Part shown: in pieces, positions 1 to 46,021 of the stretch
Position numbering within the stretch: the stretch's first letter is position 1
How the letters are laid out: each line of letters opens with the position of its first letter
Origin: a bacterium
Lineage (GTDB): Bacteria; Bacillota_I; Bacilli_A; RF39; UBA660
Direction of reading: 5' to 3'
NCBI GenBank assembly: GCA_030525085.1
Contig: JAUNFK010000006.1
Location: forward strand, 1-46,021
Length of the DNA stretch: 46,021 bases
The notes under the pieces: generated by a model
What the model was told of the DNA's origin: nothing
Database searches by the model: none
The model's input: the letters and a program-made list of their open reading frames with translations, nothing else
Translations under genes and position numbers: made by a program

Positions 1-1
1 A

Positions 2-661
2 TATGATGAATATAAAGAACTAAAAGTAAGACTACAACAAATAATTAACAGTGAAAATAAGAAATTCTTCGAAGTAAGCGAGACTAGAATAACAAAAGAT
101 ACATACATAAGAAATTTATTTAATAATCATCTAGGTAGATACCAAATTATTAATATGAACTTAAATTATATAGATGAGCGCTTTGCTAAAACTTTAACTA
201 AAATATTTGCTAAAATGTTCTTCGACTTTGCAACTGAGTTAGAAGAAAGAGCAAGCTACCCAATTCATATAATTTTAGAAGAAGCTCATAGATATGTTCA
301 AAATGATAATGACGTTAACGTTTTAGGTTATAACATATTTGATCGGATCACTAAAGAAGGAAGAAAATATGGTGTAATTCTAGGTCTTATCACTCAAAGA
401 CCAAGCGAATTATCTAACACAGCACTATCACAATGTTCTAACTTCATTGCTTTTAGAATGTTCCACCCAGAAGACATCAAAATAATAAAAAACATCACTA
501 GTTCAGTAAGTGATGAAACAATCGAAAAACTAAAAAATCTAACTCCAGGAACCGCAATAACATTCGGAACAGCATTTAAAATACCATTAATATCTAAACT
601 AGAATTACCAAACCCAATGCCAGAATCAACAAGTGTAGATATTGCTTCAAAATGGTTTTAA
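2..661 (+). CDS. HerA/DUF87-like P-loop ATPase, C-terminal part
   Basis: The reading frame is open from the left edge, so the N-terminus and Walker A lie outside the window. An internal ATG at 155 is not a convincing start because the same frame continues upstream of it. The visible part has a Walker B-like strand, IILEEAHRYV, then a segment with LITQRPSEL and a late FRMFHPED/LTPGTAITFG region. These are typical of HerA-type hexameric DNA translocases (DUF87/DUF853), where the EE/DE-AH stretch binds Mg-ATP and the TQRP segment acts as sensor. HerA proteins pump DNA, usually with a NurA nuclease or within defence or conjugation modules; no partner is visible here. The coding strand ends 69 bases before surface paralogue A. 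The family call is good; the biological role is open. Confidence 0.75.
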   Translation, partial: YDEYKELKVRLQQIINSENKKFFEVSETRITKDTYIRNLFNNHLGRYQIINMNLNYIDERFAKTLTKIFAKMFFDFATELEERASYPIHIILEEAHRYVQNDNDVNVLGYNIFDRITKEGRKYGVILGLITQRPSELSNTALSQCSNFIAFRMFHPEDIKIIKNITSSVSDETIEKLKNLTPGTAITFGTAFKIPLISKLELPNPMPESTSVDIASKWF

Positions 662-675
662 CTAAAAAAATTAAC

Positions 676-704
676 TTGACGTGTGTGGTGGATGATTCTA
701 TGAT
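676..704 (+). promoter_or_regulatory. Promoter of surface paralogue A
   Basis: TTGACG (676-681), a 17-base spacer and TATGAT (699-704). The surrounding leader (TTAACTTGAC, later TATAGAAAGATAGG before the start) is shared with the promoters of paralogues B and C, but the spacer here is mixed T/G sequence and not a G-run. Confidence 0.65.
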
Positions 705-729
705 TATTATAGAAAGATAGGAATTATAT

Positions 730-2358
730 ATGAACAAGAAACTACCAATAATTAGCTTTATAATAATAGGATTAACAATAACTTATTTAATAAGTAGGCT
801 TAAAGGACAATTATATGAAGCAAAGTGGAATAATAAAAGCACTCTTGCAATAACAATAAATGGTGAAATTAGTACAACATTTCCAACTACTGCCGCATAT
901 GAGACAAGCGTAGAATGTACTACAGGAACAGGTAAAGTAGAATGGAATGGGAGCAAATGGATTCTCACAACGAGTGGAATAACAAAAGGAAATACTAAAT
1001 GTAATGCGACTTTTGTTACAGCAGCACCTGCACCAGATGGCTGGTATAGTGCTGGAAGTGGTACACTCCTTGCATCATTAAGAGATAATAATGAACTAAA
1101 AACACCTCTTACAACTCCAGGAAAAGAAGTAAGTGCTCATACTAAAGATGATGTTGAAAGCGAAACAGCAAGTGTAGATACAACCGAACAAGCATATTAT
1201 ATAACTTATGGTACTGGTTGGGAAGCAAATGGTACTAAGTTTAATTTAATTGGGGCAGCAGTAACAAGTGGTACATATCCAAATTCATATTCTAGTTTAG
1301 TTGGTAAGTACCTTGTGAGTGATTATATTCCAAGAACGGGTTCAAGTACAGCTGGAACTATGAAAACAACAACTAATTTAAGCAGTGTATATTATGTGGT
1401 AAGTGCTACATCAAGTAGTTTTACATATAAACAAATCACTTCAAACAAAAATACAACTGAGGCGCTTTTAGCAAGTACAGAAGATGATTATGGAACAAGT
1501 TATTATTTTAGAGGTGCTGTAAAAAACAACTATGTACAGTTTGCTAATAAGTGCTGGAGAATAGTAAGAATAGTAGGTGACGTTTCTGTAAAACTTGTTC
1601 TTCATAATGATAATACTTCAAAAGCAGCCAACCCTTGTTCATCAGCAAATAATAGTGAAGATGCAGCATTTGCTAGATACTCTGGTACAACGTATAGAAG
1701 TGCATTTAATACAAATTATAATGATAATGCGTATGTAGGATTTATGTATGGTCAAGTCGGTGCAAGTGATTATGCAAGCACACACGCAAATACTAATAAA
1801 AGTGACAGTCTTAAAAATTTGGAAAAATGGTATACAAAAAATTTAGCACTATATGAAAGTAAACTTGCTGATACGATATGGTGTAATGATAAAAGTACAG
1901 TAAGTGGAGGACTTGGGAAAGGAACTAATGTAACGAATTATGCTGCATATAAAAGAATTAATGGTGGAAGCCCTAGTTTAATTTGCCCTAATGATAATAA
2001 TGGTGGAAAATTATCTAAATTTACTGTTGATGATACAAAGAATGGTAATGGTAACTTAACTTATAAAATAGGATTATTAACTGCAGATGAAATAGCATTT
2101 GCTGGTTCTGTTTATAATACATATAATCTTTCTACGTATTTACGAGAGAATACTGGAACTAAATGGAGTTGGTCTTTGTCGCCTAGCTCCATGACTGGCA
2201 ATTACGCTTTCGTTTGGGAAGTGGGCAGGGGCTACTTGGGTGGCAGCTACGTTTACAGCGACGTCGAAGGCTTTCGACCTGCCATTTCTCTTATATCTTC
2301 AACTAAAGTATCTAGTGGTTCTGGCACCTCAGCAGACCCATACATAGTGTCTATTTAA
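730..2358 (+). CDS. Surface paralogue A: membrane-anchored protein with lectin-like, putatively DGR-diversified C-terminus
   Basis: A 542-residue secreted or membrane-anchored protein. Residues 6-24 form one hydrophobic segment, so it is probably held by its N-terminus. Next comes a short Cys-containing module (FPTT..Y..SVEC...W.G..W.L...KCNATF) also found in paralogue B, then a module starting TLLASLR and containing SAHTKDD that is shared with C. The C-terminal half (DDYGTSYYFRGAVKNNYVQFANKCWRIVR onward) is shared by all three and resembles DUF6273-type domains. It ends in a WSWSLSP...GFRPAISL segment, the layout of a C-type-lectin-like ligand-binding tip. Unlike B and C it lacks a TasA/camelysin-like N-terminal domain. 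Codons 479-520 use a wholly different codon set from the rest of the gene (see the separate entry). The SD is GATAGG before ATG 730. The ligand is unknown; a surface adhesin is the likely role. Confidence 0.7.
   Translation: MNKKLPIISFIIIGLTITYLISRLKGQLYEAKWNNKSTLAITINGEISTTFPTTAAYETSVECTTGTGKVEWNGSKWILTTSGITKGNTKCNATFVTAAPAPDGWYSAGSGTLLASLRDNNELKTPLTTPGKEVSAHTKDDVESETASVDTTEQAYYITYGTGWEANGTKFNLIGAAVTSGTYPNSYSSLVGKYLVSDYIPRTGSSTAGTMKTTTNLSSVYYVVSATSSSFTYKQITSNKNTTEALLASTEDDYGTSYYFRGAVKNNYVQFANKCWRIVRIVGDVSVKLVLHNDNTSKAANPCSSANNSEDAAFARYSGTTYRSAFNTNYNDNAYVGFMYGQVGASDYASTHANTNKSDSLKNLEKWYTKNLALYESKLADTIWCNDKSTVSGGLGKGTNVTNYAAYKRINGGSPSLICPNDNNGGKLSKFTVDDTKNGNGNLTYKIGLLTADEIAFAGSVYNTYNLSTYLRENTGTKWSWSLSPSSMTGNYAFVWEVGRGYLGGSYVYSDVEGFRPAISLISSTKVSSGSGTSADPYIVSI
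2164..2289 (+). other. Candidate DGR variable region (VR) in paralogue A
   Basis: These 42 codons encode W479 to S520. By hand count 17 end in C, 13 in T, 9 in G and only 3 in A, whereas the rest of the gene and the matching parts of B and C favour A/T ends (about 3 C-ending codons in the matching segment of B). GC over 120 of these bases is about 56 percent. Runs of codons such as AGC, TCC, ACT, GGC, AAT, TAC and TTC fit NNY codons derived from AAY by adenine mutagenesis, the hallmark of diversity-generating retroelements. The region lies at the extreme C-terminus in a lectin-like segment, where DGR variable regions usually sit. No template repeat or reverse transcriptase is in the window, so this is inference. 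Confidence 0.5.
2263..2278 (+). repeat. Short inverted repeat at the 3' end of the candidate VR
   Basis: GTCGAA (2263-2268), a 4-base loop GGCT, then TTCGAC (2273-2278): a perfect 6-bp stem inside the coding sequence. DGR targets in Bordetella phage carry a hairpin/cruciform with a 4-base loop just past the VR, so position and loop size match, although the stem is short and could be chance. Confidence 0.35.
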
Positions 2359-2372
2359 TATAGACACTTTTT
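2346..2372 (+). terminator. Rho-independent terminator of paralogue A
   Basis: AGTGTCTAT / ATAGACACT form a 9-bp perfect stem with a 5-base loop followed by TTTTT. The stop codon of the gene lies in the loop region. Confidence 0.8.
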
Positions 2373-2380
2373 AAATGCAT

Positions 2381-2407
2381 AAAAAAAGTATCAATTCTTT
2401 GATACTT
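2381..2407 (-). terminator. Terminator of rpmB
   Basis: Read on the minus strand: AAGTATCAA, loop AGAA, TTGATACTT, then a run of T (the plus-strand A-run at 2381-2387). It sits immediately after the rpmB stop. Confidence 0.75.
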
Positions 2408-2573
2408 AAGCTACTTTCTTTAAAGTTCTAGCTTCTCTTGCTGTAAGTCTAACTTTAACTCCATTAATTTTATAAGTTTGTAAATTAGGATTTTGTTTAG
2501 TTCTTGTTCTATTTTCAGCATGAGATACTAAGTTTCCAGATAAAGGTTTTTTATTAGAAATTTTCTTTGCCAT
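2406..2573 (-). CDS. rpmB: 50S ribosomal protein L28, short zinc-free form
   Basis: A 55-residue protein starting MAKKISNKKPLSGNLVSHAE and containing NPNLQTYKINGVKVRLTARE. The S-G-N-x-V-S-H-A block and the NLQ...V..R.S/TAR..R pattern are those of bacterial L28, a large-subunit protein needed for subunit joining. It is shorter than the usual 61-64 residues: the segment after MAK is trimmed and there are no cysteines, so this is a zinc-independent form. The start is set by an AAGGAGG Shine-Dalgarno 7 bases upstream of ATG 2573. It is transcribed alone from its own promoter and ends in a hairpin, divergent from dnaE. Confidence 0.9.
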   Translation of the reverse strand: MAKKISNKKPLSGNLVSHAENRTRTKQNPNLQTYKINGVKVRLTAREARTLKKVA

Positions 2574-2604
2574 TATATTTCCTCCTTAATTCGAATTCTT
2601 CTAG

Positions 2605-2633
2605 ATTTTATCATAAAATAAGCCACCTGTCAA
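2605..2633 (-). promoter_or_regulatory. rpmB promoter
   Basis: On the minus strand: TTGACA (2633-2628), a 17-base spacer ending TGA, and TAAAAT (2610-2605). Near-consensus sigma-A promoter with an extended -10. Confidence 0.8.
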
Positions 2634-2662
2634 ACTCTTTTATGGTAACTTTAAAATAAAAA

Positions 2663-2671
2663 TGATATAAT
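2663..2671 (+). promoter_or_regulatory. Extended -10 promoter of dnaE
   Basis: TGA directly followed by TATAAT (2666-2671), with no good -35 at the expected distance. It lies about 23 bases before the proposed TTG start, so the leader would be very short. Confidence 0.5.
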
Positions 2672-2693
2672 CATTTTGAAAGAGGTGATAAAG

Positions 2694-5519
2694 TTGGATG
2701 CAATAAGTATCAAAACAGATTACGAAGTTCTAAAAAGCCTTATTAAAATCAAAGACCTTATCACCTATGCTAAAGAAAATAACATAGATACTCTAGGCAT
2801 CATTGACAATAACTTATCATCATCAATCGAATTTTACGAAGAATGTAAAAAAAATAATATTAAACCACTAATCGCCTTAGATGTAACCCTTAATGAGCAT
2901 ATTTATATTTATGCTAAAAACTACCAAGGACTAAAAGATTTATTTAAATTAAATACTTACTTACTAGATAACGAGCTAACATTAGATATCTTAAAAAAAT
3001 ACATTACTAATGCTTATTTAGTAACGACTGACATTAATCTTTACAACGAACTATCAAAAATCACATCTAATCTATTTTTAGGTGTTAAAAATATAAATGA
3101 AGTTAAAGAAATTCAAAATAAAGTTATCTTCAATATAGCAAGAGCTTTAAAAAAAGAAGATACTAAATACATATCATATTTAAGAGAAATAGAAGGCGAA
3201 CCTAAAGAAAATCTAGACATATACAAAAACGACTATTTAATACCAGCAGACAATAAACACTTTACCGATTTAATAAATATCGAAATAAAAGGAGAAGACA
3301 ATCTAATTCCTCACTATGACATAAATATTAAAGACAGTTACAAATACTTAGAAAGTTTAGCTGTTAAAGGCTTAACCAAAAGATTAAATGGTATTGTACC
3401 AGATAACTATAAACAAAGACTAATCTACGAATTATCAGTAATTAAAAAAATGGGTTTCACTGATTATTTCCTAATCGTCTATGATTATGTAAAATATGCT
3501 ATTACTCATAACATTTTAGTCGGCCCAGGAAGAGGTTCTGCAGCGGGCTCTCTAGTAACGTATTCTCTAGGGATAACTCAAATAGATCCAATTAAATATG
3601 ACCTTCTTTTTGAGCGTTTCCTTAACCCAGGAAGAATCACCATGCCAGATATTGATATCGACTTCGATGCCGAAAAAAGAGGCGAGATGATTTCTTATGT
3701 CAAAGAAAGATATGGTGCATCTAATGCTATGCCTATAATGACATTTGGTACATTTGCCTCTAAACAAGCATTATTATCTGTATCTAAAATTCTAAATATC
3801 GATATAAGTACACTTTCGCCTTTAATAGATGCCAAAAAAACTTTAAAAGAAAACCTAACTAAAGAAGTAATAACCCTTTTAAATAATAATCCAGAACTTA
3901 AAAAAGTATACTATGAAGCAACTAAAATAGAAGGATTAAAAAAGCATATCAGTACTCATGCAGCAGGTGTAGTAATCTCCAGTAAAGCACTTGATGAAGT
4001 AATACCAATAATTAAAAGTGGAGATAACTATTTAACTGGATACACCATGAACTACCTAGAAAGTTTAGGTTTACTTAAAATGGACTTCCTAGCTATCAAA
4101 GATCTAACCACCATATCTAACATCCTAGAAAACATTAATCCTAAAACAAATATTAATAAAATAAATTTAAATGATGAAAAAGTATTTAATGCTTTTAGTA
4201 ACGCTCAAACAGTTGGCATCTTCCAGTTTGAAAGCGAAGGTATGAAAAGTTTCTTAAGAAGACTTAAACCAAATACCTTCACTGACCTAAGTCTAGCCCT
4301 AGCACTCTATAGACCAGGGCCTATGCAAAGCATTGATTCATTTATTAATAGAAGAAATGACAAAGAAAAAATAACCTATATTGAAAAAGACTTAGAAAGC
4401 ATTCTAAAAGAAACTTATGGTATTATCATTTACCAAGAACAAATAATGCAAATCTTTAATAAACTAGCTTCATATACATATGCTGAAGCCGATCTTATAA
4501 GAAGAGCAATCTCCAAGAAAAAAGAAGACATTATCATAAACGAAAAGGAAAAGTTTATAACTAGAGCAGTAAATAACGGCTATCAAAAAGAAAATGCCGA
4601 AAAAATATATGAACTTATTATGAAGTTTGCTAGTTATGGTTTTAACAAATCACACTCAGTAGCTTACGCCATGCTTGCATATCAAATGATGTACTTAAAA
4701 ATAAACTATCCAAAAGAGTTTTACGCATCACTTCTAACAATTAATATAAACACAACTAAAACTAAAGAATATATTGACGAAGCTAAAACACTAGGTCTAA
4801 AAATATTAAAACCAGACATAAACAAAAGCACTGACGCCTACACATTTGAATCTGGTGGCATCAGAATGCCTTTAACAATCATTAAAAACATTGGCCCAGT
4901 GGCTATCAAAGAAATAACTGAAGAAAGAAAAAAAGGAGAGTTTACTGACTTCACAAACTTTGTATCAAGAATTTATAGCAAAGGCATAAACATTAAGATG
5001 ATTGAAAACCTAATTTATGCCGGAGTCTTTGATGAAATGGGTGAAACTAGAAACACGCTTTTAACAAGCCTAAAAAACGTTCTAATCTATGCTGAACTTG
5101 TAAGTGGAGTAGGTGATGCTCTAGTATCTAAACCAGAACTAATAAAAGAAGAAGAACTACCACTAAGCGCATTAATGCAAAAAGAAATAGAACTATATGG
5201 ATTTTATGTTAGCAATCATCCAGCGAGCAAATATAACTGTGTAAAATTTAATAACATCCGAAAGTATTTTGATAAAAATATTGAAACAGTTGGCCTTCTA
5301 GAAAAAACAAGAACTATCAAAACTAAAAAAGGTGACACAATGGCATTCTTAGAACTAACAGACGAAACTGGAACTATATCTGCAACCATCTTTCCAAATA
5401 GAATAATCTATGTAAACCAAATCAAAGAAGGAGACCTTTTAAAAATACATGGTCACGTTGAAAAAAGGTTAGACAGATACCAAATAATAATTAATAAAAT
5501 AGAAATTATGAAAATATAA
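2694..5519 (+). CDS. dnaE: DNA polymerase III alpha subunit (DnaE type), TTG start
   Basis: Replicative DNA polymerase, family C. It carries GPGRGSAAGSLV, the catalytic aspartate motif PDIDIDFD, ALALYRPGPM, YGFNKSHSVAYA and a C-terminal OB-fold (about residues 850-941). At 941 residues it is shorter than the 1050-1170 common in the family. The N-terminal PHP domain is degenerate: the usual HxH metal site is replaced by AISIKTDYEVL and the second by IIDNN, so PHP-based proofreading or metal binding is unlikely. The start is TTG 2694, since AGAGGTGAT (2681-2689) is a strong SD at the right distance; an earlier in-frame TTG at 2676 would place the SD inside the gene. It is followed after 51 bases by uppS, with which it may be co-transcribed. 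Confidence 0.93.
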   Translation: MDAISIKTDYEVLKSLIKIKDLITYAKENNIDTLGIIDNNLSSSIEFYEECKKNNIKPLIALDVTLNEHIYIYAKNYQGLKDLFKLNTYLLDNELTLDILKKYITNAYLVTTDINLYNELSKITSNLFLGVKNINEVKEIQNKVIFNIARALKKEDTKYISYLREIEGEPKENLDIYKNDYLIPADNKHFTDLINIEIKGEDNLIPHYDINIKDSYKYLESLAVKGLTKRLNGIVPDNYKQRLIYELSVIKKMGFTDYFLIVYDYVKYAITHNILVGPGRGSAAGSLVTYSLGITQIDPIKYDLLFERFLNPGRITMPDIDIDFDAEKRGEMISYVKERYGASNAMPIMTFGTFASKQALLSVSKILNIDISTLSPLIDAKKTLKENLTKEVITLLNNNPELKKVYYEATKIEGLKKHISTHAAGVVISSKALDEVIPIIKSGDNYLTGYTMNYLESLGLLKMDFLAIKDLTTISNILENINPKTNINKINLNDEKVFNAFSNAQTVGIFQFESEGMKSFLRRLKPNTFTDLSLALALYRPGPMQSIDSFINRRNDKEKITYIEKDLESILKETYGIIIYQEQIMQIFNKLASYTYAEADLIRRAISKKKEDIIINEKEKFITRAVNNGYQKENAEKIYELIMKFASYGFNKSHSVAYAMLAYQMMYLKINYPKEFYASLLTININTTKTKEYIDEAKTLGLKILKPDINKSTDAYTFESGGIRMPLTIIKNIGPVAIKEITEERKKGEFTDFTNFVSRIYSKGINIKMIENLIYAGVFDEMGETRNTLLTSLKNVLIYAELVSGVGDALVSKPELIKEEELPLSALMQKEIELYGFYVSNHPASKYNCVKFNNIRKYFDKNIETVGLLEKTRTIKTKKGDTMAFLELTDETGTISATIFPNRIIYVNQIKEGDLLKIHGHVEKRLDRYQIIINKIEIMKI

Positions 5520-5570
5520 ACTATAGACTTTTAACAAGTATTTTAGTAAAATTGATATTAGGGTGGATTT

Positions 5571-6254
5571 ATGAATAATATAATAGTACCTAATCATATC
5601 GGAATCATTATGGATGGTAACCGAAGATGGGCAAAAGAAAAAAACAAAAAAACTATCGAAGGACATTTAGCTGGTGCAAACAGAATCATCAGTCTAGCTA
5701 AATACATCTTTGATAAAGGAGTTAAATACTTAAGTATCTATGCTTTTTCAACTGAAAACTTTAACCGAAGTGCTGAAGAAGTTAGTTACCTAATGGGGCT
5801 AATAATAAAATTCTTCAATGAAAGAGTAAACGAACTTCACGATTACAATATCAAAATAGTAGTTTCTGGCTTAAGAGATAACCTAAGCAAAGAAGTTCTA
5901 AAATGCATTGACAACGTTGTGGACTTAACCAAAAACAACACAGGTGGCGTTCTGAACGTATGCCTTAACTATGGTGGAAGAAGAGAAATAGTTGATGCTG
6001 TAAACAAAATAAAAGAAGCCAATGTAACTGTAACTGAAGAAACCTTTGGTAAATACTTATATAATGATTTACCAGACTTAGATTATGTTATCAGAACAAG
6101 TGGCGAAGAAAGAATATCAAACTTCATGCTATGGCAAATTAGCTATGCAGAATTTTACTTTCCAAAAGTATACTTTCCAGACTTTGATGAAAAAGAATTT
6201 GATAAAGCTCTAGAAATATACAATAATAGAAATAGAAGATTTGGAGGAAATTAA
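5571..6254 (+). CDS. uppS: Isoprenyl transferase (undecaprenyl diphosphate synthase)
   Basis: cis-Prenyltransferase making the C55 carrier lipid for peptidoglycan and other wall polymers from farnesyl-PP and isopentenyl-PP. It has the signature HIGIIMDGNRRWAK with the catalytic Asp, then YAFSTENFNR, and near the end DYVIRTSGEERISNFMLWQ followed by EFYF. Length 227 matches the family. SD AGGGTGGA precedes ATG 5571. Its stop is followed by cdsA within 1 base, the usual uppS-cdsA-rseP order in Firmicutes. Confidence 0.95.
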   Translation: MNNIIVPNHIGIIMDGNRRWAKEKNKKTIEGHLAGANRIISLAKYIFDKGVKYLSIYAFSTENFNRSAEEVSYLMGLIIKFFNERVNELHDYNIKIVVSGLRDNLSKEVLKCIDNVVDLTKNNTGGVLNVCLNYGGRREIVDAVNKIKEANVTVTEETFGKYLYNDLPDLDYVIRTSGEERISNFMLWQISYAEFYFPKVYFPDFDEKEFDKALEIYNNRNRRFGGN

Positions 6255-6255
6255 A

Positions 6256-7041
6256 ATGAAAAAAAGAGTAATTAGTGCTGCAATTATGATTGCAGTTATC
6301 CTACCACTAGTAATAATTGGTAAAATACCATTCGCTATCTTTGTAGGTTTAGTTAGTGTTATGGCCTTTAAAGAAATGAGTGACCTATATGATTACCCAT
6401 TACCAGTAAAAATAACTGGTTTTCTTGCCCTAATAACACTAGTATTTAGTAACTTTGATGCAAATAACATCTTCCTAGGTTTAAACTACGGAATTCTTGG
6501 TATTGTAATGCTTCTAGTTCTAACACCTATTATTTTTTATCAAGTAAAAGGAAAATACACAACAGAAGACGCCTTTAAAATGTTAGGATTTATCCTTCTA
6601 ATTGGTCTAGGACTTAACTATTTTATCCTAATTAGAGCATACAGTCTAAAATACTTCATGCTAATGGTTCTAACACCAATTATAACTGACACATTTGCTT
6701 ACGTTGGCGGTAGTCTTATTGGCAAACACAAAGTAACAAAACTAAGCCCAAACAAAAGCTGGGAAGGCTACATAGTTGGCTCACTTATGGGAACATTTAT
6801 GATGAGCATGTATTATTTCAATTTCATAAATATGCAAGCTAAACTAATGCCAGTAATTCTGATTATCTTCCTAATGACAGTTGTTGGTCAAGTAGGAGAC
6901 TTATTCTTTAGTGCAATCAAAAGAAAACATAACATCAAAGACTTTAGTAATCTAATCCCAGGACATGGCGGTGTCTTAGATAGACTAGATAGTCTAATCT
7001 TTGTTGCTATTATATTTATGATATTTATAGAAAGGTTATAG
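6256..7041 (+). CDS. cdsA: Phosphatidate cytidylyltransferase
   Basis: Integral membrane enzyme making CDP-diacylglycerol from phosphatidate and CTP, the branch point to phosphatidylglycerol and cardiolipin. About seven hydrophobic segments are visible, with the CdsA signature near the C-terminus: SPNKSWEGYIVG, then GDLFFSAIKRKHNIKDFS and IPGHGGVLDRLDS. ATG 6256 is chosen because GGAGG (6243-6247) sits at the right distance; the upstream TTG 6241 overlaps uppS and would lie ahead of the SD. 261 residues. It starts one base past the uppS stop, so the two are translationally coupled. Confidence 0.94.
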   Translation: MKKRVISAAIMIAVILPLVIIGKIPFAIFVGLVSVMAFKEMSDLYDYPLPVKITGFLALITLVFSNFDANNIFLGLNYGILGIVMLLVLTPIIFYQVKGKYTTEDAFKMLGFILLIGLGLNYFILIRAYSLKYFMLMVLTPIITDTFAYVGGSLIGKHKVTKLSPNKSWEGYIVGSLMGTFMMSMYYFNFINMQAKLMPVILIIFLMTVVGQVGDLFFSAIKRKHNIKDFSNLIPGHGGVLDRLDSLIFVAIIFMIFIERL

Positions 7042-7048
7042 GTAAAAT

Positions 7049-8107
7049 ATGACAATATTAGTATTAATTTTAATTTTAGGAGTACTTGTATTTGTTCATG
7101 AACTAGGTCACTTCATTGCAGCTAAAATGATTGGTGTATATGTTCACGAATTTGCAATAGGAATGGGACCTAAAATTTTCTCATTCAAAAGAAAAAATAA
7201 AAAAGACCCAACACTTTATTCAATAAGACTTCTTCCAATTGGTGGCTTTTGTGCAATGGCTGGAGAAAATGAGGAAGACGCTGGCGAACTAAAACTAAAA
7301 AAGAATCAGTACATGTGCAACAGAAGTAAATGGGAAAGATTTCTAATACTTATTGCTGGTGTCACAAACAACATGATTCTAGCACTTATAATCTTATTTT
7401 TCCAAGGACTAATCTGGGGAAGCACAGAACAAAAATCAATTGTTGGTAACGCTCCAGAAGGTTACCCAATAAGTGAAGCTGGTATCGAAGTAGGAGATAC
7501 AGTTACAAAAGTAAATGGCTATAAAGTAAATACTTGGGATAAACTTACAATAGTTCTAAATTTAAAACATAAAGAAGATACATACACATTCACTGTAAAA
7601 AAACAAAACGGTGATATAAAAGAATATAAAATAACCCCAAAAACAGTAAAAGACGAAGAAGGAAACGAAACAAAAGTATTTGGTATTGGAGCAAGCAGTG
7701 AAGTACACAAAGGCTTCTTCAGTGCTGTAAAATACTCATTTGTAAAAATGGGCTCAATCGTATCAAGTATGTGGCTAACCTTAGCATCCCTATTTACTGG
7801 TAAACTTTCACTAAATAACCTTGCTGGTCCAGTTGGAATGTACTCAGTAGTAGGTGAAACAATGAAAGTCGGATTTGTAAACGTTCTATATTTAACAGCA
7901 TATCTAAGTATAAACTTAGCTGTAATTAATGCCTTACCATTCCCAGCATTTGACGGAGGAAGAGTATTCTTTATCCTAATTGAGTGGATAAGAGGCAAAA
8001 AAATCGACCAAAAAGTAGAAGGCTGGATTCATACAATTGGCTTTGCATTGCTAATGTTTTTAATGCTTTACATAACATTTCAAGATATTCTAAGACTTTT
8101 TAAATAA
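7049..8107 (+). CDS. rseP: Site-2 intramembrane zinc metalloprotease, RseP/RasP family
   Basis: Membrane protease that cuts transmembrane substrates such as anti-sigma factors and signal-peptide remnants. HELGH (H17, E18, H21) in the first membrane segment supplies two zinc ligands and the catalytic Glu; NALPFPAFDGGR near residue 290 gives the third ligand in the conserved NxxPxPxxDGG motif. A single PDZ domain lies at roughly 125-200 (GIEVGDTVTKVNGYKV). Length 352, four membrane segments. Third gene of uppS-cdsA-rseP; AGGT precedes ATG 7049. No anti-sigma factor is visible nearby. Confidence 0.93.
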   Translation: MTILVLILILGVLVFVHELGHFIAAKMIGVYVHEFAIGMGPKIFSFKRKNKKDPTLYSIRLLPIGGFCAMAGENEEDAGELKLKKNQYMCNRSKWERFLILIAGVTNNMILALIILFFQGLIWGSTEQKSIVGNAPEGYPISEAGIEVGDTVTKVNGYKVNTWDKLTIVLNLKHKEDTYTFTVKKQNGDIKEYKITPKTVKDEEGNETKVFGIGASSEVHKGFFSAVKYSFVKMGSIVSSMWLTLASLFTGKLSLNNLAGPVGMYSVVGETMKVGFVNVLYLTAYLSINLAVINALPFPAFDGGRVFFILIEWIRGKKIDQKVEGWIHTIGFALLMFLMLYITFQDILRLFK

Positions 8108-8110
8108 AAT

Positions 8111-8139
8111 TTGCATTTTTTTAAGAGTTTTGCTATATT
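8111..8139 (+). promoter_or_regulatory. Promoter of the Glu/Pro-rich membrane protein
   Basis: TTGCAT (8111-8116), 17 bases, then TATATT (8134-8139) preceded by TGC as an extended -10. Confidence 0.55.
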
Positions 8140-8168
8140 ATAATTATAGAATAAAAAGGTGATATAAA

Positions 8169-8882
8169 ATGAAATTTCTAGACAAACTAAACGGATTATT
8201 AGATAAATTATATACAAACCAAGAGTCAATGATATACTTCTATGTAGCTCTTGGAGCTCTTGCAGCACTACTTATATTATTAATAATAATTACAAGTATC
8301 AGAATCAAAAAGACTCAAAAGAAAATGGCAAAAAGTGAAGAAGTTTTAATCGCAACTGATACTCCAAAAATTGAAGAAACCAAAGTAGAGGCTCCAAAAG
8401 AAGAAGCTAAAGAAATAACTGAAGAAGTAAAAACACCTGAAACTCCAGTAATAACAGAAGAACCAATCAGTAACCTTGAACCGGTTGCTGAAAAAGAACC
8501 TGTTATAACACCGGAACCAGTAGCTGAACCAGCTATCGAAGAAGTAAAAGAGGACCCTCTAGAAGAAGAAATTCCTACTGTAACTACAGAACCAGTACTA
8601 GAAGAAACTCCTGTATTACAAGCAGAACCTGTCATTGAAGAAGTTCCGGAAATAGAATTACCAAAAATGAGTGAAAACATTGAAACGAATACAAATGTTG
8701 AACCAGAAGATGAAATCAGTAAACTAATTAACAGCGATGCTGAACCTGATGTAATTACAGATGCTCCAATCTCAGAACTTCCAAAAGAAGAGCCAGTTAA
8801 AGAGGAGCAAGAACAAACTCTAGAGCAAACTCAAACGTTAGTTGATTTAAGAAATAGACTAAATAATATAAGACAAAGATAG
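8169..8882 (+). CDS. Single-pass membrane protein with Glu/Pro-rich tail, unknown function
   Basis: 237 residues. There is a short amphipathic start, one hydrophobic segment (about 21-43, FYVALGALAALLILLIIITS), a basic stop-transfer (RIKKTQKK), then a long low-complexity acidic region with repeated EPV/EEP units up to about residue 190. The end is more ordinary and coiled-coil prone (TLVDLRNRLNNIRQR). The positive residues after the membrane span put the tail in the cytoplasm. I do not recognise a family; acidic-tailed single-span proteins near cell-envelope genes are sometimes division or shape scaffolds, but nothing here shows that. It has its own promoter and terminator, so it is monocistronic. 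Confidence 0.75.
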   Translation: MKFLDKLNGLLDKLYTNQESMIYFYVALGALAALLILLIIITSIRIKKTQKKMAKSEEVLIATDTPKIEETKVEAPKEEAKEITEEVKTPETPVITEEPISNLEPVAEKEPVITPEPVAEPAIEEVKEDPLEEEIPTVTTEPVLEETPVLQAEPVIEEVPEIELPKMSENIETNTNVEPEDEISKLINSDAEPDVITDAPISELPKEEPVKEEQEQTLEQTQTLVDLRNRLNNIRQR

Positions 8883-8904
8883 AAGCGTTAAAGCTTCTTT
8901 TTTT
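8881..8904 (+). terminator. Terminator after the Glu/Pro-rich protein
   Basis: AGAAGC, loop GTTAAA, GCTTCT, then seven T. Confidence 0.75.
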
Positions 8905-8981
8905 GTGAAATAAAATTGTTCTGGTAACAGCATACGCATCAAAAAGATTGATGTGTAGAATAATAAAGTATAAAAATTAAC

Positions 8982-9009
8982 TAGACATGGGGGGGGTATG
9001 TTATATAAT
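8982..9009 (+). promoter_or_regulatory. Promoter of surface paralogue B with G8 tract in the spacer
   Basis: TAGACA (8982-8987) and TATAAT (9004-9009) are 16 bases apart. The spacer contains eight consecutive G (8989-8996). Adding or losing G by slippage changes the -35/-10 distance, so expression is predicted to switch. The layout matches paralogue C. Confidence 0.7.
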
Positions 9010-9034
9010 AAATATAGAATGGTAGGGATGATTT

Positions 9035-10837
9035 ATGAACCATGACTTGCGAAAATATAAAAAGAGAATATTAATTTTATGCATAATGCTAGCAGTAGTT
9101 CTTGTTACGAGTGGCATTAGTTATGCAGTATTTACTGGTTATAGCACGCAAACAGACACAAATACTTTAGCTGCCACTTGTATTGATTTCGAATTTAATG
9201 GAACAAACGAAATTAATTTAACAAATAGTTACCCAATAAGCGATTCTAAAGGTTTAGAACAGACTCCTTACATATTTACAATAAAAAACAAGTGTGATAA
9301 TTATATAGAATATTACGTAGTAGCTTCTGTAATTAATACATCAACATCTGCAGAATCTAAATACATTAAAGTATCACTTCTAGGCGATAATGATATGAAT
9401 CCTTCTGTTATAACTAGTCTAAAACAAATTTCAACACCGCAAAGTTTATCTAGCTATAATATCAAAGAAAATTATATCCTAAAAGAAAGAGACGGAATCA
9501 CAAAAAATGAATCAAGGACATTTAACTTTAGAATGTGGCTCGATGCTAATAATGAAAGCATTTGGACAACCGAGAGCCTAGAAAACAAAACTTATCAAGT
9601 AAAAATATCTGTTATTGGAACAGTCAAAGCTAAACCAGTTGATGACCTTTTTGCTTCTGCATTAATCGATGGTAAAGAAAGCTTAAAATTCCCAACAACT
9701 TCAAAATATACAGCTTCTGTAGAATGCACAAGAAACGGTAAAAAAATAGATGCTAATGAAAGTATCACATGGAACGGTACAGAATGGGAATTAAATGCAA
9801 AGATCACTAATGGTAACGTAAGATGCAATGCAACATTTGAAACCACAGAACAAGTAACTCTTAGAGATGCAATACTAACAAATAATGAAATAAGTACACC
9901 AATAACTACACCTGGCGAGCAAGAAGCCGCTGGCTATGAAAGACTATTAGCTGAAACAAAAGATGATTATGGAACATCGTATTACTTTAGAGGAAAAGTG
10001 GATAATAATTATGTACAGTTTGCTAACATGTGCTGGCGAATAGTAAGAATTACAGGTGATGGGTCGGTAAAACTCGTTTTATATAATAACAATTCAAGCA
10101 ACAAAACTGATCCTTGTACATCTGGCACTGGCTCAGTGACAGCATATGCAATCTATGATGGAGATAAATATATGAGTCTTTATAATGAATTATACAGTGA
10201 TAACACTTATATAGGATTTATGTATGGTGATGAAGGGGCAACAAATTATGCTACAACTCATGCAAATATAAATAAAAGCATAGTGCTATCTAATTTAGAA
10301 AAATGGTATGAAAAAAGCTTATCATCATATGAAAGTAAACTTGCTGATACCATATGGTGCAATGATAAAAGCACAACTGCAGGAGTTGGATATGGTACAA
10401 ATTCATCAACTTACGGTGCATACAATAGAATAATTACTACAAAAAAGCCATCATTAATTTGTCCGAACGATAATAATGGTGGAAAACTTTCAAAATTTAC
10501 TGTAAGTGACACAACAAATGGTAACGGTGCACTAACATACAAAATAGGGCTTCTAACAGCGGATGAAGTAGCATTTGCAGGTAGCTATTATGGTGACTTC
10601 GACGATAGTGGATTTACATATCTATATGAAAACGCAACAAGCCAGTGGTGGTGGACCATGTCGCCAATGAATTCTACAGGTTCTGCATTTTTAATGTTTG
10701 ATGTTGCACTTGATCATTTAGGACGCAATTATGTTATGGGTGATGGAACAGGAGCTATAAGACCGGCTATTTCATTAAAATCAACAGTAATTGCAACAGG
10801 TGATGGTTCATCAGGAAATCCATATATCATAAAATAA
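9035..10837 (+). CDS. Surface paralogue B: TasA/camelysin-like domain plus lectin-like C-terminus
   Basis: A 600-residue exported protein. The hydrophobic stretch at about 11-31 ends in SGISYAVFTGYS, like the SipW-type signal peptides of TasA/camelysin proteins. Residues about 32-200 form a TasA-like beta domain (TLAATCIDFEF, YIFTIKNKCDNYIEYYVVAS, ESRTFNFRMWLD). A Cys-containing module shared with paralogue A follows (FPTTSKYTASVEC...VRCNATF). The C-terminal domain (DDYGTSYYFRGKVDNNYVQFANMCWRIVR) is shared by all three and ends with WWWTMSP...AIRPAISLKS. The variable tip uses ordinary A/T-ending codons, unlike A. The AGGGATG region before ATG 9035 serves as SD. It is probably a fibre- or surface-associated adhesin; no SipW peptidase or sorting motif is visible. 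Expression is probably phase-variable through the promoter G-run. Confidence 0.7.
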   Translation: MNHDLRKYKKRILILCIMLAVVLVTSGISYAVFTGYSTQTDTNTLAATCIDFEFNGTNEINLTNSYPISDSKGLEQTPYIFTIKNKCDNYIEYYVVASVINTSTSAESKYIKVSLLGDNDMNPSVITSLKQISTPQSLSSYNIKENYILKERDGITKNESRTFNFRMWLDANNESIWTTESLENKTYQVKISVIGTVKAKPVDDLFASALIDGKESLKFPTTSKYTASVECTRNGKKIDANESITWNGTEWELNAKITNGNVRCNATFETTEQVTLRDAILTNNEISTPITTPGEQEAAGYERLLAETKDDYGTSYYFRGKVDNNYVQFANMCWRIVRITGDGSVKLVLYNNNSSNKTDPCTSGTGSVTAYAIYDGDKYMSLYNELYSDNTYIGFMYGDEGATNYATTHANINKSIVLSNLEKWYEKSLSSYESKLADTIWCNDKSTTAGVGYGTNSSTYGAYNRIITTKKPSLICPNDNNGGKLSKFTVSDTTNGNGALTYKIGLLTADEVAFAGSYYGDFDDSGFTYLYENATSQWWWTMSPMNSTGSAFLMFDVALDHLGRNYVMGDGTGAIRPAISLKSTVIATGDGSSGNPYIIK

Positions 10838-10845
10838 AATCATTT

Positions 10846-10882
10846 CTCGGGTAGTTCTTGCATACGGCTACCCGAGTTTTTA
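10846..10882 (+). terminator. Terminator of paralogue B
   Basis: CTCGGGTAG (10846-10854) and CTACCCGAG (10868-10876) form a perfect 9-bp GC-rich stem with a 13-base loop, followed by TTTTT. Confidence 0.85.
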
Positions 10883-10883
10883 T

Positions 10884-10912
10884 TTGTCTTTTTATAAGGT
10901 ATTTGGTATAAT
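10884..10912 (+). promoter_or_regulatory. parE promoter
   Basis: TTGTCT (10884-10889), 17-base spacer, TATAAT (10907-10912) preceded by TGG as an extended -10. The SD GTGGTGAT precedes ATG 10931. Confidence 0.7.
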
Positions 10913-10930
10913 TTATTGTGGTGATACAAG

Positions 10931-12835
10931 ATGAATAATAAGTATGATGAAAGTTCAATAACCATATTAGAAGGATTAGAGGCAGTAAGAAAAAGACCAG
11001 GTATGTACATAGGTAGTACAGACAAAAGAGGATTACATCATCTTGCTTGGGAAATTATCGATAACTGCGTTGACGAAATTATTAATGGTTTCGGTAATAA
11101 GATTACTGTAAGAATAAATAAAGATAACAGCTTAACTGTAGCAGATAATGGCCGTGGTGTACCAACTGGTATGCATAAAAGTGGCAAAAGCACACCAGAA
11201 GTTATTTATACAATACTTCATGCTGGTGGTAAATTTGAAACTAACGGATATAAAGTATCTGGTGGACTTCACGGAGTAGGTGCAAGTGTAGTTAACGCTT
11301 TATCAGAATGGATGGAAGTAACTATTCTAAGAGATGGTGCTATTCATCAAATAAGATTTAAAGATGGTGGAAAAGTAGATATCCCACTTCATAAAGTAGG
11401 TACTACTAATAAAACAGGCACTATTGTTACATTCATGCCTAATCATGAAATATTTAAAAACTTAAACTTCAGTTACACGACTATCTGTGAAAGAATGCAA
11501 GAAAGTGCATTCCTACTTAAAAATTTAACATGTGAAGTAGAAGATGTAGCTGATGAGAAAAAAGTTACATATCACTATGAAAATGGAATCACATCATTTG
11601 TTGAATACATTAATGAAGGAAAAGGTGTGCTTCATAAAGTTGTCCCTATTCATGGAGAAAAGGGTGGTATGGAAGTAGATATCGCTTTGCAGTACACAGA
11701 TGAATACAGTGAAAACATCATATCATTTGTTAATAACGTTAAAACAGGTGATGGTGGAACTCACGAAGTAGGTTTTAAAACAGCTATCACTAAAGTATTT
11801 AATGATTATGCTCGTAATAATGGCATGCTAAAAGCTAAAGACAATAACTTAGAAGGTACAGATGTAAGAGAAGGTTTAACAGCAGTTATTAATATGAAAA
11901 TACCAGAAAATCTATTACAATTCGAAGGACAAACTAAAGGAAAATTAGGTACCCCTGAAGCAAGAAGTGTAGTAGAAGCTATCGTTACAGACGCTTTAAA
12001 GTATTACTTAGAAGAAACTAAAGAAAGTGCAGTTGCTATCCTAGATAAAATGTTAAAAAGTAAAAGTGCTAGAGAAGCAGCAAGAAAAGCTAGAGAAGAC
12101 GTCCGTAATGGTAAAAGCAAAAAGAGTGAAGCAAGAAGCTTAAGCGGTAAACTTACTCCTGCTCAAGCAAGAAACCCTAAAATAAATGAGTTATTCATCG
12201 TAGAAGGAAACTCAGCCGGTGGAACTGCTAAAAAGAGTAGAGACCGTAAATTTCAAGCAATCCTTCCACTAAGAGGTAAAATAATTAATACCGAAAAAGC
12301 AACAAGTGCAGATATCTTTAAAAATGAAGAAATAAATACTATGATTCATTGCATTGGTGCTGGCTATGGAAGTGACTTCCAAATAAAGGATATTAACTAT
12401 GATAAAGTTATTATTATGACCGATGCCGATGATGATGGAGCACACATTCAGTGCTTACTTCTAACATTCTTCTATCGTTTCATGAAACCTCTAATTGAAG
12501 AAGGCCACTTATACATTGCAATGCCACCTCTATACAAAGTAGACTTTAGCAAAAATCATATCTACTGCTGGACAAATGAGGAATTAAAAGCAGCAACTAA
12601 AAATAAAGAAAACTATAAAGTTCAAAGATATAAAGGTTTAGGTGAAATGAACCCTGAACCACTTTGGGAAACAACAATGGACCCAGATAGACGTAACTTA
12701 ATTAAAGTAAGCATTAATGATGCAGTTCTAGCTGAAAAAAGAGTAAGTGTTCTAATGGGAGACGTAGTAGAACCTCGTAAAGAATGGATTAACGAAAACG
12801 TTGAATTCTCACTAGAAGATGATTACAAGATCTAA
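10931..12835 (+). CDS. parE: DNA topoisomerase IV subunit B, natural EGNSA variant
   Basis: ATPase/TOPRIM subunit of the type IIA topoisomerase that unlinks daughter chromosomes. It shows ILEGLEAVRKRPGMYIGST, the GHKL ATP site (EIIDNCVDE, DNGRGVPTG, GGLHGVGASVVNALS), QFEGQTKGKLG, and a TOPRIM domain with TDADDDGAHI. The LPLRGKIINTEKA..DIFKNEEINTMIH segment and SGKLTPAQARNP fit ParE better than GyrB. Length 634. The usual EGDSAGG motif reads EGNSAGG with Asn at residue 427 (codon 12209-12211). In other species Asp-to-Asn changes at this site are linked to quinolone resistance. parC, normally adjacent in Firmicutes, is not here: the next gene is def on the other strand. Confidence 0.92.
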   Translation: MNNKYDESSITILEGLEAVRKRPGMYIGSTDKRGLHHLAWEIIDNCVDEIINGFGNKITVRINKDNSLTVADNGRGVPTGMHKSGKSTPEVIYTILHAGGKFETNGYKVSGGLHGVGASVVNALSEWMEVTILRDGAIHQIRFKDGGKVDIPLHKVGTTNKTGTIVTFMPNHEIFKNLNFSYTTICERMQESAFLLKNLTCEVEDVADEKKVTYHYENGITSFVEYINEGKGVLHKVVPIHGEKGGMEVDIALQYTDEYSENIISFVNNVKTGDGGTHEVGFKTAITKVFNDYARNNGMLKAKDNNLEGTDVREGLTAVINMKIPENLLQFEGQTKGKLGTPEARSVVEAIVTDALKYYLEETKESAVAILDKMLKSKSAREAARKAREDVRNGKSKKSEARSLSGKLTPAQARNPKINELFIVEGNSAGGTAKKSRDRKFQAILPLRGKIINTEKATSADIFKNEEINTMIHCIGAGYGSDFQIKDINYDKVIIMTDADDDGAHIQCLLLTFFYRFMKPLIEEGHLYIAMPPLYKVDFSKNHIYCWTNEELKAATKNKENYKVQRYKGLGEMNPEPLWETTMDPDRRNLIKVSINDAVLAEKRVSVLMGDVVEPRKEWINENVEFSLEDDYKI

Positions 12836-12862
12836 AAAAAGACTTTTCAAAAGTCTTTTTTA
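12833..12862. terminator. Bidirectional terminator between parE and def
   Basis: A long A/T-flanked inverted repeat centred on GACTTTTCAAAAGTC with an A-run on the left and a T-run on the right, so it can stop transcription from both converging genes. Confidence 0.8.
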
Positions 12863-13420
12863 TATTTCTCTCATAATATCTGAATTTTTATAAGGATTCT
12901 TCTTATCTATCTTATCTACAAATAAAATACCATCTAAATGATCTAGTTCATGTTGAAAAGCAACTGCCATATCCTCACGAACTCTTATTGTAAATTCTTT
13001 ACCGTTTTCATCAAAAGCATCAACTGTAATTCTTGCGTGTCTTGGAACAATACCTTCAACATCTCGGTTAACACTTAGGCATCCTTCGCCCTCACCAACA
13101 TATATTAATTCAGCACTTTGACTAACTACTTTAGGATTGATAATAACATATCTATTGAACTTGTTATTCCCCAAATCCTCACTAACAACAAAGATTCTTT
13201 CTAATATACCTAACTGTACAAAAGAAAGTCCCATGCCTGGTCTTAAATCATACTTCTCACTATATTCTTCGATTTGGCTCATCTCTAAATAATCAAGAGC
13301 ATCATTTATTAATTTTTTAGTTTCTTCTTTCAAAGGAAATGTTACATCACTTGACTTTTGATGGATAACCTTATTAGATTCGTCTAATATTTTTATATTT
13401 GGCAATTTATCATACTTCAT
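12860..13420 (-). CDS. def: Peptide deformylase
   Basis: Metal enzyme removing the formyl group from N-terminal Met of new proteins. Motif 2 EGCLSV and motif 3 QHELDHLDG (HExxH) are intact, giving the Cys and two His ligands and the catalytic Glu. Motif 1, normally GxGLAAPQ, reads GMGLSFVQLG: the glutamine is kept but the AAP is replaced, an unusual but probably functional change. ATG 13420 is chosen because GGGGAGAA lies just upstream; the longer in-frame extension to 13441 has no SD and would contain it. 186 residues. It converges with parE and lies downstream of the DUF192 gene. Confidence 0.9.
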   Translation of the reverse strand: MKYDKLPNIKILDESNKVIHQKSSDVTFPLKEETKKLINDALDYLEMSQIEEYSEKYDLRPGMGLSFVQLGILERIFVVSEDLGNNKFNRYVIINPKVVSQSAELIYVGEGEGCLSVNRDVEGIVPRHARITVDAFDENGKEFTIRVREDMAVAFQHELDHLDGILFVDKIDKKNPYKNSDIMREI

Positions 13421-13462
13421 AATATTTCTCCCCTTTAGCACCTATAGTTTAGCAGAAAATTA

Positions 13463-13498
13463 TAAAAAAATAAAGGTTAAACTTAAAATTTAACCTTT
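13463..13498 (-). terminator. Terminator of the DUF192 gene
   Basis: On the minus strand AAAGGTTAAA, a 7-base loop, TTTAACCTTT, then ATTTTTTTA. The stop codon lies in the hairpin. Confidence 0.75.
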
Positions 13499-13767
13499 TG
13501 TCCTATATGATAACGTTTGCTTTCCCCCCTAGGAAGTTCTAAAGTATGCTTAGCATTCTTAAGAATAAGTATTTTATTTGGCTTAACATCCTCATAAATA
13601 GAAGTGACTACCATCGCATCATTTAAGCCGATTACATCAATGCTTTCCTTCATAAAGAAAGTGTGAATAGAAGAAACTTCCGGGAAAAACATTCCATAAT
13701 TAATATTTTTCTTACCCATTAAACCAGTAAGTTTTTGCATATATGTTTTAGCAGTAATAATTTTCAT
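13483..13767 (-). CDS. DUF192 family protein
   Basis: A 94-residue protein. GMFFPEVSSIHTFFMKESIDVIGLND matches the DUF192 core (a hydrophobic FP strand, then FxM K..I..D...ND), and LELPRGESKRYHIGQKVKF is the family end. DUF192 proteins are small beta barrels, often exported in other bacteria, with no agreed function. No signal peptide is present here, so this one is probably cytoplasmic. The start ATG 13767 has AGGTGA at the right distance; the longer frame up to 13872 would add a hydrophobic leader but crosses the divergent promoter region, so I reject it. Divergent from the Flp-type pilin gene. Confidence 0.8.
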   Translation of the reverse strand: MKIITAKTYMQKLTGLMGKKNINYGMFFPEVSSIHTFFMKESIDVIGLNDAMVVTSIYEDVKPNKILILKNAKHTLELPRGESKRYHIGQKVKF

Positions 13768-13797
13768 ATATTCACCTACAAATATTATATAATATAT

Positions 13798-13826
13798 TTG
13801 ACAAAAAAGCCAAAACAATATATTAT
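13798..13826 (+). promoter_or_regulatory. Promoter of the Flp-type pilin gene
   Basis: TTGACA (13798-13803), 17-base spacer, TATTAT (13821-13826). A strong near-consensus promoter close to the divergent DUF192 start. Confidence 0.8.
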
Positions 13827-13845
13827 TATAGTAGGTGAGTCCTAG

Positions 13846-14067
13846 ATGAAAAAGAACAATAATCGTGGTCAAGCCTTAGTAGAATACGTTCTAATTATTA
13901 GCTTGATTACCGTTTTAGCTGTAGTCCTAATTAAATATCTAGGTGGTTATTTAAAAGATGCAATTACTAAAGCCTCTTGTCCTTTAGTTGGCGAAACATA
14001 CGTTGAAGGAGAGAAAAGGGGAGAAGGTAAATGTGTAAGTACCGAATCAAATGGTTTATGGGATTAA
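13846..14067 (+). CDS. Flp/TadE-type prepilin-like small membrane protein
   Basis: A 73-residue protein: a short basic leader (MKKNNNRGQ), then ALVEYVLIISLITVLAVVLIKYLGGYL, i.e. the G-Q-A-x-V-E-Y boundary and hydrophobic helix of Flp pilins, where prepilin peptidase cuts before the helix and Glu sits at +5. The tail carries two Cys (SCPLVGET...GKCVS) that could form a disulfide. AGGTGAG precedes ATG 13846. It is expressed alone from a strong promoter. No Tad/Flp assembly genes adjoin it; the only pilus-type motor in the window is the GspE/PilB ATPase at 33456-34799. Assignment as a pilin is fairly good, assembly partners unknown. Confidence 0.7.
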   Translation: MKKNNNRGQALVEYVLIISLITVLAVVLIKYLGGYLKDAITKASCPLVGETYVEGEKRGEGKCVSTESNGLWD

Positions 14068-14084
14068 ATAACCATGTAAAACTC

Positions 14085-14130
14085 GCAATTTACTAATTGC
14101 ATGCATAGGGGCTTTTTGCGCTCTTTTTTT
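14085..14130 (+). terminator. Weak terminator-like region after the Flp-type pilin
   Basis: A GCAATT-TACT-AATTGC hairpin (14085-14100) is followed by a G-rich/C-rich imperfect stem with G-U pairs (14108-14124) and TTTTTTT. It is imperfect and only suggestive. Confidence 0.4.
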
Positions 14131-14139
14131 ATGATTAAC

Positions 14140-14169
14140 TTGACTAAATACCCCTAAATCTGCTATAAT
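14140..14169 (+). promoter_or_regulatory. Upstream copy of tandem promoter for 14269-14688
   Basis: TTGACT (14140-14145), 18 bases, TGC + TATAAT (14164-14169). Nearly the same sequence recurs 64-65 bases downstream. Confidence 0.7.
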
Positions 14170-14204
14170 TAAGATCCGATAAAAAGGTATCAAAAGTGTC
14201 AAAT

Positions 14205-14233
14205 TTGACAAAATGCCCTAAATATGCTATAAT
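14205..14233 (+). promoter_or_regulatory. Downstream copy of tandem promoter for 14269-14688
   Basis: TTGACA (14205-14210), 17 bases, TGC + TATAAT (14228-14233). It shares CCCTAAAT-TGCTATAATTA with the upstream copy, so the promoter has been duplicated. Confidence 0.75.
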
Positions 14234-14268
14234 TAGTATGTATTTAAGGGTAATAGGGGGTATTAAAT

Positions 14269-14688
14269 ATGAAAGGATTTATTTTAGACTATATTAACGA
14301 AAATGAATATCGTAAGTTAGAAAGAGCATTAAAAAAATATAATATGCTTGCATTCAAAAAGTTAAACTTTGAGTATTATCCATCATTAAGAAATGGAGAA
14401 TTCATTGGTGAATTAGTATCAAAAAATCAAAAAGCAGGTACTAAAACTTACGAATTAAAATTGCCAAGTGACCATATGTTTAGTCAAGTACACGGTGATA
14501 TTAAGTTACATTATATAGTTTACGAAAAAGAGAAGGTTGTAATGTTAGATACTATTACACCATCAGATATTCTTTTAGAAGGTCATATGGCTGAACTTAC
14601 AACATATAAAGGTGTTATGATTAGTAAAAATAATGCTGAAAAAGATATGTTTAAAATTGATTTATTAAATATGTTACAAAATAAATAA
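14269..14688 (+). CDS. Hypothetical soluble protein, 139 residues
   Basis: No family recognised. It is a soluble-looking mixed-charge protein starting MKGFILDYINENEYRKLERAL, with a helical N-terminus and a beta-rich middle (YELKLPSDHMFSQVHGDIKLHYIVYEKEKVVML). No signal peptide, membrane span or catalytic motif is visible. It sits alone between two tandem near-identical strong promoters and a perfect 11-bp terminator, so it is probably highly or dually expressed. The GGGGG-rich stretch ending 14 bases before ATG 14269 is the only SD candidate. Confidence 0.7.
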   Translation: MKGFILDYINENEYRKLERALKKYNMLAFKKLNFEYYPSLRNGEFIGELVSKNQKAGTKTYELKLPSDHMFSQVHGDIKLHYIVYEKEKVVMLDTITPSDILLEGHMAELTTYKGVMISKNNAEKDMFKIDLLNMLQNK

Positions 14689-14708
14689 GCTTCGTTTGAA
14701 GCTTATTT
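14683..14708. terminator. Bidirectional terminator between 14269-14688 and DUF1003
   Basis: AAATAAGCTTC, loop GTTT, GAAGCTTATTT: a perfect 11-bp stem containing or touching both stop codons. Confidence 0.85.
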
Positions 14709-15209
14709 ATCTTTTTCTTCATTAATATATTTTAATATTTTATTTTGATTAGCAAGTATCTTTTTCATTTCATTATGTAATTCTTCTAAAATAAGTTCAC
14801 TCTTTAAATCGGTCTTGTAATCATTGGAACTTCTTAATCTATCTTTTTTAGCTTCCCTGTTTTGACTCATCATAATAATAGGAGCTTGAAGTGCAGCAAT
14901 ACAAGACAAAAGCAGGTTGAGCAAAATAAATGGATAAGGATCAGCTTCTTCCAAAATATAAACATTTAAAACAACCCATAATACTAAAAATAAAACCATT
15001 CCAATAATAAATGCCCAGCTACCAGCAACTTCAGTTATCTTATCCGCAAGCCTATCACCAAAACTTCTATTTTCATCACTTTGCTTATCAACATCAACAC
15101 TTATTGGCTCATCTAAAAGCATATTAATTAGTTCTTCTTCATCTTTTGTATCCAGTTTCTTCTTTAAAAGCATTTGAACTATTTCTTTTTTAGTTTTCTT
15201 AGTTTCCAT
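14703..15209 (-). CDS. DUF1003 family membrane protein
   Basis: 168 residues. The core RLADKITEVAGSWAFIIG, two membrane spans (about 65-83 and 93-113), DPYPFILLNLLLS, AALQAPIIMMSQNRE and KKDR are the DUF1003 signature. The N-terminus is an acidic, helical cytoplasmic region and the C-terminus is a coiled-coil-like helix. Function is not established; members are widespread inner-membrane proteins. GGTGATTAG before ATG 15209 provides the SD. Transcribed alone, converging with the upstream hypothetical gene. Confidence 0.88.
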   Translation of the reverse strand: METKKTKKEIVQMLLKKKLDTKDEEELINMLLDEPISVDVDKQSDENRSFGDRLADKITEVAGSWAFIIGMVLFLVLWVVLNVYILEEADPYPFILLNLLLSCIAALQAPIIMMSQNREAKKDRLRSSNDYKTDLKSELILEELHNEMKKILANQNKILKYINEEKDK

Positions 15210-15334
15210 ATCTAATCACCAATAAAATTATAATATAAAAATTATTAATTATAAACTATAAATTTGCAAATAAAATAATTTACACGTTAATAATGTTAAT
15301 AATTATGTTTTTCTAATTTAAAATAAACAATACA

Positions 15335-15343
15335 TGTTATAAT
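15335..15343 (+). promoter_or_regulatory. Extended -10 for the C39-like peptidase
   Basis: TGT + TATAAT (15338-15343), 23 bases before ATG 15366; the -35 is weak. The stretch 15210-15334 is very AT-rich (TAATAATGTTAATAATTATG) and shows nothing else. Confidence 0.5.
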
Positions 15344-15365
15344 AAACTAAATAAAAGGAGAAACA

Positions 15366-16223
15366 ATGAAAAAGAAATATACAATAATAACAATAATTGC
15401 AGTTATAGTATTAAATAACTTTATGTGGTATAAAATTTATAATAAAGAAAAAGAAAAATTAAAACACGCTATCATACCATCACTAAAAGACGACTATTTC
15501 ACTAATCAACTAATTTTATCAAAAGCATCTTACAACTTAAACGAATACGAATATAGTGATATAATGAACAAATACTATAGCAGATTAATTTATAGTAACG
15601 TAACTGATGTACCCTTAATAAATCAAAATCCAGATTACCCAAACGGATGTGAAGTAGCAAGTGCAACTATGTTACTAAACTATTTTGGAATTGATATCGA
15701 TATGAAAGAATACATTGATTCCTATCTTCCTAAAGAGGAAGTATATGAAAAGGGTGGAGTTCGTTATGGCCCAAATCCAAGTATCAGCTACGCCGGTGAT
15801 CCAAGCAGCAAAACAGGAGGCTGGGGAGTATTTCTTCCTGTTATAAAAAATTCAATATATACAATTTTAAAAGACAAACTTCCTGAAGATGCGATAGGGC
15901 ATATCATAACTTCAGAAGATAAAATGCCATTAGAAACATACGTTCAAAACGGAATGCCAGTTCTAGTCTGGACAACTACGGACTACGGAACTGCGACAGA
16001 CATATACGAATGGTTTAGCTATGATAAATCAAAAACCTACACATATCCTAAAAATAGTCATGTCGTAGTAGTAACTGGTATGGATAGTAAATATTATTAC
16101 ATAAATGACTCATTAAAAAATGGAAAAAATATTAAAGTATTAAAAAGCAAGTTAAATAAAAGTTATGACTCAATGGGAAGACAAGCACTATTTATAACAA
16201 TAAGTGAAATGTACAAAAGCTAA
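15366..16223 (+). CDS. Exported C39-like (peptidase C39_2) cysteine peptidase
   Basis: 285 residues with an uncleaved-looking N-terminal membrane anchor (7-25). The domain from about residue 80 starts VPLINQNPDYPNGCEVASATMLLNYFG, where Cys of NGCE is the expected nucleophile; NSHVVVVTGMD supplies the catalytic His and YYINDS the Asp/Asn. This is the C39_2 (papain-like, bacteriocin-leader-peptidase related) fold common in secreted Firmicutes proteins. Substrate unknown. There is no ABC transporter beside it, so it is a stand-alone surface peptidase and not a bacteriocin exporter. AAGGAG precedes ATG 15366. Confidence 0.8.
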   Translation: MKKKYTIITIIAVIVLNNFMWYKIYNKEKEKLKHAIIPSLKDDYFTNQLILSKASYNLNEYEYSDIMNKYYSRLIYSNVTDVPLINQNPDYPNGCEVASATMLLNYFGIDIDMKEYIDSYLPKEEVYEKGGVRYGPNPSISYAGDPSSKTGGWGVFLPVIKNSIYTILKDKLPEDAIGHIITSEDKMPLETYVQNGMPVLVWTTTDYGTATDIYEWFSYDKSKTYTYPKNSHVVVVTGMDSKYYYINDSLKNGKNIKVLKSKLNKSYDSMGRQALFITISEMYKS

Positions 16224-16232
16224 CCACGAAAT

Positions 16233-16266
16233 AAAAGTGGACTACAAAGATAATCCACTTTTTAAA
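16233..16266 (+). terminator. Terminator of the C39-like peptidase
   Basis: AAAAGTGGA (16233-16241) and TCCACTTTT (16254-16262) form a perfect 9-bp stem followed by T. Confidence 0.75.
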
Positions 16267-16287
16267 TTTTTATAAAAACTAACACAT

Positions 16288-16318
16288 AAGAAAACTCGAA
16301 CTAAATAATAGTCCGAGT
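16288..16318 (-). terminator. Terminator of the tRNA pair
   Basis: On the minus strand ACTCGGACTA, loop TTATT, TAGTTCGAGT (one G-U pair), then TTTT. It lies directly after tRNA-Leu. Confidence 0.7.
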
Positions 16319-16329
16319 ATAACTCTTAT

Positions 16330-16414
16330 TGGTGCGGGTGACAGGACTTGAACCTGCACGGATATATCCACTAGATCCTAAGTCTAGCGCGTCTGCCAGT
16401 TCCGCCACACCCGC
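16330..16414 (-). tRNA. tRNA-Leu (anticodon TAG)
   Basis: 85 bases including an encoded CCA. Acceptor GCGGGTG / CACCCGC pairs fully. The anticodon arm CTAGA-CTTAGGA-TCTAG gives TAG (reads CUN). The long variable arm (TGGATATATCC) is that of a class II tRNA, and the T loop reads TTCAAGT. Discriminator is A. Confidence 0.93.
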
Positions 16415-16419
16415 AAGTT

Positions 16420-16496
16420 TGGTGGATCTTGTAGGACTCGAACCTACAACCGCCCGGTTATGAGCCGGATGCTCTAACCAATTGAGCTAAAGATCC
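16420..16496 (-). tRNA. tRNA with CAT anticodon, probably tRNA-Ile2 (lysidine-dependent)
   Basis: 77 bases including CCA. Acceptor GGATCTT / AAGATCC, D arm GCTC...GAGC, anticodon arm TCCGG-CTCATAA-CCGGG, T arm GTAGG-TTCGAGT-CCTAC. The CAT anticodon alone could be Met or Ile2. The GGAxCTTTAGCTCA start and the CCGGCTCATAACCGG arm look like the Firmicutes/Mycoplasma Ile2 tRNA, which TilS converts to read AUA. An initiator is excluded because the 1-72 pair is normal and the anticodon stem lacks three GC pairs. Confidence 0.85.
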
Positions 16497-16521
16497 GCAT
16501 TAACATCCGTTAACAATTAAT

Positions 16522-16550
16522 AATATACCATATTAAAAATATTAGTGCAA
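16522..16550 (-). promoter_or_regulatory. Promoter of the tRNA pair
   Basis: On the minus strand TTGCAC (16550-16545), 17 bases, TGG + TATATT (16527-16522). Confidence 0.65.
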
Positions 16551-16618
16551 GAATAATTTTAACAAATTTAATAAAATGCTAAAAAATTCTTTAACTGTAG
16601 TTTTTTTGCGGGTTATAG

Positions 16619-16626
16619 TGTATAAT
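16619..16626 (+). promoter_or_regulatory. -10 region of the MBOAT operon
   Basis: TGTATAAT with a poor -35 (TAGTTT) 17 bases upstream. It is followed by AGGAGG and ATG 16656. Confidence 0.4.
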
Positions 16627-16655
16627 AAAAATAACAACAAACTAGGAGGGTTACT

Positions 16656-17994
16656 ATGAATTTTTCAGGTATTTCGTTTATTTTTTACTTTTTACCAGCA
16701 CTACTAATATTATATTATTTATTACCTAAAAAATATCAAAATACACTTCTAATTATCTTTAGTTCATTCTTTTATATCTACGCTGATATTAAATTTTTTC
16801 CATTATTAATTATTACTGGAATTACTAATTATCTTCTTAGTAAAAAACTTAAAAGTAAAAAGGTTTTAATATTTGGTATTATTTTAAATATATTGCCATT
16901 ATTTTACTTTAAATATTTAGATTTTATTTTTGATATTATAAATAATATTACTAACGCTAATATTGACCCGCTAAATTTAATTTTACCTTTAGGTATTAGT
17001 TTTACGACCTTTAGAATGATAAGTTTTTTAGTAGATGTTTATAGTGGAAAAATTAAAAAACCTAAATTTAAAGAAGTGATGTTATATACATTATTATTTA
17101 CTTACCAAGTTCAAGGGCCAATTATTAGATTTAATGATATAAAAGAGGAACTAACAGAAAGAACTTTAACCAATGTTGATTTAGAAAATGGCTCAAAAAG
17201 ATTTATTATTGGTTTAGCCAAAAAAGTTATTCTAGCTGACACATTATCACTTTTCATAACTGCCATTAGCTCGGAAGTTACTGTGGTAAGTTCATGGCTA
17301 ACTGCAATTTTAAATATTTTAAGATTATATTTAGATTTTTCAGCCTACAGTGATATGGCTATTGGAATATCCTTGCTATTAGGATTTCACTTTAAAGAAA
17401 ACTTTAACTATCCATTTCTTAGTACAAGTATGAGTGCTTTTTGGCGTAACTGGCATATATCACTTACTTCCTGGTTTAAAGACTATATATATCCCTCTAG
17501 GTGGAAACAGAAAAGGATATTTAAGAACTATTATTAATATTCTAATAGTATGGCTTTTAACCGGATTATGGCATGGAGCAAACTACACATTTATCATTTG
17601 GGGACTTTATTTTGGTATTATTCTTATTTTAGAAAAATTTGTTTTCCAAAGTTTTGTTTCTAAACATAAAATTATCTCAGCTATAGCTACCAACATTTTA
17701 GTTATTATTGGGTTTGTATTCTTCTATGCTGGTGATTTAAATGAAGCTGTTATTACTCTAAAAAATATGTTTGGCCTAAGTAACATCCCTTTAATAAACA
17801 CTGAAACATGTTTTTATTTAAAAAACTATTTATTTGTATTTATCATAAGTATTGCCACATCATTAAAGTTTTCAAAATTATTTAAAAATAAATTTACAAA
17901 TCTCCCTATAATTTATTACATTATTCTACTAATTTTATCAACAGCATACATTGTGGATTCTTCATTTAATCCATTCTTGTATTTTAGATTTTGA
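16656..17994 (+). pseudogene. MBOAT O-acyltransferase (AlgI/DltB-like), frameshifted in a TA repeat
   Basis: A membrane-bound O-acyltransferase that would transfer acyl groups to an exported wall or capsule polymer. It is split into two frames: the first runs to a stop at 17535-17537, the second continues to 17994. The first half has YKYL-type membrane spans, ILPLGISFTTFRMISF and FWRNWHISLTSWFKDYIY. The second resumes with YIPLGGNRKGYLRT and LLTGLWHGANYTF, the latter holding the catalytic His. The break falls in TATATATAT (17484-17492). One extra TA would restore the family's FKDYIYIPLGGN exactly. Everything else is intact, so it is a fresh mutation, a phase-variable OFF state or a base-calling error. 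AGGAGG precedes ATG 16656. First gene of a four-gene operon. Confidence 0.85.
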
Positions 17995-18001
17995 GGTCAA
18001 T

Positions 18002-19069
18002 ATGAAAAATAAAATACTAACAAAAATTTTAATAATTTATACAGCTTTAATTGGCATTTTAGGTATCATTATCAAAGATAAAGAAATAAGTAAAAGCGAA
18101 CGCCGCAAACTAAAACAATACCCAGCGCTTACTATAAATAAAGTAACTGACGGCTCATACTTTTCAGAGCTAGATACTTATCTTCAAGATCAAATGCCGG
18201 CTCGTGATGCTTTTAGAAAATTAAAAGGCTACACATCCAAATATATCATGCAAACTAAAGAAGAAAATGGTGTATACGAAAAAAACGGGTATTTATTCGA
18301 AATTAACAAAGAAAGCTCAAACTCACTAGACCACTTTGTAAATAAGATTAATGAAATAAGTAAAAACTTTAAAAAAAATATCTATTTTGTTAAGATTCCA
18401 GATAAAGAATATTATGCAGAAGGTATACTAAAAAAAGACTATAATTTAATAGATGATAAATTAGCTAATTTAGATTCTAAAATAAAACAAATAGATATAA
18501 CAAATGATTTAAGTTTAGATGATTATTATAAAACAGATATCCACTGGAAAAACAATAAAATAAATAATGTGGTCCAAACTATAAAAGATGCTATGTCAAT
18601 AAAGACAAAAGCATCTAATTACACAGAAGCAAAACTTTCGCCATTCTATGGTTCTCTTTATGGAAGAACCGTATCTAGTGTCACACCAGATGAACTTGCG
18701 TATATCACAAACGATACTATTAATAACATGAAAGTTTATAACTACGAAAAAGAAAAAGAAGATAAAGTATATAATGAAGATTACTTTCACAACATAGACG
18801 GTTACGATGTCTTCTTAGGTGGAGCGACACCAGTGCTAAAAATTACAAATAATGAAGTCGAAAGCAAAAAATTAATTGTCTTTAGAGATTCATACGGAAG
18901 CTCCATAATTCCATTCCTTGCTGAAAGTTATCATGAAGTTATTGTAATTGACTTAAGATATGTCAAATATGATGCCTTACAAAACTTAGACGTTGATTTA
19001 ACAAAGCCAGATGATGTATTATTCTTATATAGTATAAATGTTATAAACAATAGTTTTTCATTAAAATAG
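18002..19069 (+). CDS. DHHW/AlgX-J-like SGNH protein, exported
   Basis: 355 residues with an N-terminal membrane anchor (6-24). KSERRKLKQYPALT, QDQMPARDAFRKLKG, KTDIHWKNN and FRDSYGSSIIPFLAESYHEVIVIDLRYV are the marks of the DHHW family, relatives of AlgJ/AlgX that accept acetyl from an MBOAT protein and load it onto the polymer. The catalytic Ser lies in FRDSYG and DIHW supplies Asp/His. ATG 18002 is preceded by TGAGGT; a longer frame from 17951 would overlap the MBOAT end without an SD. Immediately downstream of the MBOAT gene (7 bases), so the two are expected to work together. Confidence 0.85.
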   Translation: MKNKILTKILIIYTALIGILGIIIKDKEISKSERRKLKQYPALTINKVTDGSYFSELDTYLQDQMPARDAFRKLKGYTSKYIMQTKEENGVYEKNGYLFEINKESSNSLDHFVNKINEISKNFKKNIYFVKIPDKEYYAEGILKKDYNLIDDKLANLDSKIKQIDITNDLSLDDYYKTDIHWKNNKINNVVQTIKDAMSIKTKASNYTEAKLSPFYGSLYGRTVSSVTPDELAYITNDTINNMKVYNYEKEKEDKVYNEDYFHNIDGYDVFLGGATPVLKITNNEVESKKLIVFRDSYGSSIIPFLAESYHEVIVIDLRYVKYDALQNLDVDLTKPDDVLFLYSINVINNSFSLK

Positions 19070-19082
19070 GAGGTATTAAAAT

Positions 19083-19544
19083 ATGAAAAAATTAGGTATA
19101 TTAATAATTGCAATGTGCACCCTTTTATTAGCAGGATGCTCAAATAAGAAAGGCTTAGATGGTTCATTAGATGATATAATGACCAAAGTTTATGAAGGAA
19201 TACCAAGTGATGATCTTCCTTCATCTTTAGAAACCGTAAAAGTAACAAGTGAAAACCAAAGCTATTATTTAGGAGATATCACATTCGACTACAAAGAAGC
19301 TGTAGCAAGTGAGCCTTTAATGAGCTCTATCGCACACTCAGTAGTCCTAATTAGACTTAACGATGCTAAAGATGCTGACAAAGCCATGAAAGAAATAAAA
19401 GAAAAAGTAAATCCTCGAAAATGGGTTTGCGTAGAAGTGGCGGAAGAAAACGTTATAGTAGTAAATAGAGAAGATCTTGTTTTACTTGTTATGGACGATG
19501 AACTTGCTCAAACAATCAAAGATAACTTCTTAAATATTGAGTAG
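19083..19544 (+). CDS. DUF4358 lipoprotein
   Basis: 153 residues. The signal peptide ends with lipobox LLAGC (Cys about residue 19), giving a lipid-anchored protein on the outer face of the membrane. The body holds SIAHSVVLIRLNDAKDADKAMKEIKEKVNPRKWVCVE, typical of DUF4358, whose genes commonly sit beside MBOAT/DHHW/SGNH genes. Function not established; the context suggests an accessory role in polymer acylation. AGGAGG lies ahead of ATG 19083. Confidence 0.82.
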   Translation: MKKLGILIIAMCTLLLAGCSNKKGLDGSLDDIMTKVYEGIPSDDLPSSLETVKVTSENQSYYLGDITFDYKEAVASEPLMSSIAHSVVLIRLNDAKDADKAMKEIKEKVNPRKWVCVEVAEENVIVVNREDLVLLVMDDELAQTIKDNFLNIE

Positions 19545-19551
19545 GTTTAGC

Positions 19552-20376
19552 ATGTATAAAGGAGTTATCCAAAAAGGTTTACTTTTACTTTTAATAATTC
19601 TTTTAGGACTATTAATCTATTTAATAAAATTATCTTATAAAGAAAATAATGACGATAAAACTCAAAATACAACAAGCACAGTAAAAACAACCAGTACGCA
19701 GACTACTACAACAACTACAACAACGGTAATTCCAGAAACAACAACCACTGCGGAAACTACAACTAGTAATCCAACAATTTATTCTCCATATCACGTTGAA
19801 CCATATGACAGTTATAGTATCGATAATATTTCATCAGAAGAAATCCAAAGAATATTCACTGAAAAAAGAGCGGTAGTTGCAGGAGACTCGATGGCTGAAG
19901 GACTAACAGCTTATCAAATCCTTGATGAATCAAATGTCGTTTGGCATAGAGGCAGAAGAATAGATAATATGGATAAAGACTTAGAAAAGATAAAAGAATT
20001 AAATCCTAATTATTTATTTTTAACTTATGGATCAAATGATTTGGAACTATGGACAGGAAGAATAACTTCGTTTATTAATGCCTATACTAAAACATTAGAC
20101 ATGTTAAAAAGTGAGCTTCCTGGCGTAACAATTATTATAAATTCCATACTTCCAGCAAGTGCTAAAAAGACAAGTAATGAGCCGGCTTTTGCTTATCAAG
20201 AAGAATTCAATAATGCTCTTAAAGAACTTGCAAATAATCTTGACATACCATTTTTAGAAAACAGTCCTTACTTACTTAATAAAGAAAAGCCATATTCAAG
20301 TGATGGCGTTCATCCAAAGAGTTTCTATTACTCATTATGGGCTAAACATATGACTAGTTACTTAGAAACATTGTAA
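19552..20376 (+). CDS. Membrane-anchored SGNH/GDSL hydrolase
   Basis: 274 residues. N-terminal membrane anchor (8-28), a Thr-rich spacer (about 43-72) of the kind that spans a wall, then an SGNH esterase domain: VVAGDSMAEGL (block I with Ser), LTYGSNDL (block III with Asn), DGVHP (block V with Asp and His). It probably transfers or removes O-acyl groups on the polymer served by the MBOAT/DHHW genes. ATG 19552 is chosen over TTG 19537, which overlaps the previous gene and lies ahead of the AGG SD. Last gene of the operon. Confidence 0.85.
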   Translation: MYKGVIQKGLLLLLIILLGLLIYLIKLSYKENNDDKTQNTTSTVKTTSTQTTTTTTTTVIPETTTTAETTTSNPTIYSPYHVEPYDSYSIDNISSEEIQRIFTEKRAVVAGDSMAEGLTAYQILDESNVVWHRGRRIDNMDKDLEKIKELNPNYLFLTYGSNDLELWTGRITSFINAYTKTLDMLKSELPGVTIIINSILPASAKKTSNEPAFAYQEEFNNALKELANNLDIPFLENSPYLLNKEKPYSSDGVHPKSFYYSLWAKHMTSYLETL

Positions 20377-20443
20377 AATGCTTCAAAAGAACTAGTATTT
20401 TTATTTAAAAAGGGTATAATATAGTTGAACGTAGGAGTATTAC

Positions 20444-21598
20444 ATGGAAAAAAGAAGTATTATTACAACCGTATTAACTGTTATTCTATTATTATTAATA
20501 AGTTTACTATTTTATCATTTATCAAACAAAAAAAGCGATGTTAGCTTAAATATTGACTATCCAGTGTTTCATGATAACAGAGATATAGTAATTAAAAAAT
20601 ACCTTAAAGAAATAAACAAGAAAGATATTACTGATATAAAATACGATTTAGGAAAATCTAATGACGTAACAACCATTTTATTTAAATTATATAATGGGGA
20701 AAACCTAAAAAAAGTTGAAACACTAATTTTAAACAAAAAGAAAAAAGCTTCGCTTGCTGAAATCTTTAATATTGATAAATTAAAAACTATAATTGAAAAT
20801 AATGGTAATGAAATAAGCAAAGAAACAATTGAAAACTCACAAATAGATATTCTATTTAACGACAAAACAACAAATATTTATATCTCAAACGCTGAAACAA
20901 TTGATAGTTTTGAAATAGTTAATAACAAATTAGAAGAAGCATCTTTAATAAAGTTAAATTTAGATGAAACATATCATGAAGAGCATACAATTGAAACTGG
21001 AGCCAAACTTGTAGCATTCACTTTTGACGATGGCCCAAGCAAATATACGTTAGACATAATTAATATATTAGAAGAATACAACGCAAGTGCAACCTTCTTT
21101 GAAGTCGGTTATAATATCAAAGCAAGACCAGAAGTTGTAAAAGAAGTATCTGATAGAGGCTTTGAAATTGCTAATCACACAACAGATCACTCAAAACTTA
21201 CTAAACTTTCTGGCGATAAATACCTAGAAAAAATAACCGAGAACAATGCCTTATTTAAAGAAATAACAGGAAAAGACATGCCATACTTAAGGCCACCTTA
21301 TGGGTCATACAATACTAAAATAAAAGAAAATGCCGGTGTTCCGATTGTAACATGGAGCTTAGACACTAGAGACTGGGAAAGTAGAGATAAAGATAAAATT
21401 AAAGAAATGGTACTAGAAAATATTCAAGAAGGCGACATTATACTATTTCATGATTTATATGAAAGTACTAAAGATGCTGTAAAAGAACTAATGCCAATTC
21501 TAAAAGAACAAGGATATCAGGCTGTTAGCGTCGGAGAACTATTCGTAAATAAAGGCATAACATTAGAAGCAGGAGCAAGCTATCGCAGTGCAAGATAA
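20444..21598 (+). CDS. Membrane-anchored polysaccharide deacetylase (NodB domain)
   Basis: 384 residues: N-terminal anchor (7-26), a DUF-like extracellular region to about 180, then a NodB carbohydrate-esterase family 4 domain. All five motifs are seen: TFDDGPS (Asp pair), NHTTDHSKL (metal His pair), RPPYGSY, DTRDWESRD and ILFHDLYE. It most likely removes N-acetyl groups from peptidoglycan or a wall polymer (PgdA-like), which protects against lysozyme in other species. TATAAT at 20415-20420 and GGAG before ATG 20444; terminated at 21609. The two-domain layout resembles PgdA. Confidence 0.9.
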   Translation: MEKRSIITTVLTVILLLLISLLFYHLSNKKSDVSLNIDYPVFHDNRDIVIKKYLKEINKKDITDIKYDLGKSNDVTTILFKLYNGENLKKVETLILNKKKKASLAEIFNIDKLKTIIENNGNEISKETIENSQIDILFNDKTTNIYISNAETIDSFEIVNNKLEEASLIKLNLDETYHEEHTIETGAKLVAFTFDDGPSKYTLDIINILEEYNASATFFEVGYNIKARPEVVKEVSDRGFEIANHTTDHSKLTKLSGDKYLEKITENNALFKEITGKDMPYLRPPYGSYNTKIKENAGVPIVTWSLDTRDWESRDKDKIKEMVLENIQEGDIILFHDLYESTKDAVKELMPILKEQGYQAVSVGELFVNKGITLEAGASYRSAR

Positions 21599-21609
21599 CT
21601 TGCTTTTTT
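21590..21609 (+). terminator. Terminator of the deacetylase
   Basis: GCAAG, loop ATAA (contains the stop), CTTGC, then six T. Confidence 0.7.
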
Positions 21610-21638
21610 CATATAATTGTGTAAAGGCGAACAAAAAC

Positions 21639-21667
21639 TTGCATTTTATAAAAAAATGTGATATGAT
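21639..21667 (+). promoter_or_regulatory. Promoter of the thioester adhesin operon
   Basis: TTGCAT (21639-21644), 17 bases, TGA + TATGAT (21662-21667). A 50-base leader follows, ending in AGAGGG before ATG 21718. Confidence 0.75.
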
Positions 21668-21717
21668 ATGGGCGCAAAAAGAGGAAAAGTTGCTTTAGTT
21701 AGAAAGAGGGAATTGGT

Positions 21718-23556
21718 ATGAAAAAGAAACTTTTATCAATATTATTTTTACTATTAAGTGTATTTGGATTAAAATTAAATGCAAACGCAGCACCATCTAC
21801 AATTACAACAGCATCATTAGGAAAGGGATATACAGTAATTAGTGGAACATCTACAGTTTATATCAAACAAACAACTAGTGGTATCTACTTATACTGTGAA
21901 GAAGCAAATAAAAAGTTCCCAGCAAACATGACATTAAAATTAAAAGGTACTGCACCAAAGGGAATGATTTACATTCTTAAAAACAAACCTAATACAGGTA
22001 ATGTTGGAAACGATTACTATATCATGCAAACTGCAGTTTGGTGGTATAAAGACGTTTGGAGTGGAACAAACAATCTAAGTCAATCTGCTAAAAACACACT
22101 AACAAACTTAAGAAATACTAATGCAATCGCAGGTAAAATTTACAACTTAGTTGAAGGAGCTAAAAACTATTCAGAAGTAGTTGGTTCAATCAAACTATCC
22201 GGAACAAATAATTTCACTATATCTGGTTCAAATTATGTATCAGATGTAATAAAAGTAACAAAAATGGGGTTAGCAACTTATGATTTACAATTAATTGGTG
22301 CACCAAGTGGAGCAAAAATTATTAATAAAACAAATACTTCATTCCAAGTTTCAGTACCAGTAAGTTCAGTAAGTAATGGTCAAACAATTAGTTTTGAAGT
22401 TAAAGCTAGCGGAAGTTATGATATTAATACAGCTTACGAATACGAATACGGTAGTGGATATCAATCAGTATTATATGAAAAATATGATACAGAACATAAA
22501 ACAGTTAGTGATAGTATTAAATTTAGTATCACAAAACCAAATGAAAATGCTTTAAATGTTTATAAAGTTGACGAAAAAGGTAACGCTGTAAGCGGAGCAA
22601 AATTAGCTTTATACAAAGGAGATTGTACATCAACAACTTGTGCAAAAGCAGATTTATATCAAAGTTGGACATCTACAACAAGTCCTAAAACATTTGTAAA
22701 TATTCCAAAAGGAACTTACACATTAGTTGAAGAAGAAGCGCCAAACGGATATAAGTTAGCTGCTAAACAAAAAGTAAGTATTACATCTTTAAATGGAACA
22801 TTTAGAGTTACAATGGTAGATAACAAAATTACTACTACTAAAGTTAAAATTAGTAAAACAGATATTACTGAATCAAAAGAATTACCAGGAGCAACATTAG
22901 TAGTTAAAGATGCTTCAGGAAGTGTAATTGATAAATGGACAAGTACTAATGAAGCACATTACGTAACTGTTAATCCAGGTGTTTATACACTAAGTGAAAC
23001 AATCGCTCCAAAAGGATACAAATTAACTACAACAACAATTACATTCAAAGTTGATGAAGACTTAAACATCTATGAACTAAAAGATGGAAAATATGTAAAA
23101 ACAGATCATATTAAAATGGTTAATGAGCTTTTAGATAAGTCAGCAATCAAAATTAATAAATTAGATAGCAAGACTAATGAATATGTTAGTGGAGCAATCT
23201 TAATGATTAAAAATAATAAAGGGGAAACAGTAGCAACTATTACTACTACAAATAGTGCTAGCTATATTACACTTGATGAAGGTGAATACGTATTAAGTGA
23301 AGAAGCAGCACCAAATGGTTATGAAAAAACTGATGCTAAGATTTACTTCTCAGTAGATGAAGAAGGAAAAATCAAAATTAAAGGTTCAAGCGGATATGTT
23401 GACGCTGTAGAATTAACTATTTATAACCAAAAAGAAGAAGCAGAAATTATTGTGGTACCAACCACTGGATTATCTAGTACATTAACATATGTTGTTGGTA
23501 CATTAGTAGTATCAGCTGGCGCTGTAATGTTATACAGAAATGGAAAACAAAACTAG
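21718..23556 (+). CDS. Sortase-anchored adhesin/pilin with thioester domain and three CnaB repeats
   Basis: 612 residues. Signal peptide (1-24, ANA/AP cut). The N-terminal domain has YLYCEE (Cys60) and YYIMQTAVWW (Gln104), the pair that forms an internal Cys-Gln thioester in TED adhesins, which bind host proteins covalently. A non-repeat domain follows to about 270, then three CnaB/SpaA-type beta domains, each with an internal K...E bond candidate (YKVDEKGNAVSGAKL...TLVEEEAPNGYKL; KTDITESKELPGATL...LSETIAPKGYKL; NKLDSKTNEYVSGAIL...LSEEAAPNGYEK). The C-terminus is VPTTG, a hydrophobic helix and RNGKQN, a cell-wall sorting signal. The sortase gene overlaps its end by 17 bases, so that enzyme is the likely partner. 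Confidence 0.88.
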   Translation: MKKKLLSILFLLLSVFGLKLNANAAPSTITTASLGKGYTVISGTSTVYIKQTTSGIYLYCEEANKKFPANMTLKLKGTAPKGMIYILKNKPNTGNVGNDYYIMQTAVWWYKDVWSGTNNLSQSAKNTLTNLRNTNAIAGKIYNLVEGAKNYSEVVGSIKLSGTNNFTISGSNYVSDVIKVTKMGLATYDLQLIGAPSGAKIINKTNTSFQVSVPVSSVSNGQTISFEVKASGSYDINTAYEYEYGSGYQSVLYEKYDTEHKTVSDSIKFSITKPNENALNVYKVDEKGNAVSGAKLALYKGDCTSTTCAKADLYQSWTSTTSPKTFVNIPKGTYTLVEEEAPNGYKLAAKQKVSITSLNGTFRVTMVDNKITTTKVKISKTDITESKELPGATLVVKDASGSVIDKWTSTNEAHYVTVNPGVYTLSETIAPKGYKLTTTTITFKVDEDLNIYELKDGKYVKTDHIKMVNELLDKSAIKINKLDSKTNEYVSGAILMIKNNKGETVATITTTNSASYITLDEGEYVLSEEAAPNGYEKTDAKIYFSVDEEGKIKIKGSSGYVDAVELTIYNQKEEAEIIVVPTTGLSSTLTYVVGTLVVSAGAVMLYRNGKQN

Positions 23557-24238
23557 AAAAAAATACATAAGTACTGTAATATCAGTACTTATCCTATTTA
23601 TAGGAATATGCATTTTAGGTAGTACATATTTTAATACAATAAAGCATGAAGTCTTTGATGATATGAATGAATTGTATTATGAACAAATTGCAAATGAAAT
23701 TGAAGGTTTAGACGAAATTGATGATGAACCAGTAGTAACTCCAGAAGAAGATGAAACAGAGCCAGAAGAAACTCCTACTGAAGAACCTACAACAACTAAA
23801 CCTGTAACTACAACTAAACCAGTAGTTACAATTGACTATACAAAATATTACATAGGAAATATATCTATTCCAAAAATAGACTTAAAAAGAGGGTTTGTTA
23901 GTAAAGATTCTAAATATAACAACGTAAACCGCAACATTTACATTGTTCCAGAATCAGACTATCCTGATAAGGAAGGTGGCAATTTTATTCTTGCTGCTCA
24001 TTCAGGAACTAGCTCAATATCATATTTTAAAAATTTATATAAACTATCTTTAGGAGATAAAGTAGAGATAACCTATAATAATAAAAACTATACTTATATT
24101 ATTACAAATATCTATACAGACTTAAAAGATGGCGATGTTGCAATTAAAAGAAATAAAAATAAAACGACGTTAACACTTATAACTTGTACAAAAGGAGACA
24201 AGACAACACAAACAATTTATATTTGTGAACGTATATAA
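23540..24238 (+). CDS. Class D/C-like sortase for the overlapping adhesin
   Basis: 232 residues. N-terminal membrane anchor (about 9-29), an acidic/Thr-rich spacer (to about 98), then a sortase domain: ISIPKIDLK, NFILAAHSG (His154), LTLITCT (Cys216) and YICER (Arg231), so the His-Cys-Arg triad is complete. The enzyme cuts the sorting motif of the protein encoded upstream and joins it to lipid II or to a subunit. The start overlaps the adhesin gene and there is no clear SD, which suggests translational coupling. The class is inferred from size and layout; pilin polymerase activity is possible but unproven. Confidence 0.87.
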   Translation: MENKTRKKYISTVISVLILFIGICILGSTYFNTIKHEVFDDMNELYYEQIANEIEGLDEIDDEPVVTPEEDETEPEETPTEEPTTTKPVTTTKPVVTIDYTKYYIGNISIPKIDLKRGFVSKDSKYNNVNRNIYIVPESDYPDKEGGNFILAAHSGTSSISYFKNLYKLSLGDKVEITYNNKNYTYIITNIYTDLKDGDVAIKRNKNKTTLTLITCTKGDKTTQTIYICERI

Positions 24239-24253
24239 GAATAATTTAGGGGG

Positions 24254-24338
24254 AAAGAGGTGATTTTATGGTAGAGTTTACTTTACTTGAAAAGATTAGA
24301 ACAATATTTAATCTAATTTTTTCATCACCTCTTTTTTT
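24254..24338 (+). promoter_or_regulatory. Ribosome-site-sequestering hairpin over the start of 24268-25029
   Basis: AAAGAGGTGAT (24254-24264), which contains the SD, is a perfect 11-base complement of ATCACCTCTTT (24324-24334) inside the coding sequence. The loop holds a second stem AGATTA/TAATCT. Four more T follow, so it is also terminator-like. Translation or transcription may be attenuated. Confidence 0.45.
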
Positions 24339-25029
24339 AGTCTTATTATTTGGATTAGTTTTAATTTTAGTAGATATTAAATTTATTTCCAAAAAAGACA
24401 AAAAAACTAAGGCTATTTATTCAGTAGTTAGTTTACTAGTAATTGGTATATTAATATCAATGTACTACGATTCATTATTAGTACTATTTAATACAATATC
24501 TAAAAACTTAATATCTTTAATATATTTTCCAACTGTTTTAGAATATATAATTATGCTTATCATTAGTTTAATAATTTTAATATGTTCACTAGTAAATAAA
24601 AAAATATCTGCAAATGTAAAAACATTTAACGCATTAGCTTTTATATCAAATAGTTATATATTCTTCCTTATACTAGACGAAATAGAAAATTCTAAAGTTG
24701 ATTTATCTAGTAAAATAAGCATCTACACAAACGATCATTTAATGATCCTATTTGAAGTAAGTTTAGGCATATTTATCTTTTGGATAGTATCACTTATCTT
24801 AATTAAGATAATTAAAACATTAGCTAAACCTAAAAAAGAAGAAAACTTTTATGAAGAACCAGAACTTCCTAAAACAATTGAGGAAGTACAAAGAGAAATT
24901 GTATATGAACCAAAAGTAGAGTATGTTGTAGTAGAAAAGAAAAATGAAAATGACATGTTTACTTTAGATGAATATAGACAAATGAGAGCAATTTTAGAAG
25001 TTATTAAAGAAAATCAAAAGAAAGCTTAA
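24268..25029 (+). CDS. Multi-pass membrane protein, unknown family
   Basis: 253 residues with about five hydrophobic segments (18-36, 49-66, 87-107, 120-134, 158-182), then a charged cytoplasmic tail with coiled-coil character (EELPKTIEEVQREIVYEP..., ending EYRQMRAILEVIKENQKKA). I do not recognise a family. It lies directly downstream of the adhesin/sortase pair (29 bases) and converges with the sortase B gene, so a role in surface protein handling is possible but not shown. AGAGGTGAT precedes ATG 24268 and is buried in a predicted hairpin. Confidence 0.75.
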   Translation: MVEFTLLEKIRTIFNLIFSSPLFLVLLFGLVLILVDIKFISKKDKKTKAIYSVVSLLVIGILISMYYDSLLVLFNTISKNLISLIYFPTVLEYIIMLIISLIILICSLVNKKISANVKTFNALAFISNSYIFFLILDEIENSKVDLSSKISIYTNDHLMILFEVSLGIFIFWIVSLILIKIIKTLAKPKKEENFYEEPELPKTIEEVQREIVYEPKVEYVVVEKKNENDMFTLDEYRQMRAILEVIKENQKKA

Positions 25030-25043
25030 ATTAGCTTTCTTTT
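25016..25043. terminator. Bidirectional terminator between 24268-25029 and sortase B
   Basis: AAAAGAAAGCT, loop TAAATT, AGCTTTCTTTT: a perfect 11-bp stem; both stop codons lie in the loop or at its edge. Confidence 0.8.
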
Positions 25044-26653
25044 ATTAATTTTGCATGTACTACAAGTCTTTTATCATTACCACTAGCACAAGTCGATAAA
25101 GTAAGAATTTTATCATCAGTACCTACAGAAATATTAAAATCATAAATACTTCTTCCTTTAACTAAATCTATATAAGCTTGAAATTCAGCGCTTCCTGGGA
25201 ATGTAACATCTAAATAGTCATTAGTAGTAGGAACAGTGTATATTGAGAAGATTTGAAATTTCATATTAGCATTAGGTGTATTAAAAGTAATAACCTGATT
25301 AGCACTCTTTTTATACCAATAAGAATTTAATGCATATCGTAGTGTACCAAACATGGTTTGATTAGCAAGATTATGAGCATATATTATTGTATTTTCATTT
25401 AACTCATCTGGATTATTTCTATAATCCATAAATACCCATCCATGTCTATTTTTATTTTGATAGAAGTCTCTTTTTAAATAATAATCATTATCTTTAGCTT
25501 GTACAACTGGATAATCAATTTTGGTATTATTAACGGTTAACCAGCCAACAGTATCTTTATTTATTTCTTGAAGAGAAGAAAATACTTGCTCATACTGAAT
25601 ATCATAAACAGAAGTAGTAGTCGTTGTAGTTGTAGTATTATCATCATCACCTGGCTCAATAATATCAAGTGGAGACTCATCTTCATTTTTCTTTTGATTT
25701 GCTTTAATAATTTCCTTTAAATTATTTTCAATACCAAGGTAATTTTGCTCATCAACATAATTCTTATAATAATTTATGCCAATCATAACAACAATTACAA
25801 GAATAACTGCCCCTAAAGATACCTTAATAAAATTTAAATTAATTTGTTTAAATAAATTCTTTTTCTTATATTCATCACTGTAATTAATCTTAAAAGTAAT
25901 ATTACTATTTATTAATGTTCTCTCATTAACTTTTTTATACTTACTTATAACATTAATCGATTCATTATTAAGCTTATCGTAATCGAATGTAATTTTTATA
26001 TTTTCTTTAGAATTTTGAATAAGTAGATTCATAACTAAATCAAATACTTCGATACTAAATTCTTTAAAGTTAATTTCCTTAAGATATTTATTTATTTTAA
26101 TAAATGTTATTAAATCATTTTTATCTTCTTTAGCAAACTCTGATATAGCAATACTTTTTTTATAATAAATATCAGAGTAGGTATTTAAATTATTTATCCT
26201 CATAAAATTGCTTATAAATAATATTTCAGTTCTAGTATTAACAACAATCTTTTTGTTTGTATCTAATCTCTCTAAAAGAATTCTAGGAAAATCATAAACA
26301 TTTAAATTTTCCAAATAATTATTCTCTAAAAGTTTCAAGAAAATATCATAATTAACAGCTTCATCTGGTTTAATATATAAATCAGTGATATTTGGAATAG
26401 TTTTAATAATATCTAAAATAAGAATAGTAATGTCAAAGTCTTTTATAATCATCGTATTTATCTTACGTTTAATAATTATAACATTCAAAAATGAAGATAC
26501 AAGCTCAAGATTATTTTTAATATAAACGTCTGAAAATACTAACTCTTTAGTATCAATAACATTCGTTTTATTTAAATCTTCTTTCGGTGTATCTTTTAAT
26601 AATTTGTAAGCATTTATTCCACTACCATTTATTTTAAATACTATCTTTATCAT
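25031..26653 (-). CDS. Class B sortase with a 270-residue cytoplasmic N-terminal domain
   Basis: 540 residues. The C-terminal third is a class B sortase: GWLTVNNTKIDYPVVQ, HGWVFMDYRNN, NTIIYAHN (His427), LSTCASGNDKR (Cys522, Arg529). A Thr-rich spacer (about 340-347) separates it from a membrane span (about 276-296). The preceding 275 residues, ahead of the span, would be cytoplasmic; they have no signal peptide or recognised domain and alternate strand/helix (ELVFSDVYI, ITDLYIKPD). Sortases are normally about 200-300 residues with the anchor at the very N-terminus, so this is an unusual fusion. No clear SD precedes ATG 26653. Substrates are unknown. Confidence 0.85.
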   Translation of the reverse strand: MIKIVFKINGSGINAYKLLKDTPKEDLNKTNVIDTKELVFSDVYIKNNLELVSSFLNVIIIKRKINTMIIKDFDITILILDIIKTIPNITDLYIKPDEAVNYDIFLKLLENNYLENLNVYDFPRILLERLDTNKKIVVNTRTEILFISNFMRINNLNTYSDIYYKKSIAISEFAKEDKNDLITFIKINKYLKEINFKEFSIEVFDLVMNLLIQNSKENIKITFDYDKLNNESINVISKYKKVNERTLINSNITFKINYSDEYKKKNLFKQINLNFIKVSLGAVILVIVVMIGINYYKNYVDEQNYLGIENNLKEIIKANQKKNEDESPLDIIEPGDDDNTTTTTTTTSVYDIQYEQVFSSLQEINKDTVGWLTVNNTKIDYPVVQAKDNDYYLKRDFYQNKNRHGWVFMDYRNNPDELNENTIIYAHNLANQTMFGTLRYALNSYWYKKSANQVITFNTPNANMKFQIFSIYTVPTTNDYLDVTFPGSAEFQAYIDLVKGRSIYDFNISVGTDDKILTLSTCASGNDKRLVVHAKLIKES

Positions 26654-26729
26654 AAATTAATAATAACATAAAATTACTTTAATGTGAATAATAAAACAAA
26701 AATTTAATCATTATAATGTAGGTGATTTT

Positions 26730-27383
26730 ATGAAATTATTTGTAGCTATCTTTAGAACAGTATTTTTCTATTTTTTTATAATGCTTAGTTATAGATTAAT
26801 GGGAAAAAGAGAAATAGGACAGTTAGGTGTAATAGATCTGATCGTATCTATTCTAATCGCCGAGTTAGTAGCAATAAGTATAGAAAATATTGATGAACCA
26901 ATGATTCTTACAGTTGCCCCAATTTCGATTCTTGTACTAATTGAAATCCTTTTTGCATTCTTATCAATTAAATCAAGAACATTCAGAAATCTTTTAGATG
27001 GTAAACCAAGTATTATAATAAATAAAGGGATTTTAAACTACAAAGAAATGATAAAACAAAGATATAGTTTAGATGATTTACTTTTAAGTCTAAGACAAAA
27101 TAATATTAAATCAATCGAGGATGTTGAATATGCTTTTCTAGAAACAAATGGTAAACTGAGCATCTTTAAATATAATTTATTTAAAACAGAAGGTACTTAT
27201 CCTTTAGCACTTATCGTAGATGGCGTTATTCAAACTAAAACCTTAAAAGAAATAAAGCACAGCAAGTACTGGTTATTAAATTATCTAGATAAGCAAAGCA
27301 CTGAATTAAACAATGTTTTCTATGCTTTTTATAAAAACAAAAAGATTTATTTAATAAAATATACAGATTTACAAAGTGTCTAA
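26730..27383 (+). CDS. DUF421/YetF family membrane protein
   Basis: 217 residues: three N-terminal membrane spans with RLMGKREIGQLGVIDLIVSILIAELVAISIE, the DUF421 signature, then a cytoplasmic domain with GKPSIIINKGILNYKEM and a second YetF_C-like half (LSLRQNNIKSIEDVEYAFLETNGKLSIFK). In other Bacilli YetF-type proteins are widespread membrane proteins of uncertain function. Start ATG 26730 has AGGTGAT and TATAAT (26712-26717) upstream. Divergent from sortase B. Confidence 0.87.
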   Translation: MKLFVAIFRTVFFYFFIMLSYRLMGKREIGQLGVIDLIVSILIAELVAISIENIDEPMILTVAPISILVLIEILFAFLSIKSRTFRNLLDGKPSIIINKGILNYKEMIKQRYSLDDLLLSLRQNNIKSIEDVEYAFLETNGKLSIFKYNLFKTEGTYPLALIVDGVIQTKTLKEIKHSKYWLLNYLDKQSTELNNVFYAFYKNKKIYLIKYTDLQSV

Positions 27384-27397
27384 TTTTGTCAAGAAAG

Positions 27398-27411
27398 TTG
27401 TAAATTTACAA
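27398..27411 (+). other. 14-base perfect palindrome upstream of the CPBP pair
   Basis: TTGTAAATTTACAA reads the same on both strands and sits in the 84-base gap ahead of the CPBP genes. It could be a dimeric repressor operator; there is no T-run, so it is not a terminator. Confidence 0.3.
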
Positions 27412-27467
27412 TCTCTAGTTGCGACCAAAAAACAAATGATTTATCATTAATATAGTAGGGAGAAGTT

Positions 27468-28148
27468 ATGAAAGATTTTGTAGTAAATTTAATTAGATTA
27501 CTTATCAGTTTTATTATATTATTATTTTCCGAAGAATACTTTTATAAGTTTCTTTCACTATTTAAAATCAATATTAGTAAAAGTATTTCAAGTATAATTT
27601 TATACATTCTAATATCATTTTTTATTTATTTGATTTATAAACCAGAACTTAAAAGCGAGTTCAAAAAATTTAAAAGAAAGTTTACTAGTAATATTATTTA
27701 TGCATTTGTAGCTTTCCTAATAATATTTGTAACTATGTTAGTAACAAATTATATCTGCTCAGTTATTGCTAAAAGTTTTTATCTAACATACCATAGTATA
27801 AGCTTCTATAATATTTTTAATAAACCATTCAACTTAGAACTTATTTTAGAATTCGCAAAAAATATAATAATAGTGCCTTATTTAAAGGTTACAATATTTG
27901 ATTTAGGAGTAAACAGATTATTCAGTTATAGTGGTAGCATCATTGCTTCTGGTTTAGCCGCTGCACTATACCATGCATATCTAATAAAAGGAACAATAGG
28001 TTACATGATAATTAACTCAGTGCCAGCATTTATAATGTTTATGCTACTATCAGTTATTTATCGCAAAAACAATAATATAGTAACAAGCATCGTAACATAT
28101 AGTATTTATATTTTACTTGCAAGCGTCCTATATAGTAGTATAATGTGA
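27468..28148 (+). CDS. CPBP-like membrane protein lacking the EExxxR motif
   Basis: 226 residues, about six to seven hydrophobic segments. Its size, overall layout and position beside a true CPBP protease suggest the same family, and ALYHAY/IINSVPAF resemble the later CPBP motifs. The first catalytic motif (EExxxR) is missing: the matching place reads VTIFDLGVNR, so protease activity is doubtful. It may be a catalytically dead partner of the next gene. AGGGAG lies ahead of ATG 27468. Confidence 0.55.
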   Translation: MKDFVVNLIRLLISFIILLFSEEYFYKFLSLFKINISKSISSIILYILISFFIYLIYKPELKSEFKKFKRKFTSNIIYAFVAFLIIFVTMLVTNYICSVIAKSFYLTYHSISFYNIFNKPFNLELILEFAKNIIIVPYLKVTIFDLGVNRLFSYSGSIIASGLAAALYHAYLIKGTIGYMIINSVPAFIMFMLLSVIYRKNNNIVTSIVTYSIYILLASVLYSSIM

Positions 28149-28155
28149 GACCAAT

Positions 28156-28842
28156 ATGAAAGAAAGAATAATTAGTATTATTAAATTATTTGTAGCACTT
28201 ATTACATTTTTTACACTAAGCTCAGTGCTGGCATACTTCATTAAAAGAATGGGCTTTATAATTGCTGACTACAAAGATGCGGTTATCATTACATCAGCTG
28301 CTGAAGTAATACTAGCAGTTATTATCTTTGCACTGTATAATCGTGACCTTGTAAAAGACACATCAATTACTAAAGATAAAGAATTTATCAAAAAGATAGT
28401 TAAATATTTCTGCATTTTCTGGGGCATGAAATTAGTAAGTAGTGTAGTTATGTCTGTCTTATGTCTTATGACTGGATATGAAGTTGATGTTAGTGAAAAT
28501 CAAGAAGCAATCAACTTATATACTACAAGTGCTCCAATCATCATGCTTCTAACAACAAGTATTACAACTCCAATAGTAGAAGAGGGCATCTTCAGATTAG
28601 GCATTAGTAAAGTTATTAAAAATAAAAATTTATTTATTATCATAAGTGGCTTATTCTTTGGCTTCCTACATATATTTCCGACAGAATTAGAACTAACATA
28701 TGCCTTAATAAGCAGCATCCCTTATGTAACAATGGGCTTTGTCCTAGCGTACATTTACAAAAAAGAAGACAACATCTACTATCCAATGATATTACATGGA
28801 TTAAACAACTTTATAAGTATGATTCTCTTCTTTTGCTCTTGA
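28156..28842 (+). CDS. CPBP-family intramembrane glutamic protease
   Basis: 228 residues, six to seven membrane spans. All motifs of the Abi/CAAX protease family are present: EEGIFR (EExxxR), FFGFLH (FxxxH) and HGLNN (HxxxN). Bacterial members process or protect against bacteriocins, or handle exported peptides; the substrate here is unknown. It starts 7 bases after the degenerate paralogue, so the two are co-transcribed. The SD is weak (TGAGACC). Confidence 0.85.
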   Translation: MKERIISIIKLFVALITFFTLSSVLAYFIKRMGFIIADYKDAVIITSAAEVILAVIIFALYNRDLVKDTSITKDKEFIKKIVKYFCIFWGMKLVSSVVMSVLCLMTGYEVDVSENQEAINLYTTSAPIIMLLTTSITTPIVEEGIFRLGISKVIKNKNLFIIISGLFFGFLHIFPTELELTYALISSIPYVTMGFVLAYIYKKEDNIYYPMILHGLNNFISMILFFCS

Positions 28843-28889
28843 AAAAATAAAAAAATATTGTATAATAGAAAGAAATTTTGGTGTTAATT

Positions 28890-29378
28890 ATGAAAGAATT
28901 ATTAGAAAATTTAATGGGGTTTATTTATTCACTTAGTATGGGAGATTATTTCTTCTTTATAGGTACAATTTTACTAATCGTATTATTAGTTTATATTGTA
29001 TACCTAATTAAGTGTGGTGATGAAGAAGAAACAGTTATTGGTAAAGATGGTTTTGATATTGAAGCAGTTTGCAAAAATATTGAAAAAAACTACAAACCAG
29101 AAACTATTAAACTTACTAGCTACGAAGAAGAACAAGAAAATAATGCAATCATTAGTTATGATGAACTTATTAAAAATAAAGATAAAATAAACATTAGTTA
29201 TGACGATGAATATAATAGTCCTGTACCAGAACTAACGGTAAGAAAAATATCTATTAGTGAAGACAAAAATGAAAATACACTTGAGATGCCAAAATTAAAT
29301 GTTAAAATGTTTGAGTATGAAGAAGAAGAAAATTTTCTAAAGGCATTAAAAGAATTACAAAAAGATTTAAGCCATTAG
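28890..29378 (+). CDS. Single-pass membrane protein with acidic tail, unknown
   Basis: 162 residues from ATG 28890, placed 6 bases after GGTG (28880-28883); the longer TTG/GTG starts upstream have no SD. Hydrophobic segment about 17-39 (YFFFIGTILLIVLLVYIVYLIK), then a cytoplasmic acidic region (EEEQENN, EYEEEENF) ending in a helix with ALKELQKDL. It resembles the 8169-8882 protein in general plan (short N-terminus, one span, acidic tail) but not in sequence. It ends in a strong terminator before mtaB. I do not recognise a family. Confidence 0.65.
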   Translation: MKELLENLMGFIYSLSMGDYFFFIGTILLIVLLVYIVYLIKCGDEEETVIGKDGFDIEAVCKNIEKNYKPETIKLTSYEEEQENNAIISYDELIKNKDKINISYDDEYNSPVPELTVRKISISEDKNENTLEMPKLNVKMFEYEEEENFLKALKELQKDLSH

Positions 29379-29390
29379 TGGCTTTTTTTT
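29369..29390 (+). terminator. Terminator before mtaB
   Basis: AAGCCA, loop TTAG, TGGCTT, then six more T; the AGGAGG SD of mtaB begins right after. Confidence 0.75.
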
Positions 29391-29401
29391 AGGAGGTAAA
29401 A

Positions 29402-30667
29402 ATGAAAGTAGCAATTGAAACATTAGGCTGTAAAGTAAACTTTTACGAGTCAGAAGTAATCAAGGGAATATTTTTAGAAAACAACTACCAAATAGTAACA
29501 TTAGATGAAAACCCAGATGTTGTAGTAATTAATACATGTTCTGTAACTAATCAAAGTGATGCTAAAGACCGTAAAATAATTAGAAAAGCAAAAAGAGAAA
29601 ATCCAAATTCTATCATAATTGTATGTGGATGTTACACACAGCAAGATCCTAAAGAACTTGATTCATTAGATATCGATATTATTCTAGGCAACAAAGATAA
29701 AACTCAAATCGTAACACTTCTAGAAGATTATTTAAAAAACAAAACTCAAATTAAAAAAATATATAATTTAGATAATATTGAATTTGAAGAAATGCAAATT
29801 GCTAAAAGTTATGATAGAACACGTGCTTTTGTAAAAATTGAAGATGGCTGCGATAACTACTGCTCATACTGCATAATTCCATACGTAAGAGGAAATGTCC
29901 GTTTTAAAGACTACGATAGTGCTTATAACGAAATTAAAAGTCTTGTAGAAGATGGATTTAAAGAAATCGTTTTAACTGGCATTCATACAGGTAGATATCC
30001 AAATTTAACTAAATTAATTCATGAAATAAGTAAACTTGATGGCCTAGAAAGAATAAGGATAAGCAGCATCGAAATAACGGAAATAAATAATGAAGAATTC
30101 TTAAACGAATTAAAAAACAACCCAAAACTATGTAAACATATGCACATCCCAGTTCAAAGTGCAGAAAACAATACGTTAAAGATGATGAATAGAAAATATA
30201 CTATTGAAGAATTTAGTGATATCATTAATAAAATAAGAAGCATCAAACCAGAAATAAATATAACAACTGATCTTATAGTAGGTTTTCCGACCGAAACAGA
30301 AGAAGAATTTAATGAATGTATAAAGAATGCCGAGAAATTAAAATTCGGTAAAATTCACGTATTTCCATACTCTAAAAGAAATGGAACAGCAGCTTCAAAA
30401 ATGAAAAATGTTGTCTCAGACAAACAAAAAGATGAAAGAACACATCTAATGTTAGCTCTTTCTGATAAACTAGAAAAAGAGTATTATCAAAAGTATATTG
30501 GTAAAGAAATTAAAGTTTTAGCTGAAGAATTTAAAGACGGTTACACATACGGTTATAGTGATAATTATCTTAGAATAAAAATAAATCATAACATTCCAAA
30601 AGGGACCATTGTAAAAGTAAAGATAACTTCGTTAGATAACCTTACACTAGTTGGGGACTTGTTATAA
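29402..30667 (+). CDS. mtaB: tRNA t6A37 methylthiotransferase
   Basis: Radical-SAM enzyme that makes ms2t6A at tRNA position 37 for accurate reading of ANN codons. N-terminal MTTase domain: ETLGCKVNFYESE, VINTCSVT and VCGCYTQ supply the auxiliary cluster cysteines. The radical-SAM motif GCDNYCSYCIIPYVRG is intact. GIHTGRY and HIPVQSAENNTLKMMNRKYT fit MtaB (YqeV) rather than MiaB or RimO. A C-terminal TRAM-like segment is present. Length 421 is slightly short for the family. AGGAGG sits ahead of ATG 29402. Confidence 0.93.
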   Translation: MKVAIETLGCKVNFYESEVIKGIFLENNYQIVTLDENPDVVVINTCSVTNQSDAKDRKIIRKAKRENPNSIIIVCGCYTQQDPKELDSLDIDIILGNKDKTQIVTLLEDYLKNKTQIKKIYNLDNIEFEEMQIAKSYDRTRAFVKIEDGCDNYCSYCIIPYVRGNVRFKDYDSAYNEIKSLVEDGFKEIVLTGIHTGRYPNLTKLIHEISKLDGLERIRISSIEITEINNEEFLNELKNNPKLCKHMHIPVQSAENNTLKMMNRKYTIEEFSDIINKIRSIKPEINITTDLIVGFPTETEEEFNECIKNAEKLKFGKIHVFPYSKRNGTAASKMKNVVSDKQKDERTHLMLALSDKLEKEYYQKYIGKEIKVLAEEFKDGYTYGYSDNYLRIKINHNIPKGTIVKVKITSLDNLTLVGDLL

Positions 30668-30703
30668 TTTAAAGAATAATATATAATTAAAATAGGTGAT
30701 AAC

Positions 30704-31861
30704 ATGAAACTATCAGAAAAATACAAAGTAAATGGAACTCTTGATAATAAAGAAGTTAATGGAGAAGTAACTATATATCCAAATAACATGAATAAGGTTC
30801 CAAAAAAATCAATAATTGCTGGTTTTAGAACAAGTCTTAAAGAATTGCAAAAGAAGTTTGGTACAATCAGTATTTATAACAAGGATAAAACCGTTAGAGC
30901 AATTTCTCTAGTACTGGCTGGAACTATAACTTTAGGAAGCTTAACTGGATGTTCATTTGGTAAAAAAGATGTAACTAAAGATAGTGATCCTATCACATCA
31001 ACTACTATGGAAGAACCAATTAAAGAAGAAACAAAGAGAATTTCTTATACAGTTGAACTAGGAGACTCATTATGGTCTATTGCTAAAAAATACTGTGATA
31101 CAGATGGTGAAATTGTAAATGAGATTGCTAATATTCGCAAATTAAATAACCTTAAGGAAAAAAGTATCTTAAAAGAAAATATGATTCTAACACTTGATGT
31201 TCCGGTATCAAAACTAATAAACTTCGGTATAGAATCAAAAAACGATCGCGCATTTGTTGAAGAAACTCAAAGGATTAATTACACTTTAAGAAGAGGAGAT
31301 ACACTTTGGTATATTGCAAGATGGTATAAAATAACCAAAACTGAAATTGCTAATGAAGTAGCACATATTTGTGAAATTAATGGCATCGAAAATCCAGATG
31401 AAATAAAAGAAGGCGAAACAATCAAATTAGACGTACCACTATCAAAACTATCAGAGTTTGGTATAACCCCTGATGTAACGCCTAAAGAAGATGCTCCAAG
31501 CGTTAAAGAAAAAACAGAATATGACCTTTTAGATGATGAATGGGAAAGCAAATCACAATTTATTTATGACTCATGGAATAATGCTAAAGAAAATGTTCAT
31601 CCAGAAAACTACATGTTTCAAAGAGACTATGATCGCTTATTTACAAGTGATGTTCAAGAATATGATGGAGGCTTATTCCATAAAGCTTATGGTGAAAGAG
31701 AAAAGCTAAAAGAGATGCTTGAAATCGAAGGACTATACACAGAAGAACAACTACAACGTCAAATAAGCAAAATAAATGCTTTATATGAAGACATTTTTGA
31801 AATAACTGAAACTAATTTAGGAACAAAATACAACATGGAATCCTATACAAAAGGGAAGTAA
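30704..31861 (+). CDS. Membrane-anchored protein with two LysM domains
   Basis: 385 residues. About 65 residues of basic, apparently cytoplasmic sequence come first, then a membrane span (about 66-84, ISLVLAGTITLGSLTGC), which is not a normal signal peptide. Two LysM-type peptidoglycan-binding domains follow: YTVELGDSLWSIAKKYC..., and YTLRRGDTLWYIARWYK..., each ending with a hydrophobic TLDVP/KLDVP. A helical, charged C-terminal domain (about 265-385) has no recognised motif. It probably tethers a cytoplasmic or envelope complex to the wall. AGGTGAT precedes ATG 30704. Confidence 0.8.
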   Translation: MKLSEKYKVNGTLDNKEVNGEVTIYPNNMNKVPKKSIIAGFRTSLKELQKKFGTISIYNKDKTVRAISLVLAGTITLGSLTGCSFGKKDVTKDSDPITSTTMEEPIKEETKRISYTVELGDSLWSIAKKYCDTDGEIVNEIANIRKLNNLKEKSILKENMILTLDVPVSKLINFGIESKNDRAFVEETQRINYTLRRGDTLWYIARWYKITKTEIANEVAHICEINGIENPDEIKEGETIKLDVPLSKLSEFGITPDVTPKEDAPSVKEKTEYDLLDDEWESKSQFIYDSWNNAKENVHPENYMFQRDYDRLFTSDVQEYDGGLFHKAYGEREKLKEMLEIEGLYTEEQLQRQISKINALYEDIFEITETNLGTKYNMESYTKGK

Positions 31862-31885
31862 CGTAAAGTTAACTTCTTTTTCTTT
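31855..31885 (+). terminator. Terminator of the LysM gene
   Basis: GAAGTAAC and GTTAACTTC form an 8-bp stem with one bulge, followed by TTTTTCTTT. Confidence 0.5.
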
Positions 31886-31942
31886 ACAATAAAGAAAAGT
31901 TTCTAACTAAAATATGGTAAGATAAAACTGCAGGTGAAATAT

Positions 31943-33415
31943 ATGAAAAAGAAAAAAAGAAAACTAAAAATATATCGCATTCTAGCCTTAATATTGGTAA
32001 TCATGACCGTATTTGCATCAAGTGTATTAATATACTTTAATGTTATTCCTTACAAATACTTATTGCCGGGAATTATCGTATTAAGCTTTATTATATTTGG
32101 AATTATATGTATGTTATGTAGAAAGACTAAAGGTTACATCAAATTAATAAGTGTTCTTCTAACACTGCTCATAATGGGAGTCGAAATAGCTGGTATCAAT
32201 TATGCCTTTGGCACAATAAGTTTCTTTAATAAAATATTTGATATTGGTGTAAGAACTGAAAGTTATGAATTATACGTTCTTGATGACTCTGATTATAAAA
32301 CTATTAAAGATTTAGATAACAAAAACATCTCAGTATATTCACCGAACACAAAAGCTCTAGATAAACTTAGTAAACAAATTACATTTAAAGAAAAAGACTA
32401 TGAAAATATCAGTGAAGCAGTCAAAAGTGTTATTGAAAAAGAAAACGATGCTTTATATATTAATTCAAGCTTAATGGAAATATATAAAGATGGATATGAT
32501 GAAGCAAAACAGTTAAGATTAATTGGTACTAATGATATTACTATTAAAAGTGATAAAAGCCTTAAAACAGTTAAAGTGACTGAAAAACCATTTGCAGTAT
32601 ACCTAAGTGGTATTGATACAAGTGGTAGGGTAAATAAATCTGCAAGAAGTGACGTAAATTTACTAGCTGTAGTTAATCCCGTAGAAGGAAAAGTACTAAT
32701 AATTAGTATTCCTAGAGATTATTACGTAACTTTATCAAGTAAAAAAGCAAAAGACAAATTAACACATGCAGGTATCTATGGCGTTTTAGAAAGTGCAAAT
32801 ACAGTAGGGGACTTACTTAATATAGATGTTAATTATTATGCTAGAGTAAACTTTACTTCATTCGTAAAAATTATTGACTCACTAGGCGGAATTGAAGTTA
32901 ATGTTGATAGACCAGACTATAGATATAATGATTCAATCGATTGCGGAACAAACACTATATGTGAGCAAAACTCTAAAAGAGAATTTGGGTCTAAAATGAT
33001 TTACATTAAACCAGGCAAGCAAACATTAAGTGGTGAAAAAGCTCTTGCTTATGCTAGAAACAGACATCAATTTGCTGGTGGAGATAACGCCAGGGGAAAA
33101 CACCAAAGCCAGATTATTGAAGGTATAATAAATAAAGCAATAAGCCCAGCAATTCTAACAAAATATAATAAACTATTAAATAGTCTTCAAGACGGTGTAA
33201 TGACAAATATTGAGCAAAAAGATATTACCGAATTAGTAAATATGCAGCTAGACAAAAACATTAAATGGCAAATCGAAAGTATTAGCTTAACTGGAACTGA
33301 TAGCTATGATAAAACATACTCAACTGGTGGATTAAAAGCATATGTCATGAAACCAGACGATGAAAGTATTGCTAGTGCTAAAATCAAAATAGAAGAGGTA
33401 ATGAAAATAAATTAG
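31943..33415 (+). CDS. LytR-CpsA-Psr (LCP) cell-wall ligase
   Basis: 490 residues. Three N-terminal membrane spans (about 11-31, 39-59, 68-88), an accessory extracellular domain (about 100-200, LYVLDDSDYKTIKDL...), then the LCP domain: YLSGIDTSGRVNKSARSDVNLLAVVNP, IISIPRDYYV, HAGIYG, FTSFVKIIDSLGGIEVNV, LSGEKALAYARNRHQF and DNARGKHQSQII. LCP enzymes transfer glycopolymers such as teichoic acid or capsule from lipid carrier to peptidoglycan. ATG 31943 is favoured because AGGTGA (31932-31937) is 5 bases before it; an in-frame GTG at 31934 lies inside the SD. The polymer acylated by the MBOAT operon may be one of its substrates. Confidence 0.9.
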   Translation: MKKKKRKLKIYRILALILVIMTVFASSVLIYFNVIPYKYLLPGIIVLSFIIFGIICMLCRKTKGYIKLISVLLTLLIMGVEIAGINYAFGTISFFNKIFDIGVRTESYELYVLDDSDYKTIKDLDNKNISVYSPNTKALDKLSKQITFKEKDYENISEAVKSVIEKENDALYINSSLMEIYKDGYDEAKQLRLIGTNDITIKSDKSLKTVKVTEKPFAVYLSGIDTSGRVNKSARSDVNLLAVVNPVEGKVLIISIPRDYYVTLSSKKAKDKLTHAGIYGVLESANTVGDLLNIDVNYYARVNFTSFVKIIDSLGGIEVNVDRPDYRYNDSIDCGTNTICEQNSKREFGSKMIYIKPGKQTLSGEKALAYARNRHQFAGGDNARGKHQSQIIEGIINKAISPAILTKYNKLLNSLQDGVMTNIEQKDITELVNMQLDKNIKWQIESISLTGTDSYDKTYSTGGLKAYVMKPDDESIASAKIKIEEVMKIN

Positions 33416-33440
33416 AGATACATTATTATCTCTTTTTTTA
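33414..33440 (+). terminator. Terminator of the LCP gene
   Basis: AGAGATA, loop CATTAT, TATCTCT, then T-run. Confidence 0.8.
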
Positions 33441-33455
33441 TGCAAAAGAAAAAGA

Positions 33456-34799
33456 CTACAAGTCTAAAACTTCATAGTCTCTAGCTTTATTATTTATTTC
33501 TGAATCCTTAATCGTTTCTTGTAGTCCTAAATTAGTGTTAGTTCCTAAATCATCTTCTAAATCAATTAATTTTAATATTTCTTCAAACGTTGTCTCACCA
33601 CTAATAACTTTGGCTAAACCATCTTGAAGCATTGTAATTGTACCAGATTTATAAACTAACTTTCTAAGCTCTGGCTTATCTGCATTCCTAACAATGGCAT
33701 CTCTAATTTCCTGATTAATTAAAAGCACTTCATGAATCGCGATTCTGCCAGCATAACCTTGATGGCAATGTTCACATCCATGTGGTTCATAAATCTCCTT
33801 TACATCTATATTAAGAGCTTCTTTAAATACTTTTCTTTCATAATCAGTAGCAGCTCTACTAGTTCGGCAATGCTTACAAAGCCTTCTAGCAAGCTTTTGT
33901 GAAATAATTCCTGTAAGAGCAGCACCAAGTAAATATCTTTCAACTGACATATCGGTTAAACGTTCAATCGTATTAAGTGAGTTATTGGTATGGATTGTAG
34001 AAAGTACTAAGTGTCCAGTAATTGATGCTCTAACTGCAATTCTTGCTGTCTCATCATCACGAATTTCACCAATCATTATAACATCTGGGTCTTGTCTTAA
34101 AATACTTCTTAAAACATTAGCAAATGTAAGCCCGATTTCTGAAATAACTTGTACCTGGTTAATTCCTTCAATATTCATTTCTATCGGATCTTCTACAGTA
34201 ATTATGTTTCTGTCCTCTGTATTTAACCTTTGCAAGATAGAGTAAACAGTAGTAGATTTACCTGTACCAGTTGCACCAGTAACTAGAATAATACCATTTG
34301 GTACATTCATCATCTTAATAACTTTATTATAATTTTCTTTATTAAAATCTAATTCTTCAATACCAGCACTACTCATTGAGTAATCCAAAATACGAATAAC
34401 TATTTTCTCACCTAAATTAGTTGGTAGGGAAGAGACACGTAAATCGACATTAACATTTTCAAGTTTATTTTTAATCGCACCATCTTGAGGAACACGTGAT
34501 TCGGTAATATTCATACCAGCAATAATCTTGATTCTTGTAATCATATTCTTCTGAATATATAAAGGAACATGACTATAATCCATTAAAGCTCCATCAATAC
34601 GCATTCTAATTCTAAGGCCTTTTTCGTATGGGTCAAAATGAATATCTGATGCCTTTCTTTTTATACCATCTAAAATAATATTATTAACTATATCTGTAAT
34701 AGGTACTTCTTCATAATTAAAATTAACAAGGTCATTATTTGGCGCAGAAAGCTGACTAGCATCTAACATAACTTCATCATTATTTAGTGACTCATCCAT
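33456..34799 (-). CDS. Type II secretion/type IV pilus assembly ATPase (GspE/PilB), solitary
   Basis: 447 residues, cytoplasmic. RKASDIHFDPYEKGLRIRMRIDG is the N1/N2 boundary, GATGTGKSTTVYS is Walker A, PDVIMIGEIRD the Walker B/Asp box, and HLVLSTIHTNNSLNTI the His box. A four-Cys zinc finger (CKHC...CEHC) is present in the C-terminal domain. Such motors drive pilin extension or pseudopilus secretion. No PilC, prepilin peptidase or pilin gene adjoins it, and it is flanked by LCP and a T-box; the Flp-like pilin at 13846-14067 is the only possible partner in the window. It is somewhat short (family about 500-570) and lacks the N-terminal N1 domain. Confidence 0.9.
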   Translation of the reverse strand: MDESLNNDEVMLDASQLSAPNNDLVNFNYEEVPITDIVNNIILDGIKRKASDIHFDPYEKGLRIRMRIDGALMDYSHVPLYIQKNMITRIKIIAGMNITESRVPQDGAIKNKLENVNVDLRVSSLPTNLGEKIVIRILDYSMSSAGIEELDFNKENYNKVIKMMNVPNGIILVTGATGTGKSTTVYSILQRLNTEDRNIITVEDPIEMNIEGINQVQVISEIGLTFANVLRSILRQDPDVIMIGEIRDDETARIAVRASITGHLVLSTIHTNNSLNTIERLTDMSVERYLLGAALTGIISQKLARRLCKHCRTSRAATDYERKVFKEALNIDVKEIYEPHGCEHCHQGYAGRIAIHEVLLINQEIRDAIVRNADKPELRKLVYKSGTITMLQDGLAKVISGETTFEEILKLIDLEDDLGTNTNLGLQETIKDSEINNKARDYEVLDL

Positions 34800-34863
34800 C
34801 TTTCCACCACCTTTTATTCTAAAATAATTATAGCAGTAAATTACATCTTAAGCAAGAGTGCTC

Positions 34864-34892
34864 TTGATAATTTTAAAAAAATAATATATAAT
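34864..34892 (+). promoter_or_regulatory. Promoter of the HD-valS T-box operon
   Basis: TTGATA (34864-34869), 17 bases, TATAAT (34887-34892). Close to consensus and correctly placed ahead of the T-box leader. Confidence 0.8.
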
Positions 34893-34898
34893 AAATTT

Positions 34899-35098
34899 AG
34901 TTTTCAGGGAAGCTGAGGAGTAATATTTATTTTATTTATAGAGAGTTAACATTTGGTGCAAGTTAATAATAAAAAAATATGAAGGTTGCAGTGGAGAAAA
35001 ATCGTTAATATGCGTTAAATATATAAAGAATAACAATAGTTATAAAAGTAAGGTGGTACCGTGAATTATCTCACCCTTACATTTATAACTATTTTTTT
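34899..35098 (+). ncRNA. T-box riboswitch controlling HD protein and valS
   Basis: Leader of about 200 bases. The T-box consensus AGGTGGTACCGTG is at 35051-35063, followed by a terminator with TATAAAAGTAAGG pairing with CCTTACATTTATA (one mismatch) and a T-run ending near 35098. The specifier looks like GTT (34985-34987) in the GAAGGTTGCAGTGG context, a valine codon, which agrees with the downstream valyl-tRNA synthetase. Uncharged tRNA-Val would favour antitermination. The specifier position is less certain than the T-box core. Confidence 0.85.
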
Positions 35099-35115
35099 AA
35101 GAAAGGGATTAAAAA

Positions 35116-35832
35116 ATGTATCGTGAATTTGAAGAATTTGTATTTAATAATTTTGACTATAATGAGCCAGCAATAAGGAGAAAATATTATCACTCAAAAA
35201 GAGTAAGCACCATCTCTAAAAAGATTGCTCAGCACCTATCATGGCCACTAAAAGACGTTGCTCTAGCTACACAAATAGGACTTCTTCATGACATTGGCAG
35301 ATTCGAAGAATGGACTATGTACAAATGCTTTAGTAAATATATGGACCATGGATCATATGGAGCATACCTTCTAAATAAAGAAGAATATGAAAAAATGTTT
35401 AATATTAAAGCATATGATAAACAAGAAGTACTAGATGCTATTTACTACCACAATAAACTAAAATTACCATCATCACTTAAAAACAATAAATTTTGTAAAC
35501 TTATAAGAGATGCAGACAAACTAGATATCATTTATCAATTGAGTCAAAGAGAGATTACTATGGAAAATAACACTAACGTCATTAGTAAAGAAGTATTTAA
35601 AGAATTTAATAAAGGCACAACAATTACTAATAAATACGTCAAAACTTACGCAGACAAAGTGTTAAGTGTTTTAGCACTCGTCTACGATATCAACTATAAC
35701 TACACCTTAGAATTACTATACGATTTTAATTATATAAATAATATATATGAAAATCTAGAAAATAAAGAATTTTACAAAGATTATTTTGATAAGATAAACA
35801 AATACATAGAAAAGAGGATCAAAACATGTTAG
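35116..35832 (+). CDS. HD-domain phosphohydrolase in the valS operon
   Basis: 238 residues, soluble. HSKRV, LLHDIGRFEE (the HD pair), HG..GAYLL and IRDADKLDI outline a metal-dependent HD hydrolase. Family members cleave phosphate from nucleotides or cyclic messengers; substrate unknown. It lies between the T-box and valS with a 7-base overlap onto valS, so it is controlled by tRNA-Val charging. AAGAAAGGGA precedes ATG 35116. This placement is unusual; the gene may be linked to amino-acid starvation or nucleotide signalling. Confidence 0.82.
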   Translation: MYREFEEFVFNNFDYNEPAIRRKYYHSKRVSTISKKIAQHLSWPLKDVALATQIGLLHDIGRFEEWTMYKCFSKYMDHGSYGAYLLNKEEYEKMFNIKAYDKQEVLDAIYYHNKLKLPSSLKNNKFCKLIRDADKLDIIYQLSQREITMENNTNVISKEVFKEFNKGTTITNKYVKTYADKVLSVLALVYDINYNYTLELLYDFNYINNIYENLENKEFYKDYFDKINKYIEKRIKTC

Positions 35833-38351
35833 ATACTAAATACAATCATGAAGAAGTTGAAAAGGGAAAATATTCATTTTGGCAAAGTAAGGGATACTTT
35901 AAAAGTGGCGATGTAACTAAAAAGCCATACTGCATTGTTTTACCACCACCAAATGTTACTGGTGTTTTACACCTAGGACATGCTTGGGATGTATCTTTAC
36001 AAGATGCTATTATTAGATATAAAAGAATGGAAGGCTACGATTGCTTATGGCTTCCAGGAATGGACCATGCTGCAATTGCAACTGAAGCTAAAGTCGTAGC
36101 TCGCCTTAAAGAACAAGGAAGAGAAAAATATCTAATTGGTCGTGATGCTTTCCTTAACGAATGCTGGAAATGGACTAATGAACATGCCGACGTAATTAGA
36201 AATCAGTGGGCTTCACTAGGCGTATCACTTGACTACACAAAAGAGCGTTTTACACTAGATAAAGGAATTGAAAAAGCTGTTCAAAAAGTATTTATTGACT
36301 ACTACAATGAAGGCCTTATCTATAGAGGAGAAAAGTTAATCAACTGGGATCCAGTAGCAATGACTGCTTTATCAAACGAAGAAGTAGTATACAAAGAAGA
36401 AGAAAGTGCATACTACCACATCAAATATTATCTAGAAGATAATAGTAACTACGTAGTGGTAGCAACAACAAGACCAGAAACCCTATTTGGTGATACTGCA
36501 GTTGCTGTTAATGAAAACGATGAAAGATATAAAGATTTTATTGGCAAGAATGTAAAACTACCACTAACAAATAGATTAATCCCAATTATTACAGATGAAC
36601 ATGCTGATATGACTAAAGGTACTGGTGCTGTTAAAATAACACCAGCATCAGACCCTAACGACTTTGAAGTAGGACTTCGTCATAATCTAAAAAGAATTAT
36701 TATCATGAACGATGACGCAACAATGAATAGTGAATGCGGTAAATATGAAGGCCTAACAAGAGAAGCTTGCCGTAAGGAAGTAGTAAAAGAATTAGAAGCT
36801 CAAGGATTATTAATTAAAACCGAACCAATCAAGCATGAAGTAGGCCACTCAGAAAGAACTGGCGTTATCATTGAACCAATGATCAAAAAACAATGGTTTG
36901 TTAAAATGAGACCTTTAGCAGACAAAGTTCTAGAACTTCAAAAAGATTCAAAAACCAAAGTACACTTCGTACCATCAAGATATGAAAAGACAATGAATCA
37001 CTGGATGGAAATAACTTATGATTGGTGTATATCTCGTCAGTTATGGTGGGGACACAGGATTCCAGCTTGGTATAAAGGTGATGAAGTTTGTGTTAGCGTA
37101 AACCCTCCAGAAAAAGAAGGTTGGACTGCAGATCCTGATGTCCTAGACACTTGGTTCTCAAGTGCATTATGGCCATTTGCAACTCTAGGATGGCCAGACA
37201 ACACCGAAGACTTACAAAGATACTATCCAAATAGTACTTTAGTTACTGGTTATGACATCATACCATTCTGGGTAAATAGAATGACATTCCAAGGAGAAAA
37301 ATTACTAGGTCAAAGACCATTCGAACACTGCCTAATTCATGGCCTTATCAGAGATAAACAAGGAAGAAAATTCTCAAAAAGCTTAGGTAACGGAATCGAC
37401 CCATTTGATATGGTTAAACAATATGGAGCAGACGCCTTAAGATATTACTTAGTAAGCGATGTAGCTCCTGGAACTGATATGCGTTTTGATGAAGATAAAA
37501 TCAAAGCAGCTTGGAACTATATTAATAAAATTTGGAACGCTTCAAGATTCGTTTTATCAAGCACAAACTCTTTAAAAGAAATAAATTTGGAAAACCTAAA
37601 ACCAGAAGATAAATGGATTTTAACTAAATACGAAAAAACAATTGAAAAAACTAAAAAATACATGGACAAATTTGAGTTCAATAATGCATGCGCAGCTATC
37701 TATGACTTCTCATGGAACTACTTCTGTGACTACTATATTGAAATGGCTAAATATACAACTGAAGATATAACAACTAAATCAGTACTAATCACAGTTCTAA
37801 CTGGCATCTTAAAACTTCTTCATCCATTTATGCCATATGTAACAGAAGAAATTTATCAAATGCTACCAGTAAAAGAAGATGAATCAATCATGATTTCTAA
37901 ATATCCAAAACATAATAAAAAATATGTTTTCCCACTTGAAGAAGAGATTGTCGATGACGAAATCGAGTTTATCAAAAGCTTTAGAAACATCAAAGCCGAA
38001 AATGCTATGACTAAAGATCTTAAAGTAATGTTTGATACAAACGATGATAACAATCTAATTGTCAAAATGCTTAAGCTAGATGATAACCTAGTAAAAGAAC
38101 CTTTAGGTATCAAATCATACAAAGTATTCTCAAGCAAAATCAAGGCAACAATCTTCTTTGAAAAACTAGAGACAGAAAAAGACATCGAAGCTAAAAATGC
38201 TGCCATTAAAATTCTAGAAGCATCTATCCTAAGAAGAGAAACTCTTCTAACAAACGAAAACTATGTAAATAAAGCACCTGCTAAAATCGTTGAACTAGAT
38301 AGACAAAAACTAGAAGAAGAAAAGAAAAAATTAGAAGAATTAAGAAGGTAA
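35826..38351 (+). CDS. valS: Valyl-tRNA synthetase
   Basis: Class Ia synthetase charging tRNA-Val, with editing of Thr-tRNA. 841 residues. LPPPNVTGVLHLGHAW contains HIGH (HLGH), the CP1 editing domain has TTRPETLFGDTAVAVN, and GRKFSKSLGNGIDPFD is KMSKS (KFSKS). The C-terminal coiled coil (tail ending LDRQKLEEEKKKLEELRR) fits ValS. Start ATG 35826 overlaps the HD gene and has AGAGG upstream. Controlled by the T-box leader. Confidence 0.95.
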   Translation: MLDTKYNHEEVEKGKYSFWQSKGYFKSGDVTKKPYCIVLPPPNVTGVLHLGHAWDVSLQDAIIRYKRMEGYDCLWLPGMDHAAIATEAKVVARLKEQGREKYLIGRDAFLNECWKWTNEHADVIRNQWASLGVSLDYTKERFTLDKGIEKAVQKVFIDYYNEGLIYRGEKLINWDPVAMTALSNEEVVYKEEESAYYHIKYYLEDNSNYVVVATTRPETLFGDTAVAVNENDERYKDFIGKNVKLPLTNRLIPIITDEHADMTKGTGAVKITPASDPNDFEVGLRHNLKRIIIMNDDATMNSECGKYEGLTREACRKEVVKELEAQGLLIKTEPIKHEVGHSERTGVIIEPMIKKQWFVKMRPLADKVLELQKDSKTKVHFVPSRYEKTMNHWMEITYDWCISRQLWWGHRIPAWYKGDEVCVSVNPPEKEGWTADPDVLDTWFSSALWPFATLGWPDNTEDLQRYYPNSTLVTGYDIIPFWVNRMTFQGEKLLGQRPFEHCLIHGLIRDKQGRKFSKSLGNGIDPFDMVKQYGADALRYYLVSDVAPGTDMRFDEDKIKAAWNYINKIWNASRFVLSSTNSLKEINLENLKPEDKWILTKYEKTIEKTKKYMDKFEFNNACAAIYDFSWNYFCDYYIEMAKYTTEDITTKSVLITVLTGILKLLHPFMPYVTEEIYQMLPVKEDESIMISKYPKHNKKYVFPLEEEIVDDEIEFIKSFRNIKAENAMTKDLKVMFDTNDDNNLIVKMLKLDDNLVKEPLGIKSYKVFSSKIKATIFFEKLETEKDIEAKNAAIKILEASILRRETLLTNENYVNKAPAKIVELDRQKLEEEKKKLEELRR

Positions 38352-38369
38352 GGTAAATCTTGCCTTTTT
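38345..38369 (+). terminator. Terminator of valS
   Basis: AAGGTAAG, loop GTAAAT, CTTGCCTT (one G-U pair), then T. The stop codon is in the stem. Confidence 0.65.
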
Positions 38370-38396
38370 ATTATATAATTATGGTAGGAGAGTGCT

Positions 38397-39251
38397 ATGA
38401 AAATAATAAAAAATAAAAACTTAAAAAACTATAATACTTATAAACTAAATTCAGTTTGCAAAACATTTATCGAAATAGATAATGAAGAAGAATTAACTAA
38501 TTTAATAAAAAACATAAAAGAGCCATACAAAATAATTGGCAACGGTTCAAATCTAATCTTGCCAGAATATATAAACGGAACTATAATTCATCTAAACTTA
38601 AAAAATATTAAAATAAATAATGAAAAAATTATTGCAGAATCAGGAATCTTATTACCAAATCTGGTAAATATAACTATAAATAATAACCTTACAGGCCTAG
38701 AATGGGCTTCTGGAATACCAGCAAGCTTAGGCGGTGCAATCATGAATAATGCTGGCGCATATAAACATAGTATTCTAGAATACGTAACCAAAATTAAAGT
38801 TTTTGAAGAAGGAACCATAAAAGAAATAGACGCTAGTAAAATAGTAGCGTCTCACCATCATACTAATTTAAAAGATAGAAATCTTATAATTTTAAGTGCT
38901 ACATTAAAACTAGAAAAAGGTAATAAAGAAGAATCACTAAAACTGGTAAAAGAATACGCTCAAAAAAGAGCTAGCTCTCAGCCTACAGAATATCCATCTG
39001 CTGGCAGTGTATTTCAAAATCCAGGAGGCGACTATGCTGGAAGAATAATTGAAAGCCTAGGTCTTAAAAATTTTCACATAAATGATGCATATGTAAGTGA
39101 AAAGCATGCCAACTTCATCATAAATAAAAAAGACGCTTCATCAAAAGATATTCTTAATCTCATTAAAATCATTCAAGATAAATGCGAAAAAGAATATAAA
39201 ATAAGATTAAAACTAGAGCAAGAAATAGTATCTGAAAACCTCGAACAATAG
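38397..39251 (+). CDS. murB: UDP-N-acetylenolpyruvoylglucosamine reductase
   Basis: FAD enzyme that makes UDP-MurNAc in peptidoglycan synthesis. IIGNGSNLILPE (FAD binding), GLEWASGIPASLGGAIMNNAGAY, PSAGSVFQNPGGDYAGRIIESLGL (Ser acid) and VSEKHANFIINKKDASSKDILNLI define it as the type IIb form typical of Gram-positives. Length 284. GTAGGAG precedes ATG 38397, with a TATATAAT-like -10 about 20 bases upstream. Confidence 0.94.
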   Translation: MKIIKNKNLKNYNTYKLNSVCKTFIEIDNEEELTNLIKNIKEPYKIIGNGSNLILPEYINGTIIHLNLKNIKINNEKIIAESGILLPNLVNITINNNLTGLEWASGIPASLGGAIMNNAGAYKHSILEYVTKIKVFEEGTIKEIDASKIVASHHHTNLKDRNLIILSATLKLEKGNKEESLKLVKEYAQKRASSQPTEYPSAGSVFQNPGGDYAGRIIESLGLKNFHINDAYVSEKHANFIINKKDASSKDILNLIKIIQDKCEKEYKIRLKLEQEIVSENLEQ

Positions 39252-39274
39252 AATAAATAAGGCCGAATATTAAC

Positions 39275-39302
39275 TTGACACGGGGGGGGGTTGTTATATA
39301 CT
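39275..39302 (+). promoter_or_regulatory. Promoter of surface paralogue C with G9 tract in the spacer
   Basis: TTGACA (39275-39280) and TATACT (39297-39302) are 16 bases apart. Nine consecutive G (39282-39290) lie between them. Gain of one G would give the optimal 17. It closely resembles the paralogue B promoter. Confidence 0.75.
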
Positions 39303-39327
39303 TTCTATAGAAGGATAGGGAGTATAT

Positions 39328-41298
39328 ATGAACCAAGAAGTTGCATTAAAAAAATCTAAAAAGAAACTTAAAATATATTATAGTTTATTAATTACCACGC
39401 TATGCCTAATAGCTACATCATATGCATTTTTTACATTATACTTAAGACAATCAGAAGACAATAAAGTTACTGCATTATCATGCTTTAGCACAACACTTAC
39501 CGAAGAAAATAGCGCAATAAATTTATCTAATGAATTTCCAATATCAGATGCAGAAGGATTAAAGAAAAATCCGTTTACATTCAAAATCACAAATAATTGT
39601 TCCAAGTATGTTAGAACATATATTACAATTGATAGCTTAAACGAAGAAAACAACACTTACATATCTAGTAAATATATGAAAGCTAATATATCTATTTCAG
39701 GTACAATAAGTGATCAATCTATATTAATAGGCACGCAAAAGACAAAATTACTAGATAATAATCATAATGGGTATATTCTATTAGAAACAGGCCTTGAACC
39801 AAACGAAAGTAAAGAATATAATTTAAGATTATGGATAGATTATGATACAACCGCACAGCAAGGAGCAAATAAGAAATACCAAGGACAAATCGTCATTGTT
39901 AGTGAACCAGATGAAAACGCTCCAGACAACTGGAATAGTGCTCCAGATGGGACTTTGCTAGCAGCTCTAAGAAATGATCCTCTAAATAAATTAAAAGAAC
40001 CACTAACTGTTCCAGGAAGAGAAATAAGTGCTCACACTAAAGATGATATAAGCGAAACTTCCATAATGAGTATAGATGACACTTACAAAAATTATTACTG
40101 GACATATGGTACTGATTTTTCATCTAACAGTATTTTATTTAATCTAACCAGCACTAAAGTTACATCATCAGTATACAAATACTCATATACTGAGCTTATC
40201 GGAAAATATATTGTTTCCAATGAACCATCAGAAAATAGTGCAAGCACAACTACTCAAATAAATACAAATAATCTATATAGAGTTTTCTATGTCACCAATG
40301 CGACAGAAAATAATTTAACATACAAAGAGGTAACATCTAACAAAAAGAAAAACGAAGCTCTCTTAGCAAGTACAAAAGATGATTACGGAACGTCCTATTA
40401 TTTTAGAGGTGCAGTAAAAAACAACTACGTGCAGTTTGCAAATAAATGCTGGCGAATAGTTAGAATAAACGGAAATGGCACAATAAAAATAGTATTACAC
40501 AATGACAATATAAATAATTCTGCAAATCCATGTTCGTCAATAAATAATGACAAAACCGCAGCATTTGCAAGATACTCTAAATCAGCATATACAAGTAAAT
40601 GGAATGAACTTTATGAAGATAACGCTTATATAGGCCTTATGTATGGCACAACAAACTCATCTAATTATGCAAATACACATACAAATATAAATAAAAACAC
40701 AGTTTTAAATGCTTTAGAATCATGGTATAACACAGCACTTCTTTCATATGAAGATAAATTAGCCGATACCATCTGGTGTAATGATAAAAAAGTAATTACA
40801 ACCTTATCAAATGGTAGTACATATGGAACAGGCCTAGGATATGGCACAAACCAAACTGGTTATAGTGCATATAATCGAATCTCCGGTAGTGACTCAAGCC
40901 TTTATGCTAGCCCATCACTTATTTGCTCAAATGATAACAATAACGGTAAACTATCAAAAATGACAGTAAGTGATACACTATATGGAAATGGAGCACTTAC
41001 TTATAAAATAGGCTTGCTAACAGCCGATGAAGTGGCCTTTGCCGGAGCTAAAAACAATACAGATTATACATTTGCCAATTTAGGAATATATTTACAAGAA
41101 AATACAGGATCAAATTATTGGTGGACAATGTCTCCAGCATATTATCGTAGTGGAGCAAATATATGGTCTGTTAACTCTGGATTTATCGGCACTATCCGTA
41201 TAGATAGTGTCCTTGGTATAAGACCATCAATATCCCTAAAACAAACCGTAACTGCTACTGGAAACGGAACTAGCGAAGATCCGTATATTATAAAATAG
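39328..41298 (+). CDS. Surface paralogue C: TasA/camelysin-like domain plus lectin-like C-terminus
   Basis: The largest of the three paralogues, 656 residues. Hydrophobic segment about 16-33, followed by TSYAFFTLYLRQ, like a SipW-type signal end. TasA-like domain about 35-195 (LSCFSTTLTEEN, FTFKITNNCSKYVRTYITI, SKEYNLRLWIDYD). Then a module with TLLAALR and SAHTKDD matching paralogue A but not B, and the shared C-terminal domain (KDDYGTSYYFRGAVKNNYVQFANKCWRIVR) ending YWWTMSPAYYRSGANIW...GIRPSISLKQ. The tip has ordinary A/T-ending codons. AGGGAG precedes ATG 39328. Probably a surface adhesin, phase-variable through the G9 promoter tract. Confidence 0.7.
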   Translation: MNQEVALKKSKKKLKIYYSLLITTLCLIATSYAFFTLYLRQSEDNKVTALSCFSTTLTEENSAINLSNEFPISDAEGLKKNPFTFKITNNCSKYVRTYITIDSLNEENNTYISSKYMKANISISGTISDQSILIGTQKTKLLDNNHNGYILLETGLEPNESKEYNLRLWIDYDTTAQQGANKKYQGQIVIVSEPDENAPDNWNSAPDGTLLAALRNDPLNKLKEPLTVPGREISAHTKDDISETSIMSIDDTYKNYYWTYGTDFSSNSILFNLTSTKVTSSVYKYSYTELIGKYIVSNEPSENSASTTTQINTNNLYRVFYVTNATENNLTYKEVTSNKKKNEALLASTKDDYGTSYYFRGAVKNNYVQFANKCWRIVRINGNGTIKIVLHNDNINNSANPCSSINNDKTAAFARYSKSAYTSKWNELYEDNAYIGLMYGTTNSSNYANTHTNINKNTVLNALESWYNTALLSYEDKLADTIWCNDKKVITTLSNGSTYGTGLGYGTNQTGYSAYNRISGSDSSLYASPSLICSNDNNNGKLSKMTVSDTLYGNGALTYKIGLLTADEVAFAGAKNNTDYTFANLGIYLQENTGSNYWWTMSPAYYRSGANIWSVNSGFIGTIRIDSVLGIRPSISLKQTVTATGNGTSEDPYIIK

Positions 41299-41307
41299 AA
41301 CGTTCGT

Positions 41308-41336
41308 TTGACAAAACAATACTTTTATGGTATAAT
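41308..41336 (+). promoter_or_regulatory. Consensus promoter of 41361-42218
   Basis: TTGACA, 17 bases, TGG + TATAAT (41331-41336): a perfect consensus with extended -10. No clear terminator separates it from paralogue C. Confidence 0.85.
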
Positions 41337-41360
41337 CTCGTCAAATATGGGGGTTATATT

Positions 41361-42218
41361 ATGATTAGTAGAAAAGAGTTACAATACGTTTCGAAACAAG
41401 TAAAAGACGTACCGTTTCCAGGTGTAAACTACGCCGCAGATGTTATGGAAAACTTACAGTCTGCATTTAAAGCATACGAACAAAAATATCAAGATAAAAG
41501 CTATAACTTTATGTTAAGTAATGGAGAAGAATTCACTTTTGAAATCTTAGCTAAAAACCTAGCACACCTTTTAGGTATTAATTATAAAAATCTTTTAAGT
41601 GATTTCATGGAACCAGTAAGAACGAGAGAACTCGGCTTAAAGCCAGGAGAGCAAACAACCTCATTTGAAATGTTAAAAATAATTATTGATAGAGCAGAAG
41701 ATATTATCAGACATGACGCTACTGCCAAAAATAGAAAAATCTTAAATTATTATAAAATAATGATTAGATGTATTGCATTCTCCAAACTATCAACGTTTGA
41801 AAGCTTCGATTTCGGTTGTATAAATTTTGACAAAGAAAAATATAGTAAAACGGGACAACTATTCCCTGGTGATAGTACAAAAATTCTTTTCACACCAAGT
41901 GATGAAGCAATAACGCCATACTTTATAATGGGCCTAAAAAAAGCCGAAGATGGAATATATATCCCGGAAACTGTTATGGCGCCGGAAAATTTTTATAAAT
42001 ATTTGATAGATCAAACGCTTCTACTACCAATCCAAGTAATCATCTCAAGCAACGATGAACTAAACAAAATATGTGCAACCCCAGCTGAAAAGCTTAATTT
42101 ACTAAATATGTATAAGGGACTAATCGGCCTATATCAAACAAATAGTTTTATTGATATCTTTGCAGATTATGAAAGTACACTAAAAGAAAATAAGAAAAGA
42201 CCAGCTATAATAAGCTAA
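41361..42218 (+). CDS. Unrecognised soluble protein, 285 residues
   Basis: No family recognised with confidence. It is a mixed alpha/beta soluble protein with no signal peptide. A motif-like stretch SYNFMLSNGEEFTFEILAKN followed by LAHLLGINYKNLLSDFM is reminiscent of the HLLGI segment of PBECR-type (phage-barnase/EndoU/RelE-like) nuclease families, but this is a weak resemblance. The C-terminal half (GDSTKILFTPSDEAITPYFIMGLKKAEDG.YIPETVMAPENF) forms another possible domain. It is driven by the best consensus promoter in the window, with GGGGG before ATG 41361, so it may be strongly expressed. Confidence 0.6.
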   Translation: MISRKELQYVSKQVKDVPFPGVNYAADVMENLQSAFKAYEQKYQDKSYNFMLSNGEEFTFEILAKNLAHLLGINYKNLLSDFMEPVRTRELGLKPGEQTTSFEMLKIIIDRAEDIIRHDATAKNRKILNYYKIMIRCIAFSKLSTFESFDFGCINFDKEKYSKTGQLFPGDSTKILFTPSDEAITPYFIMGLKKAEDGIYIPETVMAPENFYKYLIDQTLLLPIQVIISSNDELNKICATPAEKLNLLNMYKGLIGLYQTNSFIDIFADYESTLKENKKRPAIIS

Positions 42219-42261
42219 AAAGATTGACTAAAACACAAAAATAATCTAAAATATTAATAGA

Positions 42262-42445
42262 AATTTGTAAGAGACATATTTATTAAAACTAATCTTAAAG
42301 AGAGCCTATGCTGCTGTAATATAGGTAGATAAAGATAATAAATCCTACTCTTAAAAAAACAAACCGGGTAATTCCGTTATCAAAATTAAGTAAAAATAAG
42401 GATGGTACCGCATAATATATGCTCCTTTAGGTATCATCTTTTTTT
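42262..42445 (+). ncRNA. T-box riboswitch controlling proS
   Basis: The T-box core AAGGATGGTACCGC is at 42398-42411. The terminator pairs GATGGTACC (42401-42409) with GGTATCATC (42430-42438, one G-U), then a T-run. A stem I is visible from about 42290 (AAAGAG pairing with CTCTT at 42348-42352), with CCT at 42344-42346 as a possible proline specifier codon. The 5' end is uncertain because the upstream promoter is weak (TTGACT at 42226-42231 with no good -10 at 17). It agrees with the prolyl-tRNA synthetase downstream. Confidence 0.85.
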
Positions 42446-42464
42446 ATTAGAAAGAAGGATAAAA

Positions 42465-44162
42465 ATGAAACTAAAAACAAACTTTTTCTACACTCTAAGA
42501 GAAAATGCTAAAGACGAAGACAGCACTAGTGGCAACCTACTTGTAAGAAGTGGAATGATAAAAAAAATAGGTGCAGGTATCTATATGTTCATGCCATTAG
42601 GACTACGTACATTTAACAACATCAAAAATATAATCAAAGAGGAAATGGATAATGCTGGAGCTCAAGAACTTCTAATGCCAAGCTTAATTCCAGAAGAATA
42701 TTATGAAGTATGTGGTAGAGTAGACTCACTAGGTAGCTCAATGTTTCACTTAAAAGACAGATACTCTAAGCCATATGTTCTAGGACCAACCCATGAAGAA
42801 CTATTTGCAGTTGCTGCTAAAAATATGGTTAGAAGTTACAAAGACTTACCATTTACTATCTATCAGCAAGCACCAAAATATCGTGATGAACCTAGACCAA
42901 GATTTGGCCTTATCAGAGTTCGTGAATTTACTATGAAGGATGCTTACTCTTTCGACAAAGATGAAGAAGGATTAGACATTTCATATCACAAAATGTTTGA
43001 TGCCTACAAAAAAATCTTTGATCGTATTGGCTTAAACTATGCAATCGTTAAAGCTGACACTGGTATTATGGGTGGCTCTTTATCTGAAGAATTTCAAGCA
43101 ATAACTGATATTGGTGAAGATACTGTAGTACTATGCGATAAATGTAATTACTCATCAAACATCGAAGTATCAAAGCATATCCCAGATGAACCTATCAAAG
43201 AAGAACTAAAAGAAAAAGAACTTGTAGAGACTCCTCATATGCAAACAATTGAAGAAGTAACTAAATTTTTAAATATCGATATCAAAAAAACAGTTAAAGC
43301 CCTTATCATGAACATTGATGGTAAACTAACTATTTTCTTTGTAAGAGGCGATAGAACTCTAAATGAAACCAAAGTAACCAAATTATTAAAATGTAAAGAA
43401 ATAAACTTTGCAGATGACACTCTTATTAGCACATCTAATGCTTGCCCTGGATTTACTGGCCCAATTGGCCTAACCGGAGCACAAATCATTATTGACGAAG
43501 AAGTTCTAAACATGACTAACTTCGTAGTAGGTGCAAATAAAGAAGGATACCATTATATAAACGCTAATATCAAAGACTTTACCTATGACATTGCAGCAGA
43601 TATCGTAAACGTTGAAGAAAACGATACATGCCCAGCTTGTGGTGGTAAACTATACTTTAAAAAGGGTATCGAAGTAGGTAATACATTTAAGCTAGGAACT
43701 AAATACGCTGAAAAATTTGGCTTAACATACCTAGATGAAAATAATACATCACACCCAGTAGTAATGGGAAGTTATGGTATTGGCCCAGGAAGAATCTTAG
43801 CATCTTACGTAGAACAAAATAACGATGAAAAAGGAATCATCTGGCCACTAAATATTGCTCCATTTAAAGTAGCAATATGTGCCCTTAATACAAATGATGA
43901 AAACTGTATGAACTATGCTAATGAACTACATGACAATTTAGAAAAAGCTGGAATAGACACTTTACTAGATGATAGAGAAGAACGTCCTGGTATCAAATTT
44001 AATGACATGGATCTTATCGGTATTCCGATTAGAATTACCGTTGGTAAAAAACTAAATGATGGCATAGTTGAATTCAAACTAAGAAAAGAAAATGAAAGTA
44101 TTGACCTTTCAAAAGATGAAGCTTTAGAATATATTACAAAATACGTCAAAGAAAATATCTAA
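42465..44162 (+). CDS. proS: Prolyl-tRNA synthetase, bacterial type with editing domain
   Basis: Class II synthetase charging tRNA-Pro, 565 residues. Motif 1/2 region: MPSLIPEEYYEVCGR, PTHEELF, PKYRDEPRPRFGLIRVREFTMKDAYSF. The INS/YbaK editing domain spans roughly 230-385 (TVKALIMNIDGKLTIFFVRGDR). Motif 3 VMGSYGIGPGRILA and the anticodon domain DDREERPGIKFNDMDLIGIP follow. ATG 42465 has AAGAAGGA upstream; a longer frame to 42402 would run through the T-box terminator, so it is rejected. Controlled by the T-box. Confidence 0.95.
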   Translation: MKLKTNFFYTLRENAKDEDSTSGNLLVRSGMIKKIGAGIYMFMPLGLRTFNNIKNIIKEEMDNAGAQELLMPSLIPEEYYEVCGRVDSLGSSMFHLKDRYSKPYVLGPTHEELFAVAAKNMVRSYKDLPFTIYQQAPKYRDEPRPRFGLIRVREFTMKDAYSFDKDEEGLDISYHKMFDAYKKIFDRIGLNYAIVKADTGIMGGSLSEEFQAITDIGEDTVVLCDKCNYSSNIEVSKHIPDEPIKEELKEKELVETPHMQTIEEVTKFLNIDIKKTVKALIMNIDGKLTIFFVRGDRTLNETKVTKLLKCKEINFADDTLISTSNACPGFTGPIGLTGAQIIIDEEVLNMTNFVVGANKEGYHYINANIKDFTYDIAADIVNVEENDTCPACGGKLYFKKGIEVGNTFKLGTKYAEKFGLTYLDENNTSHPVVMGSYGIGPGRILASYVEQNNDEKGIIWPLNIAPFKVAICALNTNDENCMNYANELHDNLEKAGIDTLLDDREERPGIKFNDMDLIGIPIRITVGKKLNDGIVEFKLRKENESIDLSKDEALEYITKYVKENI

Positions 44163-44215
44163 AAAAACTTTAAAAAGTATTCTGTATATGATATTATTAT
44201 AATAGGTGAGAAAGA

Positions 44216-44317
44216 ATGAACAAAAAAAGTAAAACATTACTAGCAGTAGGTATCTGCACTATTACTATAGTAGCAGGCTTCTGGTTTGGAGTTCTATTAT
44301 TTCAAGCTGTAATGTAA
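44216..44317 (+). CDS. 33-residue single-span membrane protein
   Basis: MNKKSKTLLAVGICTITIVA followed by GFWFGVLLFQAVM: a short basic start and one hydrophobic helix to the end. AGGTGAG is 7 bases before ATG 44216, and the frame closes at TAA 44315, immediately followed by a terminator. The clean SD plus terminator supports a real small gene, not noise. TATTATAAT about 10 bases ahead of the SD could be a -10. It may be a small regulatory or stress membrane peptide; function unknown. Confidence 0.6.
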   Translation: MNKKSKTLLAVGICTITIVAGFWFGVLLFQAVM

Positions 44318-44341
44318 AATCGCAATTAAGCGATTTTTTTA
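44317..44341 (+). terminator. Terminator of the 33-residue protein
   Basis: AAATCGC, loop AATTAA, GCGATTT, then T-run. The stretch 44342-44453 that follows shows only AT-rich sequence up to the SD of the next gene. Confidence 0.8.
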
Positions 44342-44453
44342 TTTTATAAAAAGGAAATAAACACTTCTCTTACAATAATAAATAATGTAAGGACAAGACA
44401 TGATTAGACATTTTTCTAAATAACTTTATATTACACTATGTATGGTGATAAAA

Positions 44454-44894
44454 ATGAAAAAAATAATGCCATACATTATATCTCTTGTTTTAGGTACTAT
44501 TTTTGGTTACTTAGTATTTGATAAAACCGACTTTGATATTAAAGAAGTGTTTGGTGATTACGAAGAAGTAACTGGCTTTCAACTGGGTGTTTTTAATGAT
44601 CTCAAAGTAGCAGAAGAATTTAAAAACAAATACACACCTTCAGTAATAATTAAAGATGATGATGTATACCGGGTATACTATAGTATTCTTAAAAGTGATG
44701 AACCAATTACCAAAATGGAAGATTATCTTTCTAACAAAGAAATATCATTCTATAAAAAAACAATCACCATTAACGACGCTGACTTAATAAGTGCAATTCA
44801 CACATATGAAAATGGCATAACCAAAGGAAATGATAAAGTAATTGAAAATATTAATAATCTAATTATGGCTAGTTACAAGGAGAGTGTATTATGA
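44454..44894 (+). CDS. Membrane-anchored SPOR-like protein
   Basis: 146 residues. N-terminal membrane anchor (about 4-20), then an extracellular domain with GFQLGVFNDLKVAEEFKNKY...VIIKDDDVYRVYYSILKSDEP...KMEDYLSNKEISFYKKTI, which follows the SPOR pattern (FQ.G.F....A......YRVY.......A....L). SPOR domains bind denuded glycan at division sites. The match is by eye and moderate only. ATG 44454 is preceded by GGTGATAAA. Its stop overlaps the start of radC by 4 bases. Confidence 0.5.
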   Translation: MKKIMPYIISLVLGTIFGYLVFDKTDFDIKEVFGDYEEVTGFQLGVFNDLKVAEEFKNKYTPSVIIKDDDVYRVYYSILKSDEPITKMEDYLSNKEISFYKKTITINDADLISAIHTYENGITKGNDKVIENINNLIMASYKESVL

Positions 44895-45571
44895 AAATAA
44901 AAGATTTACCAGATTTAGAAAAACCTAGAGAACGTTTAAATAAATATGGAGCTAAATATTTAAGCAATGAAGAATTGCTTGCTATCTTACTTAGAACAGG
45001 CTCAAAAGATAAGAATGTTAAAGAATTAAGTAGTACAGTTCTAACTAAACTAAAAACAATTGAAGATATGGATAAAATGACTATTAATGAACTATCAAGC
45101 ATTAAAGGTATCGGAAAAGTAAAGGCAATTACACTCTTAGCAGCTATCGAACTAGGTAAAAGAGTAAACACCAAATCATTTAATGAAAACATTACCTTAA
45201 ATAACGCAGCACTTATTAATGAATATTTTTCCAACTATATAACAGGTGACAAAGAAAAACTACTAGTAATTCTTTTAGATAATAAAAAAAGACTTATAAG
45301 CTACCAAATAATGTATGAAGGAACAAGCGAAGAAGTAAGTGCTAGTCCTAAAGAAATATTTAATTATGCCATTAAAGAAAGAGCGGCAAGCATTATTCTT
45401 ATGCATAACCATCCTTCTGGAGTAATAACTCCATCATCAGCAGATAACAGCATAACTAAAAATCTAGCACTATCAGGTCAAATGCTTGGCATAAACATAT
45501 TAGATCATATCATTACAAATGGCAAAGAATTCTTTAGCTTTTATGAGGAAATGAATAAAAATGAAGCGTAA
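44891..45571 (+). CDS. radC: RadC/JAB-domain protein
   Basis: 226 residues. N-terminal UPF0758/helix-hairpin-helix part (RLNKYGAKYLSNEELLAILLRTG, INELSSIKGIGKVKAITLLAAIELGKR), then a JAB1/MPN metalloprotease-like domain with the zinc site LMHNHPSGVITPSSADNSIT and a final DHIIT. Its role is uncertain despite the name. In many Firmicutes it lies just ahead of mreBCD, and here it overlaps mreC by 11 bases. AAGGAGAG precedes ATG 44891. Confidence 0.9.
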   Translation: MKIKDLPDLEKPRERLNKYGAKYLSNEELLAILLRTGSKDKNVKELSSTVLTKLKTIEDMDKMTINELSSIKGIGKVKAITLLAAIELGKRVNTKSFNENITLNNAALINEYFSNYITGDKEKLLVILLDNKKRLISYQIMYEGTSEEVSASPKEIFNYAIKERAASIILMHNHPSGVITPSSADNSITKNLALSGQMLGINILDHIITNGKEFFSFYEEMNKNEA

Positions 45572-46021
45572 TTATTATATATTTATTATAATCTTTCTAG
45601 TAGTAATTTTTCACGCCAACATCCTTAATCTATTTATAAATGTAAAACATATTTTTACTGAAGAATCACCAGATTTAAAATACGAAATACTAAAAGAAGA
45701 AAATCGAAAAATAAAAGATGAATACACCACGTTACTTAACTTTAAAAATAGTATTAATATCGAAGAAAATTATACAATTACTAATATCCATAAAAATAAT
45801 TATGGCTTTGAAAAAATAATCTTAAATGGCTCTTATAAAGAGCAAAGTGAAATAGTAACCGAAAGTGGCTTAGTTGGCATAATAACAAAAAAAGATAATA
45901 ATTTATCAGAAGGCGAATCTTTATATAACACTAATATTTTAGTAAAAATAGGGGACACTGAAGGGAAAATATCTGGTAAGAACGAAGAAGATAATCTTTT
46001 AATTAAAGAAATAAGTAATTA
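45561..46021 (+). CDS. mreC: MreC-like rod-shape protein, truncated by window edge
   Basis: 153 complete codons, open to the right edge, so the C-terminus is missing. A short cytoplasmic start, then one membrane span (about 5-26, YIFIIIFLVVIFHANIL), a coiled-coil-like helix (YEILKEENRKIKDEYTTLLN), and a beta domain with ESGLVGIITKKDNNLSEGESLY and LVKIGDTEGKISG, which fits the two-barrel MreC fold where GLVG and the later G-I-S-G lie. It scaffolds the elongasome. The gene overlaps radC by 11 bases. mreB, often between radC and mreC, is not present here. Confidence 0.8.
   Translation, partial: MKRNYYIFIIIFLVVIFHANILNLFINVKHIFTEESPDLKYEILKEENRKIKDEYTTLLNFKNSINIEENYTITNIHKNNYGFEKIILNGSYKEQSEIVTESGLVGIITKKDNNLSEGESLYNTNILVKIGDTEGKISGKNEEDNLLIKEISN

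Follow-up and report, generated by a model that had tools for sequence, protein, structure and literature searches.

A codon-usage island at the tip of a lectin-like gene as a very probable orphan variable region of a diversity-generating retroelement

The closest described relatives of the system reported here are known from Treponema denticola, Bordetella phage BPP-1 and Thiohalocapsa PB-PSB1. In T. denticola, one template (TR) and one reverse transcriptase (RT) of a diversity-generating retroelement (DGR) serve the several dispersed surface C-type-lectin targets of the TvpA family, and isolates with targets but without TR or RT have been read as carrying the leftovers of a lost DGR (PMC4891356), which offers a direct precedent for orphan targets. 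Several variable regions (VRs) occur in 28.6% of DGRs, and dozens in a few (PMC6642488), so multi-target systems were already known; a MutS-like DGR accessory protein (MSL, PF01624) had also been described (PMC10053308).

The DGR considered here lies on bacterial contigs and has many targets in trans, unlike that of BPP-1 (Brt, Avd, Mtd), which is phage-borne and has one main target; the two are alike in their TR, Avd, RT and C-type-lectin tip, and the RT and Avd are recognisable relatives. The T. denticola system has 2-7 targets (PMC4891356), compared with at least 11 in the sister species G003 described below; the target families differ, and the T. denticola cassettes carry HRDC-type accessory genes, whereas those found here carry MutS-like and Avd genes. 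With at least 11 dispersed paralogues for a single visible TR, the array is unusually large and falls near the top of the multi-target range. Thiohalocapsa PB-PSB1 shares the multiple loci, the degenerate loci and the diversification in trans, which there is supported by metagenomes, but its targets are putative conflict or sensor proteins (PMC10907252), whereas those described here are surface adhesin-like proteins.

The gene under study (gene A) belongs to a 942,075-base draft genome (G000; 32 contigs, 85% complete) and is located on contig 10, the whole 46,021-nucleotide stretch of DNA that was analysed, hereafter the window. The features of the window referred to in the text are the following:

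730..2358, + strand: gene A, target protein of 542 aa with a hydrophobic N-terminal anchor and a C-terminal lectin-like domain (ORF, paralogues)
730..790, + strand: probable signal or membrane anchor, hydrophobic N-terminal stretch MNKKLPIISFIIIGLTITYLI (translation, judged by eye)
1459..2355, + strand: C-type-lectin-fold domain (AlphaFold2, structural matches)
2164..2289, + strand: proposed VR, an NNY/NNC codon island (codon statistics, adenine-specific mismatch to the congener TR, model)
2275..2292, + strand: 3' end of the VR, CGACCTGCCATTTCTCTT, probable position of the IMH (initiation of mutagenic homing; analogy with other DGRs)
9035..10837, + strand: paralogue B, A/T-coded tip without adenine bias against the TR (A 13/22, non-A 36/74)
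39328..41298, + strand: paralogue C, A/T-coded tip, adenine bias not significant (A 15/26, non-A 36/79)

The original prediction had described positions 2164-2289, near the 3' end of this protein-coding gene, as an abrupt codon-usage island with 30 of 42 codons ending in C or T and three in A, set apart from the A/T-coded tips of paralogues B and C, and both observations were reproduced. Third positions of the island were C in 17 codons, T in 13, G in nine and A in three, compared with T229, A200, G38 and C33 in the other 500 codons of the gene (Fisher tests: C enrichment p = 8e-9, A depletion p = 4e-6). When 12,345 stretches of 42 codons from the long ORFs of the window were compared, the island was the most extreme, being unmatched in third-position C, third-position G+C, total G+C or low third-position A. 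The enrichment in C plus T relative to the rest of the gene was weaker (p = 0.012), indicating that the oddity of the island lies in its C-ending codons and G+C richness more than in pyrimidines alone; the rise in G+C is what NNC codons would give if their first two bases had been randomised.

A lectin-like C-terminus with the island at its tip, also part of the original prediction, was borne out by an AlphaFold2 model of the domain built with 69 family sequences (pLDDT 96.2, pTM 0.94), in which the island corresponds to residues 236-277 and takes in strands 237-246, 249-256 and 259-264, and most of 274-278. VIA-align matched the model to the N-terminal part of an IgA peptidase (Z = 13.2), the fimbrial protein 4eps (Z = 7.1), the LOX-1 CTLD (Z = 5.2) and BPP-1 Mtd (Z = 4.2), and CEL-IV was also among the structural matches; these middling Z values are weak taken singly, but most of the matched rows belong to one fold, and we are confident in modelling the domain as a C-type-lectin fold. 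Several structural matches in BFVD were DUF6273 phage proteins, and a weak profile match to DUF6273/CTLD proteins was obtained for 15 of the 69 A-family members, although gene A itself falls below the Pfam model. The hydrophobic N-terminus suggests that the product of gene A is displayed at the cell surface.

At least 22 paralogues of gene A were identified in its own genome, two of them (B and C) in the window, giving a family of at least 23 whose C-termini nearly all read RP(A/S)I(S/A)L...GTSEDPY or similar. The codon island was found in four of the 23 (gene A, C8:22991, C30:22403 and C8:37967), while the tips of the remaining paralogues are just as variable but A/T-coded. The islands of C30 and C8:37967 have a common 3' end, GTCCGTCCTTCGATTTCTCTT, despite their differing flanks, as expected if the homing sequence had been copied from a template.

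When relatives were searched for RTs, DGR-type enzymes adjoining members of the gene A family were found in two congeners (G002 and G003). The sister species G003 carries on its contig C25 (L113) a complete DGR in the order TR, MutS-like accessory, Avd and RT, followed by two A-family genes; the sequence is identical to that of JAUNFS010000011.1 (L214). The components of this cassette are:

about 391-511: TR, TGGTGGGCTTTGTCCCCTAACGACTTTAATGGCAACAACGCTAACGTTTGGGATGTTAATGGC...AACGGCGTGCGTCCC
MutS-like (MSL) ORF, 143 aa: MutS domain I, PF01624, E = 3e-6
Avd: NF033474, E = 3e-6; phrog_3206
RT, 366 aa: phrog_1423, E = 4e-71; motifs GIGNMTSQ and YMDD

The solved structure closest to this RT was 8ub7 (E = 1e-22), a 328-aa reverse transcriptase chain of BPP-1 Brt length. 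The first settings of an automatic TR/VR finder missed the pair in G003 owing to drift of the VRs in cis, and it was pairwise alignment to paralogues elsewhere that revealed it: against a distant paralogue on contig 18, over 118 gap-free bases, 19 of 34 TR adenines were changed as opposed to one of 84 other bases (p = 8e-12). Eleven of the 24 G003 paralogues, spread over many contigs, were adenine-biased at p < 1e-4. A TR, a DGR RT, an accessory gene and a VR with adenine-specific changes were all found within this one genome.

Further cassettes of the G003 type were detected at G002:C11 and G002:C84, and the congener cassettes either abut the end of a contig or occupy a contig of 4 kb. That of G002:C11 comprises three tandem non-identical TRs with one Avd and one RT; the neighbouring target contains a VR, which differs from the TR at 16 adenines and at no other base over 70 bases. 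On the - strand of this contig (L115, about 3060-2290), each TR has its own leader, TATAGTAGGGTTATGCTA, and the TRs lie upstream of the accessory ORF, Avd and RT; eight of the ten mismatches between TR1 and TR2 within the template involve A, as if the templates themselves had been rewritten. The G002:C84 cassette (L114; 4287-5018, - strand) appears to be decaying, with an internal TAA stop in the RT and a very short TR and VR. In both G003 and G002, the end of TR/VR homology coincides with positions 2275..2292 of gene A, which by its placement probably marks the IMH.

DGRs were also observed in other genera of the family (L116, L118, L123, L124, L125 and L128); their TR/VR pairs differ only, or almost only, at adenines, and their target genes are mostly different. 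A 27-bp inverted repeat (TTGTCCC...GGGACAA) was seen just 3' of several target genes (L113 111-137, G003:C18:25820-25846, G003:C20:12566-12592 and G000:C5), and could act as a terminator or as a homing aid.

The gene A island was compared with the G003 TR by codon alignment with a few gaps, the template thus being that of another species. Adenines of the TR differed in gene A at 20 of 32 positions (62%) and other bases at 17 of 79 (22%; p = 5.5e-5); the 17 non-adenine differences are expected with a template from another species, and TRs clearly differ between the congeners. Of the 18 RAY codons of the TR, 16 are NNY in gene A, including 13 NNC. Pooled, the four islands of the genome differed from the TR at 66% of adenines and 26% of other bases. 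The bias was confined to the islands, given that neither control showed it: the 700 bases before the island differed from the G003 targets at 26-27% of adenines and 33% of other bases, and the 19 A/T-coded tips of the genome differed from the TR at 54% and 46%, respectively. With the cassette standing beside the same gene family in a congener, the adenine-specific mismatches to its template and the C-type-lectin tip, the prediction that the island is a VR written by a DGR was upheld, and we regard it as very probably correct.

Two explanations that dispense with a retroelement were weighed against these data. Ordinary selection, with the codon choice of the tip set by local translational or RNA-structure demands in a rapidly evolving adhesin, would agree with the hypervariability of all the paralogue tips, including those that lack an island; it does not, however, predict that the island should match a non-coding, AAC-rich template of a congener at the non-adenine positions, nor that the codon pattern should be restricted to four of 23 paralogues, and we consider it extremely improbable. 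Gene conversion or horizontal transfer from a G+C-richer homologue, which the original prediction had named as its alternative, would account for a G+C-rich tip in a genome where paralogues are abundant and recombination between copies is possible, but no G+C-rich donor was found in the genome, the best DNA matches being paralogues at 67-79% identity. Such an event would also leave unexplained the concentration of mismatches at template adenines and the recurrence of the same type of island in three other paralogues of the genome and eleven of the congener, and this explanation, though a little less remote than selection, was judged highly unlikely.

It had further been anticipated that a near-copy of 2164-2289, differing mainly at adenines and standing beside an RT gene, would be found elsewhere in this genome; the expectation was not supported, neither template nor RT being found in the 85%-complete assembly. 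Profile searches of that assembly recovered no DGR RT (the RT profile being run without a positive control) and no Avd, for which the same profile does recover the congener copies; in the congeners a DGR RT was present at G003:C25, G002:C11 and G002:C84, and Avd and MSL in G003. Adenine-tolerant patterns of the gene A and C30 islands matched no template in the assembly, a pattern of AAC runs gave no more matches than its reversed control, and a scan of own-genome loci for adenine-substituted copies yielded nothing above the reversed control. The sole RT of the genome, a type III-A/Ec107-like enzyme (G000:C32:7664-8608, - strand; L011), was rejected as a DGR RT, being that of a retron (PADLOC RT_Ec107-like, E = 2e-124; RT_III-A, E = 2e-106); a hairpin-rich stretch within the 200 or so bases upstream of it could be the retron ncRNA. 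A phage origin was likewise discarded, as scans of IMG/VR with the RT, the target and the island pattern returned no relatives.

An orphan DGR leader without a template was located on contig 5 (G000:C5:24924-25164, - strand; L048), co-linear with the G003 region that precedes the TR. Two elements of that region recur here, the 27-bp hairpin element (96%) and the TR leader motif GGCTATAACTAT...TTTATAGTAGGAATTATG; the leader motif precedes every TR found in the genus and is not covered by any Rfam family. A different gene begins directly after the leader, and before it stands the stray tail of a target gene, GDGTSENPYIVEK; leader and tail together are flanked by a target gene on one side and, on the other, by the gene preceding scpA/scpB. 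The site is probably a scar that lost the TR-RT part of a cassette.

Given that the assembly holds no template of its own, gene A was classified as an orphan VR and not as part of a complete DGR; its cassette was either lost or is among the 15% of the genome that the assembly lacks. A working cassette in the unassembled part, which would be compatible with the DGR origin of the island, gains from the incompleteness of the assembly and from the positions of the congener cassettes, at contig ends or on a short contig, so that such cassettes may assemble poorly; against it, the orphan leader, followed as it is by another gene, looks like a site from which TR and RT were lost, which suggests loss. 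We give the working cassette a little less than an even chance.

In the mechanism that we propose for the DGR-written island, a G+C-rich template RNA, rich in AAC codons, would be reverse-transcribed by an error-prone RT that places random bases opposite adenines, and the cDNA would replace the matching 3' end of the target gene, with error-prone reverse transcription and homing presumably proceeding as in BPP-1. Fixed non-adenine bases would result, and the ligand-binding tip of the C-type-lectin domain would come to carry NNC/NNT codons. A single cassette, made up of TR, MutS-like protein, Avd and RT, would in this genus serve many dispersed targets in trans, gene A being one of them, and old islands may decay into A/T-coded tips. 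A broader picture, offered tentatively and with the odds slightly against it, is that of a sub-megabase bacterium in which one template cassette, acting in trans, would write an entire set of over 20 lectin-like surface genes. Each round of retrohoming would leave a G+C-rich NNC imprint, which would decay to A/T-coded codons after retirement of the copy or of the cassette; the tips would then record, in relative terms, how active the DGR had been, the cassette of one congener would have become a tandem library of three different templates, and the lineage of gene A would have lost its writer while still displaying the written repertoire.

The VR of a DGR was thus recognised by codon usage alone, with no template in view, and then verified through a relative. 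The finding adds an uncultured family of Bacilli/Mollicutes type, where at least 11 dispersed surface proteins seem to be diversified by one DGR, as compared with seven in T. denticola (PMC4891356). If it is true that the islands decay into A/T-coded tips, such genomes would record past DGR activity.
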